The notes beneath the pieces are model-generated. The model did not search any database and was not told the origin of the DNA. It saw nothing but the letters and a program-made list of their open reading frames with translations. From NCBI RefSeq assembly GCF_013391805.1, contig NZ_CP058364.1, forward strand, positions 1,364,501 through 1,428,500: 64,000 bases of DNA, written 5' to 3'. The translations under genes and the position numbers were made by a program. The DNA comes from Galbibacter sp. BG1. GTDB lineage: Bacteria; Bacteroidota; Bacteroidia; Flavobacteriales; Flavobacteriaceae. This document shows, one piece after another, positions 1-64,000 of this stretch (position 1 is its first letter; each line of letters begins with the position of its first letter).

Positions 1-41
1 AAGTCGTTACTTTGTAAGTACCCAAATTAAAACATGAACTT

Positions 42-2231
42 ATGAATAGAACTTTACCCAAAAAATCTATTCGTCTTTGCCTGCTGTCGCTCTTTATGGG
101 CTCTGCAATGATGCAAGCGCAAGATTTAAAGAAACCCATCTTAGGGTTTTCTGATGCGTGTGCTTCCAAAGGCTTTAATAGTTTTTCCGTACAATTTAAG
201 TGGGATCCTACGCCAATCGTAGGATCCGACAACGACTTTATTCTTGAACTTTCCGACGCAAACGGCAGTTTTACTTCCCCTACAATGCTTGCAACCATTT
301 CTGACAAAAACACGACATTCGACTTCGACATTAATTTTAAAATGCCAGAAACCGTTCGCGGAGAGAATTACAAAGTACGAGTAAGAAGCACTAAGCCTGC
401 TAAAATAGGAAAAGAAAGCAATCCATTTGGAGCTTACTACCTTAATGTGGCTGAGCCCTTAGTAGTTAACAATTTTGAAGAAGCCTCGGTATGTGAGGCC
501 AATACGGTTTTCTTGGAAGTAGATAATTATCCAAACCAAGAGTCCTACAACTGGTATAAAGATATGGCGCTTATTCCTGGAGAAAATGGACCTTCAATAG
601 AAGTTTCTGAACCTGGAATTTATTTTGCTGAAATAGATTATGGTACTTATTGCTCTACTTCAACAGCCTCTAATTTAGTTGAAGTTTTTATTGAAAACTC
701 TGTGGGCGTTGAATTGGTAGGAGCAAAGAAGGTTTCTTTGTGCGAAGATCAAACATACACCCTAACCACCGATTTTGTAGACCCAACTGTAACCTATGCT
801 TGGTATAAGGATGGAGAATTGTTGGAAAGAAGCAATAGCAATTCCTTGGAAGTTAAAGGAAATAATCCCGGATTTGCCGGAGACTATTATGTGGTTGTTG
901 AAAGACCGGGAGGTTGTAACGAAAAAACATCCACCGTACAGATACAGGCCGGTGGTTTTGAAGCCTCGTTAGCCTCACAGAATGGAACTATTGTTTTTCC
1001 ACAACAACCTGTAAAATTACAAGCTACCACCAATGCTTCTGGAGCAACCTATAAATGGTTTAGAAACGGCACAGAACTATCTGGAGAAACTGCGAGCACT
1101 TTGGAGGTTAATACTACTGGAGACTATTATGTGGAGGTTTCTCAAACGGAGGGATGTAAAGCAAGCAGAACAACGGAGGCCATAACCATTACGGAGCCTG
1201 CAGAATATGTTGCAGCCATCAAATTAGGTACATATACAGCATGCCAAAGTTCTTCGGCCACTTTGAGTCTTTCGAAAATAGAAACCAAAGATGCTGAGGG
1301 AGCGGCTTATGAGCTTCCAGAATCTTCTTTGGCGAACGCAACATACCAATGGGTATATAACCAGAAAGCAGTGGTTGGTGAAACCAATAAATCCTTAACG
1401 GTTGCGAAGGCTTCCCTCAACGGAACTTATGCCTTGCAGATAAAACTTGAAGGTGGAAAACAGGTTACCTCAAACGCAGTGGATGTTAAATTAGGACTTT
1501 CTGAAGTTCCTACTATTAGTGGTAACGGAACAGTAACTTGCGAAAACGGTAATAGTATAGAAATTGCTTCCAGCGTGAATACTTCAGAATATAAATATAC
1601 GTGGTACAGAAATGGAGTGGCGCTTACAGAAAGCACACCGAAATTCACTACCAACCTTTCAGGAAAGTATCAATTGCAGATCGAAGCTTACGGCTGTTCT
1701 GCAAAATCAAACGAATTTGTTATCAATGAATTCGATACATCTATAGTAACTCTTAATGTTTCAGAAATTGTATCGATTCCAGAAGGAGAGAGTAAAGAAG
1801 TAATTGCAACAGGAGGAGATAGCTACCAATGGTTCGATGCAGAAAACGAATTAATAAGCAACGCTTCTTCAGTAACACTTTCCGAAGAAGGCGAATATAC
1901 GTTGTTGGCTGCTGTTGGAGACTGTCAAGTTGCTAAAAAAGTAACCGTAACCTACGTATTGAGTTATGTGGTACCAAATATTGTAACACCAAATGGAGAT
2001 GGGTTTAACGATCTTTGGGTAATCCCTAATTCTTATGCTTATAAACAAGATATTACTGTAAATATTTACGAACAATCTGGAGCTACCGTTTTTACGGCCA
2101 CAGGATATCAAAACAATTGGCCAGAATCTTCAAGCATTACAAGATCTGGTAGCAGACCACCAATTTACTATTACCAAATTACTAAAGGAAAAGAAACATT
2201 AAAACAAGGAACGATAACTGTTATTAAATAA
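42..2231 (+). CDS. Secreted multi-Ig-like protein with T9SS gliding-type C-terminal domain
   Basis: A 729-residue exported surface protein. Residues 1-27 form a signal peptide ending in MQAQ. The body carries about six Ig-like units, each marked by a Y-x-W-Y/F core (YNWYKD, YAWYKDG, YKWFRNG, YQWVYNQ, YTWYRNG, YQWFD) with paired cysteines. Residues ~645-729 match the gliding motility-associated C-terminal domain (TIGR04131/CHU_C type; VTPNGDGFNDLW), the type B T9SS signal. Its stop overlaps the start of the PorP/SprF-like gene by one base (TAATG), so the two are translationally coupled and probably form a secreted protein/partner pair. Ligand unknown; adhesion is inferred from the Ig repeats. 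Confidence 0.88.
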   Translation: MNRTLPKKSIRLCLLSLFMGSAMMQAQDLKKPILGFSDACASKGFNSFSVQFKWDPTPIVGSDNDFILELSDANGSFTSPTMLATISDKNTTFDFDINFKMPETVRGENYKVRVRSTKPAKIGKESNPFGAYYLNVAEPLVVNNFEEASVCEANTVFLEVDNYPNQESYNWYKDMALIPGENGPSIEVSEPGIYFAEIDYGTYCSTSTASNLVEVFIENSVGVELVGAKKVSLCEDQTYTLTTDFVDPTVTYAWYKDGELLERSNSNSLEVKGNNPGFAGDYYVVVERPGGCNEKTSTVQIQAGGFEASLASQNGTIVFPQQPVKLQATTNASGATYKWFRNGTELSGETASTLEVNTTGDYYVEVSQTEGCKASRTTEAITITEPAEYVAAIKLGTYTACQSSSATLSLSKIETKDAEGAAYELPESSLANATYQWVYNQKAVVGETNKSLTVAKASLNGTYALQIKLEGGKQVTSNAVDVKLGLSEVPTISGNGTVTCENGNSIEIASSVNTSEYKYTWYRNGVALTESTPKFTTNLSGKYQLQIEAYGCSAKSNEFVINEFDTSIVTLNVSEIVSIPEGESKEVIATGGDSYQWFDAENELISNASSVTLSEEGEYTLLAAVGDCQVAKKVTVTYVLSYVVPNIVTPNGDGFNDLWVIPNSYAYKQDITVNIYEQSGATVFTATGYQNNWPESSSITRSGSRPPIYYYQITKGKETLKQGTITVIK

Positions 2232-4393
2232 TGAGAATTAACCCCGGAACCTTACTGCTGCTACTTTTATGCTGGAGCACCTGTCTTTTTGCACAGGAAG
2301 ATGCCCCCGTAGCGGCTATTAACATTCCGGCGCAAAACCAGTTAAAGTTCGATCGGTTTTTAATCAACCCTACATTTTCTACCGTAAACGAAGATTTTTC
2401 TTATTTAAATCTTTACCACAGAAATCAATGGGTAAGCTTTGAAGATAACTACCAGACCTATCTTGGAAGTTATTCGGGAAGAATAAGCGATCGCTCTGGA
2501 GTAGGGATAAGTGTATACCATCAGCGGTTTGGGACCATTTCAAATTTTGGGGTGGTAGCCAACTATGCATATGGAATACGGCTTTCAGAAATAAGCAACC
2601 TTACTTTTGGTTTCAACCTTTCTTACTATAACAGTGGAGTAGATAGAAGTAACATCGTTACTCCAGATCCAGACGATCCTACCATTGCTAATTTGGAAGA
2701 TGGTAATTTAATATCCTTTCAACCAGGATTGAACCTTTCCATTGGAAAGTTCGATGTTGGTGTTTATGCTGAAAATGCATTTGATTACAATATTGATGAA
2801 AGCGAGCAATTAACCACTTTCGACGAGAAAACATTTACCGGACATTTAATGTATACCACTCGGTTTAAAAATGGCCAAGGTATTATGGAAGACGCAAAGA
2901 TTTCAGCACTTTCCAGAGCTCGCTTTGTTCCTGAAGAAGACGTAAATCTATCGGGGAGCATTATTTTAGATCTTCCAAAATTAGGTTGGATACAAACGGG
3001 TTACGACGATTATTACGGCGTAGCAGCGGGGGTTGGATTTAACTTTACAAAGAGACTTTCTTTAGGGTACACAATAGAAAAGGGAGTAAGCGGACAAGTA
3101 GCTAACTTCGGGGTTACCCACGAAATTAACTTTGCATATTCTTTCCAACCAACACTTAGCGAAAACCGGGTTTATGAAGACTTGGAGGAAGATGAGAAAT
3201 TGTTGGTTCTTGAAGAAGAGATGTTGGAGGAAGAAGAGGCGATAGACACTATTAGTGATAAAGCTACTGAGATTAAAAGACTACGTTCTTTGGTAGCAGA
3301 AAATAATATGATTATCGACGAGATGATGTTTAAGCAGGATTCTATGGAAGAAGCCCGTAAAAACGACATCAATAAACGTTTTGCCTACATCATTAAATAC
3401 GTAAACGACAACAAAGGGAAGGGCAATGATGCTGAGGTTAAGAAAAGAGCAGTTGCCATGATGAAGGAAATTGACGAAGATGCCTATGAGAAGGCAGATA
3501 CAAAATACAAGCAAGATTATAACAATATAGGTACGTCAAACAAAAGGGCGTATTCAAAAGCTCCCGAAAAATCAAATACCTCTAAGGCTGTTGCTGGTAC
3601 TGACCAGAAACCTGCCCCTCAAAAGGCAGTGCAACCAAAAGCTGCAACCACGGCTAAAAGTTCTAACGCTGCTGTAACTACAACAACGTTACCCAATGTG
3701 GAAGACGGAGCTTATGTAATTGCGAATGTTTATAAAGATGAAGCTTACCTCCATAAGTTCTTAGATCAATTGGATGCTCAAGGTATTAATGCTGGGTATT
3801 TTGAGAAAAACGGATTGAAGTATGTGTATATAGACAAATACAATACCGTAGCCGATGCACGGGCAGCACATCAAACCGATTTTAACGGAGCGTATACAGG
3901 AGACGTTTGGGTATTGAATATTAAGAATGATACGAATGCTGCCGTACAAAAATCCGGGGCCTATGTTTCCGCAGATATGAAAATAAAAAATGCTAAAGGA
4001 GACAGAAATAGAAATCCGAATATCAATACCGATAGCGACTATCTAAGCAACGGTTTAAATTATTGTACCGATCGGTATGTAAATAGTATTTTAAATTCCT
4101 ATGAATTGGATTATAATGAAGCTTTAACAAAAGCGGAAGGTAAAAAGAAAACGACCAGTGAAAAGGGATACTATCTTATAGCAAACGTTTTTGCAGAAGA
4201 TGAAAACGCCGATCGCTATTTAGCAAAACTTAAAGAGGAAGGTTTTGAAGCCGACATCTATATCAACCCAAAAAACAATTACAAATATGTGTACCTAAGT
4301 AAATTTAAAAGTTGGAACAAGGCAATGGATTCCTACCGAAGCAGTATTAATTACAAAGATGATATTTGGATCATGCCTTTAAAGAATACTTAG
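2231..4393 (+). CDS. PorP/SprF-family T9SS membrane protein fused to coiled coil and two SPOR-like domains
   Basis: A 720-residue protein. Signal peptide 1-22; residues ~35-315 resemble the PorP/SprF outer-membrane barrel (NPTF at the N-terminus, repeated G-x-G strands). A very acidic coiled-coil segment follows (~325-400), then a low-complexity Ala/Lys/Pro linker. Two related ~75-residue C-terminal repeats (~489-570 and ~643-720) share the pattern G-Y/A-Y-x-I-A-N-V and K-Y-V-Y, like SPOR/sporulation-related repeats that bind peptidoglycan. Canonical PorP/SprF proteins are only ~300-350 residues. Known: PorP/SprF proteins assist secretion and attachment of adjacent T9SS adhesins. Inferred: the tail anchors this one to the cell wall. 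Confidence 0.82.
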   Translation: MRINPGTLLLLLLCWSTCLFAQEDAPVAAINIPAQNQLKFDRFLINPTFSTVNEDFSYLNLYHRNQWVSFEDNYQTYLGSYSGRISDRSGVGISVYHQRFGTISNFGVVANYAYGIRLSEISNLTFGFNLSYYNSGVDRSNIVTPDPDDPTIANLEDGNLISFQPGLNLSIGKFDVGVYAENAFDYNIDESEQLTTFDEKTFTGHLMYTTRFKNGQGIMEDAKISALSRARFVPEEDVNLSGSIILDLPKLGWIQTGYDDYYGVAAGVGFNFTKRLSLGYTIEKGVSGQVANFGVTHEINFAYSFQPTLSENRVYEDLEEDEKLLVLEEEMLEEEEAIDTISDKATEIKRLRSLVAENNMIIDEMMFKQDSMEEARKNDINKRFAYIIKYVNDNKGKGNDAEVKKRAVAMMKEIDEDAYEKADTKYKQDYNNIGTSNKRAYSKAPEKSNTSKAVAGTDQKPAPQKAVQPKAATTAKSSNAAVTTTTLPNVEDGAYVIANVYKDEAYLHKFLDQLDAQGINAGYFEKNGLKYVYIDKYNTVADARAAHQTDFNGAYTGDVWVLNIKNDTNAAVQKSGAYVSADMKIKNAKGDRNRNPNINTDSDYLSNGLNYCTDRYVNSILNSYELDYNEALTKAEGKKKTTSEKGYYLIANVFAEDENADRYLAKLKEEGFEADIYINPKNNYKYVYLSKFKSWNKAMDSYRSSINYKDDIWIMPLKNT

Positions 4394-4454
4394 CAATACA
4401 TATAAAAAAATTATAAAATAATAGAATAGTAACAAGTCCCCAAAGCTTAACACT

Positions 4455-7400
4455 ATGAAGAAAAACTACTTTACCCTTAAATCGTACCTACTATTTGCAT
4501 GCATTTTCTTTGCAGGCATTTCTGCGTTATCAGCACAGGTAGCTGTGCCCTTTTCTCCTAGACTTCCGGGAGATAACATTCGTATTAAAGGGGATATCGT
4601 TTTGGTGGGTAACAATATACTTAACCGTGCGAGCCAATCCAATCCTGAGGATGCAAACACGCCATATAATGGATCTGCTAACAACAATGATCTGTGGATG
4701 GAGTATATCGATATCGATGGCGATCCTACCACATTTAGTTCTAGTGAAGCTGCTCTAAATCTACCCAATTCCTGCGCAAAGGTAGCTTATGCCGGTTTGT
4801 ATTGGGCTGCAACATACCCAAATGAACGTAGTACGGATAGAAATAGACCATTCAACGGGACACCAAGATTTGAAGATTGGAATCAGGTGAAATTTAGAAT
4901 GCCTGGGGGTAATTATATAGATATTGCTGCAGATAACGACCCCGACCCGGTCGGCGAAGAAGATGCTATTATTTTTGATGGGTTCGACCCAGTTAATATA
5001 AACAATTCATTTAAAGACTCCCCTATTATTTGTTATCGGGACGTTACATCATTGCTTCAAACCTTAACCACTCCCAATGGAACCTATACCACAGCGAATA
5101 TAAGAGCTACCAAAGGTAGAAGAACAGGATCCAGTTCAGCGGGATGGTTATTGGTAGTTATATATGAAGATCCTACGGAAACAGGTAAGTTTATTTCTAC
5201 CTTCGATGGGTATGCCGGGGTACAGGGAAGTAATACAGCAGATATTAAAGTTAATGGATTTAGAACTTTACCGCCTCCTTTTCCTGTACGTGCTAAATTA
5301 GGCGTAAGTGCTCTCGAGGGTGATAGAAGTATCACTGGAGATCAATTATTGTTTAAGGCAGATGGGGTAGCAACACCAATTAATGTGCAAAACACCTTAA
5401 ATCCCGCAACCAACTTTTTTAATGCTACTATAACCAATTTAAACGCTCAGGTTCCAACCAGAAATCCTTACGGAACAAATACACTGGGAATGGATATAGA
5501 TTTATTAAATCTTAATAACCCAGCAAACACTGTTTTACCAAATGACGAAACTGGGGCAACATTAACACTAACAACAAATGGAGATGGTTATGGATCCTTT
5601 TTTGCTTCTTTTTCCGTAGAAATCATTGAACCTAAAATTCAATTAGCAAAAACGGTTGAAGATTTAACCAATACCAATATACAAGGTGAAGGGGTTGAAT
5701 TGGGTCAAGAAATGTACTACACCATTTCTTTTGACAATATAGGAAACGATGATGCCGATAATTTTACCATTCGGGATGTATTACCTATTAATGTCGATTT
5801 AATAGAGTCTGAATTAATATTGCCTCCAGCCATAAATGGAAAGGAAATAACTTATACTTATGATTACGATACCAATGTAATTTTATTTACAGTTCCAAAC
5901 GAGTATGTTGAAATTGCGGATCCATCATACACTATTCGTATGCGGGTAAAAGTAAAGGAGAACTGTTTTGAATTAAGGGATGCTTGTTCAAATCTAATAC
6001 AAAATACCGCTTATGCCACTTATAGAGGGGTTTTAAACGATAACGAAATATCCGACGATCCATCGGTAGCTGGTTTCGACAATTGTAACTTCGGGATTCC
6101 TGGATCTACCAATTTCTTAGTGGACCTTGGGGATTGTGATTTTTCAAGACAAGTTCAAATTTGTGGAACATCAGTACAATTATCTGCTGGAGTAGGTTTC
6201 GATACCTATCAATGGCAAAGAAGAAACCCAGATGGAACTTTTTCCGATATCCCTGGTGCTACAAGTCAAACATACAATGCGACCACAATAGGAACTTATA
6301 GGGTTACAAAAACAATTCCGACCCCTTGTGCAAGTTTCGACGAAGATATTACTGTAATACCTTTTAACAACAATGCTACTAGTCCTTTTATAGCTATGGC
6401 AGATGAAGTGGTAACTTGTACTAATGATGGTATTGAACTTCCAAAGTTTTATTTATGCGGTACAAACGACGATCGCTCTCTTGATGTAAATTTTAGCGAT
6501 GCAATTTCTTTTACTTGGGAAAGACTTGAAGGTGGTTGTGCGGATGAGGCTATAGACGATTGTCCTACACGAAGTAATAATTGTACATGGGAAATGTTAA
6601 GTACAGAGGAAGATTACGTTTTGACCGGACCAGGAGAATATCGTTTTACTGCGGAATACCAGAATGGATGTTTTAATAGATTTTACTTTAAAGCCTACGA
6701 GAACTCTGTTGACCCAGAGATTACTACCAAAGACATTATTTGTAATACTCCAGGAGAAATTTTAATAACGGGAATCGGTAATGGTTATGAATACGCCATT
6801 AGTAATGATCCAGAAAATTTTAACTCTTCTTCTGCTTTGTGGCAGCCTGAAAGTAATTTTACAGTAGCAGATGAGGGAGTTTATTCAGTCTTTATACGTC
6901 AAACTGGGATAGATCCAGACGCAACCGATAGAGAGCCTTGTCTTTTCCGTTTTGATGAAGTGAATATTGTAGAAAGAGATTTCAAAGTTGATATAGATCG
7001 TGTGAATCCATTGTGTTATGATTTAAAAGGTTCCGTAAGTATTTCCATTAACAATGTGGAACCGAATTACATATATACTATTCGTAATACATCAGGGGAG
7101 GTAGTTCAACAAACGGCTTCAATTTCAGATAATAACCATGTATTTAATAATCTTAACGCTGGTGTTTACGAAGTAACTGTAACCAGTGATGATGGATGTA
7201 GCTTTACAGATGATATTGAACTGGTAAGACCAGAAGTTCTAGGCTTAACAGCAAACACCATTGCAAATATAGGTTGTGCCGATGGTCAAATTGAGCTAAC
7301 TCCAACTGGAGGTACGGCAGATTACAACTACGCTATTTGGAGAGGACCTGGAATAAGTTATTCCGATTTAGAGGATATTCCTGCAACTGCGTTTACAACC

Positions 7401-10400
7401 AATGCTATTTTTGAGATTCCTGCAGGTCAAGAGGGTCAATACGAATTTGTAGTGGTCGACGCTGGAAATTGTGTTGCATATTCAAATCGCGTGGAAGTGA
7501 AGGTTGAACCTGCTCCAATATTCAACATTACAAAAACAAACGAAACTTGTTTTGAGGAAAAAAATGGAACCATTTCCGTTAATGTAACCAACAATAACGG
7601 TTATAATATGACCTTTAGTAGGGATAGCATCAACTTTAATGCAAACCCTAAATTTTTTAATTTAGAGCCTGGAGATTATGAAATCGTAGTGCGGGCTACC
7701 AAAGGCGTTTCATCTTGTGATTTTGTTCAAAATATCGAAATTTTACCAGCGACCCAAATTTCTTCGAGTGCAACACGAACAAAAAATTATACTTGTCTTG
7801 AAGATGGAGAAATTACTTTTACCGCTGGAACTGGTGGTTCAGGAAATTTTGAATACAGTATTGATGGAGCAACTTGGCAAAGTGGATTGGTGTTTGGGAG
7901 CTTGGAAGACGGCACATACACACCAAGATACCGGGATTTATCAAATCCTACATGTGTTAGGGATCTACCAAATATTGTAATAGATCCATTACCTGCGAAA
8001 CCAACTTTAACACGAACAGTCGACTACAATTGTGATGGAACAGCTGATATTACTGTATTTCCTAACGACACTTCCTACCAATATCGTTTGGAGAATGCTT
8101 CAGGTTCGGTAATTAGAGCTTATCAAACATCTAATGTTTTTCAAAATATAGCTGTAGGAAACTATATTATAAGGGTTAATTATGGTAGTGATTGTACAGT
8201 TACTAGAGGAGTTTCAGTACAAACTGGAAATACCTTTAGCGCTACGCGAACTAATCTCACGAATCCACAATGTTTTGGAGGAACGGGCTCCATAACATTC
8301 CAAGTTCAAAACTTTAATACTACTACCGGTTACAACTATACCGTAGATGGGGGAGCACCACAAACCTCTACCTCAGCTACAGAAACGGTTACAAGTTTGA
8401 CTGCCGGTGCACATACCATAATCATAACCGATCCTAATAATGCATCTTGTACGGCAAACATTACAGGAACGATTGCAGTTCCAAGTCAAGTAAGCGTTAC
8501 GGGATCAATCACTAGCGACTTAACATGTAATAATACCGGAGCTACCATTCGGGCAACAGCTTCGGGCGGAACACCAGGATACACTTACCAATTGGAAGAT
8601 AATGCATCGCCGACACCAACTGTTGTTAGACCTTTTCCAAATCCAACTGGAAGAAACTTCAATAATGTTCCAGCTGGCACCTATTATATTAGAGTAAGGG
8701 ACGCCAATGGTTGCGAGGCTAGAAGTACGAATCCAATTGTGGTGGAAGATCCAATAGCCATTGAGTTTGAATCTATCCCAACTGCTTGTTATGTAGGCGG
8801 AAGCAATGGTAGTATTACTATTAATATTAATCCAAATGGAAACGGAAGTGTTGGAAACGGGAATCTTCAAGTAAGAATTAATGGAGGTCCGTTTGTAAAT
8901 CTTAACAATCCACCATTCCAACATGTATTTAATAATTTGTCTTCTGGAGATTATGACATCCGAATCAAGGACGGTTTCGGTTGTTTTGCAGAAGAGCTCG
9001 ATGTTACAATACAACCGAAATTGATCTCCACAGCAGTTTTAGATAATGATTTTCTCTGTGGAACAGATGCACAGGTTACTATAAATACCACGGGAGGTAA
9101 TGGATCTTTTACCTATGCTTGGGCGAATACCGAAACCGGGCCCTTCACCAACACAACTGGGTTCTCTGGCAATGTGTTTAATACCAATATCGCTGGGACT
9201 TATTATTTCGAAGTTACCGACGCCGAAAACTGTACGGATATTGCTGGTCCTATCGAAATAACGCCTGCAACACCGCCTTCATTTACGGTAACGCCAACAG
9301 ATATTACTTGTAATGGAGATAGTACTGGAGTTCTAGATGTAGATATTGATACTAATGTTGGGGTAGGTCCTTACACTATTGCAGTATTGAATACAGATAC
9401 TAGTACAAGTTATGGTAGGCAAACCACAAATTTACCTGCTGGTAATTATGAGATAACAGTAACAGATTCTAAGAATTGTACGAATACTGAAACTGCAACT
9501 ATAATTGAGCCCAGTCCAATAATGGGGAATTTATCTAAAACAGATATCAGTTGCTCAGGGGATCCAACAATTGGTTCAATTTTAGGTACAATAACCATCG
9601 ATGCCTCCGGAGGAACATCGCCATACGAATATTTTATCAGAAGAAGTGACTACAGCTACACCGATAGTTATGATACAGCAGCTCCAAACTCAAATGATCA
9701 TACTTTTGATGATTTAGATTTCGGTGAATATGTTATCAGAATTGTAGATGCAAATGGCTGTGAAATAATTGAAAATATTACTATAGCAACTGCGCCAAGT
9801 GTTATTTTAACCACTTCTGGTGCGGCAGGATGTACACTCGGTAGTGGAACAATGATGGTTGATGCAGATACTGCAGATCCTATGACGCCTTTAACTTCTG
9901 GAGATTTTTACTTCTCTATTTATCCTGCATTGAATGATTTTGATCCTGCTCCTTTAGCTTCTAACCCAGGTTGGTTTCAAGCTGACACTGATACAGGTAA
10001 AGGATTTAATACTGCCTATGAATTCACTGGCTTAAATCCTGGAGTAACGTATCAATTTATAGTTTACGACCGAAATACGAATTGTTCTTTCGTTCAAACA
10101 ACTACAACTCCAGTAGAAACTACTTCTACTATGGAAGCTACTTTGGATCCCTCTTCTTCGGTTACATGTAATGGATTTGATAATGGATCGATCACATTTA
10201 CTTTAAATGATCCAGGTGATATTGCTAATAGTATACCTCCTGCCGGAGCAACTTCAGCAGACTATGAAGTATATACTGCGAACGGAGATACTGGAACAGG
10301 GATAACAGGTAATGCCCTGGTAAATACAGCAACCACGGCCTCAGGTTTAAGTCCGGGAGAATATTACATTCTTTTTACTGAGGTTGGAGGAACGAATAAT

Positions 10401-13400
10401 GGTTGTGTGTTCGCTTCGGATACATTTATCATTGATGAAGCCCCAGCACTTTTAGAAATCAATGCAACGGCAGACAATGCCAACTGTGTGTCAAATTCTG
10501 GAACAGTCACCGCTATAGCGCGCTATGGTGTAGCACCATACGAGTTCGTACTACAACCGCAAGGCGATCCTGCCCCAACAGTAGCTTCTTGGACTTCAAC
10601 AAATACAAATGGAGTTTTCAGTGCAGATGCAGGAAATTATACAGTTTATGTAAAAGATGCCAACGATTGTATTCAACCATTTGATATAACGATAAATCCG
10701 GATCCAGAACCTGAAATTTCTAGGGCTATTAATGATGACTGTGTTGCGGAAGGAAATTACGCAGTAACTGTAACCTTGGATAATCCTGGTGTTCCACCTT
10801 ATCGTTTAATTGTTAATGGCGCTGTACGGAACAACGTGATTTTTAATGGGAGTAATCAATATGAAATAACAGGATTAAATTCAGGAACGACTACTATCGA
10901 AATTCTGGATAGCAATGGTTGTGGAGAAGTTGAAACTTTCGAAATCCACCCACCACTGCAGTTTAATGCTCAGGTTGTTTCAGATATTGATTGTGTGCCA
11001 AACAATGCAGAGGTTGAGATTGAAGTATTTGGTGGTTCTTCAGCAACATTATCAAATATTACTTTTGATGTAACTGGACCGGCTGGTTTTAGTGGAATTA
11101 CGGGTCAAACACTTTCTACAAACCCAGAAACCTTTGCTTTTGCTAGCGTTCCCGGGGATTATACCATTACGGTGAACGACTCAGGAACGGGATGTTCAAT
11201 TGTTAAAACAATTAATGTGCCTCCTGCGGTAGAACCTAATTTTACCGCAACACCAACAGATGTAAGCTGTAATGGAGGTATGGACGGATTTATCGAGTTA
11301 AATGTTGTAGACAACGGAATTTCACCAATTAATTTTACCATTAGTCCAGTAGCGGGAACCTTCGATGCGGCGTCAAATTCGTTTGTAGATCTTCCCGCTG
11401 GAACATATACAATTACAGGAACTGGAAACAACTCATGTAGTACCCCGGTTTCCGGGATCGTTGTTGGAGAACCTACTTCGGTTACTGCAGATCCTGCTGC
11501 TGTAACACAGTTTGCATGTGTTTCTGGAAACAGTATAAATAATGCGGTGATTACTATAACGGGAGCAACTGGAGGAACTACCATATCTGGAAACTATACG
11601 TATGAGTTTGTGTATGACAACAATACTCCAGGAGATAATACAGACGATAGAACACAACGAAGCAGCAGCAATGAATTTATTGTTTCTGAACAAATTGGTG
11701 GTGAAGTAGCAATACAAATTATCGACGATAACGGGTGTAGTACAGTACAAAGTGTAACCATCGCCCCATATTCCAACCTCGATGCTATTGGCTTAACACC
11801 TTTTGACCCTACATGTAACCCTGGTATGGATGGTAGTGTAGAGATTAACGCAGTACTAACTCCTGCACCAGGAACAGCCGATATTACGTATGATATCTCT
11901 AACTTTGATGGATCTTTCACCGCTAGTTTTACAGGCAATAGCCTTACACATACGTTTACAGGACTCGACATTGATAACTATATCGTTCGGGTAACCAATA
12001 ACGATACCGGTTGTTTCTTGGAAGATACGTTTGAACTTGAAGACCCGAATACTTTTGAAATCGATGTCAATAAACTGAGCGATGCGATTTGTTTCGGAGA
12101 TAATGGTCAGGTTACTTTTACTATTACAGATCCGGTTAATGGATATAGTGGAGGCTTCGATTGGGAAATCTTCAGTGTTGAAGGCACACCAAATGATACT
12201 TCAGACGATATTTCAGTAGCAACAGGAAATCAAGCGGATCTTGGTCCTACTGCGGCTATCAATGTTCCACAAGGAAGTTACTATGTGGAAATAATACAAT
12301 CTGCCGCGCCTAGTTGTACAAATACAGAGCGTTTTGTAATCTTAGGCCCAAATTCAGCGTTAATGCTTGACGTAGCTATCAATGAGAATTTAGATTGTAC
12401 CATAATGCAAGGTGAAATTGAAGCCAATGCTACTGGTGGTTGGGGAGATTATGAGTATGCAATTGTAGCTCAAGGAGCAACACCAACAACTGCAGATTAT
12501 GGTAGTAATAATATTTTTGGAGGCTTGGTTGCAGGCAATTACGATATCTATACCAGAGACTCTGGTGGATGTGAAGAAATGCAAACGATAAGTCTTATTC
12601 AGCCAAACCCAATTATAGCAAATGCTATTAAAACAGATGTTACGGGTTGTGAAGGAGATACCAATGGAACAGTTACCGCAACCATTACACCTCCTTTTGG
12701 CGGTCAACCAGCTATAAATAATACCTTGCCATACTATTTTAGCTTAAATGTTTACAACAGCGATGGTACTGCTATTGTTTCAAGAGGAGCATTACAAACA
12801 AGTGGGGCAGGAGCATTTAATTTTACGTATAGCGGTTTGGGAGCTGGTTTTTATAGTGTTACCGTTACCGATAATTTTGGTTGCGAAACAGAAACCAATC
12901 AAGTAGAAATATTGGAACCTAATGAAGTATCGGCGGCGCTTACCTTGAACACGACCAATACCTGCGATACTGGAGCTGTGCTTACGCTTACTGCGGAAGG
13001 AGGAACCGGAGCCGGAACCTATAGCTATAGTGAGAATCCAACAGGACCTTGGACATCATTTACTGGAAATAGTGTAAACATTCCTATTCCTGGACCAATT
13101 ACAAATCCGGTTACATCACAATTCTATGTGCAGGATGGAAATCTATGTGTTTCTGGGGTTTCAAACGGAGTTACTGTAGATCCTATTCCAGCTATTATAA
13201 TCACACCAGAAATTGCTGCAGATGTAACCTGTAATGGAGAAGCAAATGGTGTTATTCGCGTAAGAGCTTCGGGAGGTTTAGGAAATTATATGTATACGTT
13301 GTATGATGTTTCTGGAAATGTAGTGGTTCGTCCTCAGCAAGCATCAAATACATTCAATAATCTACCTGCTGGCGTTTACTTCGTTCAGGTGGATAGTCAG

Positions 13401-14636
13401 GATTGTGATGCCCGTTTGCGAATAGAAATACTAGAAGGAATGCCTTTACAGGACAAAACACCTATTGTTTACAATCCGCAATGTTCAGACGATTTAGGTA
13501 CCATTGAAGTTGGTCTGGAGGGAGGTACTGGTATCTATCAATATGCGATTTCCCCTAGTTTAGACAAATTCCAAGATGAAAACATGTTTTACGATCTAGA
13601 ACCGGGAAGTTATACGGTAATTGCGCAAGATTCGAAAGGCTGTAACCCTTATATATACAAATTGGATGTAGTAGCACCAAGTCCGTTAGCTGCCAAGGCA
13701 GATATCATGGAGCAAGAATATTGCATCGGTGATGCTACCGGAAGCTTTGAGGTAAATATTGCTGGAGGTACTGCGCCTTATTCCACAGCTTTGAATACGC
13801 AAGATGATAGTGCTTTCGTTCAAGATAAAACGGTGTACGATAACCTAGAAGGAGGAGAGACTTATGTGGTGTTTATAAAAGATGCCAATGGTTGTACTTC
13901 AAATGTGATCGTTACTCTAGATGATCCGGTGGATCTTTCCCCTAGAGCAGAAATTAACTTTATGTGTATCGATAACAGTGCTGCCAACGAGGTGGAAATC
14001 ATATTGGCTCAACAAGGTTTGGAAGACGTAATTTACACAATGGACGGTGGAGCCGATCAATTTGATAATAGATTCTCAAATGTAGCTCCCGGAGATCACA
14101 CAGTTACTGTTTCTTACTTTGGCTGTGAGCGTACCGTAGACTTTACGATCGATACCATTCAGCCGCTTAATTTGGCTGTTGGACAAAGTAATATCAATGA
14201 ATTTACCATGGAACCAAGTGGTGGGTTTGCTCCTTACGAATATTTTGTAAATGGAGAGTCACGCGGAAATAATCCGAAGTATATCATTAGACAAAGTGGT
14301 ATTTACGAGGTAAAAGTAATCGATGCCAATGGTTGCGAGGTCATCGCACAAATTGAAATGGAATTCATCGATATAAATATTCCGAACGTGTTTACACCAG
14401 ACGGCGATAATAATAACGACACTTGGACACCAAAGAATACGCTTCAGTTCCCGAATATACTTACAAGGGTTTACGATCGCTACGGAAGACAAGTGGCAGA
14501 ACTTCGTATAGGTGAAGAATGGGATGGCCGCTATAACGGCACCGAATTACCAACGGGAGATTACTGGTATGTGGTAAAATTAAATGGAGAATTAGACGAC
14601 AGGGAGTTTGTTGGACACTTTACACTTTACAGATAA
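4455..14636 (+). CDS. Giant SprB-like T9SS cell-surface adhesin (3393 aa)
   Basis: By far the largest gene here. Signal peptide 1-28 (ALSAQ). The N-terminal ~370 residues are a non-repetitive beta-rich domain. Residues ~394-520 resemble a DUF11 repeat (GQEMYYTISFDNIG, then FTIRDVLP). An Ig-like unit follows (~568-620). From ~800 to ~3290 the protein is a long array of SprB-type repeats with the recurring pattern C-x-G/N...G-T-x-P-Y-x-Y ... L-x-x-G-x-Y-x-V/I-x-V-x-D-x-N-x-C. Residues ~3305-3393 are a gliding-associated C-terminal domain (PNVFTPDGDNNNDTW). SprB in Flavobacterium johnsoniae is the mobile adhesin of gliding. Role here is inferred; a non-gliding adhesin is possible because no gld genes lie in the window. 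Confidence 0.9.
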   Translation: MKKNYFTLKSYLLFACIFFAGISALSAQVAVPFSPRLPGDNIRIKGDIVLVGNNILNRASQSNPEDANTPYNGSANNNDLWMEYIDIDGDPTTFSSSEAALNLPNSCAKVAYAGLYWAATYPNERSTDRNRPFNGTPRFEDWNQVKFRMPGGNYIDIAADNDPDPVGEEDAIIFDGFDPVNINNSFKDSPIICYRDVTSLLQTLTTPNGTYTTANIRATKGRRTGSSSAGWLLVVIYEDPTETGKFISTFDGYAGVQGSNTADIKVNGFRTLPPPFPVRAKLGVSALEGDRSITGDQLLFKADGVATPINVQNTLNPATNFFNATITNLNAQVPTRNPYGTNTLGMDIDLLNLNNPANTVLPNDETGATLTLTTNGDGYGSFFASFSVEIIEPKIQLAKTVEDLTNTNIQGEGVELGQEMYYTISFDNIGNDDADNFTIRDVLPINVDLIESELILPPAINGKEITYTYDYDTNVILFTVPNEYVEIADPSYTIRMRVKVKENCFELRDACSNLIQNTAYATYRGVLNDNEISDDPSVAGFDNCNFGIPGSTNFLVDLGDCDFSRQVQICGTSVQLSAGVGFDTYQWQRRNPDGTFSDIPGATSQTYNATTIGTYRVTKTIPTPCASFDEDITVIPFNNNATSPFIAMADEVVTCTNDGIELPKFYLCGTNDDRSLDVNFSDAISFTWERLEGGCADEAIDDCPTRSNNCTWEMLSTEEDYVLTGPGEYRFTAEYQNGCFNRFYFKAYENSVDPEITTKDIICNTPGEILITGIGNGYEYAISNDPENFNSSSALWQPESNFTVADEGVYSVFIRQTGIDPDATDREPCLFRFDEVNIVERDFKVDIDRVNPLCYDLKGSVSISINNVEPNYIYTIRNTSGEVVQQTASISDNNHVFNNLNAGVYEVTVTSDDGCSFTDDIELVRPEVLGLTANTIANIGCADGQIELTPTGGTADYNYAIWRGPGISYSDLEDIPATAFTTNAIFEIPAGQEGQYEFVVVDAGNCVAYSNRVEVKVEPAPIFNITKTNETCFEEKNGTISVNVTNNNGYNMTFSRDSINFNANPKFFNLEPGDYEIVVRATKGVSSCDFVQNIEILPATQISSSATRTKNYTCLEDGEITFTAGTGGSGNFEYSIDGATWQSGLVFGSLEDGTYTPRYRDLSNPTCVRDLPNIVIDPLPAKPTLTRTVDYNCDGTADITVFPNDTSYQYRLENASGSVIRAYQTSNVFQNIAVGNYIIRVNYGSDCTVTRGVSVQTGNTFSATRTNLTNPQCFGGTGSITFQVQNFNTTTGYNYTVDGGAPQTSTSATETVTSLTAGAHTIIITDPNNASCTANITGTIAVPSQVSVTGSITSDLTCNNTGATIRATASGGTPGYTYQLEDNASPTPTVVRPFPNPTGRNFNNVPAGTYYIRVRDANGCEARSTNPIVVEDPIAIEFESIPTACYVGGSNGSITININPNGNGSVGNGNLQVRINGGPFVNLNNPPFQHVFNNLSSGDYDIRIKDGFGCFAEELDVTIQPKLISTAVLDNDFLCGTDAQVTINTTGGNGSFTYAWANTETGPFTNTTGFSGNVFNTNIAGTYYFEVTDAENCTDIAGPIEITPATPPSFTVTPTDITCNGDSTGVLDVDIDTNVGVGPYTIAVLNTDTSTSYGRQTTNLPAGNYEITVTDSKNCTNTETATIIEPSPIMGNLSKTDISCSGDPTIGSILGTITIDASGGTSPYEYFIRRSDYSYTDSYDTAAPNSNDHTFDDLDFGEYVIRIVDANGCEIIENITIATAPSVILTTSGAAGCTLGSGTMMVDADTADPMTPLTSGDFYFSIYPALNDFDPAPLASNPGWFQADTDTGKGFNTAYEFTGLNPGVTYQFIVYDRNTNCSFVQTTTTPVETTSTMEATLDPSSSVTCNGFDNGSITFTLNDPGDIANSIPPAGATSADYEVYTANGDTGTGITGNALVNTATTASGLSPGEYYILFTEVGGTNNGCVFASDTFIIDEAPALLEINATADNANCVSNSGTVTAIARYGVAPYEFVLQPQGDPAPTVASWTSTNTNGVFSADAGNYTVYVKDANDCIQPFDITINPDPEPEISRAINDDCVAEGNYAVTVTLDNPGVPPYRLIVNGAVRNNVIFNGSNQYEITGLNSGTTTIEILDSNGCGEVETFEIHPPLQFNAQVVSDIDCVPNNAEVEIEVFGGSSATLSNITFDVTGPAGFSGITGQTLSTNPETFAFASVPGDYTITVNDSGTGCSIVKTINVPPAVEPNFTATPTDVSCNGGMDGFIELNVVDNGISPINFTISPVAGTFDAASNSFVDLPAGTYTITGTGNNSCSTPVSGIVVGEPTSVTADPAAVTQFACVSGNSINNAVITITGATGGTTISGNYTYEFVYDNNTPGDNTDDRTQRSSSNEFIVSEQIGGEVAIQIIDDNGCSTVQSVTIAPYSNLDAIGLTPFDPTCNPGMDGSVEINAVLTPAPGTADITYDISNFDGSFTASFTGNSLTHTFTGLDIDNYIVRVTNNDTGCFLEDTFELEDPNTFEIDVNKLSDAICFGDNGQVTFTITDPVNGYSGGFDWEIFSVEGTPNDTSDDISVATGNQADLGPTAAINVPQGSYYVEIIQSAAPSCTNTERFVILGPNSALMLDVAINENLDCTIMQGEIEANATGGWGDYEYAIVAQGATPTTADYGSNNIFGGLVAGNYDIYTRDSGGCEEMQTISLIQPNPIIANAIKTDVTGCEGDTNGTVTATITPPFGGQPAINNTLPYYFSLNVYNSDGTAIVSRGALQTSGAGAFNFTYSGLGAGFYSVTVTDNFGCETETNQVEILEPNEVSAALTLNTTNTCDTGAVLTLTAEGGTGAGTYSYSENPTGPWTSFTGNSVNIPIPGPITNPVTSQFYVQDGNLCVSGVSNGVTVDPIPAIIITPEIAADVTCNGEANGVIRVRASGGLGNYMYTLYDVSGNVVVRPQQASNTFNNLPAGVYFVQVDSQDCDARLRIEILEGMPLQDKTPIVYNPQCSDDLGTIEVGLEGGTGIYQYAISPSLDKFQDENMFYDLEPGSYTVIAQDSKGCNPYIYKLDVVAPSPLAAKADIMEQEYCIGDATGSFEVNIAGGTAPYSTALNTQDDSAFVQDKTVYDNLEGGETYVVFIKDANGCTSNVIVTLDDPVDLSPRAEINFMCIDNSAANEVEIILAQQGLEDVIYTMDGGADQFDNRFSNVAPGDHTVTVSYFGCERTVDFTIDTIQPLNLAVGQSNINEFTMEPSGGFAPYEYFVNGESRGNNPKYIIRQSGIYEVKVIDANGCEVIAQIEMEFIDINIPNVFTPDGDNNNDTWTPKNTLQFPNILTRVYDRYGRQVAELRIGEEWDGRYNGTELPTGDYWYVVKLNGELDDREFVGHFTLYR

Positions 14637-14649
14637 AATTTAGAAATAA

Positions 14650-15615
14650 ATGAAAAAGTATCTTTTTATTATAGCAATCGCAGTAGGTATTTCTGTAAAA
14701 GCACAGGAGCTAACGCTTCCTACCTTTACACAATATCTGGCAGACAACGAGTTTGTAATCTCCCCAGCATATGCGGGGATTGGGGATTACGTTAAAATTC
14801 GAGCCAATGCGCTTACTCAATGGGTGGGTATTGACGATGCTCCAGATACGCAAACGCTTGTTGGCGATGTGCGATTGGGACAAAAATCTGGTGTGGGTGC
14901 CCTGTTTTATAACGACAGAAATGGTAATACACGCCAAATAGGAGCCCGACTTTCTTTTGCGCATCACCTTACGCTCGATGCTACCGAAGATCGTTTTCTT
15001 TCCTTCGGTTTGTCCTATAACGTGAACCAATTCCGATTGGACATCAATAATTTTGATTCTGATGGGGATGGACAACCCGATAATTTTGACCCCAGTATTA
15101 CCGATAACCGTACTACGACTAACCATAACTTCGATGTCGCTGTTTTACTTAGAATGGGAGGTTTTTTCGCAAGTTTAAATGCTTCAAACGTTTTGAATAA
15201 GGACTTAAATGTATTCGCTATCAATGAGCCAAATAAATTGAGAAACTACTATTTGTACACTGGGTATCGTTACAAAAAGAACCTTAGATCTGACTTCGAG
15301 TGGGAGCCTTCTGTATTTTACCAAATATTCGAAAGCGACGGCCGTTCCAGTACCGATATCAACATGAAAGTACGTTATTGGGATTTTGAAGATTACTATT
15401 GGGCGGGGATTAGCTATCGTTTTTTAAACGATCAGTTCCTAGATCCTTTAAATGTGGGCCCCATGGTAGGCTTAAAGAAAGGTAGTTTCTATTTTGCTTA
15501 TTCCTATCAAGTAATACTTAACGAAATACAGCTGTATAGCAGCGGAACACATATGATAACTGTTGGGGTGGATATCTTCCAAGGGCTCAGCAATTGTCGT
15601 TGTACCATGCGATAG
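14650..15615 (+). CDS. PorP/SprF family type IX secretion system membrane protein
   Basis: 321 residues with a cleavable signal peptide (ends VKAQ) and the usual PorP/SprF layout: P-T-F-x-Q-Y near the N-terminus, N-x-F-V-I-S-P-A-Y-A-G, a W-V-G-I motif, then alternating beta strands with G-V-G-A-L-F-Y. Length is typical. It starts 13 bases after the giant adhesin and is followed by a terminator-like hairpin, so it closes the four-gene operon. Known role of SprF: secretion of SprB through T9SS. Assigned as the dedicated partner of the upstream giant adhesin by position. Confidence 0.9.
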   Translation: MKKYLFIIAIAVGISVKAQELTLPTFTQYLADNEFVISPAYAGIGDYVKIRANALTQWVGIDDAPDTQTLVGDVRLGQKSGVGALFYNDRNGNTRQIGARLSFAHHLTLDATEDRFLSFGLSYNVNQFRLDINNFDSDGDGQPDNFDPSITDNRTTTNHNFDVAVLLRMGGFFASLNASNVLNKDLNVFAINEPNKLRNYYLYTGYRYKKNLRSDFEWEPSVFYQIFESDGRSSTDINMKVRYWDFEDYYWAGISYRFLNDQFLDPLNVGPMVGLKKGSFYFAYSYQVILNEIQLYSSGTHMITVGVDIFQGLSNCRCTMR

Positions 15616-15652
15616 TATCGAAAGGATACTTAACGCATGATGCAAAAAATAC

Positions 15653-15688
15653 AAACCTGCGAGGTTTCAAAAACCTTGTAGGTTTTTT
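15653..15688 (+). terminator. Hairpin terminator closing the T9SS adhesin operon
   Basis: A 15-base stem (AAACCTGCGAGGTTT at 15653 against AAACCTTGTAGGTTT at 15671, two mismatches) is followed by a T run. It lies 37 bases after the PorP/SprF stop. The ACCTGCGAGGT core also resembles a dispersed flavobacterial palindrome, so it may be a repeat acting as a terminator. Confidence 0.6.
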
Positions 15689-15689
15689 A

Positions 15690-15933
15690 AAAAAATCCGT
15701 CACTACAACCGACGAAGGAGGGTGGCAGTCTCCCAATGAGAGTGAATGCTGCCTTAAGGGGATTGCCACAGTCGTGGAAAACTTCTTCGCAAAGACGGAG
15801 AATAACTTTGCCTAGCACGGTTTTTAATAATTACTAATTTCTTAATTAATGTTATTTCTGTATTAGAGCAAAACATGGAAATATAAGGTTAATTTGGCGA
15901 TTCCAAGAACAAGAAAAGGTTAGATGATAGAAA
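15690..15933. repeat. Degenerate intergenic repeat, no gene
   Basis: This stretch between the convergent T9SS operon and the permease gene holds no convincing coding region. It contains a segment (about 15755-15800, with GGGATTGCCACAGTCGT and then TTCGCAAAGACGG) that looks like a decayed copy of the GGATTGCC...CGCAATGACG type dispersed repeat seen in many Bacteroidota intergenic regions. Only one copy occurs in the window, so the assignment rests on recall of that repeat type. Confidence 0.35.
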
Positions 15934-17151
15934 CTAATTAAACTGAATCAGCTGTTTGTTCACACGGTTAGCGGCAATTTTGGAAGCAATAAAACCAAGG
16001 ACAAAAATGGTGGCAAATACAATTAAGACGTTTATTAATTGATATTCTACCGGATAGGCTAGGGAAGGTGTAAGTTTAAGCCACTGAAAGCTTATTTGAG
16101 ACCAAACCAATAAGGAAGCTACCACAATACCTATAATACCTCCAACGGCAGTTACCAACAATCCCTGAAGGAAAAATATTCGTTTTAATTGCTTTATAGA
16201 AACGCCCATACTGTAAAGGGTAGTAGCATTTTCTTTTTTATCGAGAATCATCATAATAATCGCGCCTACCACATTAAAAAGTGCAATGATAAGTACTAGG
16301 GTAAAGATTAAATAGATAGCCAGATTTTCAGTATTCAACATTTTATAAAGGGAATCATTTAGCTGTGCCCGCGTTTTTATTTGTACTTTTCCCTTAAAAG
16401 CTTCTTCAATAGCTTTGGTTACCAAACCTATATCGGCGGTTGGATCTAATTTAAAATTAATTCCTGTAATTTGGTTTTCTTTCTTTTCCAGTAAAGGTTG
16501 TACCGTTGAGAGGCGCGCAAACACATATTTTTTATCCAATTCGTCGTTTACTGCATAAACACCCGAGAGGGTGACCGAAAGTTCGTTATAGGGCTTCTTT
16601 GTGCCCGAAATTCCACTGGTAATACTTCCTTCCCCAGGTTTTGGAGCTAAGATTTTTAACGGATTGCGATAATCGTTTATTCCGAGCCCGAGTAAATTGG
16701 CAATGGCAAGTCCGGTGACCACCTGGTAAGGATCTTTTTGTATCCAGTTTCCGTAGTAAATTAAGCTGTCTACTCCGGTTACATTGGTGTAATTACTGTC
16801 TACCGCCTTTATGTAAGCAATATGATTTTTTTGTTTGAAAGTAAGAAAAATGCGTTCTTCAATTTCTTTGGAATAATCAGCAATACCTTCAATTCTGTTG
16901 AGTTGCTTGTGTTCGTTTTCAGTAAAATCAAAAAACTTGCCTTCCGAAGAGACTGCTTTTAAGTCGGGATCAAAAGAATTCGAAAAAGATAAACTCAATG
17001 TTTTTAAACCAGCAAAAGCAGAGAGCACCACAAAAAGAGAGGCGGCACCAATGACAATTACCAAAAATGTAACAAAATTGATAATGTTTACCGCATTTTG
17101 ACTGCTCTTAGAAACGAGATACCTTTTGGCTATGTACAGCGAAATATTCAA
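15934..17151 (-). CDS. FtsX-like ABC permease (LolC/LolE-type lipoprotein release family)
   Basis: 405 residues with the MacB-periplasmic/FtsX layout: one N-terminal membrane helix (~24-50, NFVTFLVIVIGAASLF), a ~220-residue periplasmic domain, and three C-terminal helices (~278-305, ~322-350, ~375-395). The N-terminal IAKRYLVSKSSQNAVNIIN is typical of LolC/E-like proteins of Bacteroidota. Predicted inner-membrane subunit moving lipoproteins toward the outer membrane with a LolD-type ATPase; no ATPase is adjacent, as is common in this group. It starts four bases after the rbfA stop, so the two are probably co-transcribed. Confidence 0.82.
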   Translation of the reverse strand: MNISLYIAKRYLVSKSSQNAVNIINFVTFLVIVIGAASLFVVLSAFAGLKTLSLSFSNSFDPDLKAVSSEGKFFDFTENEHKQLNRIEGIADYSKEIEERIFLTFKQKNHIAYIKAVDSNYTNVTGVDSLIYYGNWIQKDPYQVVTGLAIANLLGLGINDYRNPLKILAPKPGEGSITSGISGTKKPYNELSVTLSGVYAVNDELDKKYVFARLSTVQPLLEKKENQITGINFKLDPTADIGLVTKAIEEAFKGKVQIKTRAQLNDSLYKMLNTENLAIYLIFTLVLIIALFNVVGAIIMMILDKKENATTLYSMGVSIKQLKRIFFLQGLLVTAVGGIIGIVVASLLVWSQISFQWLKLTPSLAYPVEYQLINVLIVFATIFVLGFIASKIAANRVNKQLIQFN

Positions 17152-17155
17152 AAAA

Positions 17156-17548
17156 CTACGACTTCTTTCTTTTATCTAACAAATCGGGATTATCGATGGG
17201 ATTCTCACTGCGCTTTAAAGATTTATCAATGCGGTCAATATATTCAAGAGAATCGTCTATAAAAAATTCCAAATCGGGAACACGGCGAAGCTGATTTTTG
17301 GTGCGTTGCGACAATTCGTGTTTAATAAGCGGCTGGTTGGAGCGCATTCCTTTTAAAAGCTCTTCTGCATTGGTATGGGGAAAAATACTTACATACACTT
17401 TCGCAATGGAAAGGTCTGTTGTAACATTTACCTTTGTAACGCTAATAAGCGTACCAGACATCCCACCATCTTTTGCTGCTCTTTGTAGAATTTCCGCCAA
17501 ATCGCGTTGTATAACGCCACCAATCTTTTTCTGTCTGTTTGTTTCCAT
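17156..17548 (-). CDS. rbfA: 30S ribosome-binding factor A
   Basis: 130 residues from the ATG at 17548 (METNRQKK), matching RbfA in length and pattern: N-terminal R-x-x-K-I-x-x-x-I-Q-R-D-L-A-E-I-L, V-T-x-V-x-V-T-x-D-L-S-x-A-K-V-Y-V-S, and a C-terminal V-P-x-L-x-F-x-x-D motif. RbfA is a KH-fold factor for 16S rRNA 5' end maturation and cold adaptation. A longer reading from an alternative upstream codon is unlikely because a consensus -7 promoter element (TACTTTTG, 17553-17560) sits directly before this ATG. Upstream of the permease in the same operon. Confidence 0.93.
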   Translation of the reverse strand: METNRQKKIGGVIQRDLAEILQRAAKDGGMSGTLISVTKVNVTTDLSIAKVYVSIFPHTNAEELLKGMRSNQPLIKHELSQRTKNQLRRVPDLEFFIDDSLEYIDRIDKSLKRSENPIDNPDLLDKRKKS

Positions 17549-17552
17549 GTTG

Positions 17553-17560
17553 CAAAAGTA
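17553..17560 (-). promoter_or_regulatory. Bacteroidota -7 promoter element for rbfA (possible leaderless transcript)
   Basis: TACTTTTG on the minus strand fits the TAnnTTTG consensus exactly. Its last base is only four bases from the rbfA ATG, so transcription would begin at or very close to the start codon. No well-spaced TTG (-33) element is visible. Confidence 0.5.
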
Positions 17561-17667
17561 CGAGAATAATAAATACAATTTAAAGTATTATTTTTGATTC
17601 GCATGAGCTTAGTTTTTAAATGAATCTCGTTTAAGCTCATTTTATTTTAAACAGTTAATTAGATCTG

Positions 17668-18078
17668 ATGAACAAAATAGAGCACCTAGGCATAGCAGTA
17701 AAAAGCTTGGACGCCTCCAACGAACTTTTTCATAAATTGTTGGGGGTAGCGCCTTACAAGTTAGAAGTGGTTGCTTCGGAAGGAGTAAAGACGTCTTTTT
17801 TTAAAACAGGAGAAAGCAAAATAGAACTTCTGGAAGCTACAAATGAAGAGAGCCCTATAGCAAAATTTATTGAAAAAAGGGGAGAAGGAATTCATCATAT
17901 AGCCTTCGATGTGGCAGATATTAAAGCGGAAATTAAAAGGCTTAAGGAGGAAGGCTTTGTGGTTTTAAATGAAACCCCTAAAAAAGGGGCAGACAACAAA
18001 TGGGTTGTTTTTTTACATCCTAAAGCTACCAATGGAGTATTAATAGAGCTGTGTCAAGAAATAGATTCTATTGAATAG
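17668..18078 (+). CDS. mce: Methylmalonyl-CoA epimerase
   Basis: 136 residues, the usual family length. Glyoxalase/VOC fold with the N-terminal metal ligand in KIEHLGIAVKSLDAS and a second pair around GEGIHHIAFDV and the C-terminal L-I-E-L-C. It interconverts (R)- and (S)-methylmalonyl-CoA in the propionate-succinate route with methylmalonyl-CoA mutase, whose genes are not in the window. It stands alone on this strand between the rbfA promoter and the tRNA locus. Confidence 0.93.
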   Translation: MNKIEHLGIAVKSLDASNELFHKLLGVAPYKLEVVASEGVKTSFFKTGESKIELLEATNEESPIAKFIEKRGEGIHHIAFDVADIKAEIKRLKEEGFVVLNETPKKGADNKWVVFLHPKATNGVLIELCQEIDSIE

Positions 18079-18099
18079 CTACAAAAACAGTTAAAAGTT

Positions 18100-18130
18100 T
18101 TGCACGGCTTAAAAATATATAGTAATATTG
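18100..18130 (+). promoter_or_regulatory. Promoter of the split tRNA / GIY-YIG locus
   Basis: TTG (18100-18102) and TAATATTG (18123-18130) are separated by 20 bases, the expected -33/-7 spacing for Bacteroidota; the -7 box has one mismatch to TAnnTTTG. It sits 15 bases before the partial tRNA copy, where the promoter of an intact tRNA gene would be expected, and it would drive the nuclease and the downstream tRNA together. Confidence 0.5.
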
Positions 18131-18145
18131 CATCCGCAATTTGCA

Positions 18146-18203
18146 GGTCCCATAGCTCAGCTGGTTACCTGCCTACCTGACGGTAAGTCAGGCAGGGAGC
18201 ACC
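18146..18203 (+). pseudogene. Partial duplicate of the tRNA(CAT) 5' part, interrupted by a palindrome
   Basis: Bases 18146-18167 are identical to the first 22 bases of the complete tRNA gene at 18461. After a 29-base palindromic insert (18168-18196), bases 18197-18203 (GAGCACC) continue the tRNA sequence exactly where it left off. Together they make 29 bases, from the acceptor 5' strand to the start of the anticodon stem. Similarity then stops. Best read as the left end of a duplication made when the GIY-YIG cassette inserted. Confidence 0.75.
18168..18196. repeat. 29-bp palindromic insert in the tRNA fragment
   Basis: An imperfect inverted repeat with a CCTGAC/GTCAGG inner stem, a GGTAA loop and an outer CCTG/CAGG pair. 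It shares the CCTGCCTAC core with palindromes at 41090 and 41258 (reverse orientation), which suggests a dispersed mini-palindrome family. Confidence 0.6.
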
Positions 18204-18224
18204 AACAGAGTTAAGTTTGAAATT

Positions 18225-18470
18225 ATGTTTGTTTATGTTATTCGCAGTTTAAAAGATGCTAGATTTTATGTGGGAATGACTATGGATGTTGAAAAACGTT
18301 TAAAAGAACATAATTCGGGAAAAACAAAAAGCACAAAGGGGTACCGACCTTGGATTTTAATTCATACAGAGGTACTTCCGGATAGAGAAGCGGCCAGAGC
18401 GAGAGAAAAATACTTAAAAAGTGGTTTTGGAAAGCAATGGTTAAAAAATAAATACAAACAGGTCCCATAG
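18225..18470 (+). CDS. GIY-YIG family endonuclease in a tRNA-associated cassette
   Basis: 81 residues, a stand-alone GIY-YIG (UPF0213/Slx1-like) nuclease. Expected catalytic residues are present: Y4 (YVI), Y15 (FYVG), R25 and H29 (KRLKEHN), and E61 in REKYLKSG. The last three codons and the stop are supplied by the tRNA gene: GTC-CCA-TAG is the tRNA 5' end, so the coding region overlaps the tRNA by 10 bases. A 24-base direct repeat (18144-18167 and 18459-18482) flanks the gene. Known: GIY-YIG domains occur in homing and repair nucleases. Inferred: this one is a selfish cassette that targeted the tRNA gene; target and activity are untested. Confidence 0.85.
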   Translation: MFVYVIRSLKDARFYVGMTMDVEKRLKEHNSGKTKSTKGYRPWILIHTEVLPDREAARAREKYLKSGFGKQWLKNKYKQVP

Positions 18471-18534
18471 CTCAGCTGGTTAGAGCACCTGACTCATAAT
18501 CAGGGGGTCCATGGTTCGAGCCCATGTGGGACCA
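18461..18534 (+). tRNA. tRNA with CAT anticodon (Met, or lysidine-modified Ile2)
   Basis: A full 74-base cloverleaf: 7-bp acceptor stem GGTCCCA/TGGGACC, D stem GCTC/GAGC, anticodon stem CCTGA/TCAGG with loop CTCATAA (anticodon CAT at 18495-18497), T arm CATGG-TTCGAGC-CCATG, discriminator A, no encoded CCA. The initiator type is excluded by the paired first base pair and the non-GGG/CCC anticodon stem. Elongator Met and tRNA-Ile2 cannot be separated from sequence alone. The 5' end overlaps the nuclease stop codon. Confidence 0.93.
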
Positions 18535-18544
18535 CAATTAAACT

Positions 18545-18576
18545 AAAGCCTTACAGCAATGTAGGGCTTTTTCTTT
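18545..18576 (+). terminator. Rho-independent terminator after the tRNA
   Basis: AAAGCCTTACA, loop GCAA, TGTAGGGCTTT: an 11-bp stem with one G-U pair, followed by TTCTTTTCTT. It starts 11 bases after the tRNA 3' end. Confidence 0.8.
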
Positions 18577-18792
18577 TCTTGGTGTTGAAAGAAATTAATT
18601 GTTGTACTAATCCAAGTCGACTTATTTAATAAACTAGGCTATCTTAAAGTGGAATTTTTTAGGGAGGGTAGGAATATACAATGTGGTTGTTAAAAAGTTG
18701 CATAATACTTCTGATTTCAAGGTACACTAATGAAGTTGACACTCAATAGTTTTTATGGCATACCTCAGAAAAGAATCAATAGATATTAAATT

Positions 18793-19032
18793 ATGGACTT
18801 ACAGAATATTATTTTTGGAGCTATCATCCTAATCATCGGAGTTTTTTTATTTATTTTTATGATTGGATTAAAGAGAGGAAAGTATCTTAAAAATCGGGAT
18901 CCGGCTATCGATGGTATAATTGAGATAAAAGGATTTGTTGGTGGAATTTTGCTTATATTGGCTGGAGCCTTTTTGATTTACAATGAAATAGCCTCATATT
19001 TTGGATGGACAGTATTGTTTATGGATAAATAA
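18793..19032 (+). CDS. Small two-helix membrane protein, unknown function
   Basis: 79 residues with two hydrophobic segments (~6-26, IIFGAIILIIGVFLFIFMI, and ~48-68, GFVGGILLILAGAFLIY) separated by a short basic loop (KRGKYLKNRD). No family recognised. It stands alone between the tRNA terminator and a decayed region, about 220 bases from any other gene. A start at ATG 18793 is supported by the membrane helix beginning within seven residues. Could be a stress or accessory membrane peptide; nothing indicates a role. Confidence 0.55.
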   Translation: MDLQNIIFGAIILIIGVFLFIFMIGLKRGKYLKNRDPAIDGIIEIKGFVGGILLILAGAFLIYNEIASYFGWTVLFMDK

Positions 19033-19067
19033 TAGATAGAAAATTTTGGCGTCATCTCTCTCCAAAG

Positions 19068-19101
19068 CCTACCCACAACCCCTCACTGGGGTTTGTGTAG
19101 G
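19068..19101. repeat. Large imperfect hairpin
   Basis: CCTACCCACAACCCC (19068-19082) pairs with GGGGTTTGTGTAGG (19088-19101) around a five-base loop, with about two mismatches or bulges. It lies 35 bases after the two-helix protein. GC-rich for this genome, so a dispersed repeat or terminator is likely. Confidence 0.4.
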
Positions 19102-19136
19102 GGGTCAGAGTTCCTGTAGCGGCTGTCGGTAATGAT

Positions 19137-19301
19137 ATGAATTTCGCAGGTTGGATTGTAGAAGCTTTTATAACCTCAAATTTAAGTCAAGGAGGGAGTT
19201 CGTTCGGTGATTTCATGGACGATCAAGGTTTATACATTCTTCTGAAAAAGATCTCTAGGATTGACATCAGTTTGTTATGGAATATTGAGATAAAATGCTA
19301 G
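19137..19301 (+). CDS. Possible small ORF or gene remnant (54 codons)
   Basis: A reading frame from ATG 19137 to TAG 19299 encodes a 54-residue peptide beginning MNFAGWIVEAFITSNL. The same frame stays open for nine codons upstream of the ATG without a start. No family recognised and no good ribosome-binding site. Most likely a fragment of a decayed gene in the otherwise empty 19033-19491 gap; the rest of that gap holds only a hairpin (19068) and a terminator (19379). Confidence 0.2.
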   Translation: MNFAGWIVEAFITSNLSQGGSSFGDFMDDQGLYILLKKISRIDISLLWNIEIKC

Positions 19302-19378
19302 TTTGAAAATTATACTTTTTGAAAAAGGAGTTAATAATTAGATTAATAAGTAAATAAACGTGTATTTATAACTTACAA

Positions 19379-19412
19379 AAATCCAGTCTATTTTTTAGGC
19401 TGGATTTTTTTG
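19379..19412. terminator. Bidirectional terminator between convergent units
   Basis: AAATCCAGTCTA (19379-19390) pairs with TAGGCTGGATTT (19396-19407) and has a T run on both strands. It lies 80 bases beyond the end of the PepSY gene on the minus strand and downstream of the small plus-strand ORFs. Confidence 0.7.
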
Positions 19413-19491
19413 TTTTTAGAGGCGTTTTTTGATAAAATCGAGGAAACACAGTAATTTTAGTGAGAGAAATAGACGTGCTAAAACTATTTTA

Positions 19492-20613
19492 TTATTTGTC
19501 TTGTTTCTTTTTGCTTCTATTTCTCCATATTATAAAGCCTGTTACAGGTAAAGAGGCACCAAAAAGACCTACGCAAACGGCCAAGATTTGTGTTGGTAAA
19601 CCACCCACCGTACCCATATGAATATCTAAACTTCCTTCTAAAATATCTTGATTTTTTTCAAATTCGGCTACTAAGGGAGTATCCAGTTGTCTTCCTGTAT
19701 AGCGGTTCAAAATTTGGTTATCGCCATAAAGATGAAGAAATCTATCATCGGTATCCAGTAAAATAAACTGCGAGTTAATAGCGTTGGGCTGTATGGCCAT
19801 AAGGGTAAGCTTATAGTTTTCGGGATACGATTTTTCAAACTCCTCGAATATAAATTGTAAACTTTTATAGCTTTTGTTGCTTGGTTGAGAATCGGCCATT
19901 GGTGGGTTTTTACCTACGAGTTCCGGGGAACCCCCAAAGGCGGCCACTACAGGTTTTTCCACCCATTCGAAAGACATTACAAGACCAGTAATTAAACTTA
20001 TTAAAATCAACCAACATGCGTAAAAACCATAAACACGATGAAAATCGTGATTCATTCTTTTTTTGGAAGCCGGATATTTTGGTTTAAAGGCGGTACGCGC
20101 TTGGTTTTTACTTCTTGGCCACCATAAGATGAGGCCAAGAATTAATTCAATAAAAAAAATAAGTGAGGCAACCCTAATAATCCAAAGTCCGAAATTACCC
20201 AATAGAAGTTGGGAATGAAAGTGAGCCACTAAAAAGAAGAAATTTGCAGAGGTAACATCTTCCCCAATTATTTTACCGGTATAAGGATTGATAAAGGTTA
20301 TTTTTAAGGTGGGCATATCGCTTCCCTCCTTAGGGATACCGCTTACTACATCGAAGGAGCGTTGCGGGTTGTTGTAGGTGTTTATCCAGAAATATTGTTC
20401 GGTGGGGTATTTAGCTTTAAAAGTATTTACTAGGGAGTCTACAGGCATTCTATTTCCTTCCGGTTTTACCGTTAAATGCTCTTTATTATAGGAATGCATG
20501 ATTTCTTCAGCAAAAACAAACATGGCACCAGAAAGGCACAATAAACATACAATAAGCCCAGATGACAAACCTATCCAAAGATGTATTTTTCTAATAGTTT
20601 TTTTATAGGACAT
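19492..20613 (-). CDS. PepSY-associated TM helix protein (iron/siderophore-linked)
   Basis: 373 residues of the PepSY_TM family. Four membrane helices are visible (~12-38, ~135-165, ~198-220, ~340-362) with the family start RKIHLWIGLSSG, a HFHSQLLLG motif, a D-x-H-R-V-Y-G motif and a late GSLDIHMGTVGG. Conserved histidines in the helices suggest haem or metal-linked electron transfer. Family members commonly accompany TonB siderophore receptors and are thought to reduce ferric-siderophores in the inner membrane; that reaction is inferred here. Last gene of a three-gene operon with the DUF4374 lipoprotein and the receptor. Confidence 0.85.
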   Translation of the reverse strand: MSYKKTIRKIHLWIGLSSGLIVCLLCLSGAMFVFAEEIMHSYNKEHLTVKPEGNRMPVDSLVNTFKAKYPTEQYFWINTYNNPQRSFDVVSGIPKEGSDMPTLKITFINPYTGKIIGEDVTSANFFFLVAHFHSQLLLGNFGLWIIRVASLIFFIELILGLILWWPRSKNQARTAFKPKYPASKKRMNHDFHRVYGFYACWLILISLITGLVMSFEWVEKPVVAAFGGSPELVGKNPPMADSQPSNKSYKSLQFIFEEFEKSYPENYKLTLMAIQPNAINSQFILLDTDDRFLHLYGDNQILNRYTGRQLDTPLVAEFEKNQDILEGSLDIHMGTVGGLPTQILAVCVGLFGASLPVTGFIIWRNRSKKKQDK

Positions 20614-20708
20614 GAAAATGTGTTTCTAAAAAATAAAATTGTATTCAAGAGATCCCGTAAACAAGGGAAAAGCGGAATCACATTTCTTTGATTCCGCTTC
20701 CCTAATTA

Positions 20709-21935
20709 TTAAAGCTTAAAAAGCGATTGTACCACTCCGCTATTTAAGTATAAGCGCTCGGTTACTTTATCGCCATCGTAACTGTAATATCCAGAGCCTT
20801 CACTATTGCTATATGGAATCCAAATTAGGTTGTCTTCTACAAAAGGCGCGTTAATAGATGCAAAATCGTTAATAGGGGCTCCTTCAATTTTAGTGGCAAC
20901 CTTGGTATCTATATCAATTTTGTGCAATACCATATTTTCTTCTACAAAATTGCTGTAATTCGGCGTAAAAGGCGTCGCTTTTATATACGTTATTAAGTCG
21001 TTGCCAATGCGAGAGGCACCACCCAAGAACCATTTAATTCCAGGTTCACTCACATAATCGTCGATAGCGATCTCGAAAGAGGTATCAAATTCATCTTCTC
21101 CCTTATTAATCCTTAAAATCTTTCCATTCCTATCGGCATTCAGCATATTCCCCATGGTATTTATGTAGAGGTCGCCTTCAGCATCGATTTGATAATCGTT
21201 AAGGTTGTCTGTGTAATAAGATATTTCTTGAGCTCCCTCGTAGGTAACTGTTTTTAAATATTCTTCGCTATCTATATCGATTACGGCCACAAAAACAGCG
21301 TCGTAAGCGCTAGAACCTAGTCCGTTCTCATCTTTATCATACTGAATATCGGCATAAAGCTTACCGTCCTTATTAATAAGCATACGCTGACCTATTTTTT
21401 CCAAAACGATGTTCTCATTTTCATCTTTTTTAGAAACCATGCTTAAATCTATTTCTCCGATACGCGTCATTGTAGAAGGATCAAACTTTTGAAGCTTTAG
21501 GTTTCCTCTTCCGCCGTCGAAATAATAACCTAGATTGTCATCGATTATTAAATAGTTGGTACTGTAATCTTCCCCGCTACTTACAATAAATCCGTCTGAA
21601 ACCAATTTGCCTTCTTCGCTAACATTGTATTTCTGAATTCCGTTTTGTCCTATGGCATTGTAGCCCATAAATACAGAACCTTTATAAGACTTGGCACCGT
21701 TTCGGGAAGCAGCAAGTTGCGTTGCATTATCGACTGCGGTAATATCAAACGCATCTTCTGGAAGGGATTCCATAGGTGCTACAAAACCACTTGTAGATTG
21801 CCCATCGGTCATTACCACAATTCCAAACTCTGCATCGTAGGTTTCGGTCGGGACTTTGGAGTTGCCGTCATCGCTGCTACATCCTATAGCTAGGGTCCCC
21901 GCTAAACTCAAAAAGAAAAAGTGTAGTTTTTTCAT
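20709..21935 (-). CDS. DUF4374-family lipoprotein
   Basis: 408 residues. Lipobox at the N-terminus (LAIGC, lipid on Cys19) followed by SSDDG, as usual for outer-membrane lipoproteins of Bacteroidota. The rest reads as a beta-propeller-like repeat of short strands with Asp-rich turns, ending in a Y-S-Y-D-G-D motif. DUF4374 genes typically sit between a TonB receptor and a PepSY gene, exactly as here (7 bases after the receptor stop, 95 bases before the PepSY start). Probably a surface or periplasmic binding component of siderophore uptake; the substrate is unknown. Confidence 0.82.
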   Translation of the reverse strand: MKKLHFFFLSLAGTLAIGCSSDDGNSKVPTETYDAEFGIVVMTDGQSTSGFVAPMESLPEDAFDITAVDNATQLAASRNGAKSYKGSVFMGYNAIGQNGIQKYNVSEEGKLVSDGFIVSSGEDYSTNYLIIDDNLGYYFDGGRGNLKLQKFDPSTMTRIGEIDLSMVSKKDENENIVLEKIGQRMLINKDGKLYADIQYDKDENGLGSSAYDAVFVAVIDIDSEEYLKTVTYEGAQEISYYTDNLNDYQIDAEGDLYINTMGNMLNADRNGKILRINKGEDEFDTSFEIAIDDYVSEPGIKWFLGGASRIGNDLITYIKATPFTPNYSNFVEENMVLHKIDIDTKVATKIEGAPINDFASINAPFVEDNLIWIPYSNSEGSGYYSYDGDKVTERLYLNSGVVQSLFKL

Positions 21936-21942
21936 AGTTCAA

Positions 21943-24312
21943 TTAATTTATAGTATATCTAATTTTAAAATTTATATTTCTTCCAGGTTTTTGTACCCGG
22001 AAATTATCGAATTGATCCTCGTTTAAAATATTATTGACCGCCATGCTTAGCCATAAAGGTTGGTTGTTTACTTTATAAGATATCCCCAAATCCCAGACGT
22101 ATTGCGTAGGGATTAGGAACTCATCGGCGTCTACGTCGGGTTTTTCAAAAATGTTATCCGATTCTAAATCCTTCGGAATGGAAAATCTGTAATAAAAATG
22201 GGTGTAACCAAAATTGGTGTATAGGTCGAAACGGTCGTTGGTGGCAAACGGATTGAAAATTTTATAATCTATGTTGAGGTTGGCGAATAAATAGGGAACA
22301 TTGGGCACCCTTGACCCCTCATTGAGTTCTTCTTGAGGATTATCGACGTCCACACGTCTTAAATCCTGAAAGGTCGCGTTTAAATTGGTAGTCAGGTTTT
22401 TATGCAACGTTTTTTTGATCCCGGCTTCTATTCCCATAACCCGAACATTGGACCAATTATCGTAAGTAGCGTATGGAATATTTGGAATGAGTTGAACCAA
22501 GTTTTTTTGATCCCTAAAAAATACATTGGTATCCAACCACCAAGATTTTTGTTTATCCAAAGGCAAATTAGCAGCAAGGTTCACATTATGGCTCCTTTCT
22601 GGAACAAGATTTGGGTTTCCAACGATAAACAAACCATCCCCAAAATACTCTTCGGCATCTGGAATACGGGTGGCATATTCATAGGTAAACCTTAAAAATC
22701 CTTTATTCTCCAGATTGTAGCGAACGGAATTGGCAATTCCATAATTATTTTGGGATTCTTCAGGGACATCTCCTTCATAGGCAAAATTTAAATCCACAGC
22801 TTGCGTAAGAATGCCAAATCTTTTTACTGTAAACTCATTTATAATTTTGTTATTCCACAGGGAACTGCGAATGCCAAGACCAGTAACATTTTTTACATAT
22901 TTAGCTTCAATGGTAAGCGGGTCGATATCGGTATTGGCAATTTTAATAGCAAATGGATCGCTACCCAAGCGAGTTTGTCTTGAATAAACGTGATTTAACA
23001 ATAGTTCGTGCTCATCGTTGAGTTTGTAACCAAAATATGCCCTTACCAAATTGTTTGTAAAAGTTATATTTTGCAGAGATTTGGTAGCAGAAAGTTCACC
23101 TCCGTTTTCTTCCCTGCGTTCTACTTCGCCATACCAATTGTATCTGTTGGCGGTGGTATCTATTGTTTTTGTTTTCAGCTCGCCATAAACGGCAAAAACA
23201 TCTGCACTAAAGCGATCGAACTGCTTTTGGTAGCGCATGGTAAGTCCAAAATTACTTTCTTCAAAATTTGCTTCTCCGTATGGCTCGGTTTGATAAATAT
23301 CGTTTTGAAGTTCTTTATCATAATCAAAGTAATTGAAACCTATCTCCCATCGGTCTGCAAAACTTGTTTCATGCAAATCTACTTTTACTTCAGAATAAAA
23401 GGGAGCTACCCCATCGTGGAAACGTCTAACATTGGCCTCTTCTTCACGGGCTGTTTCTGGGTCGGGTACAAGCACGTCAATCTTATAATCGTTGTCGGAA
23501 CTGATGTAATAACTGGACAAGCTTACGCCAAATTTAGAATTTGGAATGGCATAATATCCATTTAAGTTAAATTGTTGGGAATTAAAAGAGCCGTATTGGT
23601 AAGAAGCGTCAAGATAATTGCTCAGCCTTTGTTTGGTTACAAAATTCACACCACCACCCAAAGCATCCGAGCCCAAGGAGGCCGGTAAAACACCTTTGTA
23701 AACATCGATACGCTCTAGGGCGTCTACAGGAAGTAAACTAAAATTAAAGGCCCTTCCAAGATAATCTAAAGGAACCCCATCCTTAAAAAAACGGATTGCT
23801 TTTCCTTGTAACCCATTTATATTAATTTCGGTATTGCTTCCTACACCAGCATTCTGGCGTACTTTAAGGCCTGAGGTTTGATTGATTAACTGCGGAACGG
23901 AAATCGACTTTATCTTGGCTGAACTTAGATCTAGCACTTCTACCGCTTGCGCTTGAGCTGCGCTTTTCGCAGCGTCGGTTTGCACGCTCACCTCTTCCAG
24001 CTCGATAGAAGATTCTTCAATGCTTACTTGAAGGAAAGGAGCATCTTCCTTGCTAAAATCTACCAGGATAATTCTGTCTTTATATCCAATACCGGTAAAC
24101 GAAAGTTTTATCCTTTTCTTCTGAATATTCTGAATTGAAAATACACCATTGGAATCGGTAGAAGTTCCTTTATTGGTGTTTTGTATCATCACATTGATAC
24201 CGGCTAAAGGCTCTCCAGATGTAGCGGTAACTACTCCAGAAATTTCGAATCGCTCTTGCGAAAAAGAGGTTGAAAGCTTAAAGATCAATAAGATAGTAAC
24301 GAACCGAAACAT
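21943..24312 (-). CDS. TonB-dependent receptor, siderophore type
   Basis: 789 residues. Signal peptide 1-19 (TSFSQ), carboxypeptidase-regulatory-like domain ~22-105 (ISGVVTATSGEPLAGINV), plug ~115-230 (LINQTSGLKVRQNAGVG, DALERIDVYKGVLP, LGGGVNFVTK), then a 22-strand barrel ending NFKIRYTIN. First gene of a receptor-DUF4374-PepSY operon. Upstream is a perfect 13-bp inverted repeat resembling an iron-responsive operator. Together these point to ferric-siderophore or haem uptake rather than polysaccharide import (no SusD partner). The exact ligand cannot be read from the sequence. Confidence 0.88.
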   Translation of the reverse strand: MFRFVTILLIFKLSTSFSQERFEISGVVTATSGEPLAGINVMIQNTNKGTSTDSNGVFSIQNIQKKRIKLSFTGIGYKDRIILVDFSKEDAPFLQVSIEESSIELEEVSVQTDAAKSAAQAQAVEVLDLSSAKIKSISVPQLINQTSGLKVRQNAGVGSNTEININGLQGKAIRFFKDGVPLDYLGRAFNFSLLPVDALERIDVYKGVLPASLGSDALGGGVNFVTKQRLSNYLDASYQYGSFNSQQFNLNGYYAIPNSKFGVSLSSYYISSDNDYKIDVLVPDPETAREEEANVRRFHDGVAPFYSEVKVDLHETSFADRWEIGFNYFDYDKELQNDIYQTEPYGEANFEESNFGLTMRYQKQFDRFSADVFAVYGELKTKTIDTTANRYNWYGEVERREENGGELSATKSLQNITFTNNLVRAYFGYKLNDEHELLLNHVYSRQTRLGSDPFAIKIANTDIDPLTIEAKYVKNVTGLGIRSSLWNNKIINEFTVKRFGILTQAVDLNFAYEGDVPEESQNNYGIANSVRYNLENKGFLRFTYEYATRIPDAEEYFGDGLFIVGNPNLVPERSHNVNLAANLPLDKQKSWWLDTNVFFRDQKNLVQLIPNIPYATYDNWSNVRVMGIEAGIKKTLHKNLTTNLNATFQDLRRVDVDNPQEELNEGSRVPNVPYLFANLNIDYKIFNPFATNDRFDLYTNFGYTHFYYRFSIPKDLESDNIFEKPDVDADEFLIPTQYVWDLGISYKVNNQPLWLSMAVNNILNEDQFDNFRVQKPGRNINFKIRYTIN

Positions 24313-24318
24313 TATTTA

Positions 24319-24378
24319 ATTTAGACTGATTTAAAATAGGTAGCGAAGATAAAATATTTATTCGGAATCAGTCTAAAT
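24319..24378. promoter_or_regulatory. Paired inverted repeat / candidate iron-responsive operator
   Basis: ATTTAGACTGATT (24319-24331) and AATCAGTCTAAAT (24366-24378) are perfect reverse complements 34 bases apart. Each half also has local dyad symmetry (TTTAGACTGATTTAAA at 24320-24335; TTATT..GA-N5-TC..AATAA at 24359-24381). It lies 7 bases upstream of the TonB receptor start, in the region shared with the divergent MNIO unit. A Fur- or DtxR-type regulator is inferred, not shown. Confidence 0.55.
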
Positions 24379-24566
24379 AAATATAATAATTAACAATTCG
24401 ATAATAAGAGATTATAAAGATTGTCTTTATTTCTGTGTTGAAGAGTACTATTAAATCTTCATTTGTACCTATTATCAAGGAAAAACCCCCTATATTTTAA
24501 GAGATTAAAACCCTTGAAATCAATATGTTATTGTGTTTATATTTCCATAAATTAAAACATAGTATC

Positions 24567-25031
24567 ATGGAAACAGTAAAAAAATTTCGTAATGGAACCA
24601 TTAGAATGTCCATTCCGGCAAAAGTAGCTTACAACGGTAAAGCCTTTAAAGAAAGTATTTATCAATTATTGGATGAATTAGGTTGCCCTAAATGTTTTTC
24701 TGGAGTAGATTGTTATATCGATACATTCCGGGATTATATCTACGACCCAGAGAAAGCGGTTCTAAATCCAGTCGTGAAAGATAGAGTTGGATTTAAGGCC
24801 AATTGGAATAGTGATAAATTTTCGGATGGAACCCCAGTACCATTACCTTTCAACCAGTTAGCTAGCAATACGCTTACAGTAGCTTCATCTCCAAAATTAA
24901 CCGGAAGTATAGATAAAGTGGATAGTTTGATAGACAAGGTATTTGAAGAAATTGGTTGCCGAGCTTGTTGCTCTGGACACGACGTTTTCTTTAAAAATGT
25001 AATAGATACTCTAAGAATACCAAATTTATGA
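24567..25031 (+). CDS. Small protein with duplicated C-x2-C-x-SG-x-D motif; candidate MNIO substrate or partner
   Basis: 154 residues from ATG 24567 (METVKKFRNG); an upstream in-frame ATG at 24525 would only add a non-conserved-looking tail. No signal peptide or membrane helix. Two similar units can be aligned: ~20-60 with LGCPKCFSGVD (Cys40, Cys43, Cys49) and ~108-152 with IGCRACCSGHD (Cys131, Cys134, Cys135), each preceded by an amphipathic helix (SIYQLLDELG, SLIDKVFEEIG). Its stop overlaps the MNIO start (ATGA), so the two are made together. Known: MNIO enzymes modify cysteines of short precursor peptides. Inferred: this is the substrate, or a cysteine-bearing partner. No family recognised. 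Confidence 0.7.
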   Translation: METVKKFRNGTIRMSIPAKVAYNGKAFKESIYQLLDELGCPKCFSGVDCYIDTFRDYIYDPEKAVLNPVVKDRVGFKANWNSDKFSDGTPVPLPFNQLASNTLTVASSPKLTGSIDKVDSLIDKVFEEIGCRACCSGHDVFFKNVIDTLRIPNL

Positions 25032-26500
25032 TCTCTAAAGCCGAGAATAAATTTCAATGCCTACCCGAATTGGGGGTGGGCATTATTTATTCCCAAAAAA
25101 TCAAAGAAATAAATTTTCCTAAGGGATTATTGGATACTTTAGAGATTGAACCCCAGACACTTTGTATTAGAGACAAGAACGATAATTTGATTTTGCCAAA
25201 AAAGGTTTTTAAAGACCTCAATAATTTGCCATACAACAAGCTGGTGCACAGTATAGGAGCTCCGGTTGGAGGGTCCGTAAAACCCACAGAGGAACAACTA
25301 AAGCTTATCGATTATTGCAGTCGATTATTTAACAGTCCATGGATTACAGAACACCTTAGTTTTAATGCCACTACTTCTTTCAATACTGGGTTTTTTCTTC
25401 CACCATGCCAAACTGAAGAAGGATTACAAGTTGCAATTGAAAATATTCAAATATTGCAATCCAAATTAAAAAAACCTATTGCCATAGAAACAGGCGTAAA
25501 TTATTTACGGTGCAATAATAAAGAAATTGAAGATGGTAATTTTGTTGCTGAGCTTTGCAAAGCTACAGATTGCGGAATTTTGCTTGACATACATAATCTG
25601 TTTGCCAATCAATTGAACGGAAGGCAATCCATTGAAACTTTTATAGGTCAAATCCCGAAAGACAACGTGGTGGAAATTCATATTGCTGGAGGTACAGAAT
25701 TGAATAACCTTTGGTTGGACTCTCATTCTGGGCCTATAGACCAACGGTTGCTGGATATTACCAAGGAGGTATTGCCAGAATTTAAAAACCTAAAAGCCGT
25801 TACCTATGAAGTTTTCGATTCTTATCTCCCAATAATTGGAGACAAAGTGGTAATAAAAGAATTGGAGAAGGTTAGAAATCTTTGGGAAAGCCGAAAGGTA
25901 AAGCCCATATCTGGAGCTAATACAGAAATGCCGAAGGAGGTGATCAATATTCAAAAATTTAATCAGAATTACTCGGTAAAAGAATGGGAGAATACATTGG
26001 CAAACCTAGCTATCGATCGAAGTTTTTCAGGAGGATTAAAAGGGATGGCGAAAAGTAACCCCGACCGTATTGCGATGTATCAAAGTTTAATAAAAGAATT
26101 TAGAGCTTCCATGATAGCAAGAATATACAAACTAACCGTTAGATACCTTATGCTGACTTTAGGGATGGATGCATTTTACGTAATTCTTCAAGATTTTTGG
26201 AGCAAAACCCCTCCAGAGCAATTGAGCTACAAAGAAGCCCAGAACTTTGCACAATATTTGGAAAATAAGGCCTACAAAATGCCATGGTTATACCGATTGC
26301 TACGATACGAAGTAGCCATACTAAATTCTATTTTGCGCCACACAACTGAGATCGTTTCCTTTGATGTAGATCCTATGCCAATGTTAAATGCTTTGCATGA
26401 AGGGAAATTGCCTGAGATGATTGGCAAATCTGGAGATTATGAAATTGAGATCACCCCAGATGCTCACGATACCGCTCAGTGGACGGCTATTTCTTCCTAA
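25028..26500 (+). CDS. MNIO (DUF692) iron-dependent RiPP enzyme fused to a BufC/DUF2063-like domain
   Basis: 490 residues. Residues ~10-290 match the multinuclear non-heme iron oxidase fold (BufB/TglH/MbnB type, TIM barrel) with expected metal-ligand positions: H74 (LVHSIGAP), E108-H109 (ITEHLSF), E154 (AIETGVNYL), D187/H189/N190 (LLDIHNLFANQLN), E216/H218 (VEIHIAGG), D231/H233 (LDSHSGPID), E261 (TYEVFDSY). Residues ~310-465 resemble the N-terminal HvfC/BufC (DUF2063) domain, normally a separate partner: R-I-A-M-Y-x-x-L, L-x-x-x-L-G-x-D-x-F, W-L-Y-R-L-L-R-Y-E. Upstream gene overlaps by four bases. MNIOs oxidise cysteines to thio-heterocycles. Fusion assignment of the C-terminal part is weaker than the enzyme call. 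Confidence 0.82.
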   Translation: MISKAENKFQCLPELGVGIIYSQKIKEINFPKGLLDTLEIEPQTLCIRDKNDNLILPKKVFKDLNNLPYNKLVHSIGAPVGGSVKPTEEQLKLIDYCSRLFNSPWITEHLSFNATTSFNTGFFLPPCQTEEGLQVAIENIQILQSKLKKPIAIETGVNYLRCNNKEIEDGNFVAELCKATDCGILLDIHNLFANQLNGRQSIETFIGQIPKDNVVEIHIAGGTELNNLWLDSHSGPIDQRLLDITKEVLPEFKNLKAVTYEVFDSYLPIIGDKVVIKELEKVRNLWESRKVKPISGANTEMPKEVINIQKFNQNYSVKEWENTLANLAIDRSFSGGLKGMAKSNPDRIAMYQSLIKEFRASMIARIYKLTVRYLMLTLGMDAFYVILQDFWSKTPPEQLSYKEAQNFAQYLENKAYKMPWLYRLLRYEVAILNSILRHTTEIVSFDVDPMPMLNALHEGKLPEMIGKSGDYEIEITPDAHDTAQWTAISS

Positions 26501-26507
26501 AAACAAA

Positions 26508-26535
26508 AAGAGTTTCAAAATAAATTGAAACTCTT
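26508..26535. terminator. Hairpin after the MNIO gene
   Basis: AAGAGTTTCA (26508-26517) and TGAAACTCTT (26526-26535) form a perfect 10-bp stem eight bases after the MNIO stop. The T-rich side is on the minus strand, so it may stop transcription in both directions imperfectly. The remaining ~230 bases before recA hold no other recognisable element except a weak promoter. Confidence 0.55.
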
Positions 26536-26766
26536 CCTGTCGCTAATTCGTTGTTATTAAATATTTAAACATATTCATCATTGCAAAATAACAACGAACT
26601 TAGCCACCCTCAAGCTTGCCATTGCATAATCTAGCAACGGTCAAGGATTTCGATTTAATTATTAGTATATAGACATTGCACTGCATTAAATCGGTTGATC
26701 TTTGTTACTAGATGTCATTTATTTAAAAAGGTTGCGTAGCAAATTGTATGATGCAAAAAGAAATAG

Positions 26767-26774
26767 TATTTTAG
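26767..26774 (+). promoter_or_regulatory. Probable recA -7 element
   Basis: TATTTTAG matches TAnnTTTG except at one position and lies 30 bases before the recA ATG. No SOS-like palindrome is evident between it and the gene. Confidence 0.3.
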
Positions 26775-26804
26775 CACGAATCATAATAAAAGCAAAGAGA
26801 AAAA

Positions 26805-27812
26805 ATGAGTTCTGAAAAAGATGCGAAATTAAAAGCACTGAAGCTCACTTTAGACAAGTTGGATAAAACCTACGGTAAGGGAGCAGTAATGAAAATGGGA
26901 GATAGTGTGGTAGAAGATGTAGATGCTATCCCAACAGGCTCGCTTGGGCTGGATATTGCCTTAGGCGTTGGTGGATACCCACGGGGAAGGGTTATCGAAA
27001 TATATGGTCCGGAATCCTCTGGTAAAACCACCTTAACCCTGCACGCTATTGCAGAAGCACAAAAAGCGGGTGGAATTGCTGCTTTTATTGATGCCGAACA
27101 TGCCTTCGATCGTTTTTATGCCAAAAAACTTGGAGTAGATATAGATAACCTTATAATTTCTCAACCAGATCACGGGGAGCAGGCCTTGGAAATTGCCGAT
27201 AATTTAATACGTTCGGGAGCCATCGATATAGTAATTGTCGACTCTGTGGCGGCTTTAACCCCCAAAAGTGAGATTGAAGGGGAAATGGGAGATTCTAAAA
27301 TGGGACTTCATGCCCGTTTAATGTCGCAGGCACTTAGAAAGTTAACCGCCAGTATTAGTAAAACAAAATGTACGGTAATATTCATTAACCAGCTTAGGGA
27401 AAAGATAGGTGTAATGTTTGGAAATCCAGAGACTACAACAGGTGGTAATGCCTTGAAGTTCTATGCTTCTGTACGTTTGGATATTCGCCGATCTACTCAA
27501 ATAAAAGATAGCGGTGGCGATGCATCTGGAAATAAAACCAGGGTTAAGGTTGTTAAAAACAAAGTGGCGCCGCCTTTTAAATCTACAGAATTTGATATTA
27601 TGTATGGAGAAGGGATTTCCCGGGTAGGGGAAATTTTAGATCTAGGGGTAGAATTTGAAATTATTAAGAAAAGTGGTTCTTGGTTTAGCTATGGAGATAC
27701 CAAATTGGGGCAAGGTAGAGATGCCGTAAAGGTTTTACTACAAGACAATCCAGAGCTTTTAGAAGAATTGGAAGATAAAATACGAGAAGGGATAAAGGCA
27801 ATCAATAGCTAA
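26805..27812 (+). CDS. recA: Recombinase RecA
   Basis: 335 residues, full length. Walker [10 protein letters not shown], Walker B region [12 protein letters not shown], loop L1 with [21 protein letters not shown] and loop L2 with [21 protein letters not shown] are all present. It forms filaments on single-stranded DNA for homologous recombination and SOS induction. It is transcribed alone: a hairpin precedes it, and a strong terminator begins 25 bases after its stop. The window also carries dprA and recJ, other recombination-related genes, but far away. Confidence 0.99.
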
Positions 27813-27836
27813 GACTCGTCTTCCGTAAAAAATTAC

Positions 27837-27867
27837 AATCCCAAGCAGCAATGTTTGGGATTTTTTT
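27837..27867 (+). terminator. recA terminator
   Basis: AATCCCAA (27837-27844) and TTGGGATT (27855-27862) pair perfectly, followed by a run of T to 27867. Confidence 0.85.
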
Positions 27868-27933
27868 GTGTTCATCTTTCGGTGTACGCAACCATTTGTT
27901 ATTCACTGCATCTAAAAGAAAAAGTAATTAAAA

Positions 27934-28368
27934 ATGAAGAAGTTTATCCCCCTATTAGTTGGCTTATTTTTTTTAAGCTTGGCTTCCTGCGAATTATCGG
28001 ATGATGACGGAACCAATTTTGTTTATGAGGCAGTAGAAATAACCAACGCGAAAGTGCCCGATACTTTTGAGCTTGGCAAGGTGTACCAAATAGATTTTAA
28101 TTATGCCATCCCAACCGACTGTTATATCTACAATGGTTTTGAATTTGAACCAACTGATAAAACAGAACGTGCTATCTTTGCAATATCATCTGTTATAGAA
28201 AGGGACGATTGTAAAGAGATTGTAGATGGCGAAGGGACAGATAGTTTTAATTTCGAAGTAAGATATACCGATACTTACACCTTCAACTTTTATACAGGAG
28301 AAGATGAAAATGGAGAAAAACAATATCTTACTTACGAGGTTCCGGTAAAACAGTCAGTTAGAAATTAA
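27934..28368 (+). CDS. Small lipoprotein, unknown function
   Basis: 144 residues. N-terminal lipobox LSLASC (Cys19) followed by ELSDDDG. The mature part is acidic and predicted to be beta-rich, with two cysteines (CYIYNGFEF and DDCKEIV) that could form a disulfide. No family recognised beyond similarity in style to small flavobacterial lipoproteins. It is followed after 23 bases by the sigma factor gene and may be co-transcribed with it, which would place it in an envelope-stress unit. Confidence 0.65.
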   Translation: MKKFIPLLVGLFFLSLASCELSDDDGTNFVYEAVEITNAKVPDTFELGKVYQIDFNYAIPTDCYIYNGFEFEPTDKTERAIFAISSVIERDDCKEIVDGEGTDSFNFEVRYTDTYTFNFYTGEDENGEKQYLTYEVPVKQSVRN

Positions 28369-28391
28369 TTTAAAATAACCTTGCTATAAGA

Positions 28392-28934
28392 GTGAGTCTG
28401 GAAGAACTCATAGAACGGTGTAAGCGGCAAGATAGAAAGGCACAAGAGCAATTATATAAACTTTTTAGTTCTAAATTGTTTAGTATGTGCCTTAAATATT
28501 CGCGTACACAAACCGAGGCAGAAGACAATCTGCACGATAGCTTTATGGTTATTTTTAACAAAATTGATAAATACAATTTTAAGGGTTCTTTTGAAGGTTG
28601 GTTAAAGCGGGTAACCGTAAATACGGTACTTCAAAAATATAGAAAAGAAGGTGCATTCGATGTTTTACCCAATAATTTGGAGTCGGAAGTGGTGGTCGAG
28701 ATCGAAGAAGAATCTATTTCCTTGGATTACCTATTAAATTTAATTCGGGAATTGCCAGATAGATACCGCCTCACTTTCAATTTGTACGTTATGGATGGCT
28801 ATTCCCACAAAGAAATTGCCTCCATGCTGGAAATTAGCGAAGGCACTTCCAAATCTAATCTGGCACGGGCTAAAATGGCCTTAAGAAATAAAATAGAAGA
28901 AGATAGAATTAATAAAGAAGCAAATTCGGTTTAG
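28392..28934 (+). CDS. RNA polymerase ECF-type sigma factor
   Basis: 180 residues, starting with GTG at 28392. Region 2 (~9-75: EQLYKLFSSKLFSMCLKYSR...DNLHDSFMVIFNKI..F.GSFEGWLKRVTVN) and region 4 (~115-165: LPDRYRLTFNLYVMDGYSHKEIASMLEISEGTSKSNLARAK) are complete, with no extra C-terminal domain. Group 4 sigma of the kind paired in Bacteroidota with a membrane protein encoded just downstream; the next gene (50 bases on) fits. Target promoters unknown. Confidence 0.92.
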   Translation: MSLEELIERCKRQDRKAQEQLYKLFSSKLFSMCLKYSRTQTEAEDNLHDSFMVIFNKIDKYNFKGSFEGWLKRVTVNTVLQKYRKEGAFDVLPNNLESEVVVEIEEESISLDYLLNLIRELPDRYRLTFNLYVMDGYSHKEIASMLEISEGTSKSNLARAKMALRNKIEEDRINKEANSV

Positions 28935-28984
28935 TAACCGATTGTTTTCAATTTTTAAATGCCCTAGGGTATTTCAGTAATAAA

Positions 28985-30511
28985 ATGAGCAATAAAAAGA
29001 ACATAGAGCGCTTATTCCAAGAGAAGTTCAAAGATTTTGAAGCTACTCCTCCAAAACACGTTTGGGGTGCTATTGAGACTTCTTTAAACGAGAAAAACAG
29101 CAAAAGCCGAAAGGTTATTCCTTTGTGGTGGCAATTGGGAGGGGCTGCAGCCGCTATAATCTTGTTGGCCCTGTTGGGAAATTTATTTTTATTCCCTTCG
29201 GAAGTGGATATTCCCTCTACACAAACAATTACCGATAAAGAAATAAAGCAGGAAGTTGAAAAAGATACTAAGGATACAAATGTTGTAGAAAGCAACACGG
29301 AAGAAGCTATTGTAAATACTGAAGCTTCCGAAGAAAAAGGTTTGCCTACTTCGGAAAAGTCAATAAAAACGACTAATGTAATTGTAACTACTTCGGAAAG
29401 CAACTCTTCCGAAGTAAATGATTCAACAAAAAATCAAAAAGAATATCAATCTACCGTGGCCGAAACCAATGGTGATGGTTCCCGTAGGCCTGAATATAAC
29501 AAATCTTTGGGTGGAGGAGCTGGAAATAATATCGCTGGAGAGGAATCAACGGTTGCACAAGACGCAATTGCAAATAATTTAGACACGCCGGATAAATTGG
29601 ATAAAACGGAAATGGAAAAAAGTGTAGTAGGCGATACCAATCAATCCCTAGCAGAGGCGTCTACAAATACTAACACAGATGAGCGTGATGAGGTTGATGA
29701 AAACGAGGATAAACCATCTATTTTTGAAGTGGTGGATGCCATGAACGAGGAGGAAGCTGTAGCGGAAGTGGAAAGTGTAAATAGACCAAAATGGGCTGTG
29801 AGTCCGAACGTAGCTCCAATTTATTACAATTCTTTAAGTGAAGGTTCTCCAATTAGTCGTGATTTCTCTAATAATTCGAAAGAAGGGAAGGTCAATATGA
29901 GTTACGGGATTAACGTAGCCTATAACGTAAGTAAGCGATTGAGCATTCGCTCTGGGGTGAATAGTGTTAACATGAGTTATGCTACCAACGATATAGAATT
30001 TGCCCCGGTGGCAATTGCGACCAGTAGCAGTAACGATCAGTTATCGAATATCACCTTTAAGTCGGCCGAAAACTCCATAAGGGTAACCAATTCAAAAGCT
30101 CCGAACTTTAATGACATCAGTGAATTTGAATCCAAATCGGAGAATATTTCAGAAGGGGATATCAATCAGAAATTTGGATATTTAGAAGTGCCAATGGAGC
30201 TAAAATACCGTTTGATTGATAGAAAGTTGGGGCTGAATGTTATCGGTGGTTTTAGTTCTTTATTTCTTACGGACAACGAAGTTTCGTTGGAAACCAACAA
30301 CCTTTCCAATGAAGTAGGAGAGGCTAATAATTTAAACGATTTAAGTTTTAGTACGAATATTGGTTTAGGGTTAGATTATCAATTATCCAATCAATTCCTG
30401 TTGAATTTAGAGCCCATGTTTAAGTATCAACTCAATACGTTTTCCAGGGAAGATGGCGGGTTCTCTCCTTATATTCTAGGGGTTTACACGGGAATTAGTT
30501 TTAAGTTTTAA
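28985..30511 (+). CDS. Membrane-anchored, acidic-linker outer-membrane beta-barrel protein (candidate anti-sigma regulator)
   Basis: 508 residues with an unusual layout. Residues 1-45 are cytoplasmic and helical (IERLFQEKFKDFEATPPKHVWGAIE), a form seen in sigma-linked proteins of this phylum. One membrane helix follows (~49-70, WWQLGGAAAAIILLALLGNLFL). Residues ~75-280 are a Ser/Thr/Glu-rich low-complexity linker, and ~285-508 are a beta-barrel-like domain ending in an aromatic residue (TGISFKF). Position directly after the ECF sigma gene and the N-terminal tail suggest an anti-sigma role spanning the envelope. That role is inferred from arrangement. Confidence 0.7.
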   Translation: MSNKKNIERLFQEKFKDFEATPPKHVWGAIETSLNEKNSKSRKVIPLWWQLGGAAAAIILLALLGNLFLFPSEVDIPSTQTITDKEIKQEVEKDTKDTNVVESNTEEAIVNTEASEEKGLPTSEKSIKTTNVIVTTSESNSSEVNDSTKNQKEYQSTVAETNGDGSRRPEYNKSLGGGAGNNIAGEESTVAQDAIANNLDTPDKLDKTEMEKSVVGDTNQSLAEASTNTNTDERDEVDENEDKPSIFEVVDAMNEEEAVAEVESVNRPKWAVSPNVAPIYYNSLSEGSPISRDFSNNSKEGKVNMSYGINVAYNVSKRLSIRSGVNSVNMSYATNDIEFAPVAIATSSSNDQLSNITFKSAENSIRVTNSKAPNFNDISEFESKSENISEGDINQKFGYLEVPMELKYRLIDRKLGLNVIGGFSSLFLTDNEVSLETNNLSNEVGEANNLNDLSFSTNIGLGLDYQLSNQFLLNLEPMFKYQLNTFSREDGGFSPYILGVYTGISFKF

Positions 30512-30560
30512 GCTGTTTTACATGTCGAATTATTTTCTACTTTAGCGGAAATAATTTCAT

Positions 30561-31178
30561 ATGAAAAACAATTACTTACTGCTATTTCTACTTGTTGCTT
30601 TTCAGCTGAATGCTCAAAACGAGCAACCATCAAATTTTAGAATTGCCATAAACGGAGGCTACAGTTATCGCATTGCTGAAGTATCGAATACGGATCCAGA
30701 ATTAAGAGATCTTGAAGAAGATTTAATGACAGGTTTTAACCTTGGTGTAGATGCCACATACTTCTTTAAACAAAATCCGAATTGGGGCTTAGGAATCGCT
30801 TACTCTTTCAGTAAATACGAAGTGAATGTGAATTCGTTCTTCGACAAAATTTACTTTAATTACGTAGGCGCTACGGCCAATTACAGGTATCTTTTTGGCG
30901 AGAACCATGGCTTGAAAGCTTCTTCCGGTTTTGGTCCGCTATTCTACTATGAATCTTTTAACTACAACAATTTTATAGCTACTACTATTGGATTTACCTT
31001 AGATGTCGGTTACGATTATTATATTTCCCGAAGAATAGCAATTGGAGCGGAAATCGGATTCTTAGCAGCAAATATTAATACAATTACAGATCACTACGGT
31101 GAGGAGTATAATATTGAAGAAATGCCTATTAGCGGTACCCGACTCGATTTTAACCTCGAAATAAGCTATAATTGGTAG
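30561..31178 (+). CDS. Outer-membrane beta-barrel protein (porin-like)
   Basis: 205 residues with a signal peptide (ends LNAQ, residue ~19). The mature part is a small 8-strand-style barrel: N-G-G-Y-S-Y-R, G-x-x-Y-S-F-S, N-Y-R-Y-L-F-G, G-x-G-P-L, D-V-G-Y-D-Y-Y-I-S-R-R, with alternating aromatic residues and the C-terminal N-L-E-I-S-Y-N-W. Matches the outer-membrane protein beta-barrel class common in Bacteroidota. Last gene of the sigma factor group, 49 bases after the previous barrel gene. Specific function unknown. Confidence 0.75.
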   Translation: MKNNYLLLFLLVAFQLNAQNEQPSNFRIAINGGYSYRIAEVSNTDPELRDLEEDLMTGFNLGVDATYFFKQNPNWGLGIAYSFSKYEVNVNSFFDKIYFNYVGATANYRYLFGENHGLKASSGFGPLFYYESFNYNNFIATTIGFTLDVGYDYYISRRIAIGAEIGFLAANINTITDHYGEEYNIEEMPISGTRLDFNLEISYNW

Positions 31179-31187
31179 GCGAAAATA

Positions 31188-31925
31188 TTATTCTACTAAT
31201 TTTTTTAAAATCATTTCCCGAGAGGTCTCTTTTAATTTGGTGCTTGCTTTGGCATCCAAACCCTTTGTTTCGAGAAACGGGAGCACCACTGCCCTCATTT
31301 TTCCTGGGGAACCACTAAAAAATTCGTAGGAAAAACGTTTTTTATTATCCAAAAAAGCAATGGGTATTATAGGTATTTGGTGTTCAATAGCCAATCGGAA
31401 GGCACCGTCTTTAAATTCATCTAGAACGGTATTGGTGTCGTCGGGAACGCCGCCTTCTGGAAAAATGCAAATGCTCAAGCCTTGATTTAATCTCCTTTGT
31501 GCACTTTTGTATACGGCAGTTCTACTTTGTGCAGAATTTCGGTCTACCAAAATACAGGCACGCTTGTAAAAAAAACCGAATATTGGTATTTTAACCAACT
31601 CTTTTTTCCCTACAAAAACAAAAGGATTTTTAGAAACCTTCAGCATCATCATAATATCTGCCATAGAAGTATGGTTTGCTATAAGCATATAACTCTTTCC
31701 TTTGATAATTTCTTCTTCCTTTTTAATCTTCGGAATAAAAAACATACCATACAGTACAAAATTTGCCCAAATATTTCTTGCTATCCAAAAAAACTGAGGA
31801 TACAGGCGTTCGCTAGAGGTTAGAATCAAAAGAACTGGGAAAAAAAGAACGATTGGTATGGCTACGAGCAAGTAGAACCAAATTCGATACAAAAGCTGAA
31901 AAAAGCGCAGAAAGAATGTAATCAT
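31188..31925 (-). CDS. plsC: 1-acyl-sn-glycerol-3-phosphate acyltransferase
   Basis: 245 residues from ATG 31925; a TTG at 31943 would add six residues but has no support. N-terminal membrane segment (~12-38). Motif I NHTSMAD (H-x4-D catalytic pair), motif II around LVDRNSAQSR and motif III FPEGGVPDD (usually FPEGT) are visible. It makes phosphatidic acid from lysophosphatidic acid for phospholipid synthesis at the inner membrane. It is divergent from trpS and stands alone. The Gly in place of Thr in motif III is a modest departure. Confidence 0.9.
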   Translation of the reverse strand: MITFFLRFFQLLYRIWFYLLVAIPIVLFFPVLLILTSSERLYPQFFWIARNIWANFVLYGMFFIPKIKKEEEIIKGKSYMLIANHTSMADIMMMLKVSKNPFVFVGKKELVKIPIFGFFYKRACILVDRNSAQSRTAVYKSAQRRLNQGLSICIFPEGGVPDDTNTVLDEFKDGAFRLAIEHQIPIIPIAFLDNKKRFSYEFFSGSPGKMRAVVLPFLETKGLDAKASTKLKETSREMILKKLVE

Positions 31926-31970
31926 GGAGTCAAAAATAAACAATTGTTACTTACTTTTTCCAAAACATCA

Positions 31971-31978
31971 TACCTTTG
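31971..31978 (+). promoter_or_regulatory. trpS -7 promoter element
   Basis: TACCTTTG matches TAnnTTTG exactly and lies 23 bases before the trpS ATG, in the 76-base divergent gap with plsC. Confidence 0.55.
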
Positions 31979-32001
31979 TGCTGTTGTTATAAAATTAGGA
32001 A

Positions 32002-32970
32002 ATGGCAAGAATACTTACAGGAATACAAAGTACAGGAACACCACATTTAGGAAATTTGTTGGGAGCTATTATTCCAGCAATCGAAATGTCGGAAAAGGCA
32101 GAAAATGAATCTTTTCTTTTTATCGCAGATATGCATTCCTTGACGCAAATAAAGGACGGGAATGTATTAAAAAATAACACTTATAATGTTGCGGCAACAT
32201 GGTTGGCCTTTGGCTTGGATATTAACAGGGTTGTTTTTTATAGACAGAGCGATGTTCCACAAACTACAGAATTGACCTGGTATTTAAGCTGCTATTTTCC
32301 ATATCAGCGCCTTACCCTCGCTCATTCGTTTAAAGATAAAGCAGACCGTTTGGAGGATGTTAATGCAGGACTTTTTACCTATCCAATGTTAATGGCTGCC
32401 GATATCCTGCTATATGATGCTGAAATTGTTCCGGTAGGGAAAGACCAAATGCAGCATATTGAAATAACAAGGGATGTGGCTTCCAGAATGCATACGCAAA
32501 TTGGGGAAACTTTCGTAATTCCAGAAGGGAAGGTGCAAGAACAAACCATGTACATTCCAGGGACAGACGGTGAAAAAATGAGCAAGTCGCGTAACAACTT
32601 TATTAATATTTTTCTTCCAGATAAAAAATTGCGCAAGCAGGTAATGAGTATCGAAACGGACAGTACACCACTGGAAGAACCTAAAAATCCAGATACCTGC
32701 AATGTTTTTTCTCTTTATAAATTGTTGGCATCACCTAAACAAATTGCTGAAATGCGTAAAAATTACGAGGCAGGAGGCTATGGCTATGGCCATGCCAAGC
32801 AAGCCCTTTTTGAGTTAATTTGCAATAAATATGCAACTCCACGGGAGCGCTTTAATTATTATATGGATAATTTAAATGAAATTGACGAAGCCTTGGCTAT
32901 CGGAGCCGAAAAAGCACGAAAGGTGGCGAATGAAACCTTGGCAAGAGTAAGAAGTAAAATAGGGTATTAA
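32002..32970 (+). CDS. trpS: Tryptophan--tRNA ligase
   Basis: 322 residues, typical for bacterial TrpRS. The class I HIGH region appears as TGTPHLGNLLGA and the KMSKS loop as EKMSKSRNNF. A-D-M-H-S-L-T and the GKDQMQHIEITRD motif that binds tryptophan and ATP are conserved. It charges tRNA-Trp. Its stop overlaps the stop of the convergent dprA by four bases. Confidence 0.98.
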   Translation: MARILTGIQSTGTPHLGNLLGAIIPAIEMSEKAENESFLFIADMHSLTQIKDGNVLKNNTYNVAATWLAFGLDINRVVFYRQSDVPQTTELTWYLSCYFPYQRLTLAHSFKDKADRLEDVNAGLFTYPMLMAADILLYDAEIVPVGKDQMQHIEITRDVASRMHTQIGETFVIPEGKVQEQTMYIPGTDGEKMSKSRNNFINIFLPDKKLRKQVMSIETDSTPLEEPKNPDTCNVFSLYKLLASPKQIAEMRKNYEAGGYGYGHAKQALFELICNKYATPRERFNYYMDNLNEIDEALAIGAEKARKVANETLARVRSKIGY

Positions 32971-34076
32971 ACAGCTTCAAACAATTTTCCGGGTAACGGG
33001 CGTACCAAGCCTTTCATTTCCATACCCAGTAAAATCGAAGTGAGTTTATGAACTGGAATTTGGCAATCTAAAGCAATGACATCCAAAAGTTCTTTTCCAT
33101 TTTTTTGGAGGTAATCAAAAATAGGCTGTTCGTCTGGGTTTAATTCTGCAAATAGCTGCTTTTGTACCCCTTTTTTATTGGATTCTTCTAGCTCCCATCC
33201 CAAAATATATACAAGATCTGCTGCAGAAGTCAGCATGTGTGCTTGCTGCGTTTTAATGAGATTGTTACAACCCTCGCTATATTTGTCTTTAGTTCTGCCC
33301 GGTGTTGCAAATACTTCCCGGTTGTAAGACAGTGCAATATCTGCGGTAACCAAACTACCTCCTTTTTGAGCGGACTCTATCACCACAGTGGCATCTGCCA
33401 AACCTGCGATAATCCTATTTCTTCTTAAAAAGTGGTTACGTTCTGGCTCTACATCACTCCAAAAATCGGTTATAAAGCCTCCACGATCCATCATTTGCCT
33501 CATGTACTTTTTATGTGCTTTTGGATAGACTTTATTCAACCCATGGGCTAAACAGCCAATGGTCTGCAACTCATTTTTCATAGCCGATTTATGGGCGCAA
33601 ATATCTACTCCATAGGCAAAACCACTTACTATAGTAGGATTAAAGGGAGAAATAGCGTCTACAAACTCTTCACAAAATGCAGCACCATAAGAAGTAACTT
33701 GCCGCGTGCCCACCACACTTATTATTTTCTGGGCAGGGGCGTTGAGGTTTATGACTCCATCATAAAATAAAAGAATAGGGCCGTCTACACAATGCTTTAA
33801 ATTTGTTGGGTAGTTGGCTTCAAAAAAGGCGGTAGTTTGAATATCGTTTTGTTGAATATAGGCCAGTTCTTTTTCTGCCTGTTTTAAATTATTTTCATCT
33901 AAAATATTAGCCACCATAAAACTTCCCAATCCGTCTATGGCCAAAAGGTTTTTTCGCTTTTCTTTAAACACATTCTCTGCCGATCCGCAATGTTGAAGCA
34001 GTTTTTTGGCCGTAATATCCCCAATTTTTGGTGCTTTTTGTAACGCCAGTAAAAAAAATAATTCTTTTTCTGTCAT
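32967..34076 (-). CDS. dprA: DNA-processing protein DprA
   Basis: 369 residues. An N-terminal helix-hairpin-helix-like region (KIGDITAKKLLQ, DGLGSFMVANIL) precedes the Rossmann core with SVVGTRQVTSYG, SGFAYGVDICAH, and GGSLVTADIALSYNREVFATPG. A C-terminal winged-helix segment (~300-365) completes the family layout. It loads RecA onto incoming single-stranded DNA in natural transformation. It stands alone here; competence pilus genes are not in the window. Convergent with trpS, with overlapping stops. Confidence 0.96.
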   Translation of the reverse strand: MTEKELFFLLALQKAPKIGDITAKKLLQHCGSAENVFKEKRKNLLAIDGLGSFMVANILDENNLKQAEKELAYIQQNDIQTTAFFEANYPTNLKHCVDGPILLFYDGVINLNAPAQKIISVVGTRQVTSYGAAFCEEFVDAISPFNPTIVSGFAYGVDICAHKSAMKNELQTIGCLAHGLNKVYPKAHKKYMRQMMDRGGFITDFWSDVEPERNHFLRRNRIIAGLADATVVIESAQKGGSLVTADIALSYNREVFATPGRTKDKYSEGCNNLIKTQQAHMLTSAADLVYILGWELEESNKKGVQKQLFAELNPDEQPIFDYLQKNGKELLDVIALDCQIPVHKLTSILLGMEMKGLVRPLPGKLFEAV

Positions 34077-34181
34077 CTAAACAAATGATTTTCAACTTTA
34101 AAAGTATCGAAAAAAAACTACTGTTAATAAAAACTGAAAAAGTATTTTTAAATCAATTCGATTTTTTTACATCTTTGCCAT

Positions 34182-35123
34182 ATGCGAATAGAGAACTACA
34201 TCAGCGATTTGTTATATAGATACGAGTGTGTAACAGTGCCCGGTTTTGGAGCTTTTATTACCCAATACCAACCGGCGAAGGTACATTCCAATACAAACGC
34301 TTTCTATCCGCCTTCAAAATCAATTGCTTTTAACGAGCAATTAAAATCCAACGACGGTCTTTTAACCAAATACATTGCAGAAGTTTTAAAAATTTCTTTT
34401 GAAGAAGCTTCGCAAAAAGTGGAAACCACGGTACTTACCTGGAAAAAAGCTTTGGAAGTCAATGAAAAAATTGAGCTTAAAAATATTGGGGAGTTATGGT
34501 TGGGTGCTGAACGTAAAATTCTTTTTCAGCCATCGTACCACCTAAATTATTTAACTTCTTCATTTGGGTTGTCTTCTTTTGTAACTCCTGCGGTTACCAG
34601 GGAAGAGCTTAAAAAAGAAGTGGAAGCGTTGGAAGAAAAAGCTCCGGTTGCCTTTACACCAGAGCGCCGCAAGAGCCGTTCCTATTTAAAATATGCGGCT
34701 GTATTTTTATTAACCATTTCCGCTGGTACCATAGGATATAGGTTTGTGGATATTCAGCAAAGGGAAAATGTTCAAGTTGCACAGCAAGAAGCACAACAGC
34801 AAATAGAAAGAGATATCCAAAAGGCTACTTTCTTCGATACTACACCTTTGGAAATTCCTTCCATCATTTTAAAAGTAGAAAAACAACCTTTAAAGTATCA
34901 TGTTATTGCGGGTGCTTTTAGAGTGGAAGAAAATGCTGATAAACGTGTTAAACAACTGCAAGATAAAGGGTTTGAGGCTGAACGTATTGGAAAAAACAAA
35001 TACGGTTTGCATCAGGTAACCTATGCAAGTTTTGCTGAAGTTCCTTCAGCTCTAGAGTTTTTACGTAAAATTAAAAGGGAAGAATCTCCTGAAGCTTGGT
35101 TGCTGGTAGACGAGCTGGATTAG
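34182..35123 (+). CDS. HU-CCDC81 and SPOR domain protein
   Basis: 313 residues. Residues 1-60 and ~60-130 resemble the paired HU-CCDC81 domains of bacterial proteins (ISDLLYRYECVTVPGFGAFI; NEKIELKNIGELWLG), followed by a membrane helix (~168-187) and a SPOR domain (~235-310: YHVIAGAFRVEENADKRVKQLQ). Known: this family links a cytoplasmic HU-like module to periplasmic peptidoglycan binding at division sites. A near-consensus -7 element (CATCTTTG, 34170-34177) ends five bases before the ATG, so the transcript may be nearly leaderless. Confidence 0.88.
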   Translation: MRIENYISDLLYRYECVTVPGFGAFITQYQPAKVHSNTNAFYPPSKSIAFNEQLKSNDGLLTKYIAEVLKISFEEASQKVETTVLTWKKALEVNEKIELKNIGELWLGAERKILFQPSYHLNYLTSSFGLSSFVTPAVTREELKKEVEALEEKAPVAFTPERRKSRSYLKYAAVFLLTISAGTIGYRFVDIQQRENVQVAQQEAQQQIERDIQKATFFDTTPLEIPSIILKVEKQPLKYHVIAGAFRVEENADKRVKQLQDKGFEAERIGKNKYGLHQVTYASFAEVPSALEFLRKIKREESPEAWLLVDELD

Positions 35124-35272
35124 TTTCTCATAATTTAATTTACGTTCACTTCGAACGAAAGTGAGAAGTCACATTTCGCTGAGTTTGTTATAAAAATTTT
35201 CAGCTCTACAGATCTTAATGATCAATTCGTATTCCGTTTAAAAATCAATTTTTATATTGAGGTATTAGAAAG

Positions 35273-35280
35273 TATCTTTG
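35273..35280 (+). promoter_or_regulatory. -7 promoter element for the thioesterase
   Basis: TATCTTTG matches TAnnTTTG exactly, 12 bases before the ATG at 35293. Confidence 0.5.
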
Positions 35281-35292
35281 CACAAAATTTAA

Positions 35293-35808
35293 ATGATGCA
35301 AGCAAAAACTCCGAGTGAATCGCGAACTATAATGACAGACCTTGTGTTGCCAAGTGAAACCAATCCGCTTAACAATCTTTTCGGGGGTGAACTTTTGGCA
35401 CGAATGGACCGAGCGGCAAGTATTGCTGCCAGACGTCATTCAAGAAGGGTTACCGTTACGGCTTCAGTTAATCATGTTGCCTTCAACAGGGCAATTCCGT
35501 TAGGAAGTGTGGTCACCGTAGAGGCATGTGTTTCGCGTGCTTTTAATAGTTCTATGGAAATTTATTTGGATGTTTGGATTGAAGATCGGGAAAATGGACA
35601 CCGAAGTAAAGCAAATGAAGCTATTTATACCTTTGTAGCCGTAGATGATACTGCAAAACCAGTAGCAGTGCCACCAATTACTCCAGAAACTAAGCTCGAA
35701 AAAGAGCGCTACGAAGCAGCGCTGCGTAGAAAACAGCTTAGCCTGGTATTGGCGGGTAAAATGAAGCCCAATGAAGCTACTGAGCTAAAGGCATTATTTA
35801 CCGAATAG
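35293..35808 (+). CDS. Acyl-CoA thioesterase (hotdog, YciA-like)
   Basis: 171 residues with the hotdog acyl-CoA hydrolase pattern: TDLVLPSETNPLNNLFGGELLARMDRAASIAARRHS, then V-x-H-V-A-F-N and a late Y-T-F-V-A-V-D. The N-x-x-N/D-x-x-x-G-G motif is the catalytic region. It hydrolyses acyl-CoA to free acid and CoA, with substrate range unknown. Two adjacent ATG codons could start it (35293 or 35296). Stands between the SPOR protein and the transporter without obvious operon links. Confidence 0.9.
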   Translation: MMQAKTPSESRTIMTDLVLPSETNPLNNLFGGELLARMDRAASIAARRHSRRVTVTASVNHVAFNRAIPLGSVVTVEACVSRAFNSSMEIYLDVWIEDRENGHRSKANEAIYTFVAVDDTAKPVAVPPITPETKLEKERYEAALRRKQLSLVLAGKMKPNEATELKALFTE

Positions 35809-35886
35809 GCTGGGTTTAATTTTTTGGTTTGGAATTCATTTCTTTCGTGTCTTTTGAGAAGGATTTCATTATTCAACTAAAGCATT

Positions 35887-36531
35887 ATGGAAGCAATTTT
35901 AACAGCAGATCAAAAGAAGAATTTTAAAATCGCCTTTACACTTGCCGTATTTACCATTGCTTATAATCTCATAGAAGGATTAATTTCAACTTATTTAGGA
36001 TTTGAAGACGAAAGTCTTGCTCTTTTTGGTTTTGGTTCCGATAGTTTTATTGAAGTCATTTCTGGACTCGGAATAGCCCATATGATTTTAAGAATACAAA
36101 ACAACCCTGAAAGTAATCGGGATGATTTTGAACGTACAGCGTTGCGGGTTACAGGAACGGCCTTCTATATTTTGGTTGGAGGTCTTGTATTAACTAGTAT
36201 TTACAATATTTGGACCGGGCATAAACCGTTGACTACTTTTTGGGGAGTGATAATATCTGTAATTTCCATTTTAGTGATGTGGATTTTAGTTCTTTGGAAA
36301 CGCAAAGTAGGCAAGGAGCTGAATTCTTCTCCTATTCTGGCAGACGCCAATTGTACGTTGGTGTGCGTCTATATGTCGGTCATATTACTTTTGAGTAGCG
36401 GTATCCACGAATTGTTTGGTTTCCCGTATGTGGATAGCATCGGAACGCTCGCCTTGGCTTATTTTGCATACAAAGAAGGAAAAGAGTGTTTTGAAAAGGC
36501 GAGATCTGATAAACATTGTGGTTGCCATTAA
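35887..36531 (+). CDS. CDF-like cation transporter, transmembrane domain only
   Basis: 214 residues with six predicted helices. FGSDSFIEVISGLGIA corresponds to the metal-binding second helix of cation diffusion facilitators (D/H-x3-D/E), and ILADANCTLVCVYMS to the fifth-helix site, where the second Asp is replaced by Cys. The usual cytoplasmic C-terminal dimer domain is absent. Instead the tail ends HCGCH, a likely metal-binding cluster. Probably exports or senses a transition metal; the ion cannot be named. Confidence 0.8.
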   Translation: MEAILTADQKKNFKIAFTLAVFTIAYNLIEGLISTYLGFEDESLALFGFGSDSFIEVISGLGIAHMILRIQNNPESNRDDFERTALRVTGTAFYILVGGLVLTSIYNIWTGHKPLTTFWGVIISVISILVMWILVLWKRKVGKELNSSPILADANCTLVCVYMSVILLLSSGIHELFGFPYVDSIGTLALAYFAYKEGKECFEKARSDKHCGCH

Positions 36532-36547
36532 TTTCTAGAATGGCACA

Positions 36548-37795
36548 TTACATCCTATAAATCCAATTAGCGGGGTTATCCGTATGGTTGTTGTCGTAAA
36601 TCATAAACTTTAAAACGGTCTCGTTGTCACTAGGGCTTGTAAATACCTCTCCAATTTCTTGCTTGGTACTTACATTCTCTCCCTCTTTAACAAATACTTT
36701 TCCTAAGTTATTGTACACCGAGATATAATTACCGTGTTGTATTAGAATTGCCTTGTTTCCCCCTTTTATGGCTTGAACGGCCAATACCTTGCCTCGATAA
36801 ATGGCGCGTGCCTTGGAACCGCTTTCTGTGGCGATACGAACTCCGTTACTTTGTATCGTAACCGATTTTACCACGGGATGTGGCTGTTTTCCATAGCGCA
36901 TTTTAACCACTCCTTTTTCTACCGGCCAAGGTAATTTTCCCTTATTGGCTTTAAAATCGGTATCTACCAATTTAGCCTCAGCCGTTAAGGCAAAGTTAGA
37001 CGATTTGGTAGCACTTTCGCGGGTTTCCTTGCTGGTTTCTTTGTTGGCGGCGTTGGCCTTGGCAATGGCTTCCCGAATAATTTTATCGATTTGTCGGTCT
37101 ATGGCATCGGCCTGTTTCTGTTTATCGCGAATTTGAGAAGCGTATTGAGATTCTTTTTCCTTAATACTGGCAATCAATCCTTTTTGACTTTCCAATTCCC
37201 GTTCCAGGGCCGCCTGTTCTTTTCTATTTTCAGCAATTAAATTTTCTTTATCCTTTCGTTGGGTAACCAAACCGTTGTTGAGGTCTTGAAGTTGTTTTGT
37301 TTTGGACTGAATTTCGGCCGCCTGTTCTTTCCGGTGATTGGTATATTGTTTCATATACTCAATACGCTTATAGGCCTGTAAAAAGTTTTGCGAAGACAAA
37401 AGGAACATCAATCTACTTTGTTGCGATTTACTTTTGTAAGACTTCCTGATCATTTCGGCATAATCACCTTTAAGCTCTTTAAGGTCGTCGCGAAGCTTGG
37501 ATATTTTATTGATGTTATTGTTAATTTGTCGGTTAATAAGATTGGTCTGCTCATTGGTAACCTTTATCAGTTCCTTTCGAATTCGTATTTTTTGATCCAA
37601 GTCTTCCACATCTTCCAAAACATCGGTCTTTTCCCTCCTTTTTTGCGACAAAAGATTATTAAACTGCTGAATTTCTTCTTGTAGGCGCAATTTGCGTGCC
37701 TCTAGTTCTTTTTGTTCGTCACTTTGGGCACTTATGCTGGTGGAAGACAAAAAGGCTACAAAAAGAACGCCAAAGAAGAAATTTATAGATTTCAT
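36548..37795 (-). CDS. EnvC-like murein hydrolase activator with degenerate LytM/M23 domain
   Basis: 415 residues from ATG 37795; a TTG nine bases upstream is less likely because the previous gene stops at 37797. Signal peptide (~1-23), two long coiled-coil blocks (~25-110 and ~130-255), then a LytM/M23-type domain (~290-415: LPWPVEKGVVKMRYGKQPHP). Active LytM enzymes have H-x3-D and H-x-H zinc ligands. Here those positions read SNGVRI and LKFMIYDN, leaving at most one histidine (IQHGNYISVY). It is therefore predicted to regulate amidases, like EnvC, rather than cut peptidoglycan. Last gene of a minus-strand envelope cluster. Confidence 0.87.
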   Translation of the reverse strand: MKSINFFFGVLFVAFLSSTSISAQSDEQKELEARKLRLQEEIQQFNNLLSQKRREKTDVLEDVEDLDQKIRIRKELIKVTNEQTNLINRQINNNINKISKLRDDLKELKGDYAEMIRKSYKSKSQQSRLMFLLSSQNFLQAYKRIEYMKQYTNHRKEQAAEIQSKTKQLQDLNNGLVTQRKDKENLIAENRKEQAALERELESQKGLIASIKEKESQYASQIRDKQKQADAIDRQIDKIIREAIAKANAANKETSKETRESATKSSNFALTAEAKLVDTDFKANKGKLPWPVEKGVVKMRYGKQPHPVVKSVTIQSNGVRIATESGSKARAIYRGKVLAVQAIKGGNKAILIQHGNYISVYNNLGKVFVKEGENVSTKQEIGEVFTSPSDNETVLKFMIYDNNHTDNPANWIYRM

Positions 37796-37796
37796 A

Positions 37797-38576
37797 TTAT
37801 TCAATTTCTACTTGTTTAAATCCGTTTGGAATGGTGTATGGCAAGGATACTTCCCTGTCAAAATCAACATTGTTGTATTCTATTTCAATACGGTTTCTAT
37901 GATCTTTATCTACCGCAAGAATTAAAATTTCATTGGGTAGCACTTTACCATCTACATCTTGGTAATTTTTGTATTCAATACTCAACAATCGGTTTTTCTC
38001 TGGTTGGGAAATTTGCTGAAGGTCTATTTTAAAATTAGAGGGTTCCAGTAGAAAGAGTGTTTTAAAAAGCGTTGATTGGGTTTCTGGCTTCAGCTGGTAT
38101 TTATTGGCGACCGAAGCAGCATAATAAGGCTCGTTTTTTAAATTGAAAACAGCCTGCCCCAATAATATATTCTGTACCATTTGAAAATTAAGGTCGGTAC
38201 CTAAAATACTATTTAAATAAGAAAAATCACCATCGAAATAAGTGTTGTCCAATTTGTTGTAAAAGCTCACCCTTGTGGGGGTTATCAAAACCTTTACCAC
38301 CGATAGCGGGGCACTCATCCAAATCGCTTCGTCTTTTTTCATTCGAAGGCTTACCGTTACCCCTTGAGCATTCTCACCATCAGAATAATCTATTTTTACC
38401 CTACCGGAAAGTGTTTTAAAATCCAGTTCGTTTTTATAATGATTGGCGATAATGTTTTTAGCAGAAAGATCACTTTTTAATTCCCCTTCCCCCAAAACAT
38501 TTTTCGAGCCGCAGGAGCTTAAAAATACTAGAAGTAGGAAGGCTATAAAGGTGTTCTTTTTAGGTATGATCTTCAT
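37797..38576 (-). CDS. DUF4292 lipoprotein
   Basis: 259 residues, lipobox VFLSSC (Cys ~22) followed by GSKNVLG. The body shows the DUF4292 pattern: L-S-G-R-V-K-I-D-Y-S-D-G, W-M-S-A-P-L-S-V-V-K-V-L-I-T-P-T-R-V, and Y-F-D-G-D-F-S-Y. It resembles a LolA/LolB-like half-barrel, so a role in lipoprotein or lipid handling at the outer membrane is possible but unproven. Its stop lies one base before the M23-like gene and its start 13 bases after the TPR gene stop, a tight operon. Confidence 0.82.
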   Translation of the reverse strand: MKIIPKKNTFIAFLLLVFLSSCGSKNVLGEGELKSDLSAKNIIANHYKNELDFKTLSGRVKIDYSDGENAQGVTVSLRMKKDEAIWMSAPLSVVKVLITPTRVSFYNKLDNTYFDGDFSYLNSILGTDLNFQMVQNILLGQAVFNLKNEPYYAASVANKYQLKPETQSTLFKTLFLLEPSNFKIDLQQISQPEKNRLLSIEYKNYQDVDGKVLPNEILILAVDKDHRNRIEIEYNNVDFDREVSLPYTIPNGFKQVEIE

Positions 38577-38589
38577 GTATCAAATATGC

Positions 38590-39537
38590 TTATGGATTGT
38601 TGGAATCTATTTTTTGTTGATATTCTTTTGCTTTGTCAGCATTATTTATGCCATTGTAGGCCTTAACCAACTCTTTATAAATGTTTTTTTCAAGCGTTTT
38701 GTCGTTTAGGAGGTAGATCAAGCCTTCCTCCAAAACTTCTGAGGCCATTTTAAACTTTTGAAGCTTGTTTAAAGCAACCCCTTTTAGATAGTAAAACGTT
38801 GGTTGTGTAGGGTAATTGTCCAATGCTTCGCTACTCACTACCAACATTTCGCTATAATCAGTTCTTTCCTGCTGTTTTTCTATTTGCTTTCTATAATCTT
38901 CAATGGGATCGTTCAAGGAACTATCGTCGTCAAATTTATCCTGGGCATCTTCTGCGATAGACTGAAAATTTTGCATCATAGCAATCTGTTGCTTTTTTTG
39001 CACCACAAACGCCTTATCGAGCCCTTTTGTTTCCATGATATTTAAAACCTTTACCGCTTCGTCATAACTTCCTTGTTCCATATATAAATCGGTCAACAAG
39101 TTATAATATTGCGGATTTGCCTCTAGTAATTTGTTAGCAATGGCAATGGCCTTTTCCAAATCTTGCTGTGCCTTAAAACAATCCAACAAAGCGTCTAAAT
39201 ACCATTTGTTTTGTGGATCTTCTTCTACAGCAGTTTCTAAATATGGCTGTGCTTCAACATATTTTTTTTGATACATATAATTGAGCCCGAGCTCGTAGTC
39301 GATAACTTCATTATTGGGTTGGAGCAACTTACACTCCAAAAGTGCTTTAATGGCGCGATCGTAATTTTCTATTCCTTTTTGCTTCAGCGATTCATAAAAA
39401 TATTCCTGAAAAGCATCGTTGTTTTCTTCATGTGAAATGTCTGCATCGGTTTCCGAAGGGATTTCTTGGGGCATAAGCAATTGGGGGATTATAAATATCC
39501 CTAGCAGCACGACTCTTATGAAACCTTTTTTTAGCAT
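38590..39537 (-). CDS. Periplasmic TPR-repeat protein
   Basis: 315 residues with an N-terminal signal peptide (~1-24). At least six tetratricopeptide units are visible (A-L-L-E-C-K-L-L-Q-P-N-N-E-V-I-D-Y-E-L-G-L-N-Y-M-Y; Y-V-E-A-Q-P-Y-L-E-T-A-V; N-L-L-T-D-L-Y-M; F-Y-Y-L-K-G-V-A-L-N-K-L). A scaffold for protein contacts in the envelope is likely. It is encoded between the nucleotidyltransferase and the DUF4292 lipoprotein, a gene order common in Flavobacteriaceae. Confidence 0.85.
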   Translation of the reverse strand: MLKKGFIRVVLLGIFIIPQLLMPQEIPSETDADISHEENNDAFQEYFYESLKQKGIENYDRAIKALLECKLLQPNNEVIDYELGLNYMYQKKYVEAQPYLETAVEEDPQNKWYLDALLDCFKAQQDLEKAIAIANKLLEANPQYYNLLTDLYMEQGSYDEAVKVLNIMETKGLDKAFVVQKKQQIAMMQNFQSIAEDAQDKFDDDSSLNDPIEDYRKQIEKQQERTDYSEMLVVSSEALDNYPTQPTFYYLKGVALNKLQKFKMASEVLEEGLIYLLNDKTLEKNIYKELVKAYNGINNADKAKEYQQKIDSNNP

Positions 39538-39643
39538 GAATCTAAACTGAAACTAGCGTTTTATGTGGCATTAGCCTAAACCTGATTACTCTTAAAAAAA
39601 CTAATAGCGTTAATGTTTACCGTGAACTCAAGCTATTTATAGC

Positions 39644-40660
39644 CTATTCCAATACTGAATAATCTCCAATACTCACATCGGTGAATTTACCATCGAACTT
39701 AGCGAAATTCCCAATCATAGCATTATCCAAATTAGCATTTTTAATGACAGCTTGTGTTTGAATCAAACTATTTTTTATGTGAGAATCTTCTACGACGGTT
39801 CCATCGCCAATGGAAACATTAGGTCCTACGGTAGCGTTCTTCAAAACCACATTTTCCCCGATATAGCAAGGCTGAATTATTTCCGAATTCTCTTTTTTTA
39901 CGGAAGGAGATACCAAATCTTCTCCATCTTGCTGTAAAAACTGAAGCATTCTGCCGTTGGTTTCTACCGTTACATTTTTATTACCACAGTCCATCCACTC
40001 ATCTACTTTCCCCGGAACAAATTTCTTGCCCTGCGCCATCATTGCTTTTATACCATCGTTAATTTGGTATTCGCCGCCGTGAATAATGTTGGCATCCAAT
40101 ACTTTTTGTAATTCTGCTTTAAGCTGTTCCCCTTCTTTAAAATAATAAATTCCTATAACCGCTAAATCAGAAACAAATTCTTTAGGTTTCTCTACCAACC
40201 CAGAGATATTATTATCGCTATTCAATTCAACAACTCCATAAGCTTCTGGCCTGTCTACTTGTTTCACCCAAATAACGCTGTCGGCTGAAGAATCCAAATG
40301 AAAATCAGCTTTAAAAAGAGTATCAGCATAAGCGATTACACAGGGGCCAGAAAGCGATTCTTTGGCGCACATAATGGCATGACCTGTACCCAAAGGTTTG
40401 TCTTGATAGTATATAGTGCCTTTGGCATTTAAGCTAGCGGCAATTTCATTGAGCTTTGCTTCTATTTCTGCACCAAAGTCATCTTTAATGATAAAAGCGA
40501 TTTCATCAATTTCCTGGTCCAATACTTTGGCAATATCTTCCACCAAGCGTTGAACGATAGGTTTCCCAGCAATGGGAATCAACGGTTTTGGAATTGTTAA
40601 TGTGTGTGGTCTTAGTCTGGATCCTCGTCCAGCCATTGGTACTATTATTTTCATGATCAT
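39644..40660 (-). CDS. Sugar-phosphate nucleotidyltransferase with beta-helix tail
   Basis: 338 residues. The N-terminal nucleotidyltransferase signature is clear (IVPMAGRGSRLRPHTLTIPKPLIPIAGKP), followed by GTGHAIMCAK, Y-A-D-T-L, and GEYQINDGIKAM. Residues ~255-338 are a left-handed beta-helix (hexapeptide repeats such as IGENVVLKNATVG). Family members activate sugar-1-phosphates to NDP-sugars for cell-surface glycans; the sugar and base are not resolved. ATG 40660 and ATG 40654 are both possible starts. The gene starts right at a palindromic repeat (40662) and is separated from the rest of the cluster by the pseudogene and repeat patch. Confidence 0.88.
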   Translation of the reverse strand: MIMKIIVPMAGRGSRLRPHTLTIPKPLIPIAGKPIVQRLVEDIAKVLDQEIDEIAFIIKDDFGAEIEAKLNEIAASLNAKGTIYYQDKPLGTGHAIMCAKESLSGPCVIAYADTLFKADFHLDSSADSVIWVKQVDRPEAYGVVELNSDNNISGLVEKPKEFVSDLAVIGIYYFKEGEQLKAELQKVLDANIIHGGEYQINDGIKAMMAQGKKFVPGKVDEWMDCGNKNVTVETNGRMLQFLQQDGEDLVSPSVKKENSEIIQPCYIGENVVLKNATVGPNVSIGDGTVVEDSHIKNSLIQTQAVIKNANLDNAMIGNFAKFDGKFTDVSIGDYSVLE

Positions 40661-40661
40661 G

Positions 40662-40675
40662 CCCGCGAAAGCGGG
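40662..40675. repeat. CCCGC-GAAA-GCGGG palindrome at the nucleotidyltransferase start
   Basis: A five-base GC stem with a GAAA loop lies immediately upstream of the start codon at 40660. It matches the dispersed CCGCGAAAGCGG-type palindrome of Bacteroidota and could affect expression as a 5' leader hairpin. Confidence 0.55.
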
Positions 40676-40767
40676 TATCTTTTTATGGTTAAACTTGTTT
40701 CCTATGTGGTTAGGAATTTTATATTTTTTTAAGGCCTTATTTAAATAAATGCAACTTCTCTAAGATT

Positions 40768-41076
40768 TTAGGGTCTTATTTTATTAAAATTTAAATTCCA
40801 ACTTAAATCAGACCAAGAAGGGTTCATTTCTTCTATTAATTTAATCTTCCATTCTCTTTTCCATTTTTTGAACTGTTTTTCCCTTAAACTAGCCTTATAG
40901 CCAAGGGAAAACTCTTCAAATTAAATCAATTTATCACAGTTATATTTCGCTGTAAAAGAATTAGGATAAACCTTTAATTTATGTTCTTTCACACGCTCTT
41001 CGATGTTATTTGTAACTCCAATATATAAAACACCTCCAAGCTTGTTGCTCATTATGTATACATACCACTGTTTCAT
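40768..41076 (-). pseudogene. GIY-YIG endonuclease pseudogene with in-frame stop
   Basis: Read on the minus strand from ATG 41076, the sequence gives a near-complete 102-codon GIY-YIG nuclease: WYVYIMSNKLGGVLYIGVTN, then IEERVKEHKL, then FEEFSLGYKASLREKQFKKW and a C-terminal PSWSDLSWNL. Codon 52 (40921-40923) is TAA, where a tyrosine or similar residue would be expected; the frame continues cleanly to TAA at 40768-40770. It is a different subfamily from the tRNA-linked nuclease at 18225. A single nonsense change is the only visible lesion, so the loss looks recent. Confidence 0.82.
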
Positions 41077-41082
41077 TTACAT

Positions 41083-41418
41083 CATCTACGTAGGCAGGTG
41101 TTTTTTATCAACCCGAAGCTACTGTTTTTCTATTGTTTCATCATTAGCCTACGGGATCCCTGCCTGCACCATGTTTTAAATGATTTAATGAAAAAATTAA
41201 ATTTCAATAAATCACTCATATTACATGGAGATTCCTGCCATGCGGTTATTCACCTGCGTAGGCAGGTGTCTCTCATCAACCGGAACCTCCTGTTTTTCAA
41301 TTGTTTCATCATTATCCTGCGGGATTTCTGGCTGCACCATGTTTTAAAGGATTTAATTAAAAAATTTAATTTCAATAAATCACTCATATTACATGGAGAT
41401 TCCTGCCTTCGCAGGAAT
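41083..41418. repeat. Two tandem ~168-bp repeat units with palindromic ends
   Basis: Copies at about 41083-41250 and 41251-41418 align with a 168-base offset. Both share the TTGTTTCATCATT...CTGCACCATGTTTTAAA...TTCAATAAATCACTCATATTACATGGAGATTCCTGCC order; the second half is the more similar. Each begins at a GTAGGCAGGTG palindrome, perfect in copy 2 (CACCTGC-GTAG-GCAGGTG, 41251-41268), and copy 2 ends in CCTGC-CTTC-GCAGG (41402-41415). It lies between dut and the GIY-YIG pseudogene. Reading frames running through it are an artefact of the repeat. Confidence 0.8.
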
Positions 41419-41422
41419 TATT

Positions 41423-41857
41423 TTACTTCACCCCAGTGCTTCCAAAACCTCCTGAACCTCTTAAGGTGTCAGAAAGTTGAGTTGCTTCTTCCCAAGCGAT
41501 ATGTTCGTGTCTTGCAATAACCAATTGCGCAATCCGTTCTCCATTTTCCACCGTAAAATCCTCGTTGGAAAGATTTACTAGAATAACGCCAATTTCCCCT
41601 CTATAGTCTGCATCGATGGTTCCAGGGGCATTTAGTACCGTAATTCCTTTTTTCGCTGCCAAACCGCTACGAGGTCTTACCTGTGCTTCTGCACCCACCG
41701 GAAGCTCTATAAACAAGCCTGTTTTAACAATGGCCCTTTCCAATGGTTTAAGTACTATTGGCGCATCAATATTTGCACGTATGTCCATACCGGCAGACGC
41801 AATGGTCTCATAACTCGGTAATGGATGTTGCGATTTATTTACAATTTTTACTGTCAT
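41423..41857 (-). CDS. dut: dUTP diphosphatase
   Basis: 144 residues, with all five dUTPase motifs: [43 protein letters not shown], and the C-terminal GSGGFGSTG loop. It removes dUTP and supplies dUMP for thymidylate synthesis. Three bases downstream of the flippase gene, so transcribed with it. The transcript runs next into the repeat and pseudogene patch. Confidence 0.97.
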
Positions 41858-41860
41858 TTT

Positions 41861-43330
41861 TTATTTTTTAATCGAAATGGATTTAAACATTTTTTTCAAC
41901 TCTTTACTTTCCAAACGGTAAATAAGCATCAAAAATACTAAAACTAAAGAGGTTCCTATAATCAAGTTCCTATCGAACACGTAAAAAGATAAAATTACAA
42001 AGAGCATGGAAATCCCTAAATAGCTTCCTATTTTTTTAAGGTTGTAGGGAATGGGATGATTTTTTTGTCCGAAATAAAACGATAGAAGCATCATACTTGC
42101 ATAAGCCACTAAGGTAGCAATTGCCGACCCTTTGTAAGAAATAAACGGAATCAATATAAAGTTAAGAATAAGTGTAACAATGGCACCAAAAACAGAGATA
42201 TAGGCCCCAAAATGGGTTCTATCGGTTATTTTATACCAAACGGATAGATTGTGGTAGATTCCCAAACATAAGTTGGCCAATAATATAAATGGCACCACCC
42301 AAAGTGCTTCCCAATAATCGGAATTATGGATTAAAATTCTTTTAAAAACATCGGTATAAACAACTACAAATAAAAAGATAAACGAACCAAAAATGGTAAA
42401 ATACAAAGTTGTATCTGCATAAATTTCCTTAGCGTTTTTCTTGTTTGCATTGCTGAAAAAGAAAGGTTCTACCCCCAATTTAAATGCGGTAACAAAAAGG
42501 GTCATAAAGGCCCCCAATTTATAACAAGCAGCGTAAATACCAACAGTTTCTTCAGCAATGGAGTCGGGCAGGAGGTATTTCAGCATAATCTTATCAAAAC
42601 CTTCGTTGATGGAAAATGCTATTCCCGCAATCATAACCGGGAGGGCATAGCGAAACATTTTTTTCCAAAGGTAAAAGTCTATTCTCAAACCTATTCTAAA
42701 ATATAGAGGAAGAATAAGCAGTAAACCAAATAAGCTCGCCAGCACATTGGAAATAAAAATATAATGCACTTTATTTTCAAAAACGAACGAATTTAAAAAG
42801 GAAGACGAATTAGGGGAAATAAGTTTTGGCAACGCTAGAAATAGAAATACGTTGAATCCAAGGTTTACCAAAACCGTAGCTATTTTTATAAACGAATATT
42901 TAATGGGCATTTCTTGATTGCGCAGCCAAGCAAAGGGAATGACGCAAAGGGCATCGAAAAATAAAATAAGAACACCATAGAGAATAAACTCGGGTCTAAA
43001 TTGTAAAAATGTGGCAATAGTGTCTTTCAGAAAATAAGAAACAATAAGAAAAACAGCTGAGGTTATGAAAATGGAGGTAAGTGCTGTTGATTGTACTTCG
43101 GCTTTACGTTCGCTTTTATTCATAAACCTAAAGAAAGCCGTTTCCATACCATAAGAAAGCATTACGTTTCCTAGAATGAGATAAACATATAGCGATGCGT
43201 ATATTCCGTAGTCTTCTGTTGCTAGTTGATCGGTATATAGCGGTGTTAGAATAAAACTCAACAAACGCGGCAATACCGTTGCAATGCCATAAATAAATGT
43301 ATGCTTAAAAAGTTTTTTTAGCGCTCCCAA
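41861..43330 (-). CDS. Polysaccharide/oligosaccharide flippase (MATE/Wzx-like)
   Basis: 489 residues with about 14 hydrophobic helices and the N-terminal pattern of polysaccharide biosynthesis flippases (LFKHTFIYGIATVLPRLLSFILTPLYT...YGIYASLYVY). It probably flips lipid-linked surface glycan units across the inner membrane. In Flavobacteriaceae this gene is usually followed by dut and a sugar nucleotidyltransferase, as here apart from the inserted patch. Confidence 0.88.
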   Translation of the reverse strand: MGALKKLFKHTFIYGIATVLPRLLSFILTPLYTDQLATEDYGIYASLYVYLILGNVMLSYGMETAFFRFMNKSERKAEVQSTALTSIFITSAVFLIVSYFLKDTIATFLQFRPEFILYGVLILFFDALCVIPFAWLRNQEMPIKYSFIKIATVLVNLGFNVFLFLALPKLISPNSSSFLNSFVFENKVHYIFISNVLASLFGLLLILPLYFRIGLRIDFYLWKKMFRYALPVMIAGIAFSINEGFDKIMLKYLLPDSIAEETVGIYAACYKLGAFMTLFVTAFKLGVEPFFFSNANKKNAKEIYADTTLYFTIFGSFIFLFVVVYTDVFKRILIHNSDYWEALWVVPFILLANLCLGIYHNLSVWYKITDRTHFGAYISVFGAIVTLILNFILIPFISYKGSAIATLVAYASMMLLSFYFGQKNHPIPYNLKKIGSYLGISMLFVILSFYVFDRNLIIGTSLVLVFLMLIYRLESKELKKMFKSISIKK

Positions 43331-43390
43331 TTCCTATTTTATTGAAGTGCTAAAAGTATCGATTTAAACAAAGCCATCAAAAAGAAGGGC

Positions 43391-43894
43391 TTAGTTTTTT
43401 AAGGTGGGGATATCACGGTAATGGATAGGTGAGGAGGGGGAAATCCCTTTGATTTTGTAATAATTTATTTTACCATCTATGCTATAACTTACCACCGCTT
43501 CATTTTCTTTAAGTTCAAAAGGGTTCTTAGGCTTTAACTGAGGGGGTTTATTGCCAAATTCCTTCTTCGGGTCGGCATGCATAATAATATCTTGCGATTC
43601 TTTAAAGAAGGGTAAGCGACCTATGTACACCAAATAGTCGTCCTTTTTAATTCTTTCCAATTTAACAGCTTGATCTTTGTAATACAAACTATCTAAAGTA
43701 GCTCCGTTCTCTGCGGTAACAGGCACATATACATTTTCGCCATTTGCCTGTTTGTTATCTCCAGCTGTCCATGGTTCGCTCTTAACTTCGCCAAGCTCGA
43801 AAGGAGCATTTTCGCTAATGTTCTGCGAAGCCCCACATTGGGAAAACCCTAAAATAACAACGGTTCCAAAAAGTATATTTAATAATCGTATCAT
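43391..43894 (-). CDS. Small lipoprotein, unknown function
   Basis: 167 residues. Lipobox VILGFSQC places the lipid on Cys20, followed by GASQN. The mature domain contains a beta-rich stretch with a Pro/Lys-rich patch (KPPQLKPKNPFELKENE). No family recognised. It stands alone between the flippase and a terminator, and similar small lipoproteins are common in this family. Confidence 0.6.
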   Translation of the reverse strand: MIRLLNILFGTVVILGFSQCGASQNISENAPFELGEVKSEPWTAGDNKQANGENVYVPVTAENGATLDSLYYKDQAVKLERIKKDDYLVYIGRLPFFKESQDIIMHADPKKEFGNKPPQLKPKNPFELKENEAVVSYSIDGKINYYKIKGISPSSPIHYRDIPTLKN

Positions 43895-43944
43895 GTTTCT
43901 TGATTTAGTAACTAAAGATACAATTTCAAAATTGATGCCAAAAT

Positions 43945-43984
43945 AAAATAAAAAGCCAAACAGATGTTCAAATCCGTTTGGCTT
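43945..43984. terminator. Terminator after the DUF4168 gene
   Basis: AAGCCAAAC (43953-43961) pairs with GTTTGGCTT (43976-43984). T-rich tracts follow on the minus strand (complement of 43941-43954) and on the plus strand. It lies 26 bases beyond the DUF4168 stop. Confidence 0.75.
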
Positions 43985-44010
43985 ATATATTTTTTTTAAG
44001 AATAGGATTT

Positions 44011-44505
44011 TTACGATCCCTGTGTCATTTTCATCATAATCCCTTGCAGTTTTTGCTGTAAGCCTTGATCGGCTTGAACGCTCATTGCTACTGTTTGGTA
44101 ACGCTCCATCGTTAATCCGCTTTCTTCAATTATTCCTTTCATTTTAGCCTCCAGTGCAGGTTGCATTTTTTCGAGTTCGCTTACCGCTGCTTTGTGCATG
44201 GCTAATTCCTCATCCGTAGCTTCAACTTCTGTATTTGGATCCATAGAGGCTTTATGGATTTCATTAAAGCGCTCTAGCTCCAATCCTTCTTCTTGAATCT
44301 TTGCCGCCATTTGCTGTTGTGCTTTTTGGTTTTCTTGCTGAATGCTCATGTAGGCTTCCGCAAACTTTTGTAGATCAGCGTCTGAAACATTGGTTGCTTT
44401 TGCAGGGGCAGCCGGTTGAGGCGCTTGAACCTGACCAAAAATGGTAGTGCTTCCTAGAAGTGCAACGAATATAAAAATGATTTTTAAGCTCTTTGTTTTC
44501 AACAT
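44011..44505 (-). CDS. DUF4168 domain secreted protein
   Basis: 164 residues from ATG 44505 (MLKTKSLKI); a further upstream ATG at 44595 would place 30 non-signal residues first. Signal peptide ~1-25 (FGQ), then two DUF4168-like repeats: DADLQKFAEAYMSIQQENQKAQQQ and a second set with NEIHKASMDPNTEV and AMHKAAVSELEKMQPALEAKMKGII. Met-rich and Gln-rich. A predicted all-helical periplasmic protein with no known biochemical role. Followed by a terminator. Confidence 0.83.
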   Translation of the reverse strand: MLKTKSLKIIFIFVALLGSTTIFGQVQAPQPAAPAKATNVSDADLQKFAEAYMSIQQENQKAQQQMAAKIQEEGLELERFNEIHKASMDPNTEVEATDEELAMHKAAVSELEKMQPALEAKMKGIIEESGLTMERYQTVAMSVQADQGLQQKLQGIMMKMTQGS

Positions 44506-44646
44506 AATAATTTTCTTTAAATTTTCTTGAAGTAGCAAGATGAAATAATTACGATAGACACAAAAGAAATTGAGAGCATAATTTTTGAACTTCACAAAGA
44601 TTTAACAAAAAACAGCATCATTTCATCTTCAAATGCAGCATTTTCC

Positions 44647-45600
44647 TTAGAAATCTCCGTTTTGCTCAATGAATACCTCTTCTCCGGAAGCAATAGCTTT
44701 ATTATGATTTAAAAAGTATGTTTTTTTACCACGAGTCCCTTCAATTAAATAATGACTTCCTTGAAAATAAGAGGTTTTCACTTTAATTTTCAAAGCAGAT
44801 GCAGAAGCAACTTTAAGCTCATGGGGAAATAACAGGTGTTTTTTGGTAGAGCTACTGCCTGAATTTAAAAGATTTTCTGGGATCTCATTGACCTCCCCAA
44901 AAAGAGAGGCAATGTATTTGCTTTTTGGCTGTTGGTATAGGGTTTTAGGCGTCTCTAAAGCCACACATTTTCCAGCTTTTAGCACCAAGGTTTTGTCTGC
45001 ATAGGCCAAAGTATCTATATTGTCGTGGGTGGCGGTTATACACGCAATGTTTTCTTGCTTAAGATGATTGAAAATATCCCTACGAAGCTTGTTTTTTTTA
45101 AAGTTGTCGATATTGCTAAAAGGCTCATCCAATAAAAGGAGCTCTGGCTCCCTAGCCAATGCTTTTGCTAATGCTACTCGCTGTTGTTGTCCGCCGCTGA
45201 GGTCTGTCGGCTTTACTTTTGCAAACAATTCCATTTCTACCAGTTCCAATAGCTGTGCTATTCTCTTTTTCTTTTTCCGAGGATAAAAATTGGAGAGGAA
45301 CTTGCCTATATTTTCCTCTACCGTTATATAAGGCATTAAATCGTAATCTTGGGCTACGTATTTTATAAAAGGTTCGCCTGGAACTATATTGTAATTAGGG
45401 CCCAACATCGGTTTTTTATCCCAAAATAATTTTCCTTTTTCTAGATGATAAAGGCCGTAAATAATTTTTAGTAAAGTGCTTTTGCCAGAGCCACTTTCCC
45501 CAATTACGGAAAGGTGTTCTCCTTTTTGGAGCGTGAAGCTTATATTTTTTAGAATCGGAGTTTCATCGTACTGGAAAGAGACTTTTTTTACTTCGAGCAT
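44647..45600 (-). CDS. ABC transporter ATP-binding protein
   Basis: 317 residues from ATG 45600 (MLEVKKVSF). Walker A GESGSGKST, signature LSGGQQQRVALAKALA, Walker B LLLLDEP, and the H-loop TATHD are intact. A C-terminal ~100-residue extension may be a TOBE-like regulatory domain. No permease is adjacent, so the substrate is unknown. A start at 45666 is unlikely: an exact promoter element (TATCTTTG, 45617-45624) lies between that codon and 45600. The upstream DUF1697 gene ends at 45653. Confidence 0.87.
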   Translation of the reverse strand: MLEVKKVSFQYDETPILKNISFTLQKGEHLSVIGESGSGKSTLLKIIYGLYHLEKGKLFWDKKPMLGPNYNIVPGEPFIKYVAQDYDLMPYITVEENIGKFLSNFYPRKKKKRIAQLLELVEMELFAKVKPTDLSGGQQQRVALAKALAREPELLLLDEPFSNIDNFKKNKLRRDIFNHLKQENIACITATHDNIDTLAYADKTLVLKAGKCVALETPKTLYQQPKSKYIASLFGEVNEIPENLLNSGSSSTKKHLLFPHELKVASASALKIKVKTSYFQGSHYLIEGTRGKKTYFLNHNKAIASGEEVFIEQNGDF

Positions 45601-45616
45601 GTAACTGTTGTTTTGG

Positions 45617-45624
45617 CAAAGATA
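45617..45624 (-). promoter_or_regulatory. -7 promoter element of the ABC ATPase gene
   Basis: TATCTTTG on the minus strand, exact TAnnTTTG match, 16 bases before the ATG at 45600. It supports that start. Confidence 0.55.
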
Positions 45625-45652
45625 AGAAGTAGGTAGCACAACGGGAGGTGCC

Positions 45653-46192
45653 TCAAAAATTTTCAAGCATTTCGTTAAGTTTTAATACGGTTTTCCAATT
45701 TCGGGTCGTTGCTTGTAAACCTAGCTTTTTCTCAATAAAAGGATTGGTCATTTTTGCTTTTCCGTAGCCGTTTCGGTAGCAGAAATAAAGTACATTTCCA
45801 TTTTGTGTAAATGTTTCGTCTGCTTTCACGTACGTTTTTAGGGTTTTTAAAGACTCAGGATGGGGTGTTTTATCTAAGAAAGTAGTGTAAAGCAATTTGA
45901 TTTCCTCAGTTTTGGTGAAAGGGTTGTTTTCTTTGATTCTCCTGAATTCTTCCTCGGAAAATACCATACAATCCACGGGAAATCCAAAATGATTTTCAAT
46001 ATTCCTTTCCATGACCGGTTTTAGTATATCGCCTGATCTTTCTTCAGAAGAAAAAACCACATTAACACTTTGAATGTATGTTTTTACCTGATGAAGCCCA
46101 ATATTTTCCAAAAATAGTTTAAGATCGGCCATTTTTATTTTCCGATGTCCGCCAACATTGATGCCTCTTAGTAATAAAACAAAATGGTTCAT
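45653..46192 (-). CDS. DUF1697 family protein
   Basis: 179 residues. The family signature is clear at the N-terminus (LLRGINVGGHRKIKMADL) with YIQSVNVVFSS (usually YIQSGNVVF), FPVDCMVFSEEEF and a C-terminal ATTRNWKTVLKLNEM. Cytosolic alpha/beta protein of unknown function, common in bacteria as a single gene. Its upstream side has a dispersed inverted repeat at 46231. Confidence 0.85.
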   Translation of the reverse strand: MNHFVLLLRGINVGGHRKIKMADLKLFLENIGLHQVKTYIQSVNVVFSSEERSGDILKPVMERNIENHFGFPVDCMVFSEEEFRRIKENNPFTKTEEIKLLYTTFLDKTPHPESLKTLKTYVKADETFTQNGNVLYFCYRNGYGKAKMTNPFIEKKLGLQATTRNWKTVLKLNEMLENF

Positions 46193-46230
46193 GGGGATAT
46201 CATTAAAAAAATTATGAATAAAATGTCATC

Positions 46231-46286
46231 CTGAGCTTGTCGAAGGATTATAAACAATTTTGAAATTAAAATTTCGACAGGCTCAG
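46231..46286. repeat. Inverted pair of a dispersed CCTGAGCTTGTCGAAGG-type repeat
   Basis: CTGAGCTTGTCGAA (46231-46244) and TTCGACAGGCTCAG (46273-46286) are inverted with one mismatch, 28 bases apart. The motif is a well-known intergenic repeat type in many bacteria. It sits between the prolyl oligopeptidase and DUF1697 genes. Confidence 0.65.
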
Positions 46287-46320
46287 TTAGACACGAATTA
46301 TATAAACTTGGGTTGCTATT

Positions 46321-48480
46321 TTACTCTTTAAACTCTTTTAAAGCAGCTTTGTTTGGGAGCTTCTCGTACCCCATGTTATAAAAAGTAAATCCGAAAATAT
46401 CTGCGTATTGATCAATTGTTTTGCTTACGGGAGTTCCAGCACCATGACCTGCATTGGTTTCAATACGAATTAAAATAGGATTATCTCCACTTTGCTTCTC
46501 TTGTAGTTCAGCCGCAAACTTAAAACTGTGTGCGGGAACCACACGGTCATCATGATCTCCAGTGGTGATTAAGGTGGCTGGATACGAAGTTCCCGCTTTT
46601 ACGTTATGAAGTGGAGAATAGCTTTTAAGATATTCAAACATTTCTGGGTTGTCTTCTGCAGTTCCGTAATCATATGCCCAACCTGCTCCAGCAGTAAATG
46701 TATGGTAACGCAACATATCTAAAACTCCTACAGCTGGTAATGCTACTTTCATTAAATCTGGTCTTTGCGTCATGGTTGCTCCCACAAGCAACCCTCCGTT
46801 GGACCCGCCCCGAATAGCTAAATATTCTGAAGAAGTGTATTTGTTATCGATAAGATATTCTGCAGCAGCAATAAAATCGTCAAAAACATTTTGCTTTTGC
46901 AATTTAGTACCCGCATTGTGCCATTTTTTTCCATATTCCCCGCCACCACGAAGGTTTGGAACAGCATAAACACCACCTTGCTCCAACCAAACGGCCATCG
47001 CTGTACTAAAAGAAGGCGTTAAGCTGATATTGAATCCGCCGTACCCATAAAGGATAGTCGGATTTTTACCGTTTAATTCCGTTCCCTTTTTATAGGTGAT
47101 AAGCATGGGAACTTTCGTGCCGTCTTTTGAGGTGTAAAATACCTGTTTGGACTCATATTTATCACTGTCGAAATCTATTGAAGGCTGCCAATATTCTTCA
47201 GAAACACCGGTCTCTGGGTTAAATTTGTAAATGCTTCCGGGAGTGTTGTAATTGGTAAAAGAATAATAAATTACCTTATCTTCTTTTTTACTTCCAAAGC
47301 CGCCAACACTGCCTAATCCTGGCAAATCTATATCCCTTATAAGTTTTCCGCTGTAGTCGTATTGCTTCACCTGTGATACGGCATCTATCATATATTCAGC
47401 AAAGAAATAACCGCTTCCTGTATTCGGACTCAACACATTTTCAGTTTCTGGAATAAAATCCTCCCAGTTTTCTGGGGAAGGATTAGAAGCGTCTACGGTA
47501 ACTATTTTTTTATTGGGAGCGTTTAGATTGGTTACCAAGTAAAGCTTGGAACCTTCGTTCTCAATAACATAAGTATCGCTTTCGGTAGTTTCAATAATAG
47601 GAACCAACTCTGAGTTTTCCTTTGTTAGGTCTTTTAAAAACAATTTATTTCCAGAAGTGGAAATGGCCGCACTAATTAACAAATACCTACCATCTTCGGT
47701 AACATTGCCACCTATATAACGGTGTTTTTCTTCTTCTGTCCCTCCAAAAATAAGTTGATCTTCCTTTTGAGGGGTACCTAACTTATGATAATATAATTTA
47801 TGTTGATCGGTTTTTGCTGAAAGCTCACTTCCTTTCGGTTTGTCGTAACTAGAATAGAAAAAACCTTCTTCCCCCTTCCATGAGAGTCCGCTAAATTTTA
47901 CATCGACAATCGTGTCTTCAATAATTTCTTTGGTTTCAGCATCTTTAACGATGACTTTTCTCCAGTCGCTTCCTCCTTCAGAAATAGAATAGGCCGCTAA
48001 CTTTCCACTTTTAGAAAAACTCAAGCCGCCTAAAGAAGTGGTTCCGTCATCAGAAAAAGTATTAGGGTCGAGAAAAACCTCTTCTTCGGCTTCCTCTGTT
48101 TTTTTTCTGTAAATCACATATTGGTTTTGGAGGCCATCGTTTTTATAGTAATAAGTGTAATCGCCTTCTTTAAAAGGGGCAGAGACTTTCTCGTAATTCC
48201 AAAGTTGCTCCAATCGTTGCTTGAGGTCGTTTCGAAAAGGTATTTTCTCCAAATAGCCAAAAGTGACTTCGTTTTCAGCTTTTACCCATTCAGCTGTTTC
48301 GTCAGACATATCGTCTTCCAGCCAACGGTAGGGGTCTTTTACTTTAGTTTCAAAATAGGTGTCTACAGTGTCTACTTTTTTGGTAGCGGGATATTTCAAT
48401 GTTAAGTCTTTTTTGTTTTCGGTAGTATCACAAGAGATTAAAACCCCTGCAGCAACTGCGAAAGTAATTAGTTTCCTCAT
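46321..48480 (-). CDS. Prolyl oligopeptidase family serine peptidase (lipoprotein)
   Basis: 719 residues, full length for S9A. Lipobox AGVLISC (Cys17). Residues ~50-430 are the seven-bladed beta-propeller; ~440-719 the alpha/beta hydrolase. Catalytic Ser in GGSNGGLL, Asp in [10 protein letters not shown], His in NAGHGAG. It cleaves short proline-containing peptides, here on the outer side of a membrane. Exported prolyl oligopeptidases of this type are frequent in marine flavobacteria that live on proteins. Stands alone with its own upstream gap. Confidence 0.96.
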
Positions 48481-48517
48481 CTTTAATTTTAGATTAATTA
48501 GCGAGGATAATTTAATT

Positions 48518-48555
48518 AAAAAAAGCCCTAAACCGATGTTGATTCAGAGCTTTTT
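48518..48555 (-). terminator. asd terminator
   Basis: On the minus strand AAAAAGCTCT pairs with AGGGCTTTTT (one mismatch) and is followed by a T run. It begins 24 bases beyond the asd stop. Confidence 0.75.
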
Positions 48556-48578
48556 AACAATTTTTAAGTATATGAGGT

Positions 48579-49568
48579 TTATACAAGCTTATTTTCTACC
48601 AAATATTCGGCTATTTGCACGGCATTGGTAGCAGCCCCTTTACGAAGGTTGTCGGCAACAATCCACATATTCAAGGTGTTTGGTTGCGATTCGTCCCTTC
48701 TTATTCTACCTACAAAAACATCGTCTTTGTCGTGTGCATAGATAGGCATTGGGTAAGTGTTGGTGTCGGGATTATCCTGAACGACTACGCCGGGGGTTTC
48801 ACTTAATGTTCTACGAATGTCTGCCAATGTAAAGTCGTTTTCAAACTGTACATTTACAGCTTCCGAGTGTCCTCCAGAAGTAGGGATACGTACAGCGGTA
48901 GCAGAAACCGCAAACGATTTGTCGCTTAATATTTTCTGAGGCTCACGAGCCAATTTCATTTCTTCTTTGGTATATCCATTTTCTTCAAACACATCGCAAT
49001 GTGGCAAAGCGTTACGGTTAATTGGGTAAGGATAGGCCATTTCGCCTTCTACTCCTGCCAATTCGTTTTCCAATTGTTTAACTGCCTTTACACCCGTTCC
49101 AGAAATGGATTGATAGGTAGAAACAACCACCCGCTTCATTTTATATTTTTTATGAAGTGGCGCCAGAGCCATTACCAATTGAATGGTAGAACAATTTGGG
49201 TTGGCAATAATTTTATCTTCTTTGGAAAGTTCATTGGCATTGATCTCTGGAACTACCAGTTTTTTAGATGGATCCATGCGCCAAGCGGAAGAATTATCGA
49301 TAACCGTAACCCCAGCTTCGGCATATTTAGGGGCCCATTCTAAAGAAGTACCACCACCTGCTGAAAAAATAGCAATATCTGGTTTTGCAGCAACCGCATC
49401 GGCCAAACCAATTACTTTATACGTTTTTCCCTTAAAAGTAAGTTCTTTGCCTACCGATCGCTCTGAAGCAACCAATAACAATTCGTCAATAGGAAAATTA
49501 CGTTCCTCTAAAACTTTAAGCATTACCTCGCCGACCATACCGGTAGCTCCTACAACAGCTATTTTCAT
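48579..49568 (-). CDS. asd: Aspartate-semialdehyde dehydrogenase
   Basis: 329 residues. GATGMVGEVM at the N-terminus binds NADP; catalytic Cys is in IIANPNCSTIQ; SISGTGVKAV and the GGHSEAVN motif near the C-terminus are conserved. It reduces aspartyl phosphate to aspartate semialdehyde for lysine/diaminopimelate, threonine and methionine. A promoter with good -33/-7 spacing precedes it and a terminator follows it, so it is a single-gene unit. Confidence 0.97.
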   Translation of the reverse strand: MKIAVVGATGMVGEVMLKVLEERNFPIDELLLVASERSVGKELTFKGKTYKVIGLADAVAAKPDIAIFSAGGGTSLEWAPKYAEAGVTVIDNSSAWRMDPSKKLVVPEINANELSKEDKIIANPNCSTIQLVMALAPLHKKYKMKRVVVSTYQSISGTGVKAVKQLENELAGVEGEMAYPYPINRNALPHCDVFEENGYTKEEMKLAREPQKILSDKSFAVSATAVRIPTSGGHSEAVNVQFENDFTLADIRRTLSETPGVVVQDNPDTNTYPMPIYAHDKDDVFVGRIRRDESQPNTLNMWIVADNLRKGAATNAVQIAEYLVENKLV

Positions 49569-49646
49569 TTTTATGTTTTTATTCTTTTACAGTGTTTTTT
49601 TCGGGTCTTTAAGCAGTCCCGTTTTCATTTAAAAAATTTCGAAAGA

Positions 49647-49676
49647 CAAAAGTAATTAATATTCACAGTTATACAA
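49647..49676 (-). promoter_or_regulatory. asd promoter
   Basis: On the minus strand TTG (49676-49674) and TACTTTTG (49654-49647) are 19 bases apart, matching the Bacteroidota consensus at both boxes. The ATG is about 79 bases downstream. Confidence 0.6.
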
Positions 49677-49834
49677 CTCAAAATAAAAAACATCAAAAAA
49701 ATATAACAAATTGTTATAAAATTAATGAGACTCTATTTTGATGTCCTGCTTTATGTAGAAATCAAAATTGCAAGTTGAATTAAACCCGTCATACAGAAGG
49801 GACTTTACGACAAGAGACTTATTTAGTGAACAAT

Positions 49835-49866
49835 CTTTCGATCTACCCGTCTGGCGGGCGAGAAAG
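49835..49866. repeat. Palindromic repeat between asd and mscL
   Basis: Stem CTTTCG ... CGAGAAAG encloses CCCG-TCTGG-CGGG. It is a GC-rich palindrome unlike its AT-rich surroundings. The rest of 49677-49834 shows nothing recognisable. Confidence 0.45.
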
Positions 49867-49893
49867 TTCAGGATGGCTTCCAATTAGGCATCT

Positions 49894-49924
49894 AAAAAAT
49901 AACCATCCAGTTTCCCGGATGGTT
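49894..49924 (-). terminator. mscL terminator
   Basis: AACCATCC and GGATGGTT form an 8-bp stem, followed on the minus strand by ATTTTTT. It is 47 bases beyond the mscL stop. Confidence 0.8.
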
Positions 49925-49970
49925 TAGTTAAAATTTAGTGTAGCGGATGCACCCTGATGATCAAGGTATA

Positions 49971-50393
49971 TTATTTGGTATTTTGTTTTTTTAATTCGTC
50001 TCTTATTTCTATAAGCAACTCTTCTTGAGTTGGCCCTTTTGGAGCTGCTGGCGCTTCTTCTTCTTTTTTCTTGGTACGTTCATATGCTTTTAAAACCATA
50101 AAAATACAGAATCCAATAATTATAAAGTCAATTATCGTTTGGATAAAAAGTCCGTAATTAACGGTAACGGCTTCCGTAATAACTTCTTCCCCCTGAACGA
50201 CGGCTTCTTTTAAAACAATTTTTAATTCAGAAAATTTAACTCCACCCAATAACATTCCAATGGGAGGCATTAAAATATCTGTGGTAAAGGAGGTTACGAT
50301 TTTTCCGAAGGCACCACCTACAATTACAGCGGTCGCTAAATTAACTATATCCCCTTTTAAGAGGAAAGCTTTAAAATCTTTAAAAAACGCCAT
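49971..50393 (-). CDS. mscL: Large-conductance mechanosensitive channel
   Basis: 140 residues. N-terminal FKAFLLKGDIVNLATAVIVGGAFGKIVTSFT is the family signature and forms the first helix; the second helix is ~75-98 (GLFIQTIIDFIIIGFCIFM), followed by a charged cytoplasmic tail (RTKKKEEEAPAAPKGP, EELLIEIRDEL). It opens as a pentameric pore during hypo-osmotic shock. Its upstream region contains a MITE-like element beginning 27 bases before the ATG. Confidence 0.97.
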   Translation of the reverse strand: MAFFKDFKAFLLKGDIVNLATAVIVGGAFGKIVTSFTTDILMPPIGMLLGGVKFSELKIVLKEAVVQGEEVITEAVTVNYGLFIQTIIDFIIIGFCIFMVLKAYERTKKKEEEAPAAPKGPTQEELLIEIRDELKKQNTK

Positions 50394-50419
50394 GTGCTAA
50401 AAATTAGTTGATTAGTGTT

Positions 50420-50588
50420 TTGATACCATTTACTCATCAATATTACTGAAACAAAATGTGTCTTTTTACTTTTATCTTCATCATAAAATAACACCGTAGC
50501 TCAGGCTATGCTGTAATTTTCTTCTTAGCTAAAAGAAAAAATCATCCATTTTCTTTTACAGTAATATCAATTAATAAATGGTATTAAA
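50420..50588. mobile_element. MITE-like element with 30-bp terminal inverted repeats
   Basis: Termini 50420-50449 and 50559-50588 are inverted copies matching at 25 of 30 positions (TTTGATACCATTTA... versus TTTAATACCATTTA...). The 109-base interior has no gene but holds an A/T-rich hairpin (AAAAGAAAA...TTTTCTTTT, ~50531-50556). Total 169 bp. No clear target-site duplication is visible. It lies in the promoter region of mscL. Confidence 0.55.
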
Positions 50589-50840
50589 GATAGAAATTTT
50601 TTTGGAAAGAGTACTGTGTGTGCTTTAGATTCAAATCAAATCCCTTATAATCGTTAGAAAATATTCGGTTGCTGATTAGTAAAGAATTTATGGCTTTCTT
50701 TTCTGAGCCTAATATTACGGGTTTGCAAATCTTATTACGTTCTATTTTAAAACCGACCTACAATAGCAAATGAATTTTGGATAAATTATTGATAGCATGA
50801 GGGCAACATGACGGATTAAAAAATACACTGTATTAGAATT

Positions 50841-51176
50841 ATGAACTTAAAGGAATCTATTAAATACAAAATGTCAGATTTTTTAGCTTTATGTAAAACG
50901 CATAATGTTAAGAATTTATATGCATTTGGCTCTTCTGTAACCGACCAATTTAATGAAGATTCCAGTGAAATCGATTTGCTTATTGAAATTGATAAAGACG
51001 ATCCCGTTGAGCGAGGTGAAACCTTAATTAGCATTTGGGATAAATTTGAACAATTTTTTCAAAGAAAAGTAGATTTGCTTACCATTACTTCTATTAAAAA
51101 TCCAATACTCAAGAAAAGTATTGATTCAACAAAGGTGTTAATCTATGACGGAAAAAAGCAAAAAATATCTATCTGA
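50841..51176 (+). CDS. MntA-type nucleotidyltransferase (antitoxin of a MntA/HepT pair)
   Basis: 111 residues with the minimal nucleotidyltransferase motif: YAFGSSVTDQFNEDSSEIDLLIEI (G-S-x10-S-x-I-D-L-L). Known MntA proteins modify the HEPN toxin HepT by AMPylation and silence it. The partner gene overlaps its 3' end but is cut to 19 codons, so this copy is orphaned. Sits in an accessory patch with a MITE-like element and no neighbouring housekeeping gene on this strand. Confidence 0.85.
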   Translation: MNLKESIKYKMSDFLALCKTHNVKNLYAFGSSVTDQFNEDSSEIDLLIEIDKDDPVERGETLISIWDKFEQFFQRKVDLLTITSIKNPILKKSIDSTKVLIYDGKKQKISI

Positions 51177-51204
51177 TATTTTAAATGAAATCTTCATTAC
51201 ATAA
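51145..51204 (+). pseudogene. Truncated HepT (HEPN toxin) remnant
   Basis: A frame starting at ATG 51145 overlaps the MntA gene by 32 bases, the usual mntA-hepT arrangement. It reads MTEKSKKYLSDILNEIFIT and stops at 51202-51204, matching the start of HEPN proteins (E-K-x-x-K-Y-L-x-D-I-L) but lacking the R-x4-6-H ribonuclease motif. The following ~270 bases show no further HEPN sequence in any frame. Confidence 0.65.
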
Positions 51205-51459
51205 AAGTACTAATCGCGAATTCTATAACACGGCTTTACGATATTGATACGGAACCTTTTATAAATCTGCTTGTTCTGCAAACCTTATTGCTCTCTGACA
51301 CTGTTTAGTTAATTTGTTAACTGTAATTTCACTTTTATAATGGTGAAAACTAACAGTTTTATCTTTTAAAGAATTGGATTTAAAATTTTTATAAAAATAT
51401 GATTAAGACGAAAAATGTTAAAATGTTGTAAATGGATAGGATATTCAAAAACTCTGCGC

Positions 51460-51658
51460 TATATTTGCGGTCATAATTATGAAAGACTTGCTGCTCTAAC
51501 AACAAGTCTTTCTTTTAAATAATTAAAACTAACCATTCTGGTTAGAGTAGAAGAGAGTTATACAGTTAACATTTTGATAATGCCAATTAAGGTTTGCACA
51601 ACCAGCTTTATCTCTTCTTTGAACACTATCCACCATTTCAATGGTGGTTGTTTTTTGT
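51460..51658 (+). ncRNA. Candidate structured non-coding RNA with own promoter and terminator
   Basis: A -7 box TATATTTG (51460-51467) gives a predicted start near 51473. Four stems follow: GAAAGACTTG/CAAGTCTTTC (51481-51490 with 51503-51512), CTAACC/GGTTAG (51529-51534 with 51540-51545), a long-range AGAAGAGA/TCTCTTCT (51549-51556 with 51611-51618), and GGTT-TGCAC-AACC inside it. A strong terminator ends it at 51658. No coding frame fits. It is not recognisable as tmRNA, RNase P RNA, SRP RNA or a known riboswitch; 6S RNA is possible but the 5' and 3' ends do not pair as expected. Confidence 0.45.
51630..51658 (+). terminator. Terminator of the candidate ncRNA
   Basis: CCACCAT (51630-51636), loop TTCA, ATGGTGG (51641-51647), followed by TTGTTTTTTG. 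Confidence 0.8.
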
Positions 51659-52036
51659 TAGACATAATTGCCTTTTTTCGGATTATTAATCCCCTTACAT
51701 TAAGGCCAAGGAGCTCTAGCCTTTTGCTTGTAAATTTGCGTTACAAACGTAAAAATTTATAAAAATACAAAAAACAATAAACAAAACCAAATATTTAGCG
51801 GAATTTATTTTGTATTGATAAAAATCGCATATTTAATTTTACCAAAGACACTTATTATTTAGAACGATTCTAAATAACATCAAAATAGTTATTAACAATT
51901 TGTTGGGCTAATCGATGATTAATTATTGTGGCAATGATTTATTAGCCCGAGGAACATGTGATTAAAATTTTGATTTTCTAAACACTGAATCTTCGAAGAA
52001 GAACTCTTAAAAAACCTATCTCTTCACTACTAAAGT
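51659..52036. other. AT-rich gap with nothing recognisable
   Basis: Very AT-rich sequence between the candidate ncRNA terminator and the alr stop. I see no gene, clear terminator or repeat. An internal small ORF in this region has no family features. Confidence 0.5.
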
Positions 52037-53140
52037 CTAACTCACCACTTTGCGCCGTATACGTTGGGAGATGGCAGTAATTAATTCGTAAGAAATAGTC
52101 CCTGCGGTAGCGGCAAATTCGCTGGCGGTTGGGTTTTCTCCAAAAACCAGTACCTCGTCGCCTTCCTTGCAGTCAACACCAGTAATATCTATCATAAGCA
52201 TGTCCATACAAACGTTGCCTACGATAGCACATTTTTTTCCATTTACGGTTAAAAACCCTTTTCCTTTTCCGTAAATTCGGGTAATGCCATCGGCGTGACC
52301 GAGTGGGATGGTAGCCGTTCTCATCGCCGTTTTTGCAATATGCCCTTTGTTATAACCGATGCTCTCATTGGGTTTAATGTCATGTATTTGAGAAATAATA
52401 CTTTTTAAGGCCACCACAGGTTTTAAATTTTTACTGAATTTAGGATCGTTTCCAAAGCCATACAGCCCAATTCCACTTCGTACCATGTCGAACTGCCCAA
52501 TTTCTGCATAGTTTAAAATTCCAGAGGTGTTTAAAATATGAAACATAGGCTTGTAGTCCAACCCAGAAACAAGTTGCGTGCTCAACTGCTTAAAGTCTTC
52601 AATTTGTTGAAGGGTAAAGTCTTTTTCCAATAAATCTTCAGAAGCTCCCAAATGGGAAAATAACGAAGCAATTTTTACATTGGCCTTGTTTTTAATAGTA
52701 GTTTGAATTTCTACAACATCTTCCGAATTGAATCCCAAACGATTTAAACCTGTATTGAATTTTAGGTGTACGGGATAATCTTTTTCATTTTCAGAAGCCT
52801 TTAAAAAAGCCTTTAAAACAGCAAAGCTGTATAAGCTGGGTTCTAGGCAATAAGAAATTATTTCGTTAAAATGAATAGGCAAGGGGTGCAAAACCAAAAT
52901 AGGCTTGGTAACCCCTACTTTTCGCAAAGCAATCCCTTCATCGGTATAGGCTACAGCAAAATAATCTACATTGAGTTCCTGTAAGCGCAGCGCAACTTGT
53001 TGCGCATCACTGCCATAAGCATATGCTTTTACTACCGCCAATAGTTTAGTGGTAGCATTAATTTTTGAACGTAAAAAATTAAGATTATGTGCTAGAGCCG
53101 ATAGATTAACCTCTAGCGTGGTCTCCTGAACTTTCGTCAT
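52037..53140 (-). CDS. alr: Alanine racemase
   Basis: 367 residues, a stand-alone Alr without the MurF fusion common elsewhere in Bacteroidota. The PLP lysine lies in [14 protein letters not shown]; the [11 protein letters not shown] and GIGLYGFG motifs and the second-site tyrosine region ([11 protein letters not shown], then G-H-A-D-G-I-T-R) are intact. It makes D-alanine for peptidoglycan. Its coding region overlaps the 3' end of tdk by 35 bases in a different frame, so the two are translated from one transcript. Confidence 0.96.
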
Positions 53141-53789
53141 GCTCGGTTTTTTTAACAGTCATTTTAGGAGAAATATTTTGGGGATCCTTTACTTCCATTT
53201 TGTTTACCTTTTCGCGCAACATGGCTTTAAAAAAAGCAGCCCTACTCAGGGGTTCGTATTCTTCCGTTTCGCCCAATAAAACTAGTTTATCGTTGGTAGA
53301 TTTTCTAAAGCTGTAGTTGGCGAGGTTCCCGGTACGGGTACATATGGCATGCACTTTGGTAACATATTCTGCTGTGGCCATGAGTGCCGGCATGGGCCCG
53401 AATGGATTTCCTTTAAAATCCATATCCAATCCAGCTACCACTACACGGATGCCTTTATTGGCGAGGTCGTTACAAACCGAAACAATCTCGTCATCAAAAA
53501 ATTGGGCTTCATCGATCCCTACCACATCGCAACCATCGGCTAAAAGCCTTATGTTGGCCGCGGCGGGCACAGGAGTGGAGCGAATTTCATTGCTATCATG
53601 CGAAACCACCATTTCATCATCATATCGAACGTCTACCGCCGGTTTAAAAATTTCCACCCGTTGTTTTGCAAATTGGGCACGTTTAAGCCTGCGTATCAGT
53701 TCTTCCGTTTTGCCGGAAAACATAGATCCGCAGATAACTTCTATCCAACCGAATTGCTCTTTATGATTTACTGTATTTTCGAGAAACAT
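53106..53789 (-). CDS. tdk: Thymidine kinase
   Basis: 227 residues, type II (TK1-like). P-loop [15 protein letters not shown], Mg site GIDEAQFF, and the lasso loop region are present. The usual four zinc-binding cysteines are mostly gone: the region reads [21 protein letters not shown] with one Cys, a change also typical of other Bacteroidota enzymes. It phosphorylates thymidine in salvage. It heads a two-gene operon with alr. Confidence 0.94.
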
Positions 53790-54065
53790 TTTGTAATTTT
53801 CTAAGCGGAAAAGAATAGAAAGTTCTTTTCAGAAACAACTAAACAAACTTAAGCAAATATTTAAAGTTGGTTTTAAGAAAGCAAAAATAATATCAACAAA
53901 AAGGAAATTTTAAAACTTAAGGGGAACTCTTTACTTTTCTTTAATAAACTTTAGGAAGAGAAGTAATAAAAAATAGTTATCTTTTATCCATATTTGTTGA
54001 GAATATGGGAGGAAAACCTGCTATGTTCGATATAAATTGCCTTAAACCTTGAAGAAATTATAGTT

Positions 54066-54770
54066 ATGAAGAAGAAATTGGAAGCCGAATTAGTAAGTAT
54101 TGCACACCGGGTATTAAAATTGAAAGGGAAAGACGACCTTAATGCACTCCAAGCGGAAGCCCAAAAGCTCTACGAAAAACTAACGCTTTTGAAGTATGTG
54201 GAAGAGCATTTTGGGGAATTTCAACCTACTGCCGGAAGAAATGAAGTGGCCGAGAAGTTTGAGGAATTGGCAAATGCCGTTTTAAAAGGAAATTCCGACG
54301 TACCTGAAACAAACCCAAATGCAGAAGAAGACGCTATTATGACCCCAGTAATGGATACCATTAAAGATTTAGTGGAAGAAATGCCAGAACCGGAAGAAGA
54401 AACCTTAGAAGATATTTTAGCCGATTTTAGGCCCGATACTACATTCGTAAAGCGGGATATGGATACAGTAACGCCAAAAATTCCCAATGGAAATACCTAT
54501 GTGACCGAAAAAAGACCTTCTTCTTTAAACGACCGGTTAAAAACTGGATTCTCTATTGGTCTTAATGACAAGCTCGCTTTTGTAAAACATCTTTTTGATG
54601 GAAGTAATGAAGATTACATACGTGTAATTTCTCAAATTAACACCATGAATTCCTTCGATGAGGCCCAGAATTTTATTCAGCATATGATAAAGCCAGATTA
54701 CAACAATTGGGAAGGCAAAGAGCCTTATGAAGCGCGATTTCTGGAAATTATGGAAAAGAAATTTTCTTAA
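54066..54770 (+). CDS. Conserved hypothetical cytosolic protein
   Basis: 234 residues, no signal or membrane helix. Predicted helical, with an acidic central linker (~95-140, rich in Glu and Pro). The C-terminal ~70 residues look most constrained (NDRLKTGFSIGLNDKLAFVKH, then EAQNFIQHMIKPDYNNWEGK and ARFLEIMEKKF). Proteins with this tail are widespread in Flavobacteriaceae; no function is known to me. Single gene, 55 bases before the DoxX-like gene. Confidence 0.8.
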   Translation: MKKKLEAELVSIAHRVLKLKGKDDLNALQAEAQKLYEKLTLLKYVEEHFGEFQPTAGRNEVAEKFEELANAVLKGNSDVPETNPNAEEDAIMTPVMDTIKDLVEEMPEPEEETLEDILADFRPDTTFVKRDMDTVTPKIPNGNTYVTEKRPSSLNDRLKTGFSIGLNDKLAFVKHLFDGSNEDYIRVISQINTMNSFDEAQNFIQHMIKPDYNNWEGKEPYEARFLEIMEKKFS

Positions 54771-54824
54771 TATATAACTGCCTATTGCCCCAACCATCAT
54801 GTATAACTTTAAACCATTATTTTT

Positions 54825-55199
54825 ATGAAGATCAAAAGAATTTTTTATTGGATTACTACCGGACTTTTATGTGCATTTCTTGCATTTGCCATTTTTAATT
54901 ACCTCACCAATTTTGAAGGGGTTCAAACAATGTTGGCCGAAAACTTTACTTATCCGCCATATTTGGTTTATATTTTAATCATCGGGAAGGCTTTAGCAAT
55001 TATCGCTCTATTGGCTCCTATAAGAGGGGTGGCGAAAGAGTGGGCTTATGCCGGACTGTTCTTCAATTTTTTATTGGCCTTTATAGCTCATTATATGGCT
55101 GGAGATGGCGAAGGCGGGGGAGCAGTTATAGCATTAGTACTTTTAATGGCCTCTTATTTTCTAGGAAAACAGGTAAGACCATGGATTATAAGGAAGTAG
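54825..55199 (+). CDS. DoxX-like integral membrane protein
   Basis: 124 residues with four predicted helices (IFYWITTGLLCAFLAFAIFN, PPYLVYILIIGKALAIIALL, EWAYAGLFFNFLLAFIAHYM, GAVIALVLLMASYFLG). Fits the DoxX-like family of small quinone-linked or redox membrane proteins. No partner gene is evident nearby. Function uncertain; family call is from topology and the GKALAIIALLAP stretch. Confidence 0.78.
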   Translation: MKIKRIFYWITTGLLCAFLAFAIFNYLTNFEGVQTMLAENFTYPPYLVYILIIGKALAIIALLAPIRGVAKEWAYAGLFFNFLLAFIAHYMAGDGEGGGAVIALVLLMASYFLGKQVRPWIIRK

Positions 55200-55283
55200 A
55201 AAGGTTGGATATGGTTTCTAACTTTTAGAATATGAACTTTTAACCGCATCAATGGTTTCTGTTTTTGCGTTTACAATCGGTTT

Positions 55284-55379
55284 TCAAAATTCCCAAAATT
55301 TCTTTAGAGATTGAGTCACATTGCTCTTGAAGGCTATTGTAGTTAAGCTAAAAATTAAAATAAGAATAATTCGTTTCAT
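55284..55379 (-). pseudogene. Possible remnant of a secreted protein gene (31 codons)
   Basis: A short frame starts 17 bases after the M24 peptidase stop with a signal-peptide-like sequence (MKRIILILIFSLTTIAF) and ends after 31 codons. Possible peptide or decayed gene end; no similarity recognised. Confidence 0.2.
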
Positions 55380-55395
55380 TTTTGGAAAATTACAG

Positions 55396-56724
55396 TCAAT
55401 TACTAGGAATCAACAACAACTCCGTTTGCCTTTTGTTTACATATTCAAATCCGTTTTCGCCATAAAAACCGGCTTCCTCAAGCATTACTCTAATGTCCCT
55501 TTTCCATTCTTCAATATAGACTTTGGTGTTTAGTTCAATGGCATATACCGTATTTGTATAAAGGGGATAATCTCCATCGCATTCCACACCTTCTTGTGCA
55601 TCCCACATTCCAATAGTGGGGCCGGCAGAATGACCATAACTTCCCAATGGATGCGTGTATATGGAGGGGCGCAACCCTTCACTTTTTGCTTGCTGCAACG
55701 ACATTTTTAAAATTTCGTTTCCAGTTCGGCCTGTTTTAAAGTTATGGGTAAGAATATCCTGTAGCTTATTGCCTTTTTTCAAAGCATCAACTAGATATTT
55801 TGGTGCTTTGGTCTCATTTGGTTTTAAAACATATGCCAATTGTTGGCAATCGGTGTTAAGACGCAGATAAGTAATTCCAAAATCGCAGTGTACCAAATCC
55901 CCTGGTTGTATTATTTCATCGGCAGGTCTGTCTGAAAACGCGTATAAGTGACCCGATAAATCTTCAGAAGTTCGCTGTACGTCGACAGTGGGGTGAAACC
56001 AAGTTTCCAATCCGAGTTCGGTAACTTTTTGCCGCATCCACCATTCTACATCAGAGGCTGTAGTTTTACTAGGGGTAATCACTTTTTCAGAAAAAGCTTC
56101 TGCAATAATATCCTGAGTAATCGCTACCAATTGTCGGTAATATTTCATTTCAAGTGGAGTTCGCATTTCAATCCACCCCACTGCCAAATTTTCCGCAGAA
56201 ACAATACGAGACTTGTATTTTTTGGGTAAAACTTCCATAAATTCTTCATAATCGGTTTTTACCAAACCGTCGGCTATATTAAAATGAGTAGAATAATTGA
56301 GTCCGATTTTCTCTGGCTGAAACTTTTCTATTATTTCAACCAAGCGTTTCCACTGATCTGGTTGCTCTTCTTTATTCCAAGCAGAAACAATGTTTTCACC
56401 GAAATTATATCGTGCCACCGCCATTTTGTAAATAGTGTCTTTTTGTTTGTTACGGTAAAAAACAAGGATGGTGCGCCTTCTTGCATTAAGCCAAGTTGCC
56501 GGAAGCATGGTCTTTAAAACGGGGTCTTCGTTGTATTCCCTAGAAATAAGAATCCACATATCGATACCCGTGCGGTCCATTAAATTTGGGAGCACAGTTT
56601 TAAATCTTTCTTTTAAGATGCTATCAACCACGGTGGCGCGCTCTCTTTCGTTTAAAATGGATTGTGAGAAAAGGAAATTATAAGTAATGATTGCGATGAA
56701 CAAGAATAGGTATTTTATCTTCAT
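55396..56724 (-). CDS. Exported M24 metallopeptidase (Xaa-Pro aminopeptidase-like)
   Basis: 442 residues from ATG 56724 (MKIKYLFLF), which gives a clean signal peptide ending FLFSQ; an ATG at 56754 would put ten charged residues before it. N-terminal creatinase-like domain (~30-190), then the M24 pita-bread domain with D-F-G-I-T-Y (metal Asp), SYGHSAGPTIG (His), and a late V-Y-A-I-E-L-N Glu. Cleaves X-Pro peptides in the periplasm or outside. Fits with the exported prolyl oligopeptidase in the same window as peptide scavenging. Confidence 0.88.
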   Translation of the reverse strand: MKIKYLFLFIAIITYNFLFSQSILNERERATVVDSILKERFKTVLPNLMDRTGIDMWILISREYNEDPVLKTMLPATWLNARRRTILVFYRNKQKDTIYKMAVARYNFGENIVSAWNKEEQPDQWKRLVEIIEKFQPEKIGLNYSTHFNIADGLVKTDYEEFMEVLPKKYKSRIVSAENLAVGWIEMRTPLEMKYYRQLVAITQDIIAEAFSEKVITPSKTTASDVEWWMRQKVTELGLETWFHPTVDVQRTSEDLSGHLYAFSDRPADEIIQPGDLVHCDFGITYLRLNTDCQQLAYVLKPNETKAPKYLVDALKKGNKLQDILTHNFKTGRTGNEILKMSLQQAKSEGLRPSIYTHPLGSYGHSAGPTIGMWDAQEGVECDGDYPLYTNTVYAIELNTKVYIEEWKRDIRVMLEEAGFYGENGFEYVNKRQTELLLIPSN

Positions 56725-56839
56725 GGGATATGGATTATCGTTTTTGGCTATCACTCGTAAATTTAGAAAAACAATTGGGAATGTCTATTCCTTTAAAATA
56801 ACAAATACTTAGTATCTTGCTTTCCTAGAAAGAACCATC

Positions 56840-57511
56840 ATGTCTAAACTATACATTATACCCACGCCCATAGGCAATTTGGAAGATATTACCCTTCGGG
56901 CTATTAGAGTTTTAAAGGAAGTAGATCTTATTCTTGCTGAAGATACCCGTACCAGTGGAAAACTATTAAAGCATTTGGAGGTACAAACCCCGATGCAAAG
57001 TCACCATATGCATAACGAACATAAGACAGTGGATGCCATATGCGATAGAATTTTGTCGGGTACTAGAGTGGCACTTATAAGTGATGCCGGGACACCAGCA
57101 ATTTCCGATCCCGGATTTTTGCTTACGCGTGCTTGTATTGAAAAGGGAATCGAGGTAGATTGTCTTCCTGGCGCAACTGCATTCGTCCCGGCTTTGGTGA
57201 ATAGCGGACTCCCAAACGATAAATTTGTGTTTGAAGGGTTTTTACCTGTTAAGAAAGGGAGACAAACACGATTTAAATTTTTGGCGGAAGAATCCCGTAC
57301 GATGATTTTTTATGAATCTCCTCATAAAATCTTGAAAACCCTTGGCGATTTTGCTACTTATTTTGGGGAAGACAGGAACGTTTCCGTTTCGCGGGAAATT
57401 ACCAAATTGCACGAAGAAACAGTTCGTGGAACGGTTTCAGAAGTAATAGCTCATTTTGAAAATAAACCGCCCAAAGGAGAAATCGTGGTGGTGGTGGAAG
57501 GTAAAAAATGA
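56840..57511 (+). CDS. rsmI: 16S rRNA (cytidine(1402)-2'-O)-methyltransferase
   Basis: 223 residues. IIPTPIGNLEDITLRAI, AEDTRTSGKLL, SDAGTPAISDPG and LPGATAFVPAL match the RsmI/YraL tetrapyrrole-methylase fold. It lacks the extra C-terminal domain of the ~285-residue E. coli protein, as is common in Bacteroidota. It 2'-O-methylates C1402 of 16S rRNA. Its stop overlaps the next start (ATGA). Confidence 0.95.
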   Translation: MSKLYIIPTPIGNLEDITLRAIRVLKEVDLILAEDTRTSGKLLKHLEVQTPMQSHHMHNEHKTVDAICDRILSGTRVALISDAGTPAISDPGFLLTRACIEKGIEVDCLPGATAFVPALVNSGLPNDKFVFEGFLPVKKGRQTRFKFLAEESRTMIFYESPHKILKTLGDFATYFGEDRNVSVSREITKLHEETVRGTVSEVIAHFENKPPKGEIVVVVEGKK

Positions 57512-58080
57512 AAAAACTCCTTAAAGAAATAAGTAATTGCGAAATCTGTAAGGACTTTCTGCCTTTAGGGCCCAACCCCATTCTACGAGCAACCGTAAGC
57601 TCTAAAATTTTAATTGTAAGTCAGGCGCCCGGTCAAAAGGCCCATCTTAGCAGTAAGGATTTTGATGACCCCAGTGGAAAAAGGCTCCGGGAATGGTTGG
57701 GAGTTTCCGAAGAAACTTTTTATAACTCTAATAATATCGCTATCCTGCCTATGGGATTTTGCTATCCCGGAAAAGGCAAAACAGGAGATCTGCCGCCGCG
57801 ACCAGAATGTAGGCCGCAATGGCACCACCAGGTTTTACACAAATTACAATCAGTAGAGCTTACCATTTTGGTTGGGCAATATGCACAGAAAACCTATTTG
57901 AAGCAGAATTTTCGCAAAAACCTTACAGAAACCGTAAAAAATTACCACCGGTTTTTGCCCACTATTTTCCCGATTCCGCATCCATCACCAACTAATCGCT
58001 TTTGGCTTGCTAAAAACAAATGGTTTGAAAGCGAAGTAATTTCCGTACTTCAACAGAGGGTTCAAGAGGTTTTGAAGTAA
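57508..58080 (+). CDS. Uracil-DNA glycosylase superfamily protein
   Basis: 190 residues. An N-terminal CEIC pair, then the glycosylase-like core: VSQAPGQKAHLSSKDFDDPSGKRLREW (motif 1), PMGFCYPGKGK, L-V-G-Q-Y-A, and HPSPTNRFWLAKNKWF (motif 2 with the catalytic-region His-Pro-Ser). It may remove uracil or another damaged base; family members in Bacteroidota are not well characterised. Translationally coupled to rsmI by a 4-base overlap. Confidence 0.88.
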   Translation: MKKLLKEISNCEICKDFLPLGPNPILRATVSSKILIVSQAPGQKAHLSSKDFDDPSGKRLREWLGVSEETFYNSNNIAILPMGFCYPGKGKTGDLPPRPECRPQWHHQVLHKLQSVELTILVGQYAQKTYLKQNFRKNLTETVKNYHRFLPTIFPIPHPSPTNRFWLAKNKWFESEVISVLQQRVQEVLK

Positions 58081-58119
58081 GCAAAGTTGCAAAACCGATA
58101 TTTTCCAAAGAAGAATTGC

Positions 58120-58127
58120 TATTTTTG
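58120..58127 (+). promoter_or_regulatory. -7 promoter element for the OsmC gene
   Basis: TATTTTTG matches TAnnTTTG exactly, 25 bases before the ATG at 58153. Confidence 0.45.
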
Positions 58128-58152
58128 AACTTCATTTTTAAATTCAACAATC

Positions 58153-58578
58153 ATGGGGACTACCAATACAGTTATTACCACCTGGAAGCAAAACATGCAA
58201 TTTCATTCCACCAATCCTGCTGGAGATCTGTTAATCGATGCGAGTCCGGATGACGGCGGAAATGGTGATGGTTTAAGGCCAAAAGCTTTAATGCTTTCTG
58301 CCTTGGCGGGATGTTCTGGGTTGGATGTAGCGCAAATGATTAAGAAAATGAAATTGGAGGTAAAAGATGTTAGGATAGATATTCATGCAGAACTAACGGA
58401 TGAGCACCCGAAGTATTATCATAAAGTTAAGGTGGAATATCATTTTTATGGTAGCGATTTGGCAGAAAAGAAATTGCAACGCGCTGTAGATCTTTCCATA
58501 GATAAATATTGTGGTGTTATGGAAATGTTCCGCAAGTTTGCAGAAATGGAAATTGAAACCATTTTTCACAATTCCTAA
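58153..58578 (+). CDS. OsmC family protein
   Basis: 141 residues. The family redox cysteine lies in MLSALAGCSGLDVAQMIKKMK; a second cysteine is in DKYCGVMEMFRKFAE. Matches OsmC/Ohr-type thiol peroxidases that detoxify organic hydroperoxides using two cysteines. It is 14 bases before recJ. Confidence 0.9.
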   Translation: MGTTNTVITTWKQNMQFHSTNPAGDLLIDASPDDGGNGDGLRPKALMLSALAGCSGLDVAQMIKKMKLEVKDVRIDIHAELTDEHPKYYHKVKVEYHFYGSDLAEKKLQRAVDLSIDKYCGVMEMFRKFAEMEIETIFHNS

Positions 58579-58592
58579 AACAGCCGTTTTAA

Positions 58593-60281
58593 ATGACCCG
58601 TTGGACCGTAAAAGCAGTACCCGAAAAGCAAGAAATAGAAGGGCTATCCCAAACTTTGGGAGTAGACCACACTATTGCCACATTACTTTTACAACGCGGA
58701 ATTTCTACCTATGGAGAAGCAAAAAAATTCTTCCGTCCATCTTTAGACGATATTCACGACCCTTTTCTTATGAAAGATATGGATAAGGCGGTGGCGAGAA
58801 TTGAAAAAGCTATTGCTGAAGGTGAAAATATACTGGTATACGGCGATTACGATGTAGATGGTACCACAGCGGTTTCTTTGATGTATTCTTATATATTGGA
58901 AAGCTATCCTAATGTGGCAACATATATTCCAGATCGATACAACGAAGGGTACGGAGTATCTTACCAAGGCATCGATTTTGCAGACGATAATGGTTTTACC
59001 CTCATAATTGCGCTCGATTGTGGTATAAAAGCGGTGGAAAAGGTTGCATATGCCAAGGAAAAGGGAATCGATTTTATTATTTGCGATCACCACAGGCCCG
59101 GGGATGTAATTCCTAACGCCATAGCAGTGCTCGATCCTAAACAAGAAGACTGTGATTATCCATACGACGAACTTTGCGGATGCGGTGTTGGTTTTAAGTT
59201 AATACAGGCTTTGGGGTCTCGAAGAGGGGAAACTATTTTAGATCTGGTGCCCTATCTAGATTTGGTGGCCACGGCTATTGGGGCAGATATCGTTCCCATT
59301 ACCGGCGAAAACCGTGTTTTGGCATATTTTGGTTTAAGAGTAATCAACCAAAATCCACGGCCAGGAATAAAAGCTATTACAAAGCAATTAAAAAAAGAGC
59401 TTTCCATTACCGATGTGGTTTTTGTGGTGGCCCCACGAATAAATGCGGCTGGAAGAATGAAACACGGTTTGCATGCCGTACAGTTGCTTACGGAAAAAGA
59501 TTTCCATACGGCCATTCTTTTTGCTGAAGAAATTGAAGACTTCAATGTGAATAGAAAGACCTTAGATCAACAAATTACTCAGGAGGCCTTGCTTCAAATT
59601 GAAGAAAATAGGGAAGAAACTAATTTTACATCGGTTGTTTACAATGAGGCATGGCATAAAGGAGTCATTGGTATTGTGGCCTCTCGTTTAACCGAGACCT
59701 ATTACCGCCCCACCTTGGTTTTCACCAAAAGTGGTGAAAAATTGGCAGCTTCTGCAAGGTCGGTAAAGGGTTTTGATGTTTACAATGCCATTGAAGCCTG
59801 CGAAGACTGTTTAGAACAGTTTGGCGGACATAAATATGCTGCAGGGCTTACCTTAAAGCCCGAACAATACGCTTCCTTTAAAGCTAAATTCGAAAAAACG
59901 GTCGCAGAAACCATCGATAAAAAATTATTGACTCCAGAAATTGCTGTCGATTTGGAAATTGATCTGAGAGATATTTCTCCAAAATTCTACCGCATTCTCA
60001 AGCAGTTTGCCCCGTTTGGCCCTGGTAACCTCTCTCCAGTTTTTTTAACACAAGGATTAAAAGATAATGGCTATGCGAAATGTGTGGGGCAGGACGACAA
60101 ACATTTAAAAGTTGCTGTGTCTCAAAATGGCAGTTTGGTGTTTGGTGGCATTGGCTTTAATTTGGGAGAAAAACTTTCTGTTATTAAAAGCCAACCTTCA
60201 TTCTCGGCAGTCTTCAACCTCGATGAAAATGAATGGAACGGTAATGTAACCCTTCAATTAAGGTTAAAAGATATTAAATAG
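58593..60281 (+). CDS. recJ: Single-stranded-DNA-specific exonuclease RecJ
   Basis: 562 residues. DHH motifs: YGDYDVDGTT, ALDCGIK, ICDHHRPGD, and FGGHKYAAGLT (DHHA1 region), followed by an OB-like C-terminal domain (~450-560). It degrades single-stranded DNA 5' to 3' in recombination and mismatch repair. Transcribed with the OsmC gene. No obvious terminator follows in the ~200-base gap before msrB. Confidence 0.97.
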   Translation: MTRWTVKAVPEKQEIEGLSQTLGVDHTIATLLLQRGISTYGEAKKFFRPSLDDIHDPFLMKDMDKAVARIEKAIAEGENILVYGDYDVDGTTAVSLMYSYILESYPNVATYIPDRYNEGYGVSYQGIDFADDNGFTLIIALDCGIKAVEKVAYAKEKGIDFIICDHHRPGDVIPNAIAVLDPKQEDCDYPYDELCGCGVGFKLIQALGSRRGETILDLVPYLDLVATAIGADIVPITGENRVLAYFGLRVINQNPRPGIKAITKQLKKELSITDVVFVVAPRINAAGRMKHGLHAVQLLTEKDFHTAILFAEEIEDFNVNRKTLDQQITQEALLQIEENREETNFTSVVYNEAWHKGVIGIVASRLTETYYRPTLVFTKSGEKLAASARSVKGFDVYNAIEACEDCLEQFGGHKYAAGLTLKPEQYASFKAKFEKTVAETIDKKLLTPEIAVDLEIDLRDISPKFYRILKQFAPFGPGNLSPVFLTQGLKDNGYAKCVGQDDKHLKVAVSQNGSLVFGGIGFNLGEKLSVIKSQPSFSAVFNLDENEWNGNVTLQLRLKDIK

Positions 60282-60507
60282 CATTCTAGAATTACAAATG
60301 CTCTTTATAGTATTGCCAACATTATATTTTTAATGTGGTTTCTCCTTTAAAACCTAAGCAGAATTATTCAGTTGAAAATTAGATAGCAACACTGGTTGGT
60401 GGAAAATACACTATTTGTAAGGAATTAAGGAAAAAAGCGTCTATAATAGTTCTAGTTATCTTAAATTTAGGATTGCTATTTTGAATCTAAAAAAGAAAGA
60501 ATTGAGT

Positions 60508-60966
60508 ATGCTAACATGGAAAGATATTATAAGTTTTTCGGTAAAAGGAAATCCATCCCCCGATAGAAGGGTGGAGAAAACCGAAGCCGAATGGAAAGAG
60601 CTCCTCACTCCCGAGCAATATAGAATTACCCGTTTGAAAGGTACAGAAATGGCACATTCGGGCGACCTTTGCTCCATTTACGATGCGGGGCAGTACAATT
60701 GTGTTTGTTGCAACACACCGTTGTTCGATTCTACCATAAAGTATAATTCGAGTTCGGGTTGGCCAAGCTTTACCCAACCCATAAAAGAGAACGCTATTAA
60801 GTATGAAAAAGATAGTTCTTTTGGGATGGTGCGTGTAGAGGTAATGTGCAACACTTGCGATGCACATTTGGGGCATGTATTTCCCGATGGGCCAGAACCA
60901 AGCGGACTGAGATATTGTGTGAATTCTGAATCTATAAAATTGGAAAGAAAAGAAAATGACAACTAA
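60508..60966 (+). CDS. msrB: Peptide-methionine (R)-S-oxide reductase
   Basis: 152 residues from ATG 60508 (MLTWKDII); a TTG at 60481 is possible but adds nothing recognisable. Zinc cysteines in CVCCNTPL and MCNTCDAHLGHVF; catalytic Cys in LRYCVNSESIKL; GWPSF and the PDGPEPSG motif are present. It reduces R-methionine sulfoxide in proteins. Its end overlaps msrA by 11 bases. Confidence 0.96.
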   Translation: MLTWKDIISFSVKGNPSPDRRVEKTEAEWKELLTPEQYRITRLKGTEMAHSGDLCSIYDAGQYNCVCCNTPLFDSTIKYNSSSGWPSFTQPIKENAIKYEKDSSFGMVRVEVMCNTCDAHLGHVFPDGPEPSGLRYCVNSESIKLERKENDN

Positions 60967-61510
60967 TAAACATGAATTGGCAACTTTTGGTGGTGGCTGT
61001 TTCTGGTGTACCGAAGCAGTTTTTCAAGAAATTGCTGGGGTAGAAAAAGTGGTGTCTGGTTATACCGGAGGTAATGTTCCTGGTAGGCCAACATACAGAG
61101 AAATATGTTCAGGTCTTACGGGACATGCAGAAGTGGTTCAAGTTACATTTAATTCGCAAATTGTTACTTATGAAGATTTGTTGGTAATTTTTATGACAAG
61201 TCATGATCCAACAACACTAAACCGTCAAGGTGCCGATGTTGGGACACAGTATCGATCGGTTATTTACTACCACAATGAAACGCAGAAAGAAGTTGCGGAA
61301 GAAGTAGTGAAGCAAATGGGATCCTATTTTAGCGATCCAATAGTAACTGAAATTAGTCCGTTGGGCACCTTTTACGATGCTGAAGAGTATCATCAAGATT
61401 ACTATAAAAACAACAAACAACAAGGGTATTGTACTGTGGTTATCGAACCAAAACTGACCAAACTCCGTAAAATGTATGCCGATAAATTGAAAAAATCGGT
61501 ATCTGAATAA
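60956..61510 (+). CDS. msrA: Peptide-methionine (S)-S-oxide reductase
   Basis: 184 residues. Catalytic motif GGGCFWCTEAVFQ, GYTGGNV, and EYHQDYYKNNKQQGYC with the resolving Cys region. It reduces S-methionine sulfoxide, complementing MsrB. Genes overlap by 11 bases and appear co-transcribed with selO 12 bases downstream. Confidence 0.97.
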   Translation: MTTNKHELATFGGGCFWCTEAVFQEIAGVEKVVSGYTGGNVPGRPTYREICSGLTGHAEVVQVTFNSQIVTYEDLLVIFMTSHDPTTLNRQGADVGTQYRSVIYYHNETQKEVAEEVVKQMGSYFSDPIVTEISPLGTFYDAEEYHQDYYKNNKQQGYCTVVIEPKLTKLRKMYADKLKKSVSE

Positions 61511-61522
61511 GAAATATAAAAT

Positions 61523-63094
61523 TTGACAGAATTAAAACTAGACATACAGGATACGTTTTCTAAGGAACTGCCAGGGGATCCCATTATGGAGAACTCTAGA
61601 AGGCAGGTAAAAGATGCATTTTATTCGTTTGTAACTCCAAAGAAAACTTCGGATCCTAAATTATTGCACGTTTCCGATGAAATGCTAAGGGAAATTGGAT
61701 TTCCAAAAGGAGCCGAAAATACAAAGGAGTTTTTAAATGTTTTCTCTGGTAACGAAGTTTTAAGCAATTCCAATCCCTATGCCATGTGTTATGGCGGTCA
61801 TCAGTTTGGTAATTGGGCTGGACAACTGGGGGATGGTAGAGCCATCAACCTAGGGGAAGTGGTTCACGAAAACAAACGCTGGACTCTACAATTAAAAGGA
61901 GCTGGGGAAACACCTTATTCAAGATCTGCAGATGGATTGGCAGTTTTGCGCTCTTCCATAAGGGAATATTTGTGTAGTGAAGCCATGTACCATTTGGGAA
62001 TTCCCACTACACGTGCCTTATCATTAGCGTTAACTGGCGATGAGGTATTGAGGGATGTTATGTATAATGGTAATCCAGCCTATGAAAAAGGAGCTGTGGT
62101 TTGCCGAGTGGCGCCTTCGTTTATACGTTTTGGTAATTTTGAAATTTTTGCTGCCCGAGGAGATCATGATAATCTTAAAAAATTGGCAGACTATACCATT
62201 AAGTATTTTTATAAGCACTTGGGTGTACCTTCCAAAGAAACCTATATTAAATTCTTCCAGGAAGTCGCTACTAAAACTTTAGAAACCATAATTCATTGGC
62301 AAAGGGTTGGGTTCGTGCATGGAGTTTTAAACACAGATAACATGTCCATTCTTGGTTTAACCATAGATTATGGGCCTTATGGATGGTTAGAGGGGTTCGA
62401 TTTTAGTTGGACGCCCAATACTACGGATGCCAGTAATAGAAGATATCGATTTGGTAACCAACCAAATGTTGGCTTATGGAATTTATACCAATTGGCCAAT
62501 GCATTGTATCCTTTGACAAATGAAGCCGAACCTTTAGAGCGTATTTTAGAAAATTATAAAACTGAATTTGAAAAGCAATCCCTAAACATGATGCGGGGCA
62601 AATTAGGTTTAGCTGAAAAAATCGAGGGAGACGAAGCCTTAATTTTAAAATTAGAGGAAAATTTAGAGCTTTCTGAAACCGATATGACGATATTTTTTAG
62701 AAATTTAAGTAAATTTACTATGGAAAATCCGGAAAAAGGACTTTCTTTAGTGAATCAAGCGTTTTATGAACCCGAAACGATTACAGGTAAAATTGAAGAA
62801 AAATGGTCGTCTTGGATTTATGATTATGCAGAAAGATTGAGAGCTGAAGAACTAACCAATAGCGAACGATCTAAAAGAATGAATACAGTAAACCCCAAAT
62901 ATGTATTAAGAAATTATATGGCTCAAATGGTTATTGATGAAGCCGATAAAGGCAATTATTCGTTGATAAATGAGTTATATATGTTATTAAAACAACCGTA
63001 TGATGAACAACCGAATTTTGAAAAATGGTATGCCAAACGCCCAGAATGGGCACGCCATAAAGTGGGTTGTTCTATGCTGTCGTGTAGTTCTTAA
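61523..63094 (+). CDS. selO: Protein adenylyltransferase SelO
   Basis: 523 residues, starting with TTG at 61523, chosen because the DTFSKELPGD stretch is a family-like N-terminus; ATG 61586 would truncate it. GDGRAINLGE, QLKGAGETPYSR, and the catalytic NTDNMSILGLTIDYGPYG are intact pseudokinase features. The C-terminus ends GCSMLSCSS, with redox cysteines as in other bacterial SelO. Known: SelO AMPylates redox proteins and responds to oxidative stress. Directly follows msrB-msrA, supporting an oxidative-stress unit. Confidence 0.94.
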   Translation: MTELKLDIQDTFSKELPGDPIMENSRRQVKDAFYSFVTPKKTSDPKLLHVSDEMLREIGFPKGAENTKEFLNVFSGNEVLSNSNPYAMCYGGHQFGNWAGQLGDGRAINLGEVVHENKRWTLQLKGAGETPYSRSADGLAVLRSSIREYLCSEAMYHLGIPTTRALSLALTGDEVLRDVMYNGNPAYEKGAVVCRVAPSFIRFGNFEIFAARGDHDNLKKLADYTIKYFYKHLGVPSKETYIKFFQEVATKTLETIIHWQRVGFVHGVLNTDNMSILGLTIDYGPYGWLEGFDFSWTPNTTDASNRRYRFGNQPNVGLWNLYQLANALYPLTNEAEPLERILENYKTEFEKQSLNMMRGKLGLAEKIEGDEALILKLEENLELSETDMTIFFRNLSKFTMENPEKGLSLVNQAFYEPETITGKIEEKWSSWIYDYAERLRAEELTNSERSKRMNTVNPKYVLRNYMAQMVIDEADKGNYSLINELYMLLKQPYDEQPNFEKWYAKRPEWARHKVGCSMLSCSS

Positions 63095-63109
63095 CCAAAT
63101 CTTTAAAAT

Positions 63110-63511
63110 ATGAAAGCAACGGTATTGACAATTATTTTGATAGTCTTAACCAGTGTATATGCAACGGCGCAGGAAGGCAGTGAATGGGTAGAAAAAGTGT
63201 ATTCCATTAAAGGGAATTGGTCTATTGTGGAGAACGATGGTAAATTCATGTTTAGGCTTGGAAGTAATTTTAACACACTGCCAGGTCCAGAATTAAAATT
63301 ATACCTTTCTCCAAAGGGCATACACGAAATAAACGAAAGGGATGCTGTGCACCAGCAGGGCGGACTCTTAATTGCAGAATTGCAATCGAACAAAGGAAGA
63401 CAGGAATACCCTTTTCCTGAAGGCACTAATCTAGCCGACTTCAAATCCTTGGTCATTCACTGCGAGAAATTCTCCGTAGTTTGGGGGGGTATCGATTTAA
63501 GCAAAGAATGA
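63110..63511 (+). CDS. Secreted DM13 domain protein
   Basis: 133 residues with a signal peptide (~1-20, YATAQ). The mature protein is a DM13 domain: I-K-G-N-W-S-I-V, then GPELKLYLSPKG, a Q-E-Y-P-F-P-E-G-T-N-L-A-D-F stretch and V-I-H-C-E-K-F-S-V-V-W-G (conserved Cys). DM13 is thought to be a redox or electron-transfer domain. Its last base overlaps the next start (ATGA). Confidence 0.85.
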   Translation: MKATVLTIILIVLTSVYATAQEGSEWVEKVYSIKGNWSIVENDGKFMFRLGSNFNTLPGPELKLYLSPKGIHEINERDAVHQQGGLLIAELQSNKGRQEYPFPEGTNLADFKSLVIHCEKFSVVWGGIDLSKE

Positions 63512-63762
63512 TTTCAGAAAAAATTAAAAACATACCCTTAGGATACTCAGAAGTAGTATATCAAAATAAAAAATACGGCATCTCCAGATCTGACTTTAAT
63601 TCCGGGAAAAGCATTAAAATATTTGCCAAAGAGTTGGGAGGTAACGACTTTATTAGTTTAAACTTCTACGAAACCAATAATGGGGAAATTTTAAAACCTT
63701 GTGAAATGCCCGAGGAAAAAGTAATTCATTTTTTAAATAATTTTAAAAATATATCAAGATGA
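63508..63762 (+). CDS. Small cytosolic protein, unknown
   Basis: 84 residues from ATG 63508; a longer reading would start inside the DM13 gene. Reads MISEKIKNIPLGYSEVVYQNKKYGISRSDF, with a central G-G-N-D-F-I-S-L-N-F-Y-E motif and a late P-C-E-M. No family recognised, though proteins like this accompany DUF427 genes. Overlaps its neighbours by ATGA at both ends, so it belongs to the redox operon. Confidence 0.72.
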   Translation: MISEKIKNIPLGYSEVVYQNKKYGISRSDFNSGKSIKIFAKELGGNDFISLNFYETNNGEILKPCEMPEEKVIHFLNNFKNISR

Positions 63763-64000
63763 AATATAAAGCTATTTGGAATGGAAAGGTTTTGGCAGAA
63801 AGCGAATCTACTCAAGAAGTGGAAGGCAACCAATACTTCCCGCCGCAAAGCATAAACAAAGAGTTTTTTAAAACCTCCCAAACCCAGACGTCTTGCCCAT
63901 GGAAGGGAAAGGCTTCTTATTATTCCATTGAAGTGGATGGAGAAATAAATAAAGACGCCGCTTGGTATTATCCAGACGCATCACAAGCTGCCAAACATAT
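63759..64000 (+). CDS. DUF427 family protein (partial, runs off window)
   Basis: The first 80 codons are present, beginning MKYKAIWNGKVLAESE. DUF427 hallmarks are visible: V-E-G-N-x-Y-F-P, T-S-C-P-W-K-G-K-A-S-Y-Y, and A-W-Y-Y-P. Function of the family is unknown. Starts by a 4-base overlap with the previous gene, and ends beyond position 64000. Confidence 0.88.
   Translation, partial: MKYKAIWNGKVLAESESTQEVEGNQYFPPQSINKEFFKTSQTQTSCPWKGKASYYSIEVDGEINKDAAWYYPDASQAAKH

Follow-up and report, generated by a model that had tools for sequence, protein, structure and literature searches.

MNIO enzymes build unusual groups onto cysteine residues, and what their partner proteins contribute is not yet settled. 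The precursor site of TglHI is the C-terminal Cys of TglA; the precursor of MbnBC is that of methanobactin. The partner in HvfBC is a polypeptide of its own, taken to bind the substrate and required for the mixed-valent di-iron state that is active; when HvfB and HvfC were joined artificially, in the domain order also seen in the enzyme described here, activity exceeded that of the two proteins co-expressed (PMC13419390). Extra domains also occur in natural MNIOs, namely MovX, with a fused C-terminal RRE, and ChrH, with a small bundle (PMC13419390, PMC12636315). The published in-silico family adjamnio-IV comprises ten sequences of 119–146 aa with 5–6 Cys and CxxCC, from proteins without a Sec signal (Antoine et al. 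2025, PMC12452194, Table 2). Its organisation is given as 'adjamnio-IV - MNIO', and a partner gene is not part of it (PMC12452194).

The locus described here lies in a stretch of 64,000 nucleotides from Galbibacter sp. BG1 (the window). It is likely a minimal two-gene post-translational modification system, in which a fused MNIO-partner enzyme would act on C-x-x-C-x-S-G units of a small protein encoded directly upstream.

Gene pair and genomic site

Two genes, of 154 and 490 aa, overlap by ATGA. Both frames, as called in the initial annotation, are confirmed. The features are as follows.

24567..25031, + strand: small Cys-motif protein, 154 aa, putative substrate, with two units and six Cys (ORF and translation; 17 two-unit proteins including the window's).
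24591..24749, + strand: unit 1 of the small protein, SIPAKVAYN...LLDELGCPKCFSGVDCYI (unit alignment).
24678..24710, + strand: motif LGCPKCFSGVD, residues 38–48, likely modification site 1 (sequence; DNA motif match).
24864..25013, + strand: unit 2 of the small protein, ...VFEEIGCRACCSGHDVFF (unit alignment).
24951..24983, + strand: motif IGCRACCSGHD, residues 129–139, CxxCC, likely modification site 2 (sequence; Cys conservation).
25028..25031, + strand: ATGA stop/start overlap, suggesting translational coupling (sequence; gap in 20/20 loci).
25028..26500, + strand: MNIO-partner fusion enzyme, 490 aa (ORF, translation, Pfam).
25067..25903, + strand: MNIO (PF05114) TIM-barrel domain, about residues 14–292 (Pfam match; AlphaFold2 model; TglH match; conservation).
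25928..26467, + strand: C-terminal DUF2063/HvfC-like partner domain, about residues 301–480 (Pfam, NCBIfam and profile matches; model).
26489..26804, + strand: right edge of the two-gene unit, aligning to the recA side of congeners without the pair (DNA comparison with G256 and G030).

The upstream start at 24525, which would give a protein of 168 aa, is not needed, since homologs align from the METVKK start. The 3.7 Mb single-contig genome holds one PF05114 match, the window enzyme.

Cys-bearing unit proteins are found at 20 loci, of which 17 encode two-unit proteins (15 from a genome scan, the window's and that of G198) and three encode one-unit proteins. The initial annotation asked whether the unit protein always co-occurs with an MNIO: a fused MNIO gene lies directly downstream in 20/20 loci, at a gap of −4 to +18 nt. 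One of these loci (G490) was first found via the enzyme's C-terminal domain, so that it is not independent of the enzyme, and a unit search recovered it only once its own unit was part of the profile. No Cys-bearing unit protein without an MNIO is found in the genomes searched; this leaves the initial reading unrefuted, as does the resemblance of the C-terminal domain to DUF2063 by sequence profile. Chance neighbourhood, with an MNIO merely standing beside an unrelated conserved protein, is extremely improbable, given that the two genes adjoin in all 20 loci, in several genera and genomic settings, and are present or absent as a pair. Weak matches in G413 (presumably a DsbA-like protein, with CPFCYIG), G463, G608 and G1030 do not come from unit proteins and are left out of the 20.

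The pair is a cassette carried by a few Bacteroidota. The scan of the GTDB genome collection, made with two short peptide patterns only and therefore missing divergent relatives, gives 15 relatives, seven of them Aquimarina; their labels are Flavobacteriaceae genera or the family itself, with a single one labelled Bacteroidia. The small protein is rare, occurring in 3/397 genomes of the family, the window's included, and no second case is found among 92 genomes of the family of G656. Among viral contigs, 68 stretches match a pattern and none is a relative; among plasmids, 352 records match the enzyme and none covers 80% of it.

No third gene is common to the 20 loci among neighbouring ORFs of at least 110 aa (clustering; contig ends limit L009 and L014). 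With no such gene in common, and with the same site occupied by neither gene in two congeners, the description of the pair as self-contained holds in silico.

At the Galbibacter locus L008 the gene order is UPF0176, small protein, MNIO and a neighbour that, here as in the window, we take to be recA. In G256 and G030, both of the window's own genus, UPF0176 is followed by recA, with neither pair gene matched between them; similarity to the window starts at 26489 in G256 and at 26743 in G030. Since Galbibacter has the pair and two congeners lack it between the same flanking genes, the pair comes and goes as a block, by gain or loss. In the window the pair adjoins recA on the right, and a divergent TonB-receptor block stands on the left. 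That block is absent at the site in Galbibacter, G256 and G030, and therefore no part is assigned to it.

An upstream element, AAGGAAAAACMCCC, present in the window and similar by eye in Galbibacter, is rejected as near chance (11 genome matches with at most one mismatch versus 6 for the reversed control). The 5' region gives no folding signal (z −0.62), and no shared site is found in an alignment of upstream regions from 11/20 loci.

Small cysteine-motif protein

Both motifs stand where the initial annotation placed them, and the duplicated unit is real: one-unit homologs of 92 aa (G656), 82 aa (G490) and 72 aa (G1008) exist, with the motifs NCPACHSG, GCPTCYSG and GCPGCYSG. The two copies in the window protein are only 22% identical across the whole unit. 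Because one-unit homologs occur, the ancestral protein probably had a single unit, and the duplication would have arisen in the Flavobacteriaceae line.

Cysteines are strictly conserved. Both Cys of site 1 are invariant in 18/18 aligned proteins, and the three Cys of site 2, with the CxxCC they form, in 17/17 two-unit proteins. Six alignment columns are Cys in all 17, and 36/126 ungapped columns are invariant overall; the sequences are related, so this comparison is no statistical test. The number of Cys is six in 16/17 two-unit proteins, including the window's, and seven in L021. Pro is missing from unit 2 in 17/17 (C-[RLM]-A-C-C) and also from unit 1 of L021. The DNA motif for the site occurs three times in the window versus 1.0 expected, which is weak by itself. 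Lengths fall within 119–146 aa in 15/17 and span 133–154 aa overall, the window protein having 154 aa. With both units conserved, such proteins are longer than a typical RiPP precursor, and paired CxxC could also form a metal knuckle; both observations count against a modification system.

No Pfam, NCBIfam or PHROG family matches the small protein above noise. To that extent the statement that it belongs to no known family stands; it does not extend to adjamnio-IV, whose published description fits (PMC12452194). No signal peptide is seen by eye, and no leader or cleavage site is recognisable, the latter being a further point against a modification system.

Two Cys-less paralogs were found, one in G490, upstream of the intact copy, and one in G835, their homology being weak (E 0.0023 and 0.00034). 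The genome of G835 is 99% complete and has no PF05114 match. The paralogs would fit cysteines kept for the sake of the enzyme; two cases prove little.

The small protein might instead be an accessory that binds metal or delivers iron, its CxxC pairs holding Zn or Fe and possibly loading the MNIO. Two CxxC pairs per chain suit such a role, as do the conserved, gene-like character of the protein, unlike a short variable core, and the lack of any visible leader or protease. It is nevertheless quite unlikely: one-unit homologs have a single CxxC, the literature examined describes no such MNIO accessory, and in 20/20 loci the small protein is encoded upstream of the MNIO, where a precursor would be expected. 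We infer that the small protein is the substrate, with its cysteines as the modified residues.

Fused enzyme

The MNIO domain is readily recognised. PF05114 (MbnB_TglH_ChrH) matches residues 58–285 of the window enzyme with E 4.2e-42 and 144.7 bits (cut-off 25), and is matched by 18/18 fused family members. Conserved positions are H74, H109, E154, D187, H189, N190, H218, D231, H233 and E261, which correspond to the iron-site positions established for the family. The metal-ligand motifs are intact, in agreement with the initial annotation: the ten metal-site or motif positions are identical in 14/14 family members compared. Positions 74, 109, 154, 187, 190, 218, 231, 233 and 261 are identical in 36/36 rows, made up of 14 fused enzymes (of 20), six ChrH-type MNIOs (three above the ChrH cut-off, three grouped by precursor or tree) and 16 other standalone MNIOs, of which three (L051, L064, L065) lie beside EGKCG-repeat proteins and five (L037, L058–L061) beside standalone DUF2063-type partners. 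Position 189 divides these rows. It is His in 14/14 fused and 6/6 ChrH-type enzymes and Asn in 16/16 others, giving the active-site signature DxH in the first two groups and DxN in the third. Neither the fused family nor the ChrH-type enzymes have the LLE[RW]D stretch seen in the 16 others.

In the tree, which includes 14 of the 20, the fused enzymes group together as a single clade (100/99 support) that excludes the ChrH-type enzymes and the 16 other MNIOs. The neighbour of the window enzyme is the Galbibacter enzyme, among Flavobacteriaceae (97/92 support).

The enzyme was modelled with AlphaFold2 from 16 sequences (best of five models with mean pLDDT 72.8 and pTM 0.68; other four with mean pLDDT 53.5–56.7). 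TglH is the best Foldseek match of the model (E 1.6e-16), and chain 8hi7_B aligns by VIA-align with Z 25.9 and rmsd 3.0 over 273 aligned residues, covering enzyme residues 7..291. TglH (8hi7/8hci) is thus the closest solved MNIO fold and shares the LDxHN stretch, carrying LDLHN around position 189; the TglHI and MbnBC systems differ in having a separate partner and unrelated precursors.

The second domain was described beforehand as about 155 residues resembling HvfC/DUF2063. The resemblance stands at profile level; the length does not, the domain being longer, about residues 301–478. In the model it consists of a helical bundle (303–437) followed by a strand-helix-strand (441–475), which may, as a guess, be a short RRE remnant. 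DUF2063 (PF09836) is weakly matched by 12/18 members, best E 2.2e-4 and below the gathering score (16.6–21.0 bits versus 27.2 in three members), with no match in the window enzyme or in the three one-unit members. NCBIfam HvfC is matched by 5/18 members, best E 1.3e-5. Against five standalone partners hhalign gives E 1.7e-5, probability 78.6, over 85 columns. Profile homology to bona fide partners is the criterion for PME-type 2 (PMC12452194); the domain shows such homology and stays below the Pfam gathering score, the criterion on the Pfam side. Its profile finds five matches in 395 genomes of the phylum, in the window, G656, G490, G700 and G462. The first three are fused enzymes. That in G700 is a standalone DUF2063 partner (E 0.0014 by the domain profile; PF09836 68.4 bits); that in G462 is judged unrelated and not counted. 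A PDB search with the profile returns no chain at E up to 10. The Foldseek and VIA-align rows include no partner protein and cover the MNIO domain almost alone, so they are uninformative for this domain. A relationship to the C-terminal domain of ChrH-type enzymes was considered and is not supported by profile comparison (hhalign E 0.55). Because of the weak Pfam and HvfC matches and the profile-profile match, with none to ChrH C-termini, the C-terminal half is most likely a DUF2063/HvfC-type partner domain that has diverged and become part of the enzyme.

No named enzyme model is reached at its cut-off. BufB (NF050167) scores highest, with 119.5 bits (cut-off 310), HvfB (NF003818) 84.3 (cut-off 360) and ChrH (NF050165) 67 (cut-off 600). 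The lead of BufB over ChrH, together with a C-terminal domain of the HvfC kind, speaks for the bufferin/oxazolin reaction, by which each target Cys is converted into a 5-thiooxazole, giving a copper-buffering product. The locus is also like HvfABC and the bufferin systems in its MNIO domain, its related partner domain and its order of precursor, MNIO and partner, the last two fused here. This reaction is still unlikely, since the scores lie far under the BufB and HvfB cut-offs, DxH replaces the DxN of the 16 others, LLE[RW]D is absent, no signal peptide is seen by eye, unlike in bufferins and oxazolins, and the Cys motif differs from EGKCG. A fused partner and the lack of conserved neighbours are further differences. 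With DxH instead of DxN and LLE[RW]D missing, both as in ChrH, we infer that the reaction is not thiooxazole formation; DxH and CPxCxSG point away from it and perhaps towards ChrH/TglH-like chemistry.

In a ChrH/DybH-like reaction the CPxC pair would be oxidised and cyclised with the backbone. The chryseobasin enzymes ChrH and DybH share with the window enzyme an extra C-terminal domain, the lack of an obvious partner gene, a precursor with CPxC then xxG, the DxH signature and the missing LLE[RW]D, and DybH works without a separate partner (PMC12636315). The one-unit motifs resemble the ChrA-type CPACGMG ends of five loci, a lead and no test. The same reaction here is doubtful: the enzymes fall in separate clades, the C-terminal domain of ChrH and DybH, described as about 7.8 kDa, has no profile similarity to that of the window enzyme, the ChrA motif lies at the extreme C-terminus and that of the small protein is internal, and Pro is wanting in unit 2 throughout and in unit 1 of L021.

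Proposed system and described families

In the preferred reading, a two-gene modification system, the substrate would be the 154-aa protein with two units of about 45 residues, in each of which a recognition segment (SIPAKVAYN plus helix) precedes a C-x-x-C-x-S-G-x-D site. The enzyme would be an MNIO with a DUF2063/HvfC-type partner permanently attached at its C-terminus. By analogy with HvfBC, the fused domain would keep the substrate in place and modulate the iron site, and it would offer the units in turn to the barrel, which would oxidise one or more of the site cysteines with O2. A pseudo-complex (AlphaFold2, L010, both genes in one frame with the stop read as Gly) gives block-mean pLDDT 22–41 for the small protein and no docking.

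The product probably stays in the cytoplasm, since no signal peptide is seen by eye and no exporter or protease gene is shared. A cytoplasmic location would, as a guess, be more in keeping with a metal- or redox-active modified protein than with a secreted peptide. It is conceivable, and proposed tentatively, that the system has a chemistry of its own, carried out site by site on a duplicated cytosolic protein and unlike thiooxazole, oxazolone-thioamide, norcysteine or chryseobasin, and yields a modified working protein, not a released peptide.

The locus had been put forward as undescribed. This is not supported for the small protein, whose family is probably adjamnio-IV, as judged by comparison of descriptions only. 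Shared are the lack of a Sec signal (judged by eye here), the position immediately in front of an MNIO gene, CxxCC in 17/17, the lack of a separate partner gene, 5–6 Cys in 16/17 two-unit proteins and 119–146 aa in 15/17. The window protein, at 154 aa, is outside the range for the ten members (a range, no rule), and the sections of PMC12452194 on the family mention neither fusion nor unit duplication nor one-unit relatives. A fused partner would explain the missing partner gene of adjamnio-IV.

No MNIO-DUF2063 fusion was found in a literature search by title and abstract start, with subscription journals mostly outside its coverage. MovX is another naturally occurring MNIO joined to a recognition domain; by its description that domain is an RRE, whereas here it is mainly a DUF2063-like bundle (PMC13419390).

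The window enzyme would be a natural counterpart of the artificial enzyme-partner fusion, with a single candidate substrate gene adjoining. Two genes with no further shared factor seen make a compact system for co-expression. One-unit, two-unit and Cys-less relatives provide a built-in series for mapping the important residues.

Divergent gene block beside the pair

The pair of unit protein and fused MNIO enzyme is adjoined by a divergent block.
Window 19495–24312, minus strand: three-gene set including a TonB-dependent receptor and a PepSY_TM protein
Window 21946–24312, minus strand: TonB-dependent receptor
Window 19495–20613, minus strand: PepSY_TM protein
The lipoprotein-like gene of the block (408 aa, minus strand) has no Pfam match. 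The set is, we presume, reminiscent of metallophore uptake. The TonB-receptor block is absent from the corresponding site in Galbibacter and two congeners.

Upstream dyad and Cys-less paralogs

A dyad, AACACCC ... GGGGTGTT or similar, was noted by eye 5' of the small gene at three Aquimarina loci; none of this type was seen in other genera.
7861–8000 in L012, L015 and L016: dyad region upstream of the pair (by eye)
Unit-protein paralogs lacking the CxxC site occur at two loci.
L035:8339–8605, minus strand: Cys-less paralog, GYPDGYAGF in place of the site
L044:6234–6599, minus strand: Cys-less paralog, GYPNSYSEF in place of the site
The genome of L044 (G835) has no PF05114 match genome-wide.

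Standalone MNIOs

A second, standalone MNIO is present in G490 (L060) and G1008 (L085), both with the fused single-unit system; that of G490 is accompanied by a standalone DUF2063-type partner and preceded by a Cys-rich protein. At L058 and L060, both in Bacteroidota, the ORF directly 5' of the MNIO of a standalone MNIO-DUF2063 pair encodes a Cys-rich protein (192 and 199 aa) in which the motif C-x3-N-x-C is repeated; these proteins are perhaps further long MNIO substrates.
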